DNA of 64,000 nt from Toxoplasma gondii ME49 (taxonomy: Eukaryota > Apicomplexa > Conoidasida > Eucoccidiorida > Sarcocystidae). A program made the position numbers and the translations under genes. The stretch covers positions 1,614,954 to 1,678,953 of the forward strand of contig NC_031470.1 in NCBI RefSeq assembly GCF_000006565.2, in the 5' to 3' direction. The notes beneath the pieces were generated by a model. The model was not told the DNA's origin. It ran no database searches and saw nothing but the letters and a program-made list of their open reading frames with translations. Positions 1 through 64,000 of the stretch are shown piece after piece. Each line of letters begins with the position of its first letter. Position 1 is the first letter of the stretch.

Positions 1-237
1 TGTAATGCACCACTAGGGTCAACGCACCAATATGTTTTCCTCACACAGTGTCCGGCTAGTCACCAACACGAGTGCCTTGTCACAACAATCAGGGGACTGC
101 AGGGGAATCAAAAATGTGTATTCGCTCTCCTCTTCCCCGATTCCATTTCAGATCTCTCCATGAAGCCAGAAAAATGACGAAACACTAACGCGACGCGTTA
201 TGAGAGAGCCCACAGCACGCCTAAATACACCTCTTAC

Positions 238-1352
238 CTTCGAATATTTGGGGCCCCTCAGCAAAAACAGGCAGTCCACATCAGTCGACGGGACATCAAT
301 CTTGGGTGCTCGCAGCTTTTGATCTCGCATCAGAATTGCTGCAAATGGAGAGGCGACCGGCGCTTGGACTGTCGAAGTACGGAAGCACCGATCAGCGTTG
401 ACTGGAGGCAGAGTTCCAGGTGATGCAGCGTCTAATGATGAGTAGGGTCCTTCATAAATCCAGTTCGGGATAGTTTTCCGGTGGCGACCTCGGCGTACGA
501 CTTTATCCCCAACATTTACCCCGTACTTCTGGAGGATGGGGGCGGCAATGGGACTTATTTCAAAATCGCTGGTGTGGACAGGAACTGAACGATAAGCGGA
601 TTGAACAATTAGACAGAAAAACGACAGTAAGAGACCAAGTGACTCGAGTCAAAATTCTTTTCACCAACAGACAAAAACTGATGCGTTGATAGTTGTAACC
701 GCTTTCAGGACGTGGCACCGTTGTCCCGAACACCCTCTACAGGTATCTGTCACCTCAAAAAATGCTTTTGTTTTGCGGCATTCTACTTAGCAATTGTTGA
801 ACCGTGAACGCTTCAGTAAAACAGGCACTTTGCAGGACGGATGGAAATGATGGTAGTTTTCTACTGCATACCCCTGTTCTTCCAGGCATGCGTAGCGAAG
901 GCAAACAATCCAACATAGAACAGTGTTGAGTTGACGCGGCTTTTCGATGACCCAGAAACGCCTCTTACAAAGATACGTGGCAGTGAGAATTCGAATACTG
1001 GCTCACCGTATTCACTGTATGAAGGCACCACAAGCGCATCGACGACCCATGGCCGTGGAAACACATTCGCGGGATCCAGCTGGGCGTAGGCGTCGACGCG
1101 TTCACCGAGGCCTATCATAATATCCATCAACTGCAGCGCCGAAGCCAATGTCTTCAGGAGTTCTTTCTGCCACCCATTGCCTCCCTGCGGCGACAATCTC
1201 GGATCTAGACTGAATGCTCCTACAGGCGCATCAAGCGGCATGCGCATGAATGCGCCATTTGCTTTAAGATACGTCACAGCCGGGTTCGCTGCCTGCGAGA
1301 TGTCGCCAACCTGGAATTTGCCTGTCACTGCGGCCTCTTCGGATAGAGTGGG
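238..1352 (-). CDS. Partial multi-exon gene of unknown function, runs off the left edge
   Basis: Two adjoining minus-strand exons look coding. The upstream one runs 1352 to about 977: the acceptor is a CAG before 1352 and the donor GTATCT follows 977 (an alternative GTAAGA donor lies about 12 bases further on). It contains segments such as FQVGDISQ, GAFMRMPLDAPVG and VVPSYSEYGEPVFEF. The second runs about 584 to 238 and ends at a clear AAG|GTAAGA donor. It reads in one frame without stops and includes QKYGVNVGDKVV, IPNWIYEGPYSS and LFLLRGPKYSK. With the 977 donor and the 584 acceptor both ends are phase 1, so the exons join in frame. Further exons must lie beyond position 1. The upstream start is not found: it may be a separate gene, or these exons may be spliced from the long frame at 1950-4040. 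I recognise no domain. The composition (aliphatic plus Pro/Tyr, no low complexity) argues for a folded protein. Confidence 0.5.
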
Positions 1353-1949
1353 CTGGCACATGAGAACTGAATACGAACACAGAGAACAGAACACTACAAC
1401 CACGACTTACATCGATAATCGGTTAGATTCAAATTCACAGCCAGGCTCGTTTCGGACGAAGATATATGGCCTCCGGAGCACACCACGAGATAAATCAAGT
1501 GTTTGTGCGGTTCGACACATCCCAGTAATGCTGGCGTGCCGGAAGCCTTGGGTGTGTTATCCTATGGCGTAACTTTACATCTTTGCGTGGCCGACAAGCA
1601 CATTACACCTGGCAACAGACGTCTTGCACGCTGCTGTCTCGGCTTTCGCTCGTATATAGAATCCCACTAGATTCTCGACGACGCTGACTGCCTGCAGACT
1701 ATGGAACTGCGTAGCACCGTTTTAACCAACCGTGTAGTTATCATTCGTAAGCAATGACAGGACTCATCTACACCAAGGATCCACAATGTTCATCTCGCAG
1801 TGAATAAAGCAGCCATTCGTCTTCTACGCAAACACCAGCTCCACGCGAGTAATTGGGGACTCTACTGTTTGCTGATTCCAAGCTAACGCTGTCAGAAGCT
1901 GAGCTCTGCCATTCCATTTGTAAACCTATGCTTCACTTATTGGACTATA
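1353..1949. other. No gene seen: intron or 3' flank
   Basis: No exon-like frame was found on either strand. The stretch separates the stop of the long minus-strand frame from the next minus-strand exons. It may be 3' UTR plus promoter, or an intron if the two are one gene. Confidence 0.4.
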
Positions 1950-4040
1950 TCAAGTGGGAGGAGAGGGCGCAGAGCCAGACCTACAGGATCTCATGATGTG
2001 AGGAAGAACTCCAGAAAATGACCTTTCTCTTCTTGTTATATCGGCAACAACTTTCTCGATGTCTTCCGTTTCTCGGCTTTCTCGGAACTGAGACTTCAAT
2101 GCGCGCCTGACCGCTCGGCGTATCTTCTTGAACGTGAATCCTCGCCCCATTGTTTTTAGAAAATCTGCAAGTTTTCTTCGGGTTGGCGTGGGCCCAGGCG
2201 ACCCTTTCTCGTTTCTATGCTTGCTGATTTCATTAGTGTGATCCTCGGCGATGGAGAGAAGCGCTTTCACAACGCAACCTCCCTCGTATGGACGAGGCAG
2301 GTACTTCCGGAATAAGACCGAAGGATGAAAACCTTGACACGCTTCCTGAAATATGAAGGCCAGAGGATTGAAACCCCCCTCGTTTCCAAATTTCGTCATG
2401 TCGACCAGACACGTCGCCGCCCCCACTGAGCCTGGTTCGCTTCCTTGCACTGTAGAAGCAGGAGCCTTTGCAAACGACGTCGGCAGCGAAACCATTGTTT
2501 GTCCTAATTTTTGTTGGTCTCCTTCCTCAGCTAACACTGTCTCGCCGGTCTGTTCCGTAAGGCGGTAACCCTGAGGTACAGAAACATAGGGCGACAACGG
2601 CTCCTCCACCTGCGCTTCCTTGATAGGCTCTCTTTCTTGGCCCCCCGTACCACGGAACCGTCTAGCGCGATAGCCACCTCTTCGAGATCTATTTATCTCA
2701 CCAAGCCTCCCAAGAAAGATCTTGTTTTGAGTAATCCGCACACGTCGTCGCCGAGTCTCACGTTGGTCACTACTGGAGCCTCCAGCAACGTCAGTCTCCC
2801 CACCAACTGCGCCTCTCTTGGATTCACGTCTGCGTTTTCTCACAGCCCTTCTATTACCCACCCTCCTGCGCCAACCAAGGCCTCGTTTCTTCTTCCTGGA
2901 GGCGGCTGATTCTTCGGCATCATCATCGACACGTGCCTGTACAGCAGCTTCAGCATCCCTTCTTACCCTCCCTCTCAGGGTCCTCCAGCTACGTTTTAGC
3001 GACATCCTCCTCTTCCGCAGGCGCCTCCTCACCCGCCTCGACCCCAGTTTCTTCTCCCCGGTGGCATCCGAATCTTCGGTATCGCCGTCGATACCTGCTT
3101 CTGCATTAATATCTGACCCAACTTCCTTTCCACTTTGTCCGGGGCGCCGTTTATGCCTAAATCCCCGCCTTGTCGGGCTTGACCGAGAAAGTTTCCCGTT
3201 GGTGTCTCCGGATGAGTCCACGTCACTGGCTAACGGGCCAACGTCAGCAGCCTCATCATCCGCTTTTGTCGTGGACTCTGGTGCTCCTTTCGTCCCCTTC
3301 TGTGGCTCATCCAGGCCATTCTTTATCCCCTCAACTGCCGGTTCATCCTCCAACGTGCCGCCCGATGTTGTTGAAGCGACATCGTCACTCGTACCTCCTC
3401 CAACATTTTCGCTACCCCCATTCACACCTTTCACGGCTTCTATATCACCTTCGCTCTCCTCCTGAGACTTGTCCGAGGGCTGCTGGTCTCCATTGGCGGC
3501 TGCCTCACCCTCCGCGATGCCGTCCGTTGCTCCTGGAGAGTTAGCGCCCGTGTCTGGAGTCTCACCCGTGGCGGATGGACCCGACGATGATACTGTTTCT
3601 TGATGAGATGCTGGAGCGGTGTTCGTATCGTGGTTCTCTTCGGCCGATTCCTCTTGCTGTGGCGCCGGAGTCGTGCTGGTGGCAGCAGCGTCGTTGACTT
3701 GTTTGTCTTCTGCGCCCGCTGTCGTAGCCTGGACTTGGAGGAGAGCTCTTCCTTTAGCCTCGTCTCTTGAGTCCCCTTTGTTCAGCTTGTGACCGATGCT
3801 GGTATTTCGGTCAATCTGTTCGGCCCCCCCCGCATGTCTGCTGCTCGCGGTGTTGGGCCAGAGTTGGGCGGCGGTATGGCTGTTCCCTGACGACACGTGG
3901 TAACACGAAGTTTCGACACACAGGAGAAAGAAACATAAGCACGGCGCTAGGAGCAACCGTGGAACTCCAAATCGTGTCCACTTGGGACGACCATCAGCAG
4001 AAATCCCCATCGGTAGCAATGGCCTTGTCTGCTGCAACAT
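1950..4040 (-). CDS. Hypothetical secreted or membrane-anchored protein with acidic and highly basic low-complexity regions
   Basis: A single uninterrupted minus-strand frame of about 696 codons starts from the ATG at 4040-4038; the frame is open five codons further up. Residues about 25-46 form a strongly hydrophobic stretch (LLLAPCLCFFLLCV) after a short basic lead, consistent with a signal peptide or signal anchor. Then follow a Thr/Ser/Glu/Asp-rich region (about 90-290), a very Arg/Lys-rich block (about 290-470) with dibasic clusters such as RRVRRRLRKRR, and a more ordinary C-terminal part with two cysteines that could be a small folded domain (CLVDMTKFGNEGG, YEGGCVVKALLSI). The last 50 residues are again basic. 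I do not recognise a family. Secreted, disordered, Arg-rich proteins are common among apicomplexan secretory-organelle and exported proteins, but location is inference only. The 3' end could be spliced on into the exons at 1352. Confidence 0.6.
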   Translation of the reverse strand: MLQQTRPLLPMGISADGRPKWTRFGVPRLLLAPCLCFFLLCVETSCYHVSSGNSHTAAQLWPNTASSRHAGGAEQIDRNTSIGHKLNKGDSRDEAKGRALLQVQATTAGAEDKQVNDAAATSTTPAPQQEESAEENHDTNTAPASHQETVSSSGPSATGETPDTGANSPGATDGIAEGEAAANGDQQPSDKSQEESEGDIEAVKGVNGGSENVGGGTSDDVASTTSGGTLEDEPAVEGIKNGLDEPQKGTKGAPESTTKADDEAADVGPLASDVDSSGDTNGKLSRSSPTRRGFRHKRRPGQSGKEVGSDINAEAGIDGDTEDSDATGEKKLGSRRVRRRLRKRRMSLKRSWRTLRGRVRRDAEAAVQARVDDDAEESAASRKKKRGLGWRRRVGNRRAVRKRRRESKRGAVGGETDVAGGSSSDQRETRRRRVRITQNKIFLGRLGEINRSRRGGYRARRFRGTGGQEREPIKEAQVEEPLSPYVSVPQGYRLTEQTGETVLAEEGDQQKLGQTMVSLPTSFAKAPASTVQGSEPGSVGAATCLVDMTKFGNEGGFNPLAFIFQEACQGFHPSVLFRKYLPRPYEGGCVVKALLSIAEDHTNEISKHRNEKGSPGPTPTRRKLADFLKTMGRGFTFKKIRRAVRRALKSQFRESRETEDIEKVVADITRRERSFSGVLPHIMRSCRSGSAPSPPT

Positions 4041-5825
4041 ACTAGACAACGGCAACTAGCTTTAACTAGCTGGCGATCCGCACGTTTTAGCCGTACGCCT
4101 GCGCCAGGAAAAGAGGCTTCAAGACACTATATGTCCCTTCCACAACCATCCGTATTTCTCAACAAAACACAGAAGGCATATGCATCATTAAGGAATGCCT
4201 CAACTGGCAAAAAAACCCTTGTTGTTTCCCAGGGCATCATTCCGGGCACACATCGAGGAGTGTCAATGTAGCTGGCTCTGCGCCCGGTCGCGTGCCCGGA
4301 AGACACAGATGTCCGATTAAAGGCCGCCTCCCGAAGGAAACTCGAAGGTAGCGTTGACTCGCAGTCGCTGTTCCGTGCTGAGGTCACGACCGTAAATTGA
4401 CCAAATCTGCCGTCTCAGGAATCACTCGACCTCAATTTAAGTTAGAAGATAAACTGATCCTTCGTTTAATGCAACGTGCATAAAGGGACGGCCAATTAAA
4501 GGTCGTTCCAAGCTTCGCTCAAAGTCTCGGCAGTGGGGAGAACAAGGGATACAGCAGCGTGTTCCTGGTGGCCACTCTCCGACGTAGAGCAAAGCAAACA
4601 AGTGTGATCTGCACAGTCTAAATATGTGGGTCGTCTTTTTCGCAACTGTCCATTCATTTCAATGGCCATCTAGAGAAACTGCCAGCATTGTGGAAAGTGT
4701 CGCAACACTTTTGCCGGTTACGGTCAAGGCGCATGCGGCGCTCGTGCACGGGAAAACGACTAGTCATCCTAACCTCTCAACACGCAGTGGTGCTGGAGAA
4801 TCGCTCTGTTTCTTCCCTCAAATCTTCTTGACGCATTCGTTGTCGTATCACTGCGAGCTGAAGTGACGGCCTCAGCATTATGTCCCTGCAAAGGCGATTC
4901 CCGTGCGACTGAGCTAACCGCCTGTCTTGAACTTGTCTTCCCTGGCAGCTGCGCGCACAACCGCATAATCGCCCAGTATTGGCAATCTCTTCTTCATCCG
5001 TATGTCTTGTCTATGAAGAACGTCGTGCATCCCATTCTGCAGGTGAGGGTCTACAGAGCCAGCCGTATGCATAGGAAGGTGACTTTGAAGTTTGGCGGGA
5101 TTCTCTACATCCGTATCGGGGGACATTCCCGGACTTCACCGAATGATGGCTTTGTTGCTTCCCGCTATTAGATGTTGCAGAAGCCGACCTTCCAGTATTG
5201 TCTGATTAGTACGCCGACAGCGAGAAATATCCAAAGGAGATCGACATGTGCCTCGCGTGGGCGGCGAGACGATCAATAATTTAGTAGCCGTACTCCTTTC
5301 TGAAGATTGAAAGGTTTTTCTGGATGTTAAGGGACCATGTTTTGCCAGCGTCAGATCAATGAGTTCAGATGGTGACACAAATTCACTAGCATGATGTTGA
5401 GGTGGAAATACAAAAATGTGTCCAGTTCGAGGCAAACCACCTGGCTCTCGCCTTCAATTTGGCGCGATTGCGTTGGTGGCGCAACGGAAGAGTGTTGATT
5501 TGCATGTGCCGAAGTAGGGCTCCCTTGTCGCGTCATTCTCTGGTGGAGCATGCATGCCTCGACTAGACGATCGTTCTCGAATGTGTCATTGCAGGTACGC
5601 CGCAGTCTAACTCGATTCTGTTACTGGCGACAAGACGCCTCAGAAGAACCGGAAGAACCGCATATTTTACGCGTGTATCGGGGGCCTAGTTCATTGGCAT
5701 TACGGCCTTACCTCTTTTGAGCGTGTGGCAACTCCCGATCGCTCGCATGAGGAATGTTCTGTCGACAGCAAAGGCAGAGTGGTGTTCCCTGACTGGCTGG
5801 AACACCTGCTTCTTTGTTTGTTAAC
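4041..5825. other. No convincing gene: divergent 5' flanks
   Basis: This region lies between the 5' end of the minus-strand basic protein (4040) and the start of the plus-strand SAYSvFN gene (5826). Open frames here are under 105 codons and show no family resemblance. It presumably holds both promoters; I see no distinct motif I would defend. Confidence 0.4.
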
Positions 5826-7623
5826 ATGGACGAGCATCGACGGGGAGACGACGATAACGAATTCGCCCTCCGCGAATTCTTCTCAGTCGACTTAAGAGCC
5901 CTGTGCACGTGTAAGTTTGATATATGAAAGAAACACTAAGATGGAATAAAACTCACCATGCTGCAAAGGCCATTCGAGAAGATGGACGTTTAGGAAGTAT
6001 ACTGCATTGGGTATCTACAAAGTGGTAGCATTGTAAATGCATGCCTGGACAGCTTCTTCATGCTTCTGCCGCCTAATTAATCCGTGCACGACGACAGTGG
6101 TTCGGAGGCGGGTGTGGAAGGATGCACACGGGCTTGTACAGGAGTTTCAGGTTCTTCTTGAGCCTTCTATATCCCATTCCCAAGTCGAACGCGAATTCAT
6201 TCAACATTCGAAACGTGGTTGTCGCCCTGTAAACAGACTTTGTGGATATCGGGAAATATGGTCCCGTGGGAGGTGCTCGTCGACAGTGATGCTGTGGAGT
6301 GTCTGCAAACACATTTTCGCGGCTTGAAATCTCTGTGTGCAGGTTCTATCATTTGTCATTTGATTGCTTATCTTTCTTGGGTATTTCTGTTGCTGGTGCC
6401 TGCTATTCAGGGAGGAATGCTTTGCGCTTTGTGGCGACCGTGTTCACGGTTTTCGCCATTCGACGTTTCGGCACCTTGTAAGGACTATTACGTCACTACG
6501 TTGAGCTGGAATATCAGGTGTCGTCGAGGAGATTCTCCTCTATAAGGCACACTGAAGATCGGAAAACATAGCAGCTTCTGCGTTTCGGTCGTTGTACGGT
6601 GAGGGAACGGCTTCCCGCGAGACTTGGCACTACCGTATCTGTTAACCCTGGGCATTATTGAGCGAATGCACCTGCTCAGCGTCCTTTTTTGTGGCAGCTG
6701 CTTAGTGTAGCGCGTGAAGTTCCTGTCCACGGTAGTGAGAGAATTTCACCAAAATTATTGTGTGCCGACCAATCTTCCTCTCGGTTGCAGCATCTACAAC
6801 ATAGCTTGTGAACTTGGTGTTCTGCAGAACAACTACGGTTGACCGTTCGTTCTTGTGTTGTGGCGTGTTCAAAGGGCAGGAATCCTGATTGGCTTTTTCC
6901 TGATTCTGTGGAATCTGAGATACAACGGAACTGGAGACGGGATAAGTGCATATTCGGTCTTTAATAGAGGCGTCCGACATTTGCTTGGGGATCTTCGTCC
7001 TGCTGACATCGACAGACAGCTGCGCAATGCTGGCCCGGATGGTAAGCGTGGTGAACCTAACTCCTGCTACCAGAGTACGCCGCCTGGTCCAAACGGATCT
7101 CTCGCTGGCTGATTTTCGTTCTCAACTGCCGCTACAAATATCCGTTTGTAGGTTCCGCCCCCGCAAGCACTCACGTTCCTCTTTTCATATGTGTGCTGGC
7201 CACTCCCGGAAAACGTCCCTTCTCTGATACACCCTCGGCAACCGTTCCAGATAGAGTATACTCTAACTGCAACATCATTTGGAGGAGTTGTGGTATAGGC
7301 TGCATAGTGCATTGGTGTCCGCGTCACAGGATGGGAACACACTGCCGCATTTGGCGAGGCCACGCGCGCCAGTTAAGATAACAAACCAAGCGATGCATTA
7401 GAAACCATTAATGTCCCAGTATGTGCGCATGACTGCCAGTACTTGCACATCATCCAGTATGCCTGTTACTAGTGGTTCTGTGTCGGTAGGCGACGAATCA
7501 GATGATGACATCCTGGTGTTGAACGGTCCGCGGGTTGCTGGAGTCCACCGGTCTCGTGATGCGAACAAGAGGTGCCCGTGCGGCAGTGGAAAGAAGATCA
7601 AGAGATGCTGTGGAAGAGACTAA
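5826..7623 (+). CDS. SAYSvFN-domain membrane protein with C-terminal SEC-C zinc motif (SAYSD1-like)
   Basis: Five exons join in phase: 5826-5910, 6237-6272, 6411-6477, 6875-7041 and 7490-7623, giving 162 residues. The start is the first ATG of an open acidic exon ending in an ideal donor (GTAAGT). Residues 44-57 and 62-76 are two hydrophobic segments, possibly a membrane hairpin. Residues 87-93 are exactly SAYSVFN, followed by the family pattern RG..HLLGDL...DIDRQLR. This is the SAYSvFN domain of human SAYSD1, an ER protein reported to sense UFMylated ribosomes stalled at the translocon. Residues 147-160 are CPCGSGKKIKRCCG, a textbook SEC-C motif, the zinc-binding tail found in SecA and many other proteins. 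The acidic N-terminus and DESDDD before the tail look like flexible linkers. The acceptor of exon 4 (TTCAAAG) is weak, but phase and domain continuity support it. The gene converges on the GH81 gene. An ER location with a ribosome-linked role is inference from the family. Confidence 0.85.
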
Positions 7624-7663
7624 CAAGATCTGGATTTTTTAACAATAATGCAGCACGCTACCC

Positions 7664-9323
7664 TTACGACCATATTATCCAGCGGAACATCCCGGGGCTG
7701 CTGGGGGAACTGAATACACGTACCACCAAGCCGCTGCGCTGGCATGAGGTTGCAACACGCCCCGATGATACAGTATCTGGCCTGATTCGTATACTGACAT
7801 GTTTGATTCAACGGTAACATCATAAACCAGTCAGTACTATTCCTTCTGTCACGGTGCACGATATACTCGGTGGATTTCGAAGGAGCAGTGTATCTGGTGA
7901 TAGGTTCGTAAGTCTTCTTCGGACTGACTCGGGACACGGCGGCTGTTTTTCCGCGATTACGCGTCAATGAGAAGTGTTGCTGGGATGCTGCTTCATTCTG
8001 GTTGTGGTTGTTGGAGGCATTTTTGTGTGATTCGAGGAGTAGGTAGGCTTAGTCGGGGGGGGGGCATGGATGAGATCTATGGTATGTTCTATAGAATGAA
8101 GGACCACGTGTGATGTTTTCCCCTGTAAACTGATTAGGGTGTTCGCGGATCCATTCGCTGTGAAAACCGTGAGCTACTTGCTCACCAGCAGATTCCCAGG
8201 AAGTAAAAGTCAGCTGCTCTATTCGTTGTCTAAATCGAACTCTGTCCAACTCATGCTTTACCAGAGTTCCATAAATACACTGGAATGTGCCCGCTGACTG
8301 CGGTACCTTAAATTTTTACGCGCAAGCTTTCTTCAAATTTCAAGGCTCGTCAGAGGGGATTCACTTCTGGTTTACACAACAGCTCGTATATAGTGGACGT
8401 TGAGTAGAGCGCATTGAGTGCATTGCTTGATGTCTTGTTGACTTTCATGTCATTTAGATTCAGCAGCCTGTACCGAGCTAAGTGGTATTGTCAGACCACG
8501 GTGCAGCAGCGCGAGCATCTCCGGGGCTTCCTGGTCCTGTGCGGCAAAAAGGCTTTCAGAAAGGAAGCACCTGACAGGGTTACTGACACAGACGTGTTGC
8601 AAATGTCTACCAGTACGGTACCAAATGAATCCTTTATCGGCACTTAGAAAAACAATTGGAGAACAAACATTTACGCTCGTCAAAATATTGCAGAGACAAA
8701 AACCTGGTGGGTAGAAAACAAGTGTCTCCGTTAGGCTGTAGGCGACGACACCGTGCAGTGGCGCTAACGAAATTTCCCGGCACTCTGATGGTAGCCGTAG
8801 TCACATAAATCCACTGCCGAAACCGACATGAAAAAAGACAGCTTCAGTGTCGCTCCTCCGTTCGACAGTGAAACCCAGGTGCCGCGTTCGCTCAGAGACG
8901 GGCCTTGCTCCTGTAAAGGAGACGAGGTTGTCATCTTGCATATGGTTCATGCCGCCTTGATTATTGCATTTTCGCTGGCAGGTTCAAGTGACGGCTCGAT
9001 CCCATTCGCCAACTTGCGATGGTAGAATAAATTCGCCATTCTTCTGGTAAGGCTCACCGACGGGACATCGGTGGCAAAAACGATAGCACCACCAGAGTGT
9101 TGGCAGCCGATCACTGCTTTGATGCAGTGCATAGGAACGATTCCACCGAGGTAGTCATTTTTCAGTCTACGCGCTGGAGAAAAAGAGGAATTTAATATAT
9201 TCTATAGCGACCGTTCCCATCCTCTGCGTCCAAGATAGTCGGCGCGCCTCCTAGCGCATGTGTCATGGCGACAAAGAACAACGCGTTCGAGAGCGTATGG
9301 ACTCCACAGTCGAAGCTCTTCAC
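7664..9323 (-). other. GH81 gene, C-terminal exons and extension
   Basis: Exons 9323-9212 (DCGVHTLSNALFFVAMTHA, resembling the GH81 C-terminal helix), 9173-9058 (DYLGGIVPMHCIKAVIGCQHSGG), 8279-8186 (HELDRVRFRQRIEQLTFTSW), 7781-7724 and 7709-7664 are all phase-compatible in series and continue from the exon ending at 10072. The first uses a GTCGCT donor. After the GH81 domain this leaves about 110 residues that I do not recognise. Stop at 7666-7664. Confidence 0.7.
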
Positions 9324-12300
9324 CTATGGAAAAGGAAATACGGGAGCCGGCTCATTCACGTTTTGGGCTGCGGACCTACATGTTGGGAGTATCTCAATGA
9401 GCATCAATTTCTGCAGCGACGCCTACAGTCCCTTACAGAAACCAACTCCGGAATCATGTTTCTGTGCAGCGTTAAAGGCAAAACGGTTGTTCCTCTCACC
9501 TGAAAGCAGTTAATATGCAGCACTTGCTGAGTGGCTTGCTCAATCTCCGCCTTTATGGTGGCCTCCCTGTCAATACCATCCGGGCCACCTTCCTAGCTCA
9601 CAGGGTGAAAATCACCAGACAAACTCAGGCAGTAAGGGGGGTCGTTTTGGCATGCAAACAACCTTTGATATGCGTGGTTAGAGCAGTCGGGATTTCTCCG
9701 CACAACGGAACAAGATGCAACTGCACCGGAGCACGAATAACGAAGCGTTTCAGCATATCTAGCGTCGACCCTCAGGTGTCATATCAACTTGAAACGCACC
9801 TAGAGCAGTGGAAGAACCAAGATTCAGTAGTTCAGTCTTCGATTGTGCTGTTCAGTAAAATTGGTTTTCGGCACCCCTGATGACGCCGGTCACTTTTGAT
9901 CTAGTGTTAAAATTAAAGAAGGCTAAAAATATTGCCTTAGCGCCTGAGTTGCCCGGTCAGTGATCCTATGTAAGGGGTACATCATGCTTGAAACAAAAAT
10001 TGATGTCTAGATGACACATGTTAGACGAAGCAAATATATCGTTGTCCCAGGTGGCAGCCTCCATTACTTACCGCTGTCCATTTCTGTGTAAAGAGAGACA
10101 TGTGCGTTAGACCAATGTCACCAAACTCTCTGAAACACTTCGACAAATTGGAGACACATGCATTTCTCCAGCGCTCCGTCATCCAGAGTGCCCAGCCGGC
10201 ATCTATGATCTCCAGTGAGAAAGGAGTTAGTGGTATTATTTGCTTGCTGAATATCTGAATGAAACGACAGACACACTCGGTAGCAAATATTGAACTGTGT
10301 TTACACCTCATCCTGAAACGCTGCCTCGGCCAGGTCGCATGCAACAGGATACATCATTCGACGGGGGAGCAGAAAGTATCGTTTTGGGGCGCCTGTCAGG
10401 CATATCGGATGGCTCTGTTGTATTCCAAGCATTGGAGACCTCGCAGTTTATTCAGAAATGGAGCACGTTGTGACTGGAAGCAGTCGAGTCCAGACCTCGG
10501 CTTCCTTATCGGTTCGGGAATACTAACTTTGAATGGCTCTACACCTTCAATGGTGTTGAAAACTGCAGCGTTCTCATGTAATCTTCCAATTGCTCCAAGA
10601 TATCGCACCGCTGGTGGGTAAATCTCGTTCCCTGAAAACCAGCGCACAACGAAGAGATAGTGAAGTTACGAGCGTCTTACCCTTTTGGAACTTTTGCCCA
10701 ATCTATGCTTTGCAAACTGCTAAATTCATCAAGAATACTACCTTAAAGTATAGTCATTCTTCATTTGTTAGACACATCGCGCGCCACCAGTCTAATCTCT
10801 GTACTACAGCATGGTCGTAACCAGTCAGACGAAACTATCTAACCACCTGTGCCACCTGCAGTTATTTTCTGTGGGTCAAAACTTGCCATGGGAAACGCCA
10901 GGCCAACAATGTCTGAAAACAAGCCTCAAAACACTCACGAGAGTTTCTATCCGTCTGTCGCATGTGCGTAAACATGATTGTCCCTCGTGCTCGTGTTTAA
11001 CTTGTGTCGGTAAGGCCATTTGAGCTTGTTCTTGTTTCCAAAGCAAACTGGCTGCCAACGAAAAAGCGACACATTCTAGTCTTCCACGTAGAGTGAAGGT
11101 GTGAGGGAGCGTTGAATTGAACAGATGCACGTCTTTACTTACACTCCTTGATATGGATGTATGCATTAGCGGCATAAATCTCTGTGGCCGCCAGCACTCG
11201 GCCCCACTGTTCTAGTCGTCGGTCGCCAGTTACTTTAGCATACATGGCAACAGCCCAATAGGCGAAGGCTGCTTCGCTGCTACTTTCCTGTGTCATCATG
11301 CACAGCACAAGACAGCCAACTACAACCGATTGCCTCCCATACACTCCCTTGAAGGCCAGAATCAAAGGCACGGCTTCTGAATGGAACAGAACCTGTATTT
11401 GCAGTCAAGGGGAAGCAGATTAACGTAATCTTACCTGATGAGGACCAAGGGCATCCGGGTGCTGAACGCCACTGCTATACGAATTGAGGAACCACCAGTC
11501 TTTATGTCGAGCAACCTGAATCGTAAGACAGACAACAGTCTCTTACACAGGGAAGACACATCTGCCATTGGCGGACTCAGCAACACGCCACGCCTCTTCT
11601 TCTCGCTGTTTACCTCCCCCGCGGTTCCCTCGTATTGAGTGTCCATTGAACATTAGAAGAACTTTGACGCTATGATTGATACATTTGAAACCGACACAAA
11701 CCGAAAGAGTGGGTTTCTTCAGTCACAATAGCCATAAGCATCGAGGATTCCCCATCTCACAGCCTTGTCGTTTCCTTCAACTTCTGAACGAACAGGATCC
11801 TGTGCGCCTGTGCTGTGAGTCAACAATCTTGGGACATTGTTTGGCATTATACAGACCCCGGCAGTTCGAAGAGGGAGGCAAATAATAACTTAATTTCTGT
11901 GAATCCCTAATAGAGTATGGGTTAGCTAGACGGCAGGATGCCTGGGGGTGGTAGGTGTTCAGCTGCGCCTACCACGAAAAATTGTCGAAGTTGTGCTGTG
12001 ACAGACAACTCCTTATATCCTTGAAGGAAAGCTGGTGTGGCGAAGTTTCGGATCAATGCGAGAACCACATGGTGAATTTTGGGGGTTCTCAGGCCGTACT
12101 GGGTGGTGATGCTAAGACGTCTGCTGAGCCACCTACGGAGCATCCAACGAAAGAAACACAAGTTTGATAAACCTAGTCTCCTTTTTGGAGACGCTGTCAT
12201 TGTTACCGAGTGAAAGGCACGTGCACTGTCCCATTGTATGTGTGAATTACTCTCTCCATCAAACGATACTCCTTGGAGAAGCACACGCTCCACTTTCAGT

Positions 12301-15300
12301 TTGATTTTTACACGGCACCCGTGGGGAATGCGTCCTCAAAACTGGATTGATCCATTGGTATCACTTTTGAAAGAGCAACGCGATTTCCACTACAAGAATT
12401 TGCCAGATGTCCTGGGGAAAGTCGGACTAGCTATAACGCGCGCTCTCTGCCCACGAAGCAGCTCCGTCCTAGAAGACGTACCCTAGATCAAACTTCGCCA
12501 CCACCGCAGCCATGTGGACAACGTAACCGAAGAATGCGTGTGTGCCGTAGTACAGACCCGCTCCAGCTTCCACTTCGCTGTTTCGCAGTGCTGGGCAGGC
12601 ACTCGACAACTGAGATGACATGGCCTCCGCTGTCAGTTGCAAGAAAGGAAACGGTGGCAGAATGCAGAAAAAGTCGAAGTCAACATTCAGATTCCTTTCA
12701 GGGAATTCATAAACAAGACACTCCCTCAGCTACAACAAGTCACGTCGTACTCGATCTGAAGCCGAAAAGCTCGGAGTTTGTTCTGTGCCACGGATTCTAA
12801 GCAGCAACGCACTACCATGGCGCCCCGTCTACATCATTGCCTCAGCAGATCTGACACGGTTCCAGTTCGTACCGGCAGAAACAACGTATATATGCATCGT
12901 CTGACTGGTTTTGCAGCAATGTCTGTCTTCCGCTGGACAAATGTTTGTGAATATACGCACCACCGAATAGCTTGGTTAGACCAAGTCGTCCTGAGGGCGC
13001 GCAGTGTCCCCTCCCTTCCTCTCGGTTACACCCGCACGGCACTATGCCGCCTGCAAACAAAACGACATGATATGTGGAGCACTTCGGGTTGACAAGCAAT
13101 CGCCTATGATCCCAACAGCGTGTCCTGTAGACTAGTCGCTCAAGTCATACATGGCAATATCATTCGTTGTCAGAACCTTACCCCATGTCGTATCGTACAA
13201 CAGGACGTTCTCAAACTGCGCGCCCAGGAATTTCTCGAGGCCCCTCCGAAGAAATGATAGTGCCTAACCATCGAGCAGGTGAAACAGACACATACGGCAC
13301 TCGAACACTTTTTCCCTGTGAAGGAAGTGCCAGGCAAATGAATGCTATGCCAAATGCCTCAGCTCATGCCCTAGCCTCAACAGCTCGGCAGTGCGCAGCA
13401 GTTCAACTGTAACGTAGCTTGTGCTTCCTCCATACTGATGAGAAGGCGTCAGCATGAAGGAAACCTGCCAACGAATACATCCGGCAAGAAACGGCGCATT
13501 CTGTGGAGCAGAGAGCATGTCACCGTGCCCTTGTAGCGAGTTTTAGCAAAGAGCTTGGAAAGGGAATCTGAGGTGCAAAAGGCTTTCTCACTTACCCGTT
13601 CGCGCTCCACCCGGACGCCCACAGCGTCTGCCGTCAGGGCTATACTTGCATATCGATGCATAAGCTGCAAGTTGCATTGCACGCGACAACAAGCAGAAGG
13701 CCTCCAGTTGCAGAAAAGAAGAAGTCACACTAAACCAGTGGCTTAGGACACCGTTGGCTGGAGTTCTTGGACTGAACACAAACCTCCGGCTATCGGCTGC
13801 ACCAAGACTATGAAAAAAGGTCTCCTTTATTTTCATCTTGACACGGAAGGGATGAATGGAGGAGCAAGTGCCGTGCACTCTCCACAATGAAGGAGAGCCA
13901 GGGAGAAATCTGCGAAATTTCTGGAATATAATTTTTTCCTAGAACAAGACCGCGCCAGCGTTCATCATACGTCCACAATGTCAAGCATGCTGTGTTCGTG
14001 AGCTCGCAGTATGGTGTATGCCCCAGCTGTCAAGTCTACCATGCAAATCCCGTGAACGCTGCCAGACTCCAAGTAGAGCGTCGTATCGTTTGCCTCAATT
14101 GTCCTTCCCTTCCCTGCTGCATCGAATGTGTGGTTATGGCCGTTACATATAGTACGCTCACCCTAACCCACTCTTGCATGTCATCCGCATTCTGATCCAG
14201 ATCGCCGATGTCCAGCTTTGTAGGTCCTGAAAGGTCTTGCCGGATAGCCCACCTACCATGCCAGTGAACACGTTTTCATGCAACTCTTCAGACTGTGTTG
14301 CCCTGTGTAGGATACAGCCGGAGACCCCTTTTGATTTCCAGCTCGGCCTCGTCAAGGTGCGTACAAGCCTTCCATAATAATGCCGCTGAATTGAGACTTC
14401 ACTTTATACAAGAACGTTTCACTCATAAGACTCCGTAAGCTACACATTGACCAAACCACACGCAATGCAAGATGCACGCGATATTCCATTTTGCTCTTTG
14501 GAAGGTGCATCTTCTCAGTAATATTTTTTCTTATTTAGGGTCAATTGTTAGTAATATAGATATTTTTTTCAACTATAAATTCTATTATTTTTAATGAACG
14601 ATCTTTTTGCTTTTTTATGAAAGATTTTCAATTCTAATATTAATTTAACAACATATTTTAGAACTCATTAAGAAAATTTTGGTAAATTTGAAAGAGCATT
14701 AATAGTTTTATCAGAAAATTCAAAGTTAATTTATTTTGAAGGTTGTTCAGCTCCTATGTTTGTATAATCTCAATTATATATAGCTATAGTTGAATTATTT
14801 ATAGAAACAAAAGCTAATCTAAAATATTCTGCAATTCAAAATTGATATAGAGGTAATCAATTAGGAGAAGGTGGCTTGTATAATTTTACAACTAAACGCT
14901 GATTTTGTATGGATAAACTGTTACCTCAAGATATTTTCCCATTGAGGGTGCATCCGTTCGAGCAGATTTTCCTGATCGCCCGTTTCGTTTCTCTTGACCA
15001 GCACCCCCAAGTTGCTCTCCACCAGGTTCACCAGCAGGTATGCAGGGGTACCCTAGAAGAACAAACAGTTACTGGGCACAGATTTAAGAATGGTCGACTT
15101 TTGAAATCCATAACAGGCTGATGTGTCTTCCACCGGTACGGCCCTACGACCTGACGACAGGCTACAAAACTTGCGCCTGACACGCGAACTGGAAGACGAA
15201 GGGTTGCAGCGATCGATTCACAATGATACCGCGATGTTGTAACCTTGTTGATTCAGCTACTGAGCGCTGCACAACCTCTAGAGCGCATAAGCACGCAGCC

Positions 15301-18300
15301 AGTCGACCAATACATTCCGAGTATCTGAGTCGAAAATGCACTACAGTCCAGGCATGCAAGATCTGGGAGACCATAGGATCAGCCGACTTCCTGAATTCCG
15401 TAGCCATTCGGTGTGCAAGGCTCAAAAGACAGACTACCAGCTTGCTAACACGATCAAAAACATCTCAGCCCCCCATTTTGACTTGATACAGGCAACTGCA
15501 AGTACAAGCATACGACTGAACTCGATGACGAAATGTCCCCCGCTCACCTGAAAATGGTGTGTCATCCACACACCCGGACTGCTGGTAGTATCGGTGTGCC
15601 GTGGGTTCAAAGCGAACGAACGGCCGCACATTTTCCCCTTGAAAAAAGCAAGACATATCGACTGCTGCAAGCATGTTTGATCTTGCGCATAAGAAATGGT
15701 CGAGAAACAGCCGTATTCCGCGTCTGAGGCCTTCTGTCAATCAGGGCGAAAGCAACGACTTCTTTTAGGCCCGGAACCAGGTATACTTGGCTTATATCTT
15801 TGACTAGAATAGCAGCAAAAATCACATCTGAGGCTACACTAAACTGTAATCCTTGAATTGTTCGTAATCGCAGATGGGAGAGAGCATATCAAACACCAAA
15901 TGTGGCGGCCCGTCGAAAACTTACATGATTTGTGACGAGACACGATGTCGCTGCGCTTTCGCTCATTATCACCCTGTCATCACCCAAGCAAACTCACAGG
16001 TTGGTTTGGATTCAAGTACTTCCTCTACACAGAAACCATGTTCTTCTTTTTTGATGCATCCCGGAATGTGTGGCTATAAGCCAGGCAGTGGAATAGTAAG
16101 GCCCTCTCGGAGCATGTACTGCGAAACAGCACAGAGGCACAAACATAGTATAAAACACAACGGTAATCGAGAGCCAAAATTGCAGACACCTTCGTCGAAC
16201 CTTACGATTGCTGGGGTCCTTCCGTCGGATCTGCGTATTCCATTTTCCTGGACAGCCAGACAGACACTGATGATACAGTGTGACACATTCTCACATCGAC
16301 ACCGCTTGCACAGACACATGTGGAAATGGGAATTCGCTGTTCCGTCTGTTTTCAGTTCGCTTTAGAGCTGCAGCAAGGTACCAGAGTGCAAGTGCCGGCT
16401 ACGAGATGTATCAAGCTGCAGTCGAACCCCGTCTACGGGGGCCGAACGCACGGAAGCTCATTTTTCTGACATCGAGCACGCTTTGTGAGGACTCACTGAT
16501 GCAACTCATGCATGTAAACGATAAGTCGATTGGGATCCCAGAGCGGCTCCACGTCATTGGTCGCTTGAGTGCGCATGGACACGTAGGGAGGGTACAGGGA
16601 ATGAGACTCGTATTGGGGAAGGGGAAAAGAAAGGAATTTGTAAGTCAGTTCTGCAAAGAAATTCAGTTTCATACAAGGACGGTCTTCAGGGTAGGCCACT
16701 TTTAGCAAATCTGCGATGATACGGCAGTGACAGTTGATCTGCTAGATATTCCTTCAAGATTAATCTGGCGTGTCAGTGTCATTGTGGCAGCTCGTGCTTA
16801 TCTTTAAGCAGCGGCGTCTCAGTCAAGTCTTCTTAGGAAAACGGTGGTGGCATCCTGATCTGTTTCCGCAACTACGAACCAAATACAATGTTGATGTTGC
16901 CTATGCTCTGCTTGATGCTCCATCTCCTCATCTGCGAGACCACGGTGATGAAAAGACCCACTTGCATGCTGGACATGAACTTGTTCGTCCGCTGAGGACG
17001 TCCGAAGAAGGAAGTCTCCCTTGACTGGGTATATGAGAGCCTGCCGAAGGAGCCCATCTCTTGCAGTTTCCCTATCCTCATCGATGATTTCTTCAGACGG
17101 CTGCCCAACATTCAGCGTCTCCTCCACCTTAGTGCCTCTGCTCAAAGAATATCGAGAAAGCAGCCAAGACGCTGTCGCAACATCCACTTCGGCCGTACTC
17201 CTGGGAGTCAGCTGTTTAGTCCGTTATCATTGACAGGCGACTTCTGGCTTGTTATTGGGATCTCGGGACATCACGTGAATCAAGTGCTTTATGGCAAATT
17301 AGGATGTACTGCAGTTCACCTCAAACTGTTGTTCACAGCCTCACCGGAGGAATCGCCGAAGATTCTCAACATCCACCAGACCATCTTCATCCAGAAGAGT
17401 CGTACTCATCTCTTTTGTGAAGGCTTGCTGAGATTTTGCGGAAGGATAACGGTGAGGCAACGGTATTCATATATCTATCTCACTTCAAACGTAAACACTC
17501 TCACGCTACCAGGGCCCACCTGTAGGTAGATCATGGCCTCGGCCCTAATGACAAAAACAAATATCGTTTCGTAACTCTTCTGCTTGGGCATCTGAGTCCT
17601 GATAGTGCATGGACGTGTGACGCGCATTCCATTCTCTCGACACTGAAAGAGGTTCTAAGTCAAATCGCTAAAAAAGTTCTGCCCATCGGTAGTGCTGCAC
17701 GAAGTCCTCCGTGTGCGAGGCGGAAGCATTGGATGTTATGTGCTCGACGTCAATCTCACCTGGTCTGTGAACGCCTCATTCTGAACCAGAAGAACTTTTT
17801 TGAGAGGTTCACAGTCGGTCTCTTTAAGTGCATAACAAACACAGAAATATCACACAGCAAGGAAGCTGACTGGAAAGGAAGAAACCGAGTAGTAATGTGG
17901 ACACTGCGTAATGGCATGGGGAGTTGGTCAGAAGTTGACTGCCTTTTGCCTGTTTTGCAGGTAGAAACCAGGCTGGAAAGTTCCGCTTTCGTTCCAAAGT
18001 TGGGGTGAGATACGTTGCCACTGCGAAAATTTTGAAGATATTGGTGGATGCAAGTACACAGGACAGCTTACCGTTCCTAGAGGCGCCCATACACACAGAA
18101 TGCCGTAGACTTCTTGAGAGCAAAATGGTCCAATCCTCATCCGGCAGCAGAACATCGTTGCTCCAGTCCATTCCAATCCACACGATTGCTGTAAACAAAA
18201 ACAGAGCGTAACTCACATTACTCAACCATAGTAGGCTACATTTTACAAGACTGAGTGGTTGTAGCACCTGTCTGTGTGTTCAACACTTTCATCATTTGTC

Positions 18301-21300
18301 ATGTATCTAAACCGCTCATTGGTCAGTACTGCGTAACTCTGGCAGAATGCGTGAAGCTGCACGGACAAACACGCGTATTCTGAGCTGTTCAGGGCTGTTC
18401 GTGGACAGAGAAGTCTCCCGAGCATCAGCATTTGAAGAGCCAGTCGATTCTCCCAGCAACAATGTACCCAAGGCGAGAAGAACTGGCCAGCAATGACACA
18501 TACACAAAGCGTCCTTAGAGAATCACTCGTTTCACTGAAACCAGACACTATGCACATCCCACCACGGGTTTCGTGCACCGTAGTTACGGAGTGACGCAGC
18601 AGGCGCAAGGCGATCCACGTCATAGTGCCCTGAAACCAAAAACGACTTAGAAGCATCCTGAAACCAAATACCCTCGGGCCTAAAAAAACCGAAAGTTGAA
18701 GGAGAGATGTTCGTTGGTCAATTTTGCTCGTCCTGTCCACTGTGGTCAAAGATTTATGGCCATTTTTGGCGTACTGCGATTGATCGTTTCTAACTCACCG
18801 CCTTGTCCCCTGTAGAAAAATGCATTCGTAGCTCCCTCGCAAGAATTCTCGGCGGAACCTGAAGCCCATGCACTGAGTCGGTTAGAGTGTTCCAACAACC
18901 GAACTGACAGTAACTGAATTACCTCACGGGCTATCCACAACCCCCGACACTCGGCAGCATATAATAGATGCAGGTGTAACGCATCCACAACACAGTAAAG
19001 CAAAGACAATCCCATAACAAGTCGCGACATCTCTAAGAAAAAATCTACTAATAGTTACCATATGAGCACAACGACCTCAGGATTGGTGCGGTTGGCACAG
19101 GCTTAGTGTCTGGTGAGACGATCATGTGCAAGACTCTTGCAAGCCCGAGTAAATGGACATATGGGCCTCTCGGGGAGAATGGCTATTTTCGTTCACCTGG
19201 CCGGCAGTATGGTGCGAACGGCCAGCCGTGCCAGGGAGTCCAGACGGCTTCAACCTTATTGTTGCTAGGACCTTCTCTCTCGGACCTAAAATGTGAACGC
19301 ATGCCAGAAAACGGACTCTCGAATGTGGCAAAGATTAGATCGAACACACGTCGGACGTGCACTGTATCATGGCCGATAACGTGACTAAAGCACTTTCTGT
19401 TTCAACTTTTAGAGGAGCCATGTCAGCAAAGGGAGGAAACGGAACAAAAGGCATACCATGAATCAACTGTTTCCGTGAAGCATTATGAGTTGTTCTTTTC
19501 AGCCAGCGGTCGACTACAAAGACATGGAAAAAATGCGCCTTCTTCAAGTTTATGCGATTGTGAGGCGGTGTTAGTCAATGCTTTTTTAGTTAGCGCAGTG
19601 CCACAAATTAAGTGGAAAACTCGTACCCGTCAACCGGATCTTCGATCAGTGCCATGGGTCGGCGGAGTTTTTTGGGCATATTTTCTGAATGACACACGGT
19701 TGGAAAATGGTACCGCGAGCCGTTCGAAACAGGGGATGTTGCATGTGCGAAATTCAGAACATCGGAAAGCATACCACAGGAAATGAACGCATTACAGCGG
19801 GAAATCACTTTCGGAACGCAGTCAGTTGATCAGATTAGACAAAACGTCCTGGTTGACGAGCAACGTAACAGTACACGGCAAACAGCAGGAGGGGTCAGTG
19901 TGTAGCATCCCGTTAAATTTTGGCATGTGACACGGTGTCGTGGCATCAAGTTTTAACAGTCACCATTGCATCCTGCGTGTAACAAGTGACAGAGTTTACC
20001 AGGTAACAAACTCTCGTCGATCCCTTCGTCCTCCTCGTACGGCGGTGTATCGTATATATCATGTGTCTGATGAGGAACACTTTCAGCATCGTCGTACGAA
20101 AAAAAGCCAGCTGGCTCGAGGTGTATGTTGAAGAGGTCTCTAAGAAGTTCCCTGGTTTTACCCTCGCCTGGACATAAAGGAAAAACCAGAGGATCTGCGT
20201 AGATAAATGAGACCCGGACTCGGGCACGGTCAAGCTCAGCAATTGTGCCGATCCTCGAAGCCGAAGCTGCTCGGTACGCGTCGACAGGCGACGCCCTTTC
20301 CTCTACTTGCGTCAGCGGAGCGACGAAGTGTGTTTGTATAGATTGCAGGCCGCATACTGCCGAAAAAACATCTGCTTTCCAAGGGAAGACACGAAAACGG
20401 CAGTTCTGGCCACAGCGTGTGAATGCGGCTACAAGACATCACCCGTATTTGTAGCACAGGCTGGTCGTGAAACAAGCCCAATTATGTCTCACCATTCATT
20501 CCTCCGACAAGGACAATCGTGCCACCTTGGACACTAAGAAAATGAACCGCTAGCCAGTAGTAGAGATCGCCTGTGATGCCAGTGCCATCGCCGCTGCACA
20601 CAACATACCTCGCTATGCACAGTTCAGCATCAGCGTGAAAAAGCGATGCTAGGACGGACGCTGGTGGCGGCCGGTGTAAAGTTTGAACAGATGACATATT
20701 CCTGCGGACACTTGAGCACTATTCCTGAATAGTGAAGATTCGTAGGTGACAGTGGATGCGTCCTCAACCACCTCCACAACCCAAACGAGGCTTTTGGTGA
20801 CTCGACTCACGAGACGCGCCTGGAGAGTTGAACTGGCGCTGCTCACCGGAAAAAGCCTTCCGGTATGACAACAGCGTTGATAGGAACAGTCATGTTTCTC
20901 AGTGCTGGAATCAGCGCATCTGGCGTCCATGCGACCGTCTGCAGCTCGAACCCTCCCCAGCGCTCGTTTTCCCGCAGTAACTCCAGTTGCCTCTGCAAAC
21001 ATGATCAAGTACCGAGAGCAGTTTTTATCGCCTCGGATAGTGGCGAAATAAAACGCGGTAGGTACACAATCCTGTCTGCGGGACCTGCTTGAGGACTTGT
21101 CTGTGAAATTAGACGCTCAGTGTGATTCGCAGATCACTATTCCTAATGTAAAGCATTGAGACAGTCTTTGCACCAACGAGTTGCACTTACCTTCAGCGGG
21201 AAACGAGAAAACACCCGTTCTAGAGCAAGCAAGCCTGACCCCTGCGGGAAAACAAGAGATTGGTTATCCACAGAGGAAACAGAAGTGCCACACACCGGAC

Positions 21301-24300
21301 GAAATATGATTTTGGGAAGACATAATCTCCGAGGAATGTGTTGTTGTAGCGCCATAGCACAGTCACTGCCTCCTTCCTGAACAGCCTGAAGTATTCTGTC
21401 AGACCTAGTTCTCCGAACATACGTTTTCTTGAATAGAGACAGCAGAAGGACCTAGAGCGGCCTTATCGTCATGACTCCACAGGCGGGCATGGCTCAGCAT
21501 ACAAGATCAGCTACGCACTGTACACCGTGTTTCGATCCAGCTGGAGTGAGTCTCGCTCTGCACGGAAGGCTTCAGGCTCACTCTCCGGTTGATAAAGTTC
21601 GCCACTTCGTCCAGTCGCCGACCTGGAACTTTGTTAACGAGAGACATGAATTTCCTGTAGATGACACAGTCACCAAGGTTCTACTGTTCTTTGTTCCCAC
21701 GGTGCGACATGAAGTAGCGATGCATTTCTCGCAGCATGTCTGCCCGCGTCATGAAGAATAGCAACGACCCACCAGCGATAAGAGCTCTTCTTGTCGACGT
21801 CCTGATGAGGGCAGGTCTTGTCCACGCCAATCATAGCGTTTGACCCTCCTTCTCCCCATACGTGCGAATGCCCACAGACAGACGCGACTGCGAGACGCAC
21901 TATGACCGGTCTCTCAAGCCTTTTCAACGACATGAGGCGATCATGTTCGGTGGACGATTCACAGGTCATCTGGATCTGAATTTCGCAGAGATGATGCAAG
22001 CAGGAAGTGCTGCACATGAGACACGTGGCACAAGTGACGTAGGCATCCCACCTGTGCATGATGGGTAAGCGGCCCGCGTGCTCCCCAAAAGTGTTTTTCT
22101 CTGAAATTGGTGCTCGTAAAATGCCGTACCGCATCCTTCCAAAACATACCTTGTGGTCCAATACAAAAAGCCAAATAGTCCCGTCTGACAGATGTAATTC
22201 GAGTGCGTCAGTAAATACCGCCGATCGGAGAAGCGAGGAACATGCGAGGTTGCCGTCTGTCGGCAGACTGGCGAGATTTACGATTTTCTGAATTGAATTC
22301 TTCTTGCCTGTTGGAATCAGAAACGAGTGAAACAGCTTTTCCATTTATGTGGAACATTATGCCAGTGGTTTCAATTCTTTGAACCCTCCAAACAAGAGGC
22401 ACCCCCCACTACAGGAATGCCATGATTGTTTCTTTCCTGCGTGCTTTCGGTCCCGCTACAGAATACTCCATATGCATCAGATGTAGCATACACTTAGAGG
22501 ACTAACCAGTAAACATATTCGCTGGCAATGTCTCCAAGAGTAGCTTGTGTCCAGCGGGAAGCTCCATAGTGAGCCATGGGCTGCCGCGGACGATGTATGC
22601 TTTCACGGTCTGCAGGCATTCGGCCATGCCGAAAACGACGCGGATGTTTTGCAGAACCTGGCGCAGTGGCAACGAGTGGCTACTTGCGTCCACGATAGAG
22701 CAGTTGTGACTCGTTAGATCGCCGGAGCATAAGAGCTTCTTCCTGCTTAGGGTGGCGATGAGCCGAGCCAATCGTTTACTTTGTCAGGTATGCTGATTTC
22801 ACTGGGGATAACATCACTTACAGCGTGATCCAACACATTCACAGCGACTTGCTTCTCCGGCTAAATCATGGTTGATTTGGTCAAGAGAAGCGCCACCACG
22901 TTCCTCGCTATTATTCTTATATTCGTCATACACTCCACATGCCTCAGTTGGACATCCGTCCGGGCCTGCCATGTGCCGGGGGCCAGGACCTTATCACTTC
23001 TTTCGAACGGGCAGCGAAAACATGTTGTGTGCTTAACAACTGAAGGCACATTTGCCAAGGACAATTGTAGCAGATGCTATCCACTAGTGTTGCTCATTTG
23101 TAACGCATAACCGTGAAAATGGCGGGCCCTCACACATTTTTTCACAGCGGGATCTACGGATTCATTCGAACATCCGACTTCGCGTAGAGCAAGGATGTTC
23201 CAATTTAGAGTCGCTTGTTGGCTGCAGAAGAATGGCTTGAACGGTCAGAAGACCGCTACCAAAACTCAGAATCTGGGCGACAGAGTGGTGTATACGTGTT
23301 ATACAGGCGTTTTGGTGTAGACTGTAATGAGATCATTTGACTAGTGCACGCAAACGCACCGACGTTGAAATCTCTGTAGGATCCACCACTTCATCTGTTC
23401 CTTCTCTGAACTGTTCAATTTCCCATGATTTTGTGACCGAGAGGGGGGAGTAGTCGCTGACGTAGTGCCTCTTGACGAAGTCCCCTACATATAAGCACAG
23501 CAAACATTCCACGCATAGCATCTCGACGGCGAAGTCCTCGATGCGCCACGGCATCATGTGCATCCTGCGAGGTGTTCTGTCAGTGAAATTCCATATGAAT
23601 ATTTCTGAATCACAACGTGACTGGCACCAGAGGGAAGGTGGCGGTGCCCATTTGAACACTGTATGTGGCAAGGTAACGCCACAGATGGTGATTCGGCAGG
23701 TTCCTTCGATATCTCTTCGGAAGAGTCCCGCAGCTGCTTACCGAAGTCTCGGAGACGTACGCCGAAGAAGAACCCGTATCCAACCGGTCCGTTTGTCTGC
23801 CTGTAACCGTACACGCCTCCACCGCTCGAATTGTCAACAACTGTGTACGGGCCTCTTACCTGCCACAGAGGAAAGCATCATACAGATGCATCGACTGTTT
23901 ACTTAGCACCAGCCATCTGCTAGGTCTTGCCTTCACCGTTCCTCCGCCATTTTTCTCCAGGTGAAGTTTGCATGTGTGACTATTTGTAAGGCCAGTTGTG
24001 GTCCAAGACGTTGGAAGGCATAACACAGGATGTTGCAGCAGCTGCCTCTACCCTCAGAGCAACTTTTCCATGCGGGATGGAGGGAATCTCCACCTTTTGT
24101 ATCAACCACAGTTGTTCTGGAAGGGAAAGCAATAGAGCCGGGTGTAAGACGCGGTGCGATGTTACTCACTTGCAGACCAGCTCGATCACCGACTAGGTCG
24201 GTCCGCCCGCGAGGTTTGGTGATAACGGTAAGGAGATATGGCGCGCTGTTGATGACGTGGGAATCACCAGTGCCTGAAAAGTCGAAACCACGTAAAAGAA

Positions 24301-26589
24301 ACATGTTTCTACAATAACCCATTCGACAGCCTACCTATCCAGTAGGAAACCATCTCGCTATGAGAAGCGTGGCAACGCACACCTTTCTTTCCTAACGTTC
24401 ACATGCGGTCGAACGCCAAAACGGGAACCCTTCTGCACTGGACGACACTCTTGTACCAAGAACAGATCTCGAGGAAGTGCTGCGGATTTGGGCCAGCGGC
24501 ACTACAGAGTTCGACTCCACCAAATCGATGTTTCGTCTCTTGATTTGCGATGTGCACCGTGGTCATCGATTATCCCTCCTGTTTGATACAAACGGCCACT
24601 TGCCGCGCACAAGGAAGAGAGTAATCCTGACCATTACTATGCGTCCCCCGGCGCGGCGACCCAAAACGAGATTTGGAGATATAACTCGACACGTGTAGAA
24701 ACAGGTGAAATAGCTTTTCAATCACTGGCTTTAAATATGTCTCTCCAGAGGACACATTTAGTTACAAAGATGACCAGAAGAAAGCTCACTATTAAAACTC
24801 GCAGTGCGTGGGTTACTCAGATCATCTATTAGCGAGCTGAGGCGAACCGTTTCTGTCAAGTTGTTTTTCGTCTAAAGTAGACTCGCACGAGAGACGAACC
24901 TGGAGGAAGAACGAAAGCCTGCCACCACACATTTGTTGGCAACGGGACTTTTGGGCGGCCCGTGGCGTCCACGAACTCCGGTCCCCAGAGTTGGGGAGAG
25001 AAGCCGCCTCCTGCGGCACGCAGAGGCAGGCGGTAGGTAATGTTTCAGTCGACAGCCACGGGCGGATGAAATACTTACTGCCAGTGAGACCGTGCCGGCA
25101 TTCTCATTTGGCAAGGAAAGAGGGATATCAGAAATAGTGTTTTGCTGATTTGTCTATATTCTGTGTAGTGGCTCAGTTTCTCTCGAGTTCATCAAGGCAG
25201 ACGTGAATTAGTAGGACTCCCAATTAGGCGATTCCCGTTACCGACCCTCAAGAGTTGCATTTGACCGTGAGAACAGCTCAAAACCGAGGTTCGCGGGGTG
25301 GAGCCAGTCAACAGTGTCTACGAGGCTGAGTCCAGCGATGCGGTAGTAAGAGCCCTGAGGACAGGAAAACACAGTTCGACACCAACGACCCCTGTAAGGT
25401 AGACATTGTTATGGAAACTGACCTGGTCGCGGGACCATTTGTCGCAAGCATCCGCCAAATACCTGTCTTTCATACGAGATGTGCGCCTCGGCAGTCGCTT
25501 GCAGTGAAGGAGCGGGGAGCGTCCATCATCGCACCGGGGGTAGAGCCTAAAGGGCCCACGTTCACGCCTGACAGGTATCACGACTCTTGCTAAGGGAGTG
25601 GAGACTAGGTGGCTGCACTCCACTGAAATAGCTGTCCCTCTACTTGAAATGCCTCAGTTAGAACAACGGCGCATTGTGTACATCGGGGTCATCAGAGCCT
25701 CACCCCTGGCGGCTGGTCCATTATGAGGCTGTGCCGACGGTCACCTTCAGCGAAGTTGAGCTTGCGAGAGAGTTCTTCGAGAGATTCCAGTTTCTCAGAA
25801 GCTGCATTTCCAACATTTCAGATAACGAAACGTCCTCATCTTTGGGTGCCTTTCATGAATTTTGTCTCGTCAGAGAATAAGGCCAACTGACAGAACCTGC
25901 ATTCCCAGTTTGTACTCGACCGAGCCAATTTCTGTTGTTTATACTCCTGTGGGCTGTTGGGAGCCAGATGCAGTTTAGCAGAGCGAGCCACTGGGAGGAC
26001 GTTGTTCCCATGAGTCATGTATGAAGAATGCGAACTCACAAGATGTCGAAGTGGGTACGGGTTTCTGGAATCGACCATAATAACGGACAACACACACACG
26101 CTCAACGGCAATTCTCAGAATTATCCCTGCAACCCAAATTGCCTGACACTTTCAATACGATTCAGCTGAATGGGAAACTCCGGTTGTCCTTTTCCGCTAT
26201 ATCCTTGCTCTCATGGGAACTCAAACACAGATTCTTCATTGCTGCAGAACCATGGAACAGCGATGCAGGTGTGGCATCTCACCCAGCTGTGGACTGATGT
26301 TGGTCAGTATAGAGTGGAGCAGCAGAACCAGGCAGACGGCAAACAGAAGAAGTAAGTGTTTGCGGCGACTGAAGATAGCTTGTGATATGCTGAAGAAAGA
26401 CGTGTTCACAATCTTTTCCTTAAGCTCTTCCATTTTCCTTTTCCCTTGCCAAGGCAACCTCGAAGCACCGTTGTGTTTATCCTCATCGATGCTTTCTGCG
26501 TCGGGGGCCTGCCAGGGGGCAAGAGTCAACACCCGGCGCGTTCCCGTCTTTACGGCCAAGGCTGAAACGCAGTTCACGCAGCGCAGCAT
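7664..26589 (-). CDS. Glycoside hydrolase family 81 (endo-1,3-beta-glucanase-like) protein, about 19 kb multi-exon gene
   Basis: The gene starts at the ATG at 26589 and ends at the TAA at 7666-7664. The N-terminal exon carries a basic-then-hydrophobic segment (RRKHLLLLFAVCLVLLL), so the product is probably a type II membrane or secreted protein. Exons downstream reproduce the GH81 order: PLPTNVWWQAFVL and PYLLTV at the start of the beta-sandwich, VRGSPWLTMEL, LHLSDGTIWLFV and LYYWLAVHFLSVQGG later in it, then the alpha-barrel signatures LYYGTHAFFGYVVHMAA, VVLALIRNFATP, ARHKDWW, ESSSEAAFAYWA and IIPLTPFSLE. GH81 enzymes cut beta-1,3-glucan. Coccidian oocyst walls contain beta-1,3-glucan, so an oocyst-wall or sporocyst role is likely by inference. 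The aspartate expected in the HFHYGY region is missing (see findings). About 25 exons are expected; those I could phase are listed in the regional entries. Exons between about 20.4 and 13.7 kb are the least certain. Confidence 0.88.
10072..13664 (-). other. GH81 gene, alpha-barrel (catalytic-domain) exons
   Basis: Exons in gene order: 13664-13596 (LMHRYASIALTADAVG, the early barrel helix); 12590-12482 (NSEVEAGAGLYYGTHAFFGYVV, the active-site helix); 12132-11976 (HHVVLALIRNFATP); 11515-11435 (VARHKDWWFLNSYSSG, equivalent of the ARHKDW.DGHSWA segment); 11287-11143 (ESSSEAAFAYWAVAMYAKVTGD, with both glutamates of the ExxxE catalytic pair); 10631-10528 (IYPPAVRYLGAIGRLHENAAVF); and 10254-10072 (IIPLTPFSLEIIDAGW). 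Phases agree at every junction from 12590 to 10072. One exon between 13596 and 12590 is still missing from my model (phase 0 in, phase 1 out). Confidence 0.88.
13700..20992 (-). other. GH81 gene, end of beta-sandwich and linker exons (partly unresolved)
   Basis: Two exons here are firm. The first is 20992-20847 (ENERWGGFELQTVAWTPDAL...), in phase with the exon ending at 22150. The second is 20701-20493, containing TGDLYYWLAVHFLSVQGG, which aligns with the LLALPHH-type strand of GH81. Probable exon material also lies at about 19285-19199, 19010-18798, 18629-18540 (acceptor TTTCAG before 18629; one frame reads YDVDRLAPAASLRNYG), 18194-18100 and 17187-16850. I could not choose frames for all of these by phase alone, so the protein between the beta-sandwich and the alpha-barrel is not reconstructed. 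The apicoplast insertion at 14519-14908 sits in an intron of this part. Confidence 0.5.
14519..14908 (+). pseudogene. sufB: Nuclear-integrated apicoplast DNA (NUPT): decayed fragment of plastid sufB (ycf24)
   Basis: About 390 bp of very AT-rich DNA lie abruptly inside GC-balanced sequence. Read on the plus strand, with frame changes, they give a SufB (Fe-S cluster assembly scaffold) segment in order: LGSIVSNID, NSIIFNERSFCFF (SufB: NSAVFSDGSF), INLTTYFRT, FGKFERALIVLSENS, YFEGCSAPM, QLYIAIVELFIE, LKYSAIQN-TGA-YRG, GEGGLYNFTTKR. The TGA at 14843-14845 falls on the invariant Trp of the QNWY motif, and coccidian apicoplasts are reported to read TGA as Trp, so the donor was the plastid genome. 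It is dead: in-frame TAA at 14765-14767, a stop in the THxENFGKFE segment, and at least one single-base frameshift near 14620-14630 in a T-rich run. It lies inside an intron of the GH81 gene, antisense to that gene. Confidence 0.93.
22150..26589 (-). other. GH81 gene, N-terminal and first beta-sandwich exons
   Basis: Phase-consistent exons, in gene order (high to low coordinate): 26589-26283 (cytosolic lead plus signal anchor), 26126-26040, 25622-25423, 25354-25246, 25010-24900 (PLPTNVWWQAF, the usual opening of GH81 domains), 24273-24170 (NSAPYLLTVITK), 23894-23860 and 23800-23742 (NGPVGYGFFFGVRLRDF). Less exact are an exon within 23570-23400 (VSDYSPLSVTKSW), one at about 22700-22507 (KAYIVRGSPWLTMELP) and one at about 22256-22150 (LELHLSDGTIWLFVLDHK). 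The 25354-25246 exon uses a GTCGGT donor to keep phase. The segment order matches the known GH81 N-terminal domain. Confidence 0.8.
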
Positions 26590-28884
26590 TCAGAATGAGT
26601 CTGCAAAGAAATAACATTCAGCTTTCGTGCTGCGTACACAACAAACGAGAAGGGCACCGAATGTGAAGTTAGCACGAAACAATGACATCGAAACTTGGCT
26701 GAGTTCGTTAGATGACGCGATACAACCATCGTGAGGTGGTTGCTTGTCACTAATATTATTATCCCGACAGCAGTGTTTTCATGATAAGCGTCATGTTACC
26801 TGATAGTATATTTACTGAATTAAGGTTAACGTCATGTCACAACACCACATCAGCCGCTGCGAAAAGCGGTTGACTGCCGGGGGGGGGGGGGGCAAAACAA
26901 TAGATCGTAAGTGAAACGGGAGAAGGCATAAAATCTCGGTCATAGAATCAGGCGCTGCGAAGCACATCGACGCTGTGTTCACCACCGAATCAACATCTGT
27001 ACAGCAATCTTGCTCACCCAGATCAGACCCGCTGTTCATTGTTGCAGAGTCGATGGTAGCTGGCGTTCGAAGGTCACCCCTAGAGGTTTTCTGGACGCAC
27101 AGCTGATAGCGTGGTTAACTGAGCGACGAACTGTCAGCCGCTGCATTTGCCCATGCGAATTTCCGGGTCCATTCAGACCTATGTTCAGTTGAGTCTTTGT
27201 CCGTAACTACAAGTTAACAGGAAGCATTTGGCACCTCGATGGCGCAGCGACAGAATCAAGAAAGCCACTTGACGGATGAAACACCTGTGTAGAGCATGCC
27301 CGGCAGACCGTCCTTCTCCAGTGCACCATTATAATATCTTTTTTTCAAGAGAGTGACCAATTGCAGGTGCCACCAGTGGCAGTTGTGAAGTACAGGGGGC
27401 CCCGGCGCCAAAGGGAATAACAACGAGGACTACCCTAATCTCCTTACCCACTCCTGAAAATCTGGCATCGCCCGTACTACAGCGGAGCTACAAGACGGTC
27501 CCACGACGAACAGATTATGTCGGCACTGGATTGCTCCTAGCCACTGTTTGTTTCATTCAAAAAGCAGGACTCGCGTTATGAATAAGGCCGGCATCGCTCC
27601 CAGACCACTGTGTGCACAAAAACCTCAAAGAGTAGCGACACACGAATGGTCGGCCCGTGACTTAAGGGACGAAGAATTTCGATCTATTTGAAAGATGATG
27701 TCTGAGATCAGAATCGGAAAATTACGTCAGCAAAGAACCCGCCGTAGAGGAGGTGAGGAACTGCGCACAAGCTGTCAACGGATCTCAGAACAGGTGTGTG
27801 TCTTTTGGCCACATGCGAGACCTCTGTTCCACGCGGGTTGCAAAAAATCTTGGTAGATAAAATAAGCAGCAGGAAATGGGAAGACCGGGGGAACAAAAGG
27901 GATCACGAAATGCAAGTCTCGCTACAGTGCCGTTCCGAGCTCTGCAGAATGCGTGTTCTACCTATTTGTAACCGGCCTTGAACAGAGAAACAACAGATCG
28001 GAAGCACGCGCTGAGCAAAGGAAATGCATTCTATGGTCACTATCGCTTTCACGCACAACATTTGTATTTGAACAAAACCCTGTGTCTCTTCTGTCTCGCC
28101 TGCGATTCTTCTGCGCCTATAGGTCACCGATCAGGACAATCGCATGCGATAATCCAGCTGGCACGTTTTGGCCCAGCGGAGACAGGGTGGGGGACGCATA
28201 TTCTCAGCTGGGCATTGTTAACCCGCTCTCAGTGTGTTAGAGAGTCAGCGGGCGTGGGCTTCAGGTATTTTACGGTCGGAAGCATGAAGTGTCCCTAGAA
28301 CATTCTAGGACTGTCGTCATCGTGTCTGTCGTGTCTGAGCCTTTACCGCCATCCGTCCCATAAAACGTGAGACGGATAGATTTGCCTGCACGAGTTCTCC
28401 TGAGTATACATAACAACCATCTCGAATTATTCGCCTCGAATGATTCATGGTCTGATCTCGACAGATCTCGACCGACTGTAGACAGTGGAGAGGAGATGGG
28501 GGGGTGGAGGGAACCGCTGTTCTGCTCGTTCCTGCAACGGTAGCAAAGGCGCCGAACGACAGGGGAGCCACCAGTTATGGAATCCGTCGCTCCTCTGCAT
28601 ACGTCATAAACATAGGAGGTATCTTGCCTTCACCATGGTGCTCAATGTCACCCTTCTTGTTTCATATGTGCATCGACCTGAAATGCGGTTTCAGCTCGAC
28701 TGCTATCACATCCTGTCATCAGTAATCGTGAGTACGTTTTCCACCAGAAGTGCGTTTTATGAAAAAAGACGTACTCCCAAGTTTTGAGAGAAGTTCCCAC
28801 TCTCAACTGAGATCTGCGCTCTGTTGCGGGCAGTTTACTTCGTTGAACACAACCCAGACGATCACGAAGCACGCGTTCTGGACG
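26590..28884. other. No convincing gene: flank between pseudokinase and GH81 genes
   Basis: Both neighbours are on the minus strand, so this should hold the 3' UTR of the pseudokinase and the promoter/5' UTR of the GH81 gene. Frames here are short and unremarkable. It contains a G14 run. Confidence 0.4.
26879..26892 (+). repeat. G14 homopolymer
   Basis: Fourteen consecutive G on the plus strand, about 290 bp upstream of the GH81 start codon. A second G14 lies at 32866-32879. Such runs are length-unstable and prone to sequencing error. Confidence 0.9.
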
Positions 28885-30384
28885 TCAACCGAAACGAACG
28901 CAAAAACCAGTATATTGTCCTAAGGGAGCACCCAGATGTGGCCAGCAATTTTGAAAAAAAAAGAGATCGAGCGCTGGACAAGACGATCCACCTGGAGTGG
29001 TTCTTGGCAGACCCTGAACTGAAGCAACATTTTCCCTGACATGTCGCAGCAAAGTGTTCGTTCGCCAGACATCTTCAGGGGGCCGGCGCTGTGACCCCTT
29101 CAAACACAGTAAGCATGATAGAATGTCTTTTACTGCCTGTGGGACACTGGTACGACAAGCCTGAAACGTGTCCTCCAACCGATAGCCCAGGAACGGTAAC
29201 AAGGCGAGGGATCTTACTTTCCCTTCTGGGTCACCACGTTCAAGCTCTGACATGCTATATGGAAGCCGACCGAACCAGAGAACAAAAAGGGTAATCCCCA
29301 ATGCCCACGAATCTCGACTCTGTGTAGAGATGACTTTCCCTGCCGGATGACGAACCATGGAAATGGCAGTGTCCGGGTCGAGGTAGAGCAGATCCTCTGG
29401 AACAACAAATTCTTCCGGTTTTCCTGTGTACCTGCCTGCGCGGCGAGTATTACGCAGGTATATGTGACCCTTGAAGTCTAACATAAAGCTGTCGAGAGAC
29501 AAATTTCGATGGATACACCCATTTTCATGGAACTTCGTGACGAGATTCAAACACTGCTCCGTCAACACCAGCTTGGCCGATATGCCCAAAGAATGAAAAG
29601 CCAGTTCTTCCAGTGTACAAGCCATACGCGGATAGATAACGAAGAACCTTGTCGAAATCAGAGATGGGCTGACGCGTAGCATCTCAGCAGAGATGCTTGT
29701 CACATAACCCCAGCAGAGAGGGACCAGCAACCCCTGTTTAGCCAAAAGAGAAAGCGGGTCATCGTTGGCAGTCAGTCTTCGGATGTTGAACTCACGCTTT
29801 AGTCTTCTAGCCAGTTCCCTATCTATAAGCATCTTTGCACGGTCAGCGTAGTTGGGATCGTTGAACGCCTTATCTACGTCAATCACGTTGCTGCTTATCA
29901 AGAAGACCTTCGCAGCATACGGATAATCACGTGTGCCGACAGGGCCCAGCTCAAAGTACACGGACTTTTTCCCCAATCCCAGAACTTCCCCTCTCTGTAG
30001 CCACCACCGTGACGGTCGGAGAGAACCGAGAATCCAGGGATGACACTCAAAAATGAACTGACGAGGGAGCTGAGACTGGAGCGACACAACCACTTGCCTG
30101 CTTGTGGACGACATAGTGAAGACACTGGCATCTGCCTCTGTTGCAACGTGTGCAAGTTCGTCCCATCCCTCCTGCTCATCGAACTGAATTGACAGAATAT
30201 CGGACACCGACCCTCCATGTGAACGTTCTGTCGGATCATCCGGATCCACATCTTGTCGTCGTTTCTCGTCTTCTTCTTTTAATCTTCTACGACTGCCACG
30301 TGTCGACCAGAGAGGCAAATTTGACAGACATCGCCCCGATCTAACGGTCCCTCGAAGCAAGCGCCCCAGCCATGACTGGGCCAT
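28885..30384 (-). CDS. ROP-family (rhoptry kinase-like) pseudokinase
   Basis: A single-exon minus-strand frame of 499 codons runs from the ATG at 30384-30382; the frame is open 27 codons further up but without an ATG. A basic, Arg-rich N-terminal region is followed by a protein-kinase fold. It has the glycine-loop segment GEVLGLGKKSVYF, the VAIK-equivalent lysine in YAAKVF, and a long helix-C insertion typical of ROP kinases. The catalytic loop is CIHRNLSLDSFMLD, where HRD has become HRN. There is no DFG at the following strand (HIYLRN instead) and no APE. The helix F motif is DSWALGITLFVLWFGRLPY. Loss of both the catalytic and the metal-binding Asp predicts no phosphotransfer. I see no convincing signal peptide from this ATG, so an upstream exon may be missing, or the protein is not secreted. 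ROP-family assignment rests on the fold plus the coccidian context; I do not name the member. Confidence 0.82.
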   Translation of the reverse strand: MAQSWLGRLLRGTVRSGRCLSNLPLWSTRGSRRRLKEEDEKRRQDVDPDDPTERSHGGSVSDILSIQFDEQEGWDELAHVATEADASVFTMSSTSRQVVVSLQSQLPRQFIFECHPWILGSLRPSRWWLQRGEVLGLGKKSVYFELGPVGTRDYPYAAKVFLISSNVIDVDKAFNDPNYADRAKMLIDRELARRLKREFNIRRLTANDDPLSLLAKQGLLVPLCWGYVTSISAEMLRVSPSLISTRFFVIYPRMACTLEELAFHSLGISAKLVLTEQCLNLVTKFHENGCIHRNLSLDSFMLDFKGHIYLRNTRRAGRYTGKPEEFVVPEDLLYLDPDTAISMVRHPAGKVISTQSRDSWALGITLFVLWFGRLPYSMSELERGDPEGKVRSLALLPFLGYRLEDTFQACRTSVPQAVKDILSCLLCLKGSQRRPPEDVWRTNTLLRHVRENVASVQGLPRTTPGGSSCPALDLFFFQNCWPHLGAPLGQYTGFCVRFG

Positions 30385-33300
30385 TCTTGAGTGTAGCGAT
30401 GCAGCAGACGCAGTCTGCTTTGACCGGAATAAACGACTATCCCTTGAGATATGGCCTAGGCACAAGCTCCTGAGTTGCTACCGGCGCCTGCTACGAAGCC
30501 GCCATATACCCGATGCTGCACTGTGTGTTGCTGAACGGGTCCCTTGTCAACCCTTCATGCTGTTCCTTCATGAATCGGAGAAATCTGTAGTTTTTTTTCA
30601 AGGTGCCGACAAACCAGAGCAGAGCTTACCACTGGCAAGCCCGGCACGGAGAAAAAACTCACTTTTCGGAACGGCGTGACCAGAAGCCAACACTGCAAAT
30701 ACCGGCACCGTACCACGCTGACCTGTTTTTGGCTGAGTCCTCAAACGAAGAAACTGTAGCGTCGGAAAAGATGCTGGTAGGCAGACAACAGCTATGTAAC
30801 GTTATCAAGAGTTGCAAATACCAGGTATTTACACAAAGCATACATTCAACGGGAAAGTCAAGAATGCGGACCTGCGAAGAGGTGAATATCCAGTACTGTT
30901 TTGACAGCGTCGCTGTCTCAACAATTCTTGTCTACGCCTCGTGCATACTAGCATAGATTTGCAGCATATCTCCATGTCATAATGTTTGTTTGAACACTAC
31001 TCTTATTTAATTCGCCCTTGCTTCTTTGCCTCTTGTTGCGGGACACCTCTTTTTCAACCAACTTATAAAACTTGTCATTTTCAACAGTGTCCTTCGTCCG
31101 ATAGACACTTGGAACTGGCTTGGATGGTTGCTGATACAGCGGGAATGCCGGGGTGACATCTCGTTGCTTGTCATTCGTGGCTTGCTGCACCTCAGAAAAA
31201 GTACGCTTGCAAGAGATGCATTACATTTCAGTCGAAAAACCGTTCGACTACGGGGGGTGGACATCGCTCGCATTTCTGTTTCGTCACAGGTGAATCACTT
31301 CGTAGTGCTCTGCAGGTAGCAGATGGTAGTCGCACATGTGAGTTCGTCAGATCTGTGCGATTTTTTAAAGAGTGGACTTCCGACCAGAGCGGCGTCCGGC
31401 GGCCTGAGGCCGGCAATCTCACATACGCTACAGGACGTCAATCCAGAGACCGGACATCCAAAAAGGCTACTACCGAAGCGCTGAGACCTTCTTCAAAGAC
31501 ACGAAAATGTACTTACTTGAACACATATACCACGCCTTTTTTTCGTTCGCCCCCAGGTCTGCTCATTCTGAGAAAATCTCACTCTCAACGAAAACAACAA
31601 CATATTTGCTCTATACGTTGATGAGTGTGCACGAAACTGCACTTGTGAGCAGATGATGCGTTCGCATAATTGCTTCGTGATGACGATGCATGTGTAGCAT
31701 TCCACATTCGCAGCAGCTGGACTTGCCAGATTATATCACGGATAACAGTTTTGCCATCCTTCTGAAACCAGGTAGTGGAAGACTTTCAACCTCTGTAGTT
31801 TTAAGCAGTTGGATGTAAGGTACCCGAAGAGCAGCTACATAAATGGAAAGTGCTGCGGGGTGTACGATCCGTGTATGGCATGCTCACCGCCAGGGATTAC
31901 TCCTCTGTCACCTCGTGTTACCAGCAGAAGAACCGCTGGATCTTGGGATACCGGTCGACAAAAAAATGCAGGCGAAGGACTGCAAAATTGGATATGATTC
32001 ATTTATTACGTGCACACTTTTCATGAGGTCAAAGACACCGTGGGGGATAGCTTTTTGGAATACGAAAGAAAGGTGATACTGCTACCCAGTACTGTGAGTG
32101 CTCTTTTATACTGGCTCATTTACATGTGGGTCTCTAGTGCCAACGCTGAGTGGAGTGGATTTCTAGCCACCGCCTGTTCTTCGCTTCGTATGGTGCAATT
32201 CAGGCGAACTGGCGGGTGACTCTCATCTGACGTTGGTCTTTGACCGGGCTGCCGTGTGTCCTTTCTACGTTTTGGAATATTTGCAACGGTGATAACTTAA
32301 CAACTCTCCTGCATTGGACTGAGGACTGTGAATGATGTTTCCTCTAGTCTAACAGCATAATTCTGCTTCAAGTGAAGAACTGTTGACTATTTCAGAATCG
32401 TGACCACCAAGGACGAGCAGCCGATAGCAGGCAGAAACGCGGACACACAGACGACATGGTTTTACGGTGTTTCCACATCCACACAGTGATGCACAGCAGC
32501 ACAATGAACACAGAAAGTCATAGGAAACTCGGATATTTAACTGATCCCCAGAAGGTCTAGAAATCACCAGGGATGTCCGTGACTATGTCTCCCCCACATT
32601 CCGTTGCCCCCTCCTCGTGCAAATTAGCCTGCAAGAGGACTTCTGGCCTACTCGTCCGCAGCTTTGACATGTCCGACTCAAGATGTTTGACCGCATGTAT
32701 TCCCGTAAGCACACATATTTATTTGGATTCACATTTTTCGTCAATCTGTGGAAGAAACTGGAAGCGACCTCGGTTCATAGGGAACGTGTGCTTCGAGTGT
32801 CAGTATTCAGACGTTGACGGGCCCAGGAACAGACCGTTTTCTCTGCATGCGATTTATTGTACTGCGGGGGGGGGGGGGGTGGCAAGCTAGCTTCAGCCAC
32901 TCGGCTGGTGTCCATTCCACTCGACATCTAAGTGTACAACCAGTTCCTGACTTTTCTTTCGTAGTCCTATTGTTGGTTTCACCATCAATGTATCCGGCGG
33001 ACGTATTTAGGAATTACGATCGTCATGGAAACTGCATGGTTCAGCACGTAGACCCGGGGGGTACAGATGCAAGACAGTTGACATTCAGCAGGGTGCCTCA
33101 TTTGTTTTGACCGAACCCAATTCTTTTCTCGCGGACTAAACATCTGTGTTGTTTATCCCTGGCCAGACGCAGCGTCGATGTCGTGGGGTGAATTGGCGTT
33201 GGAACGCTGGGCCCTGCAACATTGTGCTTCACAAAAGGGGAGAGGCAACGACTCTTGAGTGGTTGCTGCTATCCGAGGCGGGGCTGTTCTCTGATGGACT

Positions 33301-33931
33301 CGTCGTCCCTTGCAGCCTGCAAAACCGTGTCGCTCCCTCTACCATTGGAGCGAACTCTGGCGACCACCTGTTCCGTTGCAACGTGGGTAGCAAACGTCTG
33401 TATTTGCGATCTGCACTCGTAAAGGCTGTCGTTGTCTGAGCAGCCTCTGCCGTGGAAATCATCTCTTGACTGCTGCCACTGGGAAAGTCAGCGCGTTTGC
33501 CCTCCAGTGCTTTCCGTGGGAAGACACTCGTTTCTTAGCTTCTGACCGTTGCCCGTAACGCCCCGTTCGGTCTTCTAAGTTTGCAGCAGTCCTTGCTCAG
33601 ACTTGCCTGTGTATTTTCATGGTGGTACCAATATCTGTGACGTGTGCAAGCACAAATTGTTCCTCGTATGCCCAACTGGGCATCCTCAAGATTTCGCGTC
33701 ACACATCCAGCATATGGTTTCGTGATCAAATATACGCGTTTTCCCTTGCACCGTGGTCATTGGTTGCTGCTTTCTTCTGCAGACGAGCAGATGTGTATGC
33801 ACCTCTCGACAGCTGCCTGTTTTTGTTTCGTGGGTTTTCAGGTGTCCGGAGGCGCTCGAGCACTTAGCCCCCACTGAATCTTCTTAAGTGCTGCGGCTGC
33901 TCTTTCGAGAAAGGAAACAGACTCCAGGAAA
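30385..33931. other. Intergenic, divergent promoters; no gene supported
   Basis: The stretch lies between the 5' end of the minus-strand pseudokinase and the plus-strand prenol-kinase-like gene. The longest frames (about 117 codons at 30603-30956) have no recognisable features and no splice-site support. A G14 run lies at 32866-32879. An upstream exon of the pseudokinase could lie just right of 30384. Confidence 0.4.
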
Positions 33932-36187
33932 ATGCCGCCCCCGTATCTCCCTTCCCTGGCGGGCGCCGAATTGTTTGGGCACCTCGAAGTCGCACCTATC
34001 TCAAGCGGCGCCGCAAAGGCTGGCCCCGTAGCAGCCGAGGAATATCGCAGAGATGTGATTAATAATGTTGGATGCATGGTGGCCGTCCTCGTGGCCTTAG
34101 CTATCTTCCAGTTCACACCCAAGGCCAAACTGAGCGACTTTTGCGCACGGAAACTCACCCACGTTACCATGGGAACTCTTCTGCTTTTGCTCAAACCAGA
34201 AGGCAAGTCTGATGTTCGACCCAGCGGCGCCTGTGCGCTGGTTTCTGCAGCGATGGTCCCCTGTGTTGGTTGCTTTTCGACTGTTCCACTTTCCTCTGCA
34301 TCACTGGAGAGACGCGGTGTATATTGTACCTGCGCGTCCTTCCGTTTCGCGGGTGAGACGCAGACACGCATCAACGTAAAGAAAGAAATGTTATGACCCG
34401 TGCTCTGTGAGCGACCTGACCGCTGGCTTCCGCAGGGAGACTCTTTGAGGATTAGAAGGTCGTTCTGCGAATTTGGAGAAGGACCTTTGTGTACGGGGTA
34501 GGAATCTGCTGACAATCCTGAGAACGTTGCCTGGGCATCTCTTGTGTTGTGAGATTCCAGAATAAGAATGCACCACATTCGAAGGCCACACACTCTATGC
34601 ATGCAACGCACATTGCTTGACATCCAGTGTTCAACGGTCTCTCCCAACAACCTGTTTTTCTGATGCTGGCTTCTGCAGGGCACTCCTACGTTAAGATTTT
34701 TATTATCGCCGTTGCTGTATCGGCTATCCTTTCATCAATCTACAAACCCTTCAGGTACCGTCTTCGCTAAGTCACGTGTTTGAGTCTTTCCACCTCTGTT
34801 TTTTCGCCAGCGGCGCCTTTGCTGGATCCCTTTTAACTGCTATCCTTTAGGTGCTGCATCGGCTGGCCGCACCTCACCCCCTGGCTGCGATGCAGCAACT
34901 CTGCGACTTGACCTATTCGTGTCGGAATTGTTTCTTGAGAGTGAACCAAGAATGATGAAGTAGACATCACGGAGTTGCGGTGAAGCTGGAAAAGCGGTGT
35001 GGGAGGCGAAATGGGAGGCTCTGATTGCTGATGACATTCTCAACGCTGAAGAAGATGGGAAGGGGACAGTACAGAAGAGGTGACAGGGGTTTCCAAGCCT
35101 GAGTTCGGTGTCCAAGTTATAGATTGTCGATGTGGAAAATTCGCCGGCGTGTCCTGTGACTCAACGCGACCTGATGAGCGGTTCACAACCGTGTGTAAAT
35201 GAACTGCACATATGCAACCGGGCCGGACATCGAAGCTACGGTTGCTGCAGCTGCAGAGAGGCTGTGCGTTGATCGCACACTTCAAGCGAGAAAACAGTGA
35301 ACAGACGAAGTTGCCTTTCCGTGCCTCCCGGTTGTTCCCAGTCTGCACATAGCGTGTGTACTGGCGAACCCGTCCGACTGGATACTCGTTCCCCGTCGGT
35401 GCTTCGCTTTGCCCGTGACCTCGCGCTTTGTCGGTTTCGTGCTATACGTGTTTACGACGTTTTGGGTCCCTCGAGATCATTGTGGACCCACTGCGAAAGT
35501 TTGTATTGCCTGTGGCTTGTTCAGATTTGCCAAGAAGCACGACAAAGGGGTGATTCTTTTCAATGCCATTGTAGGAGTCTGGACGCTCTTTGATCTCCCT
35601 TGCTCTGCCCTAGCACCGATGTTCTACGCCGACCCATGCGGCGCTATTGTTGGAACAATGGTCGAATCCCCAAAGTGGAAGGGAAACAAAACGGTATGTC
35701 CAGCAGACTCACCCTTTTTCTGTGTTGCGGTGGTTTCCATCATCAGAATGAGCCGACCACTGACAAAGAAAGGCTGTGACTCAGTGGAGATTAAGGACAC
35801 GCCTAAATAAGTAGGTAGAAAACAGCGGCCGCCGCAGAGCTTGAGCGGCGAGGCACCATGCCCGGCTCGAGTCATCCGCGGACCCGGTTTGAATCCTGGT
35901 TTTTTTGAGTGTACACTCTTGTTTCCATTCTGCAGATTGCCGGAAGCGCCGCGGTCTTCGTCGTGACGCTGTTGTCTGCATATAGTGTAGACAACATTTG
36001 GCACCGCATCGCACTCGCGGCCCTCTGCACCATTTTGGAAGCCGTGGGTGGAGACTACGACAACGTGCTTATGAGTTTCCCCGTAATAGCCTACTACTTC
36101 CTTTTTCAACATCAGCGGCAAGCGGCCAATGACATTTGGGGCGGTCTGAGCATCAGAGGAGGCTTCTCATCCCAGGGTGATTGGTGA
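33932..36187 (+). CDS. Phytol/farnesol/dolichol kinase-like polytopic membrane protein (CTP-dependent prenol kinase family)
   Basis: Four exons join in phase (33932-34202, 34679-34754, 35525-35693, 35936-36187), giving 255 residues and a complete frame to the TGA at 36185-36187. Several hydrophobic helices are visible (about 44-60, 79-88, 95-112, 125-145, 174-188, 196-208, 219-229). Family marks are RKLTH at 73-77 near the N-terminus (plant phytol and farnesol kinases have RK..H here), ADPCGAIVG at 151-159, KWKGNKTIAGS at 167-176 and E207 with DYDN at 212-215. This superfamily transfers phosphate from CTP to isoprenoid alcohols in ER or plastid membranes. In plants it feeds tocopherol/prenyl salvage; the dolichol branch feeds N-glycosylation. 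The substrate cannot be told from sequence. No plastid-targeting leader is obvious. The first intron has a GC donor. A phosphatidate cytidylyltransferase-like label is the main alternative. Confidence 0.82.
34203..34678 (+). other. GC-AG intron
   Basis: The exon ends GAAG and the intron begins GCAAGT, the standard context for a GC donor. The acceptor is TTCTGCAG before 34679. Using this pair joins KPEG to HSYVKIF in phase; no GT donor nearby does so. Without splicing the frame would run to a stop at 34394-34396. Confidence 0.8.
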
Positions 36188-36635
36188 AATGGATACGAGC
36201 ACACCACGATGTGCGCTCCCTTCCAAAGCAGTGCACGGCGCAAAACGTACATGCCGTTTCAGCAGGAACTGCAGAAAAATAAACTCACACATCGTCAGGT
36301 CTCGGATACCCTGTAGAACGTGGCTTCCGTGAGCAAATTAGAGGCTGAGATTGGATTCGGCTGAACGTGTTCGGTTGAACACACTTTCGATACGCATGGA
36401 GATGCGACGACGCTATAGGTGTCCACATGTGGGGGCACAGTGGTAATGTTTTTGCTGGGTCAGTTTCCGTTTCAAAGGGTTTTTACCAGTTCTAATTTTG
36501 TTGTTGAATTGAACCAATACGCTCTTTTACCCGCGTGCCTGGATACGACAGGGAAAACGCATGCCAGGGAAACCTTGCCAACTGCTGAGGCGCTGACAAC
36601 CGTTCTAACATCGATAGAGACTGAAACAACCGCTT

Positions 36636-36821
36636 GCGCAGACACCGATTGGTATCTAAAGCCTCGTTAGGGGAAAACTGCGCAGACACCGATTGGTATC
36701 TAAAGCCTCGTTAGGGGAAAACTGCGCAGACACCGATTGGTATTGAAAGCCTCGTTAGGGGAAAACTGGGCAGACACCGATTGGTATCGAAAGTCTCGTT
36801 AGGGGAAAACTGCGCAGACAC
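36636..36821 (+). repeat. 44-bp minisatellite, 4.2 copies
   Basis: Copies begin at 36636, 36680, 36724, 36768 and 36812 (the last truncated to about 10 bp), so the period is exactly 44. Each starts GCGCAGACACCGATTGGTAT and ends GTTAGGGGAAAACT. Copies differ by a few substitutions (for example GGG for GCG at 36768). It lies about 450 bp downstream of the prenol-kinase-like gene, outside any gene I can support. Confidence 0.95.
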
Positions 36822-36926
36822 GGGAGTACTGATATCGATGCATCTAACGATAGTGGAAATATAACTATATTGAACGAGGCGGCAGGTTGTGGCTTGTCCG
36901 CTTGAGCCTGCCTCCACTGGCTAATG

Positions 36927-36968
36927 CTTCTATGCAAACTTTACCTTCTTCTATGCAAACTTTACCTT
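36927..36968 (+). repeat. 21-bp perfect tandem duplication
   Basis: The unit CTTCTATGCAAACTTTACCT plus one T occurs at 36927-36947 and again at 36948-36968, without mismatch. No function is evident. Confidence 0.95.
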
Positions 36969-39900
36969 TCGTGCCATTGTCCTATCCATTAAACTTCCCC
37001 CCGCCTTTTAGACACGCTACTTAAGTTTGTTCGCCATGTCACAGAGTCTCTACTTCTCACGGAATGGAGTGTCTCTATTGCTCTTTCCCTCTTGTGAGAT
37101 GCGAAAGTCCCTTGGGTGTCGGCTTCTCGCGCTGGCAAGCAATCGGCACATGGCCGAGCTCTCTGGTTCTGCTGTTTGCTGTCTGAAGAGTAGTTGCAGG
37201 AATAATTCCAAAATCCAGTGAAGCCGCTGACAACACCTGTATCAACTGCGTCTCGCACGGCTATTGAGAACCGGTAGATGCTTCGAATTTGAGATCCACG
37301 ACGTAAACTTCAGTTACTCCCTGATACCGCCGTCTGCCTGACTCGCTTGGGCGGGCAAGCCCGGCGCCACTTTGATGGCCGAAACCTAGGAGGAGAAAAA
37401 GACAACTCAGAGCCGAACGGTTCGTGGGATTTCCCCGGCTATTGAAGCCTTTGATCAAACAGGCATCCATGAAACGAGAAACCCAGTGGCAGGCAGGAAA
37501 CCATTGCTAGCCTGACGGTTTTGGGGGGCTTTCCTTTCCCCTTGACGCGGCCGCGAAAGGGAACAGAGGTTCACGGAGAACAGACGAATGCTGGTTTCAG
37601 ATTTCCCGGAAGAACGATTTCGAGGCCAACGCGGCTCTTCCGTTCGAAGAAGGAAATGAACACTTTCTCTGCAGAATCTCTGCTGACGATCCGCGATTCC
37701 CTAACCGTCCCCGAAATGGGCGGGAACCGGCCTTGCGAAAACGTATCGATTCTGTTCGTGCAACAACGGCAGCGCGTTGAGAGAAGACGTTCAGCGCTCC
37801 GAGACGAGATTCTTGAACGAGACTTATCGGCGTGGCTTTTCTGTCCGGATTTCTCGTTTCTGAAGCGCTTGGAAAAGACTTCTTTCTGACCGTCGTTCTC
37901 AAAACGAGCTCCCCGTTTCTTTCCACGTTTTTTTGGTTTCAGTTGCAGTCACAGCATGGGGCGTCCCCTGCTTGGCTGATTGATGGCCGTCTTCGCTTCG
38001 TTGTCACTTCTGTGTGTGTCCATTGGATTTCGTTCTTCGTCACCAGGGTAAAGGAAGAAAAACGTTTTCGGGGGAGTACCGGAAATCCGCGATAGCGCCT
38101 CTCCCGGTCTCCACTTCCCCTCCCTCGTTGCTCCTCTTCGCCTTCCACCTGCTGTCCCTGTTTGTCCACCGCGTGTCCCGTCTTGATATTTCTGGCCTCG
38201 ATGCTTTTTTGTTTCCCGCCCCTATTTCACCTCGCAAAACTGAAAGAAAAATTTATTCTCCTCCGAACTCCCTGGCCTCTGTTCGAGAAAATACCGGCTC
38301 AGTTGCTGGGGGAATGCCGGATTCGTTTCGCCTTCTCGCTTTCTAACCAAGCTTTCTCTCCTTTTCCACCTTTCTTCACCTCGCATCTGCTTTGAAACGC
38401 GGCGAACGCGAAACAAGCAGACCCCCTCATTTGTATGCGCCCCTGCCGATGATTCTTGAATTGTTTGCTCGTATCCTTTCATGTATTTCGCACATGTGCA
38501 TGCGTAAATGTACGCAATTGCGTGCACCCGTGGTTCCCTTTGTCCAGCTTTTGCATTCACCGCATCGTCCACAGCCCCGTGGTGCAAGTCCCGCAGATCT
38601 CTTGCTTGCTCGCGGTTGTTGTCTCTCTCAGCTGCCATAGGTTCCCTCGCCTTCATGCGTTTCGCTATCACCTCGGCGAGAGAGAGAGCCCTGCTTTCCT
38701 TTCCCCCGGTTTTGTGTGTGATGTATCGGAACATTCTGGCCTTTGTTTCTTTCTCGCCTTCTGCCAGGTTTTACAAACATCGACGAGAAACGAGCAATTC
38801 GTTTTCCTTAGCCAGTCCGCACTCGCGGGAAAGCCGACAGGGCGCTGCTCTGGACTCCTCAGTGTTTTCCTCGCCTTCTCTCGTCTCTGGGAGTGAGAGA
38901 TCTTTTTTCATTCTCTGTGTTTCCTCTTCTTCCGCCTTGGTCCTTAGTGGCCGTCTCCCCACAGTTTCTCGCGCCACCGCATCTTGTCTCTGTCTTGAGG
39001 ACTCTTGTTTTTCTTTTCTCTCCCTTCAATTGAGTCTCACATTGCATGCGCCTCTGGAAGAATGTATGAGAGAAGACGACCGTGACTTCTCGGGCGCAAC
39101 GTAGGCAGCGCGCTGTCTCTTCGTTTCCCCTCTGTCTTCTATTCCGGAGCTATCGAATACGACGAAAATGAAGAAGACGCGAAGTAAGACAACCTGAACA
39201 GCACCGGATTGTGTATGAACCTTTCAGAGTTACCTCGCCCGAAGAGGAAGGCTAGTTCTACAGCTCCTTTCCAGTGACACTGCATCGCATGTAGAGGCAC
39301 TTTCGCTCATTCGTTGACTCTGTTCACCGCCGGGAATTACATCAGATGGCCAAGTTCTTTGCTTAGAAAGAGAAACTCTACCATCTATAAACCAGTTCCA
39401 ATCTCAGGCACTCGCAGGTATAGGGATGTATATACATATATATATATATATAAATATGAATATACATACTTATAAGTACTATTTGTGTTTGGATATGTGA
39501 GTATGTAAGCTGTGTATGCAATCTGGGCAGATCCAACCGTGTACGTAGTTGCATTGGAGGCACGGCTCATCTTGTAGGGTCCAGACGTGGCTTTGCCTCA
39601 ATCCGTCACGGTTTCTCCAGATCTGCCGTTTCCCTTGTTTTACCTTCGTTCTTTCGGACCTCGATTCGATGAGGGAGAGTCAGGCTTTTCGGTTGCTGGT
39701 GGTAGCCTTCGCTGCTTTCTCTATGTGCATCTGCGCTTCGTTGACTGCTGCCCAAGCAGGCGCTTCGTGGCCTCGCTTCTTCCCGGTTCGCTCTCCTCTA
39801 TCTGCCCGCGCGTCCCACAGCCTAGAAGTTCCTTTTGCCTCTCTCCCGTCTTGTGTTCTAAAGCTCTCTACGTACATGGGTTTCGTTCGGATGAATTATG

Positions 39901-40597
39901 CGGCTCATGCGACCGTCATTTTCTGCCTTTTGCGACCTCTCCACAGTTTCACTACTTTGCATGTTTCTCGCTGGGGTGGCCAGGATCCGCGATCGTGCCT
40001 CTGGTCCCCGTTTCTGCTTCTTACCCTCAGCATGTCTGCTTTCAAGAGCAGAAGTGCGTGAAACAAGAAAATCCAAAACAGGACGTATCCATATGTGTAT
40101 GTCGAGTATGCAAATAACTGTGTCCCATGTGGACTGACATCTTCTTCACTTTGATGGTCGCCCTGATGCATTGGTACATGCCTGTCAGCTTCTCTGAAGG
40201 CTCACTCGTCTGATGGGCGTTCCTTCGTTTCACTGCCTCTTTAGCTTGATGGTTGCGCTGATGAACACACCCATTCCTTTTTCGGAACGTCGTTGCCTTG
40301 CTCAGTATCCTGCAAAAAAATCCAGGGATCTGCCGTCGCGCGCTACGACAGCTGCCTCCCGAGTGCCTCTGCGCGGCGTTTCACGCCTCCGCCTCAACCC
40401 CGCCGTTTACCTCGTGCAAACGTCTCCACAGTTCGTGTTTAGACTTCACGTATCTTTTCAAAAATCTTCGAGCTTCCAAATCCCTTCAGCACTTCTTGTC
40501 CCGCTTCCAAACTTCTCGCATTTGCGTGTAAAACTGGGCATTCTTTGTTCAGCGACTGCGGCGGAGCGCTCCCAACGCGCTCGGAAGCGACCCCACG
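36969..40597 (+). promoter_or_regulatory. Probable promoter and long pyrimidine-rich 5' leader of the P4-ATPase/cyclase gene
   Basis: About 3.6 kb without a supportable gene precede the cyclase start. From about 38.1 kb onward the plus strand is strongly C/T rich (TCTCTCCTTTTC, CCTCTTCTTCC and similar), as are the introns of the gene downstream. This creates long spurious frames on both strands. No TATA-like element is evident, which is usual for coccidia. The transcription start cannot be placed from sequence. A short (TA)n run lies at about 39437-39452. Confidence 0.45.
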
Positions 40598-40666
40598 ATG
40601 AACACCGCGGGCGAGGCCGCGAGCACGGCGGGGCGCGAGACCCTGGGGCTGGCGGCCAAGCGATGA
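40598..40666 (+). promoter_or_regulatory. Candidate uORF overlapping the cyclase start (ATGA)
   Basis: An ATG at 40598 opens a 22-codon frame (MNTAGEAASTAGRETLGLAAKR) whose TGA at 40664-40666 overlaps the ATG at 40663 that I take as the main start, giving ATGA. The main frame is itself open upstream of 40663, so if translation starts further up this is not a uORF. The overlap is seen directly; a regulatory role is inference. Confidence 0.35.
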
Positions 40667-43600
40667 AGGGAGCGGAAAAGGGCCGAAATCCCAAGCACCA
40701 GGCGACGCAGAAGCAAATGTCTTTTCTCCAGGGAAAACACCAGCAACGCGTCGGCAATGTCGTCAGTCGTTTAGGCCCTGCTGCAGGTAAACTTCGTGAT
40801 GCGAAGGGTGAAACGAGAATCGGGCACCCAAAGTGAACCTTGACTCTCCTGAGACGCCTTTTGCAGACATACCTTGTGGATGCGAACCCCCAGGAAAGCA
40901 GACACGACGTCAACTCTCGGGTCCGCCTCAGAGGACGTTTCTTGACGTCTCTCGCGTGTGCAGCAAAGGAATGGACCAGAAGTCGATTGGCATGTGTGGG
41001 ATACGGCTGTTTCTGTTGCTCATGTCGAGGATCCCTTTGCGGTTGTCCGTTCCATCCCGTGAGAGCGGCTTCTGAATCTGCGCCCGTTTTTGGATATCTT
41101 GGGTTTGTGCAGTTGGGCAGACGACTTTGATGGACAAGAAACGGAAGCTGTACAGCGACACCAGTCAGCAGCCTCTGTGGAGTTTGAGGAAGATCACCAT
41201 CAACCCGACGGACAAGGACGACCTGCGTCGGTTCCCGTCGAACGCGATCTACACGCACCGTTACTCGGCGATGACTTTCATTTTCAAGAATTTGTGGGAG
41301 CAGTTTCATCGCGTGATCAACTGGTGGTTTCTGGTCATGGCCATCATTCAGGCGATTCCGCAGCTCCACTACAACCCGAACCACGCGTGGTCGACGGCGC
41401 TGCCTTTTGCGATTGTCTTGGTCTTCGGCATGCTCAAAGACGCCTTCACAGACCTAGGCCGGAGGGAGCGAGACCGAGTGTTGAATCAGCGGGTGTGTTG
41501 CATCGTAGACGGCCACACGCCGCAGCTGAGACTCCTTCAGTGGCAAGGCGTTCGAGTGGGAAACATTTTGCGCCTGACAGACGGCGAAGAAGTCCCGGCT
41601 GACATCGTAGTGCTGGCGACGTCCAACACGGACGGCGTGGCGTACGTAGAGACAAGCAAGCTGGATGGGGAGACGAATCTCAAGTTCAAGCAAGGCGTGA
41701 AGGAGACGCGAGGCGAGAGCTCTCCTCTGTCGATTGCAGGGATTCGGGGCCGTGTCGTATGCGAAAAACCATGCGCAGTGATGGACGCCTTCACCGGCAG
41801 TCTGAAGCTCGACGCTCACCCACGAGCGACGCCTCTGGATATTGTGAACTTCATTCAGCGAGGCTCTCACATCCGAAACACCGAGTGGCTTTACGGAGTG
41901 GTCATCTACACAGGTGAAGACACGCGGATCCAGAAAAACGCAGCGCCGCCGGGGTTCAAGCGCCCGCACATTGAGAAAGACATCAACACATACCTGTTCA
42001 TTTCCTTCTTCATCGTCTTCCTCACGATCCTCATCTCGGTCATGAGCAAGTGGAGTGTACAGGAACGAGACAGTGGGGACACAGGGGTGACCGATGCGGG
42101 CGCTTCCTCCGGTTCGGGCTCGTCGAGCGGCGAGACGTCTCAGACCTACGGCAGCAGCGTCGAGTTCATGCTCGGCTCCCGCGACTTGCTCCAAAATCCG
42201 TGGATGTCGATTCTCCGCTTCCTCGCGGTTTACGCGCCCGTGCTGCCTCTCTCTCTCCCCTTGATTCTCGACGTCGTCTACCTGCTGCAGTCCGTGTTGA
42301 TCGAGGGCGACATCCACATTCGCGGGGGGGGACGCACACCTGCCACTGGCCGGGGTAACGGAAGCACAAGTTCCATGACTGTCGCAGACGATGGACTGCC
42401 GGATGGCGAGGCCGGAGGCCTCGACTCCGCCCACTCTTCGCAGAATGCCTCCCTGCAGCAACCTCTCTCGATTGTCTCTAAGGGATTCAGCAAGACTCGC
42501 CGCTTCCTCTCTGAAAAGTTCTCTTCGCCATCGTCCGGACAAATTGGGGGTGGCCAGGACCGCCGCGAGACTCCACGCGAGGATGACGAACGGGAAACGA
42601 ACGGCGAAAACGTCCCGAGCGCCACTCCTCTCTTACCCGGTGGAGAAGCCGCATGCGTGGCAACCGGCGATGAGGAGACCCTCCGAGCCGATGCCGAGGG
42701 CGCCCAAGAGCGCGACAGGGAGGCCGAGGGCAACCGCGAGCAGCTGAAGAGTGTTCCGACCGGGACTCACGCTGCTTGGCGCCCAGGGGCTCTGGACTCG
42801 ACCGCAGAGGCGAACGAGGATGAGGACCCCGACGTGTTGCATGCAGAGAAGGCATCCGGTTTCGGCGCGAGACGAAGCGACGATCGCGACCGAAAGTCTT
42901 CTTGTTCGAGGTACCCGGAAACCGGAGGCGAAAAGACCAGCCACGCAATCTCAGGCCGATTCACCGGATCTGTCATGCCCAGCACCTACACGAAGTTGCA
43001 TGGAGATATCGCCAATGCAGGTTTTGAGAGCGCGTGGCAACCGTACGCAAACGGACACACACACACGAGGACGCTCCTCCTCGCTACCGGAGGCGGCCCA
43101 AATTCGCTGTGCGCCACCGGGAACTTCGAGAGAGAAGACGTTTGGGCCGAAGTTCACACCCCTGCGTTGAACCCCAACTTGGGTCAGGTCGACTTTATCT
43201 TCACAGACAAGACCGGAACGATCACTGAAAACGACATGACTTTCAGCATGTGCAGCGTCGCCGGAAAAATATACGGCATGGCTTCCTGCGGGGGAGCAGG
43301 CTATGAAGGCGCAGAAAGCAGTGAATATGGTATGGCGCCACCATATAGGGAAAAATGTTTTCCCTCCTCGGTACTTCTACTCATGGTTTTCGTGTCTATG
43401 CATGTATATTTGTGATTGTGTCTGCGTACATATAAAATATACATATATATATATATATATATATGTATATGTACGATGAATTATACGGTGTGGCAGCTGT
43501 TGGTTTGCATCACTTCGTCTGTATTTCGATAGGAAATTCGTTCTGAGTTCCACGTTGCCGAGACCTCTTAAATTCTGAGTATTGGCTCCTCCTTCCAATG

Positions 43601-46600
43601 CTGTTCATTCATGCATGCGTTAAACGACGATGTGAGTGTCTGCTGATCCATGTGGCAGCTACGTGGCGTCTCCACCCGTCGAAGGGTCTGGGGGTTGATT
43701 TGCTGGACTGGAGAGGAGATGTTTTGGTTTTACTTCCCTCTTTCCTACACTGCACCGCTTCGCGACTTCCACACTCGTAGGGCGACGCTTGTCCGGTGTG
43801 CGCGCAGGCTCTCGGGCTTGGACTGCGAACGAGACGTCGGCAAGAAGCTCGCGGGACAGGCTGGTACCTCATCTTCAGCGAGGCACGAGTGCTGCCAGTT
43901 CTCGTAGTCAGAGCGCGCCTGCTTCGGCGAATGATGAAGGCACACCGAGGAGAATCCCGACGCTGATGTTGAGGCCTCAGACTCTCACCAACCAACAAAC
44001 AGGGTAAGGAGAGCGGCAGTGAGAGAAGGGCGGAGAGTTCAGCAAGGGAAGGCTGGGGAAGCGTTAAGAGGACGTCCGCAAGCTCGTTCGGTGACTTGCA
44101 CCTCGAGAAGGTTGCAGTCTCACAGGCGAGATGAAGTGACGACACAGGAGCTTTTCAGGAGGAGGACGCATGTGTGTGAATATCTTGCGTACCCTGCTTT
44201 TTCCCCATCTTTTCTTTTCTCCTCCTTTCTTTTTCTATCTCGCGGCCGTCGAACGACCAAGTTTTCCTCTCTCTCTCCCGCCGCGATAGACACTCTCCCG
44301 TTGCTTCTACGTGTGGGGTCACATCTCAGGCAGCAGTCGCCCGTGTTGCCAGCGTCGCGCGAAGACGAAAAGGGAAAGGACGCTTCTCCTGGAGCCGCAG
44401 ACTCACCGGCGTCGAGCCTCAGTGTCTCTCGCTTCTTCGGCTCCGTGTCTTACGAGGGCCGCCTGGAAGAGACTGGAAGCCAGAAGGAGGAAGACAGCCG
44501 ATCCGACAGAGTCTCGCTGTCTCCGTCGGAGGGCCGAGTCTCTGGGTCGCGGCCGCAACTCGCGTGCGAAGGGATTCACGGCGCGACCCTGCGACGAAGA
44601 ACCGTTGGAATCCAAAGTGAGATTCGTACAGAAAGAACTTCCCTTTCATTTGCGAATTCAACAGACACGAAACAGTCACGCAAATGCATCTTATTACACA
44701 CACCAACAGAATGGTATAATATATATATATATATACATTACACATGGATTACTTCAGTCGCCTGCGTATGACTCAGGGGAGGTATTGATTTTGTTTTCCG
44801 TCGTTGATTTTCTCACGAAATGCAGGGTCATTGTCATGCGCGTATTCGTTTCGGCTTTCGTCCAGGCCAACATTCGTCGCAGAGTCTGCTTAGCAGCCGC
44901 CAGCAGTCGGAAGACGAGCGCCAGTACACGGAAGGCGAGGAGGGCGAGACAGAAGATGACAGAAGCACAGTGTCGCGCCGAGGCCGAGATCGGATGTACT
45001 CGCGTGACTACCATCGAGAAAGTCGGAGCTCGAGTCCTCGCGATGGAGAGCTGAGTGACCGGTACCCTCTGCGGTGCATCCGAAGTATCGGCGATGGATA
45101 CATCATTCGAGGTGGGAGAACTGGAAACGTGGTTATGAGGCATCCGTCAGGCATGTCTTTCGATTCGCGTCCAAGTTCGCAGTTCACCTTCTCATCGCCC
45201 GTCGTCGGCGACGATAGCTTCGATGACTCTCGCCGTGCCATGTACTTCGGACGAGGTGAGGAATCGCTTTCGGGTGCTGGAGGGAGGCAGGCTGTCGGCT
45301 GCGCTGGTGAAAACGCGACGATACTATCCAAAAGGATGCATTTGCATGAGGCTGTTTACGCCCTCATTCGCACGCAGACATCAATTTGCGCAGTCGAGAA
45401 TGCTGGGAACCCACACGGGAAGAACCCCGCATTTGCGCGCAGTGTTCCACACATACACATCGTTTGAGATGCTGTTGTGTCACTGCGAGGAAGTCGATTT
45501 CTCGAACCGGCTTCCATTTGCATTGCCTGCAGATGGCGTGCATCGAGATGATCTTCACACCGCGTTTCTCTCTGGTACAGAACGAGCAAGCGTCTCTCTG
45601 GCTTTGTGTGGAATGGTGTGTGCTCAGGCTCACCTCGGAGTCTGACGCCGCCCTCTGAGCGGGGGACTGCGTCTCCGTCGGTTGGGGAGGAAGGGCCGCC
45701 GCTGTCTCCGCAGATAAGCCCGACGGGGTCTGCGCGAGGACGGGTCCCTCGAAGCTCGAGCTTGTACATGCCTGCGGTGGACGAGGGGGAAGATCGAGAA
45801 AGGTATTTTCGGCCTCGCCGTCGCATGCTGCGTCCGGGCGCGAGCTTGCTGCCGCCGCTGTCTCCGTCTCCGAGCCGGGCAGGAGTCCCGTTTCTCTACG
45901 ACAACATTGACTTCCCCACGGGTTTCCGAGAGACACCGATGGAGGGGCAGATTCGGAGGAACTGCGACTTCTACGACGCCTCGATCTTCACCGACTTGGC
46001 GCGCAAAGACCTGCGCAGCCACCGCATAAATGAGTTCATCAAGTGCATGGCCCTCTGCAACACAGTCGTCCCCTGGGTTTACACAGCGACGCCATGCTCG
46101 TCATCGTGTCCGGGCCTGCCGTCCACGGCGAACTTTTCCGTGGCTGCTTACCCCACAGGCGGAGGCGCGAATTCGCTGTTCTCCTGCTCCGCCTCCGCCT
46201 TTGCGGGCCCCGTAACCCAGGGCTTCCCGTCTGTCACGCATCCGGCGGCTTTGGCGTCGGACGGCGCGGCGGGTGCGGACGAGGACGAAGAGAAAAACGT
46301 TTCGCAGCTGCTCCTACCCTCAGGCACGAGCGCCTCCTCAGGCGCCCCCAGTGGACCCCGGGGGGATCCCCAGCTTGTGTCGCTGCTCGGGAGGCAAGGG
46401 CAGGGCCACGGGAGCTTGGGGGCTCCAGGCAGCGGCCTGCCAACCTCCGGGTGCCTTGGCGGGGCTGGAGGCTCGGGGGCTCGGGGACCCATGGGCCTCC
46501 ACGGCTCCAGGCGAAGTCTGCCAGGCAGCAGCGATTGCCGAGTCCCCAGTACGGCGAGGCCTGCCCCGCTCCTTGGCCCAGACGCTGCAGGAAGAGGTTT

Positions 46601-49600
46601 CGGACCGGTAAGCGGACGCAGACGAAAAAATATGGGAGACGAAGTGGGGACGGAGGAGATGCAGGGGCTCTTGTCTAATGAGGCAGACGCACGGGAAGGG
46701 AGAACCTCGAAACCTTGTAGGTGTAGCGAAGCACAGGCGGAAACGGGTACCTTGATACCTTTCGGCGACCATCTCGTTTTTAACCTATCTCTCTAAATCA
46801 GTTGTTGTGGCACTTGACACAGACCCGTCCCAATTGCAGGTACATATCTATATCTATATCCATCCATCTATGTTCTACACGTCTATAGGTTTTTTTCGTT
46901 TATTCTAGGACAGGATCTCCTCCGTGGATTCGATCTCGTTTTTGGTTCGCCGTTTCCTGTGCGAGTATCCCTGTCTGTTTTTTGCCAGCGTTCCGGTCTC
47001 TGTTTTTGCCTTTTCTCCTCCAGGACTATGTGCCTTCGCCGCGGCCTCTCTCGCCTGCAGGCCCGCCGAATGCGTCGACGGGATCGTTGGGCGAGGCGCC
47101 GAAAGCTGATAAGCCTGCGTCTCCAGAAGAGGCTGCATCGCCGGGAAAGGATGGCGAAGAGGCCCCCTCGTCTACCCCACGCTGCGTGTTTGCTCCCTCG
47201 ACCTTGGTCCCGCCGTCTGTGTTGCGGTCGCACACGGGCGCGGGCGGCCTGCGACCCTCAAAGAGCTTGGCGCGGGGCGTTTCCTTCAAAGAGAAACATG
47301 AGGAATTTGCGTTTAGCAAAGATGAAGACACGGCGACGGTCGACCAAGACGACACCCAGAGCGCCACAGATGAGGAGCACGATGTCGAGGGCGAGGAGGA
47401 AGAGGCGGGGAAGTCAGCCGAGAGGCTCACAAAAGCGAAGCGAAACCGCAGCGCCTCTGCCAGCCTCATGAGTCTCAAGTCGAAAGTCACTGCGAGCGGC
47501 CGGGATGTCGCCGATCTTCTGTTTCGAAGGTCGGGTGGAGAGAAAGAAGAGAAAGCCGCGAAACGATGGCCTTCTTGTGTTTCACTTGCGTCTGCTTGGT
47601 CCGTTCTCCATGGCTGTTTTTTCGTGGATCTACCACGTTTCGTCCTCGTCCCCCTCTTTGATGGTACCGCTGTGCGCAGAGTTTTTAGGGCTCGCGTCGT
47701 CGCTGGATACGACGTAATGCGATTTTCACGATTTTCTTCAGTGCTTTGTGAGAGTTTTCTCGGGGACAGGTTCGAGAACTCGCCTCTCAAGGTAGAGACG
47801 TTTTTCCTCGACTTTGTGTTTTTTGATGAGTGCTGCACATTGCTGTTCATCTTTTCTCTCCGTTGCTTTCGCTCCCTGATGCGCTTTGAACAGCCCCCCC
47901 TCGCTATTGCCGCCCTGCCTTGGTATGCGGATAGAGCATTGTGGTTTCCCAGCGTCCCGTCTATTTCTTGCTGATGCTGATGAGTCCAGTTTCGATTTCG
48001 CTGCTTCGATCCCCGGATCCTCTCTCTTTCCCTGCAGAGGCTCGCGAGGCAACAGCGGCACTGACCCGGACCCTGCGTCGGCGCGGACAGTTGGGAGGTC
48101 CTCGTCTGTGGAGAGAGCGCAGCAGCCGCCGACTCACGGGGGGTTCAGCACAGTGACGGGGACTGGCGAAAGCCGAAGCAGTTTAGTCAGCATCATCAAG
48201 TACCAAGCTTCCTCCCCCGATGAAGAGTGTCTCGTCTCGGCTGCCTCCCACATGGGCTACACGTTAGTTTCGCGAACCAACAACTACGCGATTTTGAACA
48301 TCAACGGACAAGAGCGACGGTGGCAAATCATCGGCGTTAACGAATTCACTCAAAAACGTGGCCGCATGAGTATCGTCGTCAGACCTCAAGAATGGACTGA
48401 GGGCTCCATTCTCTACGTCAAAGGTATGAACTGCTGGGTTTTCAATACGTGTCAGGGGGAGAGGTTTGCAGTCCACATGCGACCAGTTTAGACAACGATC
48501 TTGAGGGGAGGTCTTTTTACTTCCGAGCGAAGCGTGCAACATGCGAGAAGGCCTGAAGGGGGCGGTCGACGACTGCGCTCAGGTGATTCAGGATTTGCGT
48601 TTTCGCTGCTTGCAATTCCATCGAGGAGAGAGCGTCGCCTGAAGCTTGTTTCAAGAGTATCGGGGTGCTGATGGGTTGTCATTTCACAGACCATGTGTAC
48701 ACACAAACACTGAGTTCTGTCTTCCTTGAGCCGCCCTGAATTTCCTAGAGTGTTCTGTTTACTCTCAGCCTGTTACCGAACTCGTTACCCTGTCTCTCCC
48801 TTAGCGTTTCATCTGGCCGTTTGGATTTGCACCGTCTTGTCACCTTGTCCCCCAGGCGCGGACGTGGCGATGTTGGACCTTCTGTCTACATCTTTCACGC
48901 GAGGCCACGACTTTCGGCAGAGTTTTTCGTGCCTGAGTCGATACGCGGAGAGTTTTTCTGGAGGGCGTGGACCTCAGGTGTCGCTATCGCGGCTCCAATC
49001 CAACGCCTCCACCAAGGGGTCAGGAGGCCCACCGGTGCGCCGCTCCGTCAGCGGCAGCGACCCGCGACTGCAGCCGAGCCGGTCGGTGTCGCTGCCGCGC
49101 ACGGTCCCGCCGGGCCAGGAGACCCCCATGGCGGGAGACCAGCTGGAAGGCCCCGAGGCGGCGGAGACAGTCAACCCCTCTGGACAAACGTACAGCCAAG
49201 GCGAGGAGGAGGAGGGACTGCGGAGTCGCCTCGCACGCGCAGACTCGATGCTAAGGTCTCTGAACCCTGCGCTGTACAACTACGACAAACAGCACCAACG
49301 CGGACATGGTCCAGAAGGGGACGAAGGAAGCCATGAGCTCGAAGGGCACGACGCACACACTGGCGACAGCCATGGCGGGCACCATCGAGATCAAGCCGAG
49401 CCACGAGCTGGAGACGCCGTCGGTCCCGAATCCGCGTCGCGCCTCCCTCAGAAGACACAGAATCGCCTTCCGCAGCACTTGGGGAACGCGGGAGTCTGCG
49501 CCCATGGGCATGCCTGGACACCTTCGGAAGAGAACTACTGTGCGGCGTTTTTCGACGACGATGAAGACGAGCTGATTGCCCTCGGAGACATCGCTCTAGT

Positions 49601-52600
49601 CGAACAGCACCTGAAACGGTTTTCCCTCCAGGGGCTCCGCACGATGGCCCTCGCATGCCGATACCTCACGCAAGAAGAGACAGAAACGTACAAACGCCTG
49701 TACACGGACGCCTGCGCAAGTGTCTACTGTCGGGCAGAGAGACTCGAAGAAGTGGCTGAAGACATGGAACGCGATTTAGAGTACCTGGGAATCACTGGAG
49801 TCCGCGACAAACTCCAGGAACAAGTCCCCGAAACGCTGCAACTCATGATGGAAGCTGGAATTCGCGTCTGGATGGTCACTGGTACGCCGCGTGCAAGGCA
49901 TCGGAGCGCTGCTTCTAGAGGCAGCGCCGGAGTTCATAGAACATGTGTGAAACGGGCAGGAGGGAGCACGGGAGCGTAAACCCCGCAAGGGGGGGAGGGT
50001 GTCTGTTGCATTCTTGGCACGCTGGTCGTGGTTGATTTTCATTTGATTCGTCTAGATGTTTCCGTCTCTTTCGTTATGGCCACATATATATATGTCTATA
50101 AATTTGTGCTTGTGAATTATATACATATAAAAACATACAAGTTGAACATGGAGGTACATATCTCACCGTCAGGTGTGGCATGTCGATTGTCCTCGGAGAT
50201 TCACATCTCGCTGCCTGTCTCCAATATGCTAAACAGCGTGTTGTCTCTGCCATGAGATTTCTGTAATCTTCTCTATGTCCATCTTGGCTTTTCACTCTGT
50301 ATCTATCTTTTTCTGTTTCTCTGTTACTCTCTACAACTTATTCCTTCTTTCTGTCGGCCTCGCTGTCGCATTTTCCGTGTTGTCCCTCTCTGCCCGTCTG
50401 TGTGAATGTACATGCTTTCTGCAACAGTCACAAGTGAAGGTCTACGCCTCCTCTGCTCCTGCGTTTTCCTTGTGAGTTGCTGGACTCTTGTTTCACCCTT
50501 TTTCTGGTTGCTCCCTTTTTTCCTTCAGGTGATAATGTAGAATACGCTCTGCACATCTGCCACAGCTGCCGCCTCCTGACCTCGCGTACGCGCATCTTCC
50601 ACGCGGCCTTGGAGTTCAGCGGCCGAAAAGCCAAGCGCGAAGGTGTGATGCTTTACGAGCTTTTTCGCAAGGCGAGGAGGCTGAAGCGAAGTGACGAACA
50701 CATTTGCCTCGTTGTCACGGGTCCGAATCTGCGGACGTTCTTGAACCATCCAGATCTCCAGGTAAACGGAAGAGACTAAAGGTGCAAGACGCGGAAGAGG
50801 CGACGAGAGTGCATGCCGCACAAGGTCTCGGGAGAAGCGGCTTTTCTAGATGCACACTAGGTCTGTAACGAGGCATTTCATTCGCGACCTTTTTTAGAGG
50901 ACCAGGCATTCGGTCGAGACGAATCTCCGGGGGGTGACGACCACGGCGATAATCGGGACATCTGTACACTGGTATGCGAGGGCTCGTTCTCGCGAATGCA
51001 CTTTCTCACAAAAGGGGAGAGTCAGCGGAGGGTGGGGAGACACAACGAAGGAAACGAAGGCAGACAACGCAGGTGGCACTGAGAGTGAACTCCCGTGCCA
51101 CAGTCGTTTTAGAGAGTAGCCGAGATGGTAAGGGTGACCTCGGATCCGTTTCGGCATATGGTTCTGTAGTTCGGTGTTGCATGCATCTGCTTATGCTGGT
51201 ATGTCTCTTTGTGGGGAGAGCTTGTATGTGCCTGTTGGTGTTCAAACATGCGCGGGATGAGACTAGTCTTCACGCGCTTAACGCGACAGCCATGAACACT
51301 GCAGTAGATCTTGATATCGGTCGACAAAAAAAGGCCTTCACCACGTAGGCGAGAAAGCCTACCTGGCAGAACATGTTCCTCTAGTTTAGGAATGCGAATC
51401 CTGAGGGCTCGCGTGCAGGAGGCACTCTCAGGGGGGAGGAAAAAGAAGAAAACCATTCCACGTTTCACGTCGAAGTCGTGCCGAAGAGGCAAAGCGTAGA
51501 TATTCTGTGCAAAACAGCTGGGAGACGCGCAAGGCAGCCGGAAAGAGAGGGACGAGTTTTGTCGACTTTCAAACAGAGAACAAGAAGCAGTGTGCTTTTC
51601 TTCAGACGTACTTCCTCAACATGGCTTGCTGCTCGGATGTTGTCGTCGCCGCTCGTGTCACGCCGTCCCAGAAAGCAGAGATGGTCAGGTTGGTGAAGAA
51701 GCGCCTAACTCCTCAACCCATCACCATGGCAGTAGGTAAGTGTGAGACATTGTTTTTCTTTTTGTTCGCGTTTTCTCCGTGTCGGCATGCGGCTCCACAC
51801 TGGCTTGCATGCATCTCGGCTTTTCGAGTGAAGCTACAGTGAACAATGTAGCTCTTCGAGGGAGCAGTGTTTCCCCTTTCGACTCCTGGTTGAGGTAGTG
51901 AAGCGCTCTGTTTACTGAGCTGAACCATTGCACGATGTTCTGAAGTCAACGACCAAAAACTCAATTTGAAAGAACGCTTTTTAGGTCCCCCAATGCAAAA
52001 CAATCGGCAAGCTTCGTGCCGCCAGCTGATCGAATGCCACTACGGAACACGGGACTAGAAACCCCAGTGCAAAAGTTTTCTCCGCGAACCAAAAGGAAGG
52101 AGTGACTGCCATGCTGGCGTAGAGTGTTGTTCATACGATTCAGTATCCGTCATCCGTCATCTGTGTTGAGAACAAAGTCGAGGTAGAGTGGCTGTCTTGT
52201 ATCCTGAGTCACTGTCATGCATCAGGCACTTGTTCGCCTCATTCGGTTTCTTGAGGAGTCTTTAAACGAAGTATGTTTTCTTTTGTGGCTCAGTCTGCAT
52301 CTCTGTTAAGGCGATCGTTCTTCAGTGACACTTTCGTGGATTACTCTTCGTCTACTTCTTTCGCTTCGTAACAGCTGCTTTCAACTGTTTCTTCCGTGGA
52401 TGCTCAATGACTTTTCCTTTCCAGGAGATGGAGGAAATGATGTTGCAATGCTTCAAGAGGCTCATGTTGGCGTTGCGATTCGCGGGAAGGATAGCGCCGC
52501 AGCTGTTGCGGCGGCCTACGCGGATTATTCCTTCACAGAGTTCAGGTGAATATTCACATCTTGCATGCCCCGATTTGAGACGCAACCTATGTCAACTGTA

Positions 52601-55600
52601 AAGCCGAAACTCCGTGATGAAGCTTGCATATCGACAGACAGGGGGTCGCTTGCCGGCTTTATAGTAGTTTCTACCTATCCATATCTGTGTATATATCGAT
52701 CTACATCTGTTTATCAATGTTTCTGTCTGTCTGTCGATATCGATCAGTGTATCTATCTGTCTCTATGTTTGCATAGCGGCTTCTTGTATGTACCTGTGTA
52801 CATACTTATGCGTTAAGATGCTTGTTTTTCTTGGGTCTGTGGATATCTTTTTCAGGTTCCTTCAGCGTCTTTTGTTCGTCCACGGCCGTTTGAGTTTGAT
52901 GCGCGTTTCGACAGTCATTCTTTGGAGTTTCTTCAAGTCTCTGTGCATTGGCCTTCCAAGTAGGAAAGATGCGGGACACAGAGAGCTTGCGACGGAGCCG
53001 AACATGCTCGAAGAGGGTCAAGAGAAAGAGAAGAACAGAGACAGCGGAGGCTTAGCGAATCCGTCAGAGGTCGTGAATCATCCCGAAAAACGGGAAGGTG
53101 GCGGTCCTGCAATATCCAGCTTGCTTCTCTTGATTCTCAGTTCCGTTTTTCTGTTTCGCTTTTCTCAGCTTTCCTGTTTCAGCCCCAGGCGTTCTGGTCT
53201 GCTGTCGAGGTGTACGATCCTCTGCTCCTCATGATTGTCGACTTCTTCTGGACGACGCTCCCAGGCATCATTCATGGTTACAGCGACCAGGATCTGCCGA
53301 CGCACCTTCTTCCCTCTGTGCCTGTCCTCTACACACCGGTGAGACACAAGGCGACTGTTTGTGTCCGCGGTTCGACCCCCTTTTTGTCGACGCTTTCTGA
53401 TCTGTCCTTTTCTCTCGCTCATATTCGACGATTCTCTCTTCGTCTGGCGTTCTGTGCAACCATCTTTGTGCCTGTGTTACTCCCCATCTCGCCGTCTTTC
53501 TCCACGTCTTCCAGTCTGTCTGCTGCATCTTCGCTTTTGTGCTGGTATGCCTGTCGATCTCTCTTTGTCTCTCTTTTCTCTCTGTCTGGTCCCCCTGCTG
53601 CTCGTCTTGCTGCTGTAGAGTTCAGTCTCTCGTGACCTCTGAAACTCTGTTTTTTGTCCTCTTTCAAATTCTGTCTTTTTGTTGCTGTTCTCCTGTTTTG
53701 CGGGTTCGTCTGAGTGTTGTCTCTGCGTCTCCGGACCTTCTCAGTTTCCGTGGTGACTTCACCTTTTCTCCGTTTCTTATCCCTCAACTCCCTTACCCCC
53801 CTTCGCCGGTGCGTGCACGCAGGGGCGACGGCGACTGTATTTCAACGGCTTCCGCTTCATTCTCTGGACTGTCGAAGGCATTATCTACTCGTTTCTCATC
53901 TTCTACCTCCTTCAGGTACTTGCAGAAAACGACTTTTCGGGGATCGACCTCTCTTCCTCCCCTTTGTCTTCACGTCTGTCTGCGGCGTCTCGAGCTTCTG
54001 TCTGTGTTTTCTTTCGTGAAGAAAATCTTTTTTACAGTTTCAGGCGCGACTCGCTTTCTTTTCGGATCCCTGTCTCTCTCTCTCTCGCTGACGCCCCTTG
54101 TGATGCGGACCGGTCGGACTCTCTTGTCTCCGGCGCGCAGTGCGTGAGCGAGGACTTACGAGTCTGGAAGTGTGGAGATTCTCCTTGCTTTTCCACCCGT
54201 CTGTGACTGGAGACGTCAGAGAGTGGAGGTGGTTTTGCGCTTCCTCATTTGTCTCCTTTCTCGTCCAGGCGACGTGGATGGACGGCAACACCTTTCACGA
54301 TGGCCAAGTCCTTGGGTTCCACAGCTACGGCATTCTCCTGCTCTTCGGCTCGCTTCTGCAGTCGAATGTTCGGATGTACGTCCAGTTGGCGCGTCTCCCT
54401 GGAAAGAGGACATCTGCTTCTCCAAGACGATTTGTTTCGCCTCTCTGTTCAACGCTTCTGGAGCGATGTTGCACTCTTCTCTCTCTCCTCCTATTGGGGG
54501 CCTCGTTTCGTCTCGTGTCGCCTCTCCGCGTGGTTGGGGCTATCTGTCCTGTTGACTTCGCCTCGGTCTTTCTGAGTGTCTCCCAGGCTTTCTCTTCCGC
54601 TTGTCAGAAGCCCGTTTCGGCATGATCGAGCTGTCTCCTCTTCCGCCGCACAGCGACCTCAGAGACGGTCACAATTGTCTCCTTTTCGGTGATGGCCTCT
54701 CGCTGTCTGTTGTTGTTCAGCATCCTGGAGACGAGTCTCTGGACGCCTACGTTCCTTTTCACAACCATCGTCCTTTGCACAATCATGTTCTTCCCGAGTA
54801 AGGCTTTTCTTGCCGAGGGGGGGGAAAAGCAACAACCCTCAGGGCCGACGTCAGTGACTGGGGAAACACAGAGTTCGCTTTCTACGCCAAGGTAGCCTCT
54901 CAGTTGTCTCCTGTCTGTCAGGAAGGGGCCTCACACTTCAGGTCTAGATCGCGCTCTCGTTCGTCTCGTCGCTGTAGCGAGAAAGGGAATGTTGATGCAC
55001 GCCCAACGTATTTCTATACGAAGAAAGAGAGTGCGGCTTTGTTGTTTTTCAGCGGTACTTTTGTACTCTGTCACGGGGTGGCCGCGACGCTACATGGAAC
55101 TCGCAGGCCGCGTCGTTTTTGCCTGGCCCATGCTCTACTTCTTAATACCCCTCTGGGTATCCATTGGTGAGAACAAAGTCAAAAATTGGTTCCTTTGCAT
55201 TTGCTGTCTCCGCGTCGTAGCGGGTGAACTCCAACACGTTGCAGCTGCACTGATTTGTACTTTTCTTCCTCTCTGTCCGCATCTCTGCATTTGAACTGGA
55301 AAGGCGAGACAAAGAACGATAGGGCTAGCGCGGAGATTCACCTCTCGGCTACTTCGTGATTCGCGTCCCTGCGTGGTGATATTGAAGGTCGGAGAGCGGC
55401 GTATCGATCGGAACGGCTCCTCTGTTGTTCGACAACCTGTCGCTTTCTGCCTCTGCATCTTTCGTATTGTCATTCTCCATGCGTGGGTCTAGACTGCAGG
55501 CGCCTGGTCTTTATTGTGTGTGTGTGTGGCTTTCATTTCTGCTTGTTTCTTCGGATCTGACGTTCTTCTTGCTGTGTATCCGCATCCTCTCTCGTCTTGT

Positions 55601-58600
55601 TCTTTCGGGCCAGCGGCGCGTTGGAGAGAGTGGGCGAGGACCGCAAGTGTGTTGAACAGACGAAGGACCCAGGTAGCTCTTCCTGCTGGCGTTTCACTTC
55701 CTTTCTGTTTGCCTTCTTGCTGTGTTCGACGTCTCCTCAGGCATTCTCGTGCAACTGCTTCTTCAGGTCTTCACTTCTTCATTGTTCCCAAATATCAGGT
55801 CAGCAGGAGTGTGCTGCGTTTCTCGTCTCTGGCTGTGCGAATCGTTTTGTTTCGCTGCTCCTCTTTCCCCGCGTCTCGCCTCTCGTGGCTTTCGCTCGGA
55901 TTGCTTTCTTGGCTCACACCGGAAAACGTAGAGAAATGTGCGCCTGTGCGGATAGTCGCGTCTCACCGAGTTCAGGATTTTCTCCGCTTTTCGCCAGTTC
56001 CTCCACTCTTCTGTCTCTTCGCGCGTCGGCCGTCATTCTCATCTCGCTCAAGCCAAGGCGCAGACAGCAGACTCGCCGTGGGCGTCGGTCTTCGTCGCGT
56101 GTGGCCTTCGTTTCTCGCTTGTCGGACATGTTCTCGTTTTACCTCTTTCTCTTCGTTGCAGCGGATCTGTAAAGCAGTATCTCGCGCAAAAGCAGGCGGA
56201 TGTCAACTACCGCCGAAAAGCTTCTAAACACCCTTTCTCGCAGCCCCGACCTCGACTCCTTCCAGGTGCGGATTTTCGGCCAAGGCTCTCTTGCTGCCGT
56301 CTGTATACCTAAGAACTCGATGGTCATCTCTGTGTCGATAAGGAAACCCACCACAGGTTGCTGTCTGCAGATTTCCTTCTTTCCTCATCTGTCTCATAAG
56401 CTTCCTATCCACCTCTGAACAGCCCAGTCTCTTCCTTGTCGCCGTCTCTCTGTCCGCATCTCCCGCCACACACACATGCACATGTGTGTTTGAGTAGAAA
56501 TGTCTCCGAGTGTGTGTAGGTCCGTTTGTGCGGATAAATATCTTCACGAATACTGTGAAGGTGCTCGTTGTCGAGTTGTTCTTTTATATCAATGAATGAT
56601 TTGCATGCAAGCTTCCGCTGAAGGCAATACCGAAGCTTGTGTTCCCCGTCCGTCGAACCAAGTCACACGAAAATTCATAGCTGCAGCTCTGTTTTTCTGG
56701 ATTGTTTTCGACATCCTCTGTCGCGGTCTTTCTCTATGTGTGTCCTAGAGTCTCTTAGTCGCTAAGGAGGCGGCGTTTCTCTTGGTTTGATGTCTTCTGC
56801 TCCAAAAACTGTCGCTGTCCCCTTACCAGGCGGGCACGATGAGTACGGCTTGTTCTGCGGCATGGGCTCCTGCTGGAGTTTATTCAAGAGGAGTTTGTGG
56901 TTCATGGGTGGCTGTTGCTTGATGGATACACCGAACGTCGCCGATGACTTCACCGCTTCTCCGGCGCTTTGTGCCGAGTTGCGTGAGCGCTTCAACCCTC
57001 TGCGTCGGAAGAGTGTCGCGGATCGTTTGCCGCCGCCCCGGCGCTTCCGGATCAACGAAAACTTCCTCTCCTACACAGGAGCATCGGACGAGAAAGGTGA
57101 TCCTTCTTTTCGTTTTCTCACGCCACAAGACGCCAGAGACTTGACGGGGCTAAGCTGACACATCTCTCTTTTTGACACAGGCTTCAAAGAGCTCGCCGTC
57201 GTTGCACAGCGGCCTCCCTTTTCGGGGAAGTCCCTCTTCCTACGGGTCCCATGCGTTTCTTGGTTGTTGTTTCAGTCCATCATCATCGCGACAAGTGGAA
57301 AAGTGTTTCTCTCCATTATTCTGATTCGCATCCATTGCCATCTCGGACTCTCCTCTACCGCTGCCTTTTTTTCCTCTCTCTTTCCTCCCTGTGTTTCCTG
57401 CCGAACTGTTTCTCTCTTTTTACCTACGCTTGTACCTTTTCTCGAATCTCTGCTCGATTTGTCTCCGCTTCCTCTGAGTGAGTCGTACATCGTGCAGTAG
57501 CGGCTCTCCTGGGCTGCACTGCTGAAGTGGTTTCCCTCTGCGTTTTGTCTCCTCGTTTGTCGTGTCTTGAGTGACTCGTCTGCACACCCTGCTACCGACC
57601 TGACGTTTCTCTGGCTGTGCCGGAGACACTCTCTTCCCCCTCATCGTCGTCTTCCGTCCACTGCTCATCTGGCTCTGTTTGCTTTGCAGGTGCTGACGGA
57701 GTCCAGCGAGACTTGGGCGGGAAGGGCAGCGCCTGTGGGCCAGGCGCTGCGGGCCTCACGGCCGGCACTGGGGCGCCCGGCGCCGGGAGAAGCAAATCCG
57801 TTTTCGGAGGCGGAGGCGGTGTCATGCCCATGGCCGACATGGCCGCAGATTTGGAGACCGAAAACAGCTTGTCCAGCAACGGCTCGGAACAGGAGAAGGC
57901 TGGAGACAACGTCACGAAACTCGTCAAGGTTTCGCACCTCATCAACCGCTTCACTCTGCGCTTCAAAGACATGCAACTTGAAGCCGACTATCAAATACAC
58001 AACAAGAAGTCGTTCCTCAAAAGACTCGTGCCTTGGTAAGCGTGTACCTGTACACGCGCATATAAACAAGTATATATATATATATATATGTATATATGTT
58101 TCTTTACTTATATATATGTATGGGAGGAGCAATACAGAGCTGTAGAATGCATCGCTATGTGGCTGGTGTGCCTGTACTGCAACTGATGTCGTTCGCTTTC
58201 TGGAGGAAGATCTCGATTCTCCCCTGTGTTGCTTCAACGCAGTCTCGATCGCTGTTTAGCTGCCGCGGTGAAAGCAGCTCGTTTCTCGAGGAGTGTCTGC
58301 AAGTTGCTGTGTCGATGTTCTGCGAGTCTCGACAAAGTGCTGAAGCTGTTTCGTGGACTCGATTTGTGCTGTGGAGTGCTCATGGAGGCGTTCATACTCG
58401 AACTAGAACTCCTGTTCTGCCGTCTCTCTCTGTGGGGACCTCCATGCTGGTTCGTCTCGTCGAATTTCGTCTGGAAGTTCGGAGCCTGCTTTTCCTGCCC
58501 AGGTACCGCGTCATCTTCATGTTGATTGCCTTGTATCAACTTCTGAGCTTCTTAACGGAATATTTCATTGACATCCACTGGAACCCAGGCGAGACAGAAA

Positions 58601-61600
58601 TGGAGCGTAAGTCGTCTGAAGATCCACCTTCCGGGATTCTCGCTCTTGCCCTCTCCCGGCGACACCTGCCTTTCTGTCTACTCCCTTCGTCTTGTTCACT
58701 TCACTTCCCTCTAGCGATATCTTCGCTTTCGGTGCTGTTTCTCTTCCTTGCGGTCTGGAGCGAAAAATACCTTTTTCAGTGCCTTCGATGCCCTGCGTGT
58801 ACCTAACGGGGAAGTGGGTCGAATTCAAGGCTTTCATCTCTTCCTTCCTGTGCTCTCTTTCGACCTATGTGTTTAGAGAGCAGAGGACACAGAGGCGGAT
58901 CTACGTCTCTCTTTCATTTTTTCGATGTTTACGAGAAACGCGTTGCCGACTCTGCGGTGTTGCGTTCTTTCCGACTGGTTCGTTTTTCTTCGAGCTCTGT
59001 CCATGTTTCTCATGGAGCAACGTCTTTGTTTCTTCTCCTTTTTCCTCAGCCTGGATGTGTGTGCCGACGTTGGTGGTGGAAATCGGATTTGCCGCCGTCG
59101 TTGTCTGCACCTTCTACGATTTTATTTTCCTCGACCATTTTTCGCTCATTCTCAATTCAATCGTCTTCCTCATGGTTTCCTCCAGCATCGTCTTCTACAC
59201 CGCCTCGGTAGGTGTCTGTGCGGAACTTCCACGTCTGTTCCTTGCGCACAGATAAGACGCAAAAGGCGACTTTCAAAGTGAATATCGTATTCGCAAAGGC
59301 GTTGAAAACTCTCCGCTTTTCTCTCTCTTCCGGTTTACCGGTGAAGACCTTCGCAACACGCTTGGAAGAGTGGGGTGAACCAGCGGGGCTCTGTTGTCAG
59401 AGAACAGAGGGAACGAGGAACGGTTAAGACACTCAGGATGCTGGTGAATTTCGTACAGCGTCGCGCGAAGTCCCTTTCTGCCTTTTTGCCAATCATACAA
59501 CTTATCAGAAGCTTTCTATCAACCTCTGACGCGCATTTGACTGTACGCCGGATCTCGGCGCGGGCCTTCGCAATTAGAGGCTCTGTCTCGATTGTTTTGG
59601 AGTCTTGCAGAAGATGTTCTCTTTTTCTCCCTTTGGGCTTCTTTCCTCTTTCCCCTTCTCTCGAGGAACAGACTTCCACCTATCCGTATTTCTCCCTGTG
59701 TGCTTGTGGGGTAGGGATCTGATGAGTTTCTCTTGAACGACGTCGAGAGAAAACGCTAGATTCTTGCAGGGATCTCATGAGTACAGCGCCGGACTTGCCT
59801 GTCTCGTTTGCAGCATGTTGACGGCACCCTCACGTCTGTTCTCTTTCCAGTCTTCACCTTCGTTATTCTTCGCATTTCCTTCCTCCAAGCTGTCGTGTGG
59901 AACATTCTCTTCCTCATCGTCACCGTTGCCCGGTAAACAGGAGAAGAGGGTAGAAGACGAACAGAGCATCTCGCGCTCTTCCCTGCGACGTCTGTTTCAC
60001 CCTAAGCGTGCAACGGTTCAGTGCGTTTCCCTGCGAATACAAAAGTCGCAGAGACACCAAGGTTCTCTGGAGACACGCACATCTGGACAGGGCATCTGTG
60101 GCGAGGATCGCGTTGCGAGGTCTGTTTGCCCCCAATCTGAGTTAGAGAATCTGGAAGCTACGGTCTGCATCTTGCTCGTAATTCATGTCGGTCGAACTCG
60201 ACTGTTCAGCTCTCCTTTGTTTCGTCGCGTGTCTGTTCCCGGGCCGTTTTTTTTCCTCGGAACGCCGGTTATTGGACGGAAAAATTTTTTTTCGGGAATT
60301 GCGTGAGTTGGCATGTCGCTTCTTTGTTCCTCGAGTCTTTCGACTCTGTTTCCGACGCCGTTGCCTTTCTGTTTCCTTGCAGATTCATGCTCGATAAGAA
60401 GTACTTGCCCCCACTAAATTTCGTCCACTACATTCCACTGTTCATTGGCATAGACGTCTTTGTCGGTGAGTGGCTGGACTTTGGAAAGAAACATCCTGTC
60501 CACGGAATTCTTCTGTTTTTGTCTCCGCACACGGTTTCGGAAACATGGCATTTCTCCAAGGGAAAGCAGCAGATGGATGACATGTCATATCTAGGTTCTG
60601 CCCTGTCATTCATGAATGGAGACTGTAAACAGCCAACGTCTACATCAAGCACAAACATCTGTGCGCATGTGTATAGCTTCATCGATGTACATCCAGGTAA
60701 GCGACATAGCTCTTTGCCTATAGCTATGTGTACTTGTGTGTGCAAGTCAATAGGTGCGTATATATTTGTATATATATAGATATTTGCAAATATATATATT
60801 TATATACGAATATAAATAAATGTACAGATAGATAGATATATTAGTATACAGTGGACACAGTCTGTGGATGAGTTCGTGTCGATCAGGAGAGAGAGGCTGC
60901 AAAGTGGCATTTTTGTGTCTGCTTGCCTCTTTGTAAGAAATTCTTTTTGAGGTGTGATGCTAAACCGCATCCCTTTCTTCAGCCTTTGTCGGTTATCGCC
61001 TGGAGTACAACCAGCGCAAGTCGTTCTTGCTGGACTACTCAGTGGACGCGTCTCGCAGGAAGCAACGAGAAATTCTCAACACGATGCTTCCCTCCTTCGT
61101 CGTCGACCAGATGATTAACTCGGAACTCAACGAAGAAGGGTATGGACAAGTGTAGCATGCGTCGTACGATCTTGACGCTGTCGTCTCAAGAATGCTGGAG
61201 ACGGTCAAGAAAGGTCAAGTGTATTCACAGGCGGCGCACTGTCTCTGTCATCCCGCTGCTTGAGTCGACTCCGATTATTGTGCCTAGATATACTTTTGAT
61301 TTCTTCTGCACGAATCTCAGTCTTTTTACATATATATATATATATATATATATGCTATATATGCATATAAGCGTAGGTAGAGTTATCTACGGCTTGTATA
61401 GCTATGCACATGTTGGCCAGTCTGTGTTTATTGGCATGTATGTACAAGAGCGTTTGATGATGAGAGCAACGGGAGGTGACGCTTTTGTGTTGTTTGTGTT
61501 CCATTCAGGATTCCGACGTCCCTCAAGGCCGAAGACAGAGGAACTGTGTCAGTCATTTTCTGCGATGTCTACGAATTCCAGCATGTCGTCGCATCCATCG

Positions 61601-62765
61601 AACCGACGCGTCTCGTCGAGGTAACTCTTTTCAGATTCTCCGCGAGGAACGGACCTTTTCATCGTCACACATGCCCTTTGCTTATCTCTAGGGCAAACAG
61701 GGGAGACGATCTTTCCAGAAAAAGTGAAGTAAACGCTGCCGTTTTTTTTTCTCTGTCCTTTTCTTTCGCCGTAGCCGACGCCTTGTCTGTCTGTTCGGAA
61801 CTCTGGAACGACGGTCGACGACTCTTTTTCTCTGCGTTTCGCTGGTTTCGAACCTTTCAGTTCGCTGTTTTTCACGCAAAACGCATGTTCTCTCTTGCGC
61901 GTTTGCCTCAGGTCTTGGATTCTCTTTTTCTCTGCTTCGACCGCAGTGCCGAACAGTTTGGTTGCACAAAAATCGAGACCGTCTTCGAAACCTACCTGGC
62001 AGGTAGGCCCCCTCGCTTTTTCACTTTTGTTGCTCCTCCGCAGTTCTCTTCCTCTCTGCTCTCGGTTACTCACGACCATTAAAGGGAGGCCTCTTCCTCA
62101 CTCCAAAGCCTCTCTCACGTTATCGGCATTTTCCTGTGCGCCAGCGTTCGCAGGAATTCAACAGCAAATTGCATGTCTGCATACATTTCAATGAGACACT
62201 GATACATATATGTATAAATACATGTCTGCGTCTCCTACGTTGCTTTATTCTTTTGTTTTTTTAGCTCCTATTTGCCCTCTCTTCACGTTTCGCCTCATCT
62301 CTGGTCTCACGCGTAGACTTTCGTTGTGTAAGTGGAATTCGTTCTCCCATCTCTTTTTTCCGTCTTGCTTTATTATTGTCTTTGTCTCCTCTCAGCCGCC
62401 GGCCTCCAGCCTGGTCGCGAAGCATCACCGGCATCGTACCAGCAAGACGCATGCGACGCCCTCGAGTACGGCCCCTGCCTTCTTTCGTTTCTTTTGCCTT
62501 TCCTTGCACTCTTCGTTTGTTTTAGAGCTTTCTTTCCGCCGTTTCTTCTGTGCGTTTCGTCCCCATCGGCAACTCATTATCCAGAGAAAATTCCCTCGCA
62601 TGTGCATGCACACAATTTCTTCCTCACGCTGTCTCCCCCCCCCTCCTCATGCGCATACACACATGGAAATTCCTGAGCATATCCCTTTGTAGAATACTTA
62701 AATTTAGGTGCTTTAGTACTTCAGTACGTTCACAAGCTTGTATCACATATATCTTAATATCAAAG

Positions 62766-62796
<31 letters not shown>

Positions 62797-62825
62797 GCGT
62801 ACATATTCATATGTATATACATGTA

Positions 62826-62863
<38 letters not shown>

Positions 62864-64000
62864 TGTATGTGCGTACATGCACAGCTGTTTAGGTACACAT
62901 TTATACATGTGTGTATACGTATGTCTGTGCAAACGTTGATTGTGCAATGTTTGCTTTGTTTCAGCATGGCACTGGCGATGCTGGAAGTCGCTGCACAGAT
63001 TCGCTACGAAGTGAAAAGCAATCAGGGAGTTTTATCGGGGTCTGCTGTCGGCTCGAGCTCAGCCGTCGGCCCCGCGGTGTCTGCCTCCAATCTTGAGGCT
63101 TCGGGCAACCACATGGAGCCTCGGCTTTCTCTCCATGGTCACAACTCTGGTACGAAACAAAAAAGAATCACATTGATGTTTGAATTAAATGAACATACAT
63201 GTATATATATAGATAGATATAGGTATAGATATGGATGCATGGATTTAACATGTATACTATGTGGGTGAGGAGTAGAAAGTATATCTGTGTTAAGAGGCAA
63301 GAGTAGTGATTAGGAAAACGACGAAGGTAAGTGAGGGGGTGGAGAGAGGCGGCAAGGGGAGGGAAGGGAGAAGGGCAGGAGACGTGATGAAGGAAGAGTG
63401 AGAAGAGATCATTTAGAAAAAGATATCCATGGCCAACTAGCGACATTCGGGGACCAGCATCCAAAGTCTCTTGTGCTTTCATGGCCATCGTGTTCGGGGG
63501 TACACCAGGTGTACTGACACTCAGCGTAGACTTGAAAAGCCATGCAGTGCTTGAAGGCTCTGTGATGCTAAGGAGTTGACGAAATGCTTCACACGGTAGT
63601 CGGTACTACAGGGAGTAGACGCGCCGCACGACCGTCCACGCAGTTCTGTAGAGGAGACACTTGGGGACCCAAACTGGGAACATGCTCATTGTCTGAAGGA
63701 GTCCCTTGGAAGGGTGTCGGCCGGGAGCCGGAGGCGGCCAGCCGTCTTCTTCACAAACATCTTCTCTGTAGGCCTCAGCTTGGTCGTTTTAGGAAGTCAG
63801 GTCGCAGGCTATGCACTCATCGAACCGAGTCTGTTGCCGCTGGCCGGTCTCTCTGAACGCGGCTGTCCCTGGAGACTTTAAGGAGGAGTGGTGAGGGAAA
63901 CTGGGGGGCATGTTTCTAGTTCTTGATGCGTGCAAAGGAGTCTCCAGAGACGCCAGTTCGGGGAGCAGGAGTTCGTCAACGACATTTGCTTTTTTTTAGG
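40663..64000 (+). CDS. GC: P4-type ATPase/guanylate cyclase fusion, partial (C1 present, C2 beyond the window)
   Basis: An N-terminal lipid-flippase-type P4-ATPase (aminophospholipid translocase fold) is followed by a second multi-helix block and class III guanylate cyclase domains. Exons, with phases agreeing except where noted: 40663-40786, 41113-43329, 43808-44003, 44330-44616, 44866-45255, 45628-46607, 47024-47529, 48038-48423, 48856-49881, 50529-50761, 51606-51735, 52425-52545, 52856-52959, 53169-53338, 53823-53915, 54269-54375, about 54654-54797 (junction out of phase in my model), 55053-55166, 55741-55798, 56162-56265, 56830-57096, 57690-58035, 58503-58606, 59050-59211, 59851-59932, 60383-60465, 60983-61139, 61509-61620, 61912-62002, 62396-62465, 62965-63149; the next begins at 64000. 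In Toxoplasma and Plasmodium this enzyme supplies cGMP for PKG at the plasma membrane. Large low-complexity inserts interrupt the ATPase. The first exon and start are the least certain part. Confidence 0.96.
41113..56265 (+). other. P4-ATPase module of the fusion protein
   Basis: P-type ATPase landmarks in order: the P4 N-terminal signature FPSNAIYTHRYSAMTFIFKN; actuator motif DGET at 41664-41675 (LDGETNLKFK); phosphorylation motif DKTGT at 43206-43220; nucleotide-domain motif QASSPDEE (exon 48038-48423); KGAD across the 48423/48856 junction; then TGDN where TGDK is usual (49881/50529 junction). The hinge motif GDGGND is at 52425-52441, and C-terminal helices with FVHGRLSLMR, FFWTTLPGIIHGYSDQD and later hydrophobic exons follow. 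Very large, poorly conserved inserts flank the phosphorylation site (in exon 41113-43329 from about 42320, and exons 43808-49500), rich in Ser, Gly, Glu and Arg. The membrane exons are short and regular. Confidence 0.93.
43443..43464 (+). repeat. (AT)n microsatellite in intron
   Basis: About 11 AT units in the intron after exon 41113-43329 of the P4-ATPase/cyclase gene. Confidence 0.9.
58071..58089 (+). repeat. (TA)n microsatellite in intron
   Basis: About nine TA units shortly after the donor at 58036, followed by interrupted TATATG repeats to about 58120. Confidence 0.9.
61329..61353 (+). repeat. (AT)n microsatellite in intron
   Basis: About 12 AT units between the exons ending at 61139 and starting at 61509. 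Confidence 0.9.
62750..62870 (+). repeat. Compound (AT)n microsatellite cluster in intron
   Basis: Two long alternating AT runs (about 62766-62789 and 62829-62860) are joined by interrupted TATATG/CATATA repeats, about 100 bp upstream of the acceptor at 62964. Both runs are self-complementary and could form hairpins. Confidence 0.9.
63150..63999 (+). other. Intron of the P4-ATPase/cyclase gene, reaching the right edge
   Basis: The donor G|GTACG follows exon 62965-63149 (phase 1). The window ends TTTGCTTTTTTTTAG|G, a strong acceptor, so the next exon starts at the last base. The 91-codon open frame at 63584-63856 inside it shows no cyclase resemblance and I treat it as chance. Confidence 0.7.

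What the first reader, a model, noticed from the sequence alone, without database searches (positions are those of the whole stretch)
5826..7623. SAYSvFN membrane domain fused to a SEC-C zinc tail
The reconstructed 162-residue protein has a double hydrophobic segment, an exact SAYSVFN core and a C-terminal CPCGSGKKIKRCCG. Established knowledge: SAYSD1 proteins sit at the ER and are linked to quality control of ribosomes jammed on the translocon; in SecA the SEC-C type zinc domain contacts ribosomes and SecB. One polypeptide with both suggests a compact ER ribosome-docking or translocon-surveillance factor. I do not know whether this pairing is already described in other protists.
Basis: partly seen in the sequence, partly recalled or inferred. 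Interest (0 to 1): 0.8.

Follow-up and report, generated by a model that had tools for sequence, protein, structure and literature searches.

The report
ER ribosome-sensor protein with zinc tail
A Toxoplasma gene makes a small membrane protein that joins a domain known from the human sensor of jammed ribosomes to a bacterial-style zinc tail known to touch ribosomes; the pairing is real, turns up in many single-celled relatives, and its proposed job is still untested.

Summary
The gene has four exons (5826-5910, 6411-6477, 6875-7041, 7490-7623; GT-AG introns) and encodes 150 residues, not five exons and 162; the model is letter-identical to a predicted Toxoplasma gondii protein. Both domains pass Pfam cut-offs: SAYSvFN 42.4 bits (25), SEC-C 23.9 bits (20.4). 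The fusion is not peculiar to this genome: 55 of 173 listed proteins with a YSxFN core carry the SEC-C cysteines, in coccidia, Cardiosporidium, Chromera, dinoflagellates, Amoebophrya, Perkinsus and Stentor, nine in single transcript-derived frames. Of 22 named animal, diatom and haptophyte hits none has the tail. The same genome encodes UFM1, UFC1, UFL1, DDRGK and CDK5RAP3-like exons, and RPL26 keeps a KGKY stretch. The SecA zinc domain binds ribosomes in print (PMC6620043). Best reading: an ER-anchored SAYSD1-type factor whose cytosolic zinc tail helps hold ribosomes at the translocon. Ribosome or UFM1 binding by this protein was not testable here. My searches of the held papers listed none describing the pairing. 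A real, apparently undiscussed architecture of a known family; moderate interest.

The parts
5826..5910 (+). exon 1: start codon and acidic N-terminus; donor GTAAGT at 5911
   Evidence: joined model identical to P0001
6411..6477 (+). exon 2: first hydrophobic helix; donor GTAAGG at 6478
   Evidence: helix 29-48 in the model
6875..7041 (+). exon 3: second hydrophobic helix, SAYSVFN core and conserved GDLR...ID..LR stretch; donor GTAAGC at 7042
   Evidence: PF10260 at 4.3e-10
6945..6965 (+). SAYSVFN heptapeptide (residues 75-81)
   Evidence: sequence; S75 A76 Y77 S78 F80 N81 invariant in the 47 aligned fusion proteins (P0031, which reads EAYSIFN, was not in that alignment)
7490..7623 (+). exon 4: acidic linker, RSRDANK, SEC-C zinc tail, stop codon
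   Evidence: PF02810 at 1.2e-5
7564..7617 (+). SEC-C motif (residues 132-149), ligands C135 C137 C146 C147
   Evidence: (place converted to window coordinates)

Best explanation
The gene encodes a short SAYSD1-type endoplasmic reticulum membrane protein. Two short hydrophobic helices anchor it, and the SAYSvFN region and the C-terminal SEC-C zinc tail lie in the cytosol. There the basic zinc tail is proposed to contact the ribosome, so that the protein holds or recognises ribosomes stalled on the translocon, probably alongside UFM1 marking of RPL26, and passes the clogged chain on for clearance. Shown here: gene structure, both domains in one frame, conservation of the metal ligands and basic positions, and UFM1-route genes in the same genome. 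Inferred: ER location, topology, metal binding, ribosome binding, any link to UFM1.
For: Exact four-exon match to a database protein. Both Pfam cut-offs passed in one protein. Fusion proteins across alveolates, nine of the fusion proteins being frames from transcript collections. In 47 of 47 aligned fusion proteins C135, C137, C146, N132, K142 and K144 are invariant; position 147 is C in 46 and H in 1. Ligand spacing CXCX8CC fits the CXCX8C(H/C) motif quoted for SecA. PMC6620043 (abstract and passages): a fusion holding only the SecA metal-binding domain co-sediments with ribosomes, and modifying the cysteines of the SecA tail disrupts binding. [quoted passage not shown] The genome encodes UFM1, UFC1 (24), UFL1 (25), DDRGK (29), CDK5RAP3-like exons (30) and RPL26 with KGKY near its C-terminus. 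In the five alignments shown of 41 matching uL24 chains the two lysines are kept in 5 of 5 (KGKY in two, one of them the identical chain; KGKF in two; KSKY in one). That these lysines are the UFM1 sites is recalled.
Against: No localisation or binding data for this protein. PMC10183829 (passages) reports UFMylation lost in Perkinsus and UFM1 lost repeatedly in diatoms, yet P0033 (Perkinsus chesapeaki) carries the fusion and diatom proteins keep SAYSvFN, so the family need not work through UFM1. The same paper says T. gondii C53 lacks the shuffled motifs it links to UFM1 and ATG8. SEC-C domains also bind proteins such as SecB. SecA without its metal-binding domain binds ribosomes more tightly than full-length SecA, and the affinity of the isolated domain is called relatively low. 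CDK5RAP3 matches are weak singly (28.1 and 21.9 bits; 52.7 together; cut-off 22.6). The DDRGK profile also passes its cut-off in 1 of 14 prokaryote controls, and its weaker exon match here spans a stop. Mean pLDDT of the model is only 73.9 and pTM 0.43.
Confidence: 0.5

Rival explanations
1. The zinc tail is a docking site for a partner protein (a chaperone or trafficking factor), as SecA's tail docks SecB, and does not touch the ribosome; the SAYSvFN part does the translocon work.
For: SecA's metal-binding domain binds SecB, and the related E. [quoted passage not shown] 118 of the 173 listed YSxFN proteins lack the tail, so it is an accessory.
Against: The invariant basic positions are of the kind that led PMC6620043 to test ribosome binding, which it found for the isolated domain. 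I did not look for a SecB homologue in this genome.
Confidence: 0.25
2. The protein is a general ER membrane or trafficking factor whose conserved role is independent of UFM1 and of stalled ribosomes; the human stall-sensing role is a later animal addition.
For: SAYSvFN persists in diatom and Perkinsus proteins, groups reported to have lost UFM1. The stretch before the SAYS core is shorter in SEC-C proteins (SAYS at median residue 72 against 129). Mouse Saysd1 knockout males are fertile (PMC11166886 passages).
Against: The window's genome has UFM1-route genes and the RPL26 KGKY stretch. A zinc tail of a type that binds ribosomes fits a ribosome-linked job.
Confidence: 0.18
3. The SEC-C exon belongs to another mRNA and the fusion is a gene-model artefact.
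For: No RNA data for this gene were available here; the closest database protein is itself a prediction.
Against: Intron phase fits and splice sites are GT-AG. Neospora, Besnoitia, Cystoisospora, Cyclospora and Eimeria flavescens proteins carry both parts, and nine transcript-derived proteins hold both in one frame (P0013, P0014, P0016, P0021, P0025, P0027, P0032, P0034, P0053).
Confidence: 0.02

Closest known systems
SAYSD1 / SAYSvFN family (Pfam PF10260)
   Same: hydrophobic double segment followed by the SAYSVFN core; passes the Pfam cut-off
   Different: 0 of 18 named animal hits have the SEC-C tail; the five animal sequences printed have a longer N-terminal part and end soon after the core. 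This protein adds the zinc tail and has a short acidic N-terminus
SecA C-terminal metal-binding domain (SEC-C, Pfam PF02810)
   Same: four ligands in CXCX8CC spacing and conserved basic residues; the profile of the fusion proteins matches SecA chains in solved structures (1.7e-8)
   Different: here it is fused to a eukaryotic SAYSvFN membrane protein with no SecA ATPase
Chloroplastida MAP67 with a SEC-C tail (PMC8321541, one passage)
   Same: a eukaryotic targeting-related protein with a C-terminal SEC-C-like tail
   Different: a mitochondrial SRP54-like protein without a SAYSvFN domain in that description

Membership tests
SAYSvFN family (PF10260) | profile match over the curated cut-off | tested here: met
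   42.4 bits against 25, residues 38-100, profile positions 7-70 of 70
SAYSvFN family (PF10260) | hydrophobic double segment just before the core | tested here: met
   predicted helices 29-48 and 50-64, block means of pLDDT 92-95 over residues 31-60; hydropathy peaks
SAYSD1 as a functional UFM1 and ribosome sensor | binding to UFM1, ribosome and Sec61 | not testable with these tools
   needs pull-down or structure; UFM1-route genes are in the genome
SAYSD1 as in animals | long N-terminal part with a basic L..YR..K-type start | tested here: not met
   the N-terminus of P0001 is short and acidic. A motif written after seeing the animal proteins hits 27 of 118 SEC-C-less and 0 of 55 SEC-C proteins, but the scan skipped proteins with a short N-terminal part, so the zero is partly built in
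SEC-C (PF02810) | profile match over the curated cut-off | tested here: met
   23.9 bits against 20.4 for P0001; 46 of 47 aligned fusion proteins match at E 0.01. The precomputed annotation of P0001 lists PF10260 only
SEC-C (PF02810) | CXCX8C(C/H) ligands | tested here: met
   C135, C137, C146, C147; motif wording from PMC6620043
SEC-C (PF02810) | ribosome binding | not testable with these tools
   shown for SecA in PMC6620043 (passages), not for this protein

The most novel reading that the evidence does not exclude
Many protists, including the tailed alveolates found here, use a SAYSvFN protein whose bacterial-type zinc tail is its own ribosome grip, in place of the longer N-terminal part of the animal protein. 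This would be an old ER stall sensor that can work without UFM1, to which UFM1 reading was added or kept in some lineages.
Probability: 0.25. Interest if true: 0.75.

Novelty: new variant of a known kind. Interest (0 to 1): 0.5.

Why it matters
Human SAYSD1 is a recently described reader of stalled ER ribosomes, and how relatives outside animals grip the ribosome is, as far as I know, open. A conserved fusion to a domain that binds bacterial ribosomes gives a small, directly testable part. Lineages reported to lack UFM1 that keep the family let one ask which came first, ribosome grip or UFM1 reading. In T. gondii it points to a candidate translocon quality-control factor with no function assigned in the sources seen.

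Tried and rejected
A fifth exon between 6478 and 6875 was searched by listing candidate exons (AG before, GT or GC after, at least 12 bases, exon 3 starting at 6875 or 6880): 49 in-frame choices exist, so short exons fit easily by chance; the model without one matches P0001 exactly and was preferred. My first homology query used a five-exon 157-residue variant that I now reject, hence the 94% identity to P0001; the hits were used as found.

Whether the tail has one origin: a tree of 169 domain segments (173 minus 4 too short; the Eimeria tenella model P0006, which lacks the last cysteines, counted as tailed) needs 8 changes of the label, at least 4 forced by starred branches, against a shuffled mean of 47.2. 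Only 73 columns were kept and 83 of 161 inner branches are open, so gain and loss cannot be told apart. The samples are also biased: the query contained SEC-C, that had it masked; in both only about 8000 candidates were scored, and 120 of 184 and 120 of 149 matches were listed. P0001 itself is not among the 120 listed.

Shorter N-terminal part in tailed proteins: SAYS position median 72 against 129, Mann-Whitney p 5.7e-6, but related proteins are counted as independent; descriptive only.

Dropped rows: of 237 listed proteins 64 lack YSxFN and were not counted; 63 of them carry the SEC-C motif and one (P0199) reads SAYAVFN without a tail. One plasmid search found nothing, as expected for a eukaryotic gene.

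Full report
What is there. The window lies in a 65 Mb genome that is Toxoplasma gondii by inference: the spliced protein is letter-identical to P0001, whose cluster is named TGPRC2_254340, T. gondii TgCatPRC2, and an RPL26 piece from the genome is identical to chain 5xxb_X of a solved ribosome (that 5xxb is from T. gondii is recalled). The gene reads 5826-5910, 6411-6477, 6875-7041, 7490-7623 on the plus strand, with donors GTAAGT, GTAAGG and GTAAGC and AG acceptors. The product has 150 residues. The listing found 49 in-frame models with an extra exon, and none is needed. P0001 is itself a prediction, so RNA remains the final test.

Domains. hmmscan of P0001 gives SAYSvFN 42.4 bits (cut-off 25, residues 38-100) and SEC-C 23.9 bits (cut-off 20.4, residues 132-149). 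The precomputed annotation of this protein shows only SAYSvFN, so the tail is missed there. In six frames of the genome PF10260 matches once at E 0.001 or better and PF02810 passes its cut-off once (two further matches at E near 0.9 do not); the two matches lie 541 bases apart on the same strand, in exons separated by a 448-base intron.

Relatives. Searches with the protein and then with an alignment of 10 sequences (P0001 and nine relatives) found tailed proteins in Neospora, Besnoitia, Cystoisospora, Cyclospora, Eimeria flavescens, Cardiosporidium, Chromera, dinoflagellates, Amoebophrya, Perkinsus and Stentor, and in unnamed environmental records. One hit is labelled Rmarinus; that this means Rhodelphis is a guess from memory. 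Nine proteins from transcript collections hold both parts in one frame. A third search with the tail masked listed 120 proteins, 119 with YSxFN, of which 5 have the SEC-C cysteines. Among its named hits 0 of 18 animal, 0 of 3 diatom and 0 of 1 haptophyte proteins have the tail. Over all three searches 173 of 237 listed proteins have YSxFN: 55 with the tail, 118 without. The 118 include P0006 (Eimeria tenella), whose model keeps CPCGSGRKLKK and then departs, probably a wrong last exon. The pairing is therefore frequent in the alveolates found, present in some other records, and absent from the named animal hits. The lists are capped and depend on the query, so these are not frequencies.

Conservation. 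In 47 aligned tailed proteins S75 A76 Y77 S78 F80 N81, G89, N132, C135, C137, GSG, K142, K144 and C146 are invariant, and position 147 is C in 46 and H in 1. The Asn three residues before the first Cys is present in 55 of 55. The spacing is that of the SecA metal-binding domain, and the profile matches SecA chains in solved structures.

Structure. The predicted model has mean pLDDT 73.9 and pTM 0.43. Helices at 29-48 and 50-64 are mostly confident (block means 92-95 over residues 31-60), and the tail is at 81-85 by blocks. The two hydrophobic stretches are short (about 14 and 16 residues by eye) around RRFG.

Mechanism. [quoted passage not shown] the primary paper was not held. PMC6620043 (abstract and passages) shows the isolated SecA metal-binding domain co-sedimenting with ribosomes, though with relatively low affinity. 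The window's genome has UFM1, UFC1, UFL1 and DDRGK exons over their cut-offs, CDK5RAP3-like exons with weaker matches, and RPL26 with KGKY near its end. In the prokaryote controls of the five UFM1-route searches only DDRGK passed its cut-off, in 1 of 14 genomes. PMC7600729 (passages and table) lists UFM1 in Toxoplasma and not in Plasmodium; PMC10183829 (passages) says Plasmodium and Gregarina lost it and suggests that other apicomplexans retain it. Together these favour an ER ribosome-docking role for the fusion; none tests it. Against a strict UFM1 link, UFMylation is reported lost in Perkinsus and UFM1 in diatoms, whose SAYSvFN proteins persist.

Literature. Full-text searches for SAYSvFN (5 papers), SAYSD1 (28 papers listed), SEC-C domain or SAYSvFN (9 papers), four forms of the gene's locus tag (none), SEC-C motif with eukaryot and ribosome (2 papers) and SEC-C motif with protist (none) gave no title or abstract start that describes the pairing. 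I saw listings for these, passages of the papers cited, and no paper whole. A broad six-term search returned 8,388 papers of which 5 were listed, and says little. Only open-licence papers are held. A JGI product name, 'Uncharacterized conserved domain (SAYSvFN)/SEC-C motif' (P0036, P0048), shows that the pairing is visible in annotation.

Verdict. The architecture is real, conserved and apparently undiscussed in the papers searched, within a known family. The proposed role is reasonable and cheap to test.

Noticed in passing
window 28888-30477 (-): Open frame of 530 residues matching the Pfam Kinase-like family PF14531 (1e-11); a kinase-like protein of the parasite.
   Followed up: no
window 41076-43412 (+): Open frame of 779 residues with a phospholipid-translocating ATPase N-terminal domain (PF16209, 2.8e-20), likely a flippase.
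   Followed up: no
P0006 (Eimeria tenella): The database model keeps CPCGSGRKLKK and then reads NGGGRR, so its last exon is probably mis-predicted and hides the SEC-C tail.
   Followed up: partly
G000 C13, C6, C3, C14 (L002-L010, L014-L017): The genome carries UFM1, UFC1, UFL1, DDRGK and CDK5RAP3-like exons.
   Followed up: partly
P0033 (Perkinsus chesapeaki): A tailed SAYSvFN protein from a genus reported to have lost UFMylation; the model also carries PF08507 and may be two genes run together.
   Followed up: no
P0233 (unnamed metagenome record): A SAYSvFN protein listed without a tail reads KSKEANKAFKSGSGRKLKHCCG: a SEC-C-like end with the first two cysteines replaced, perhaps a decayed tail.
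   Followed up: no
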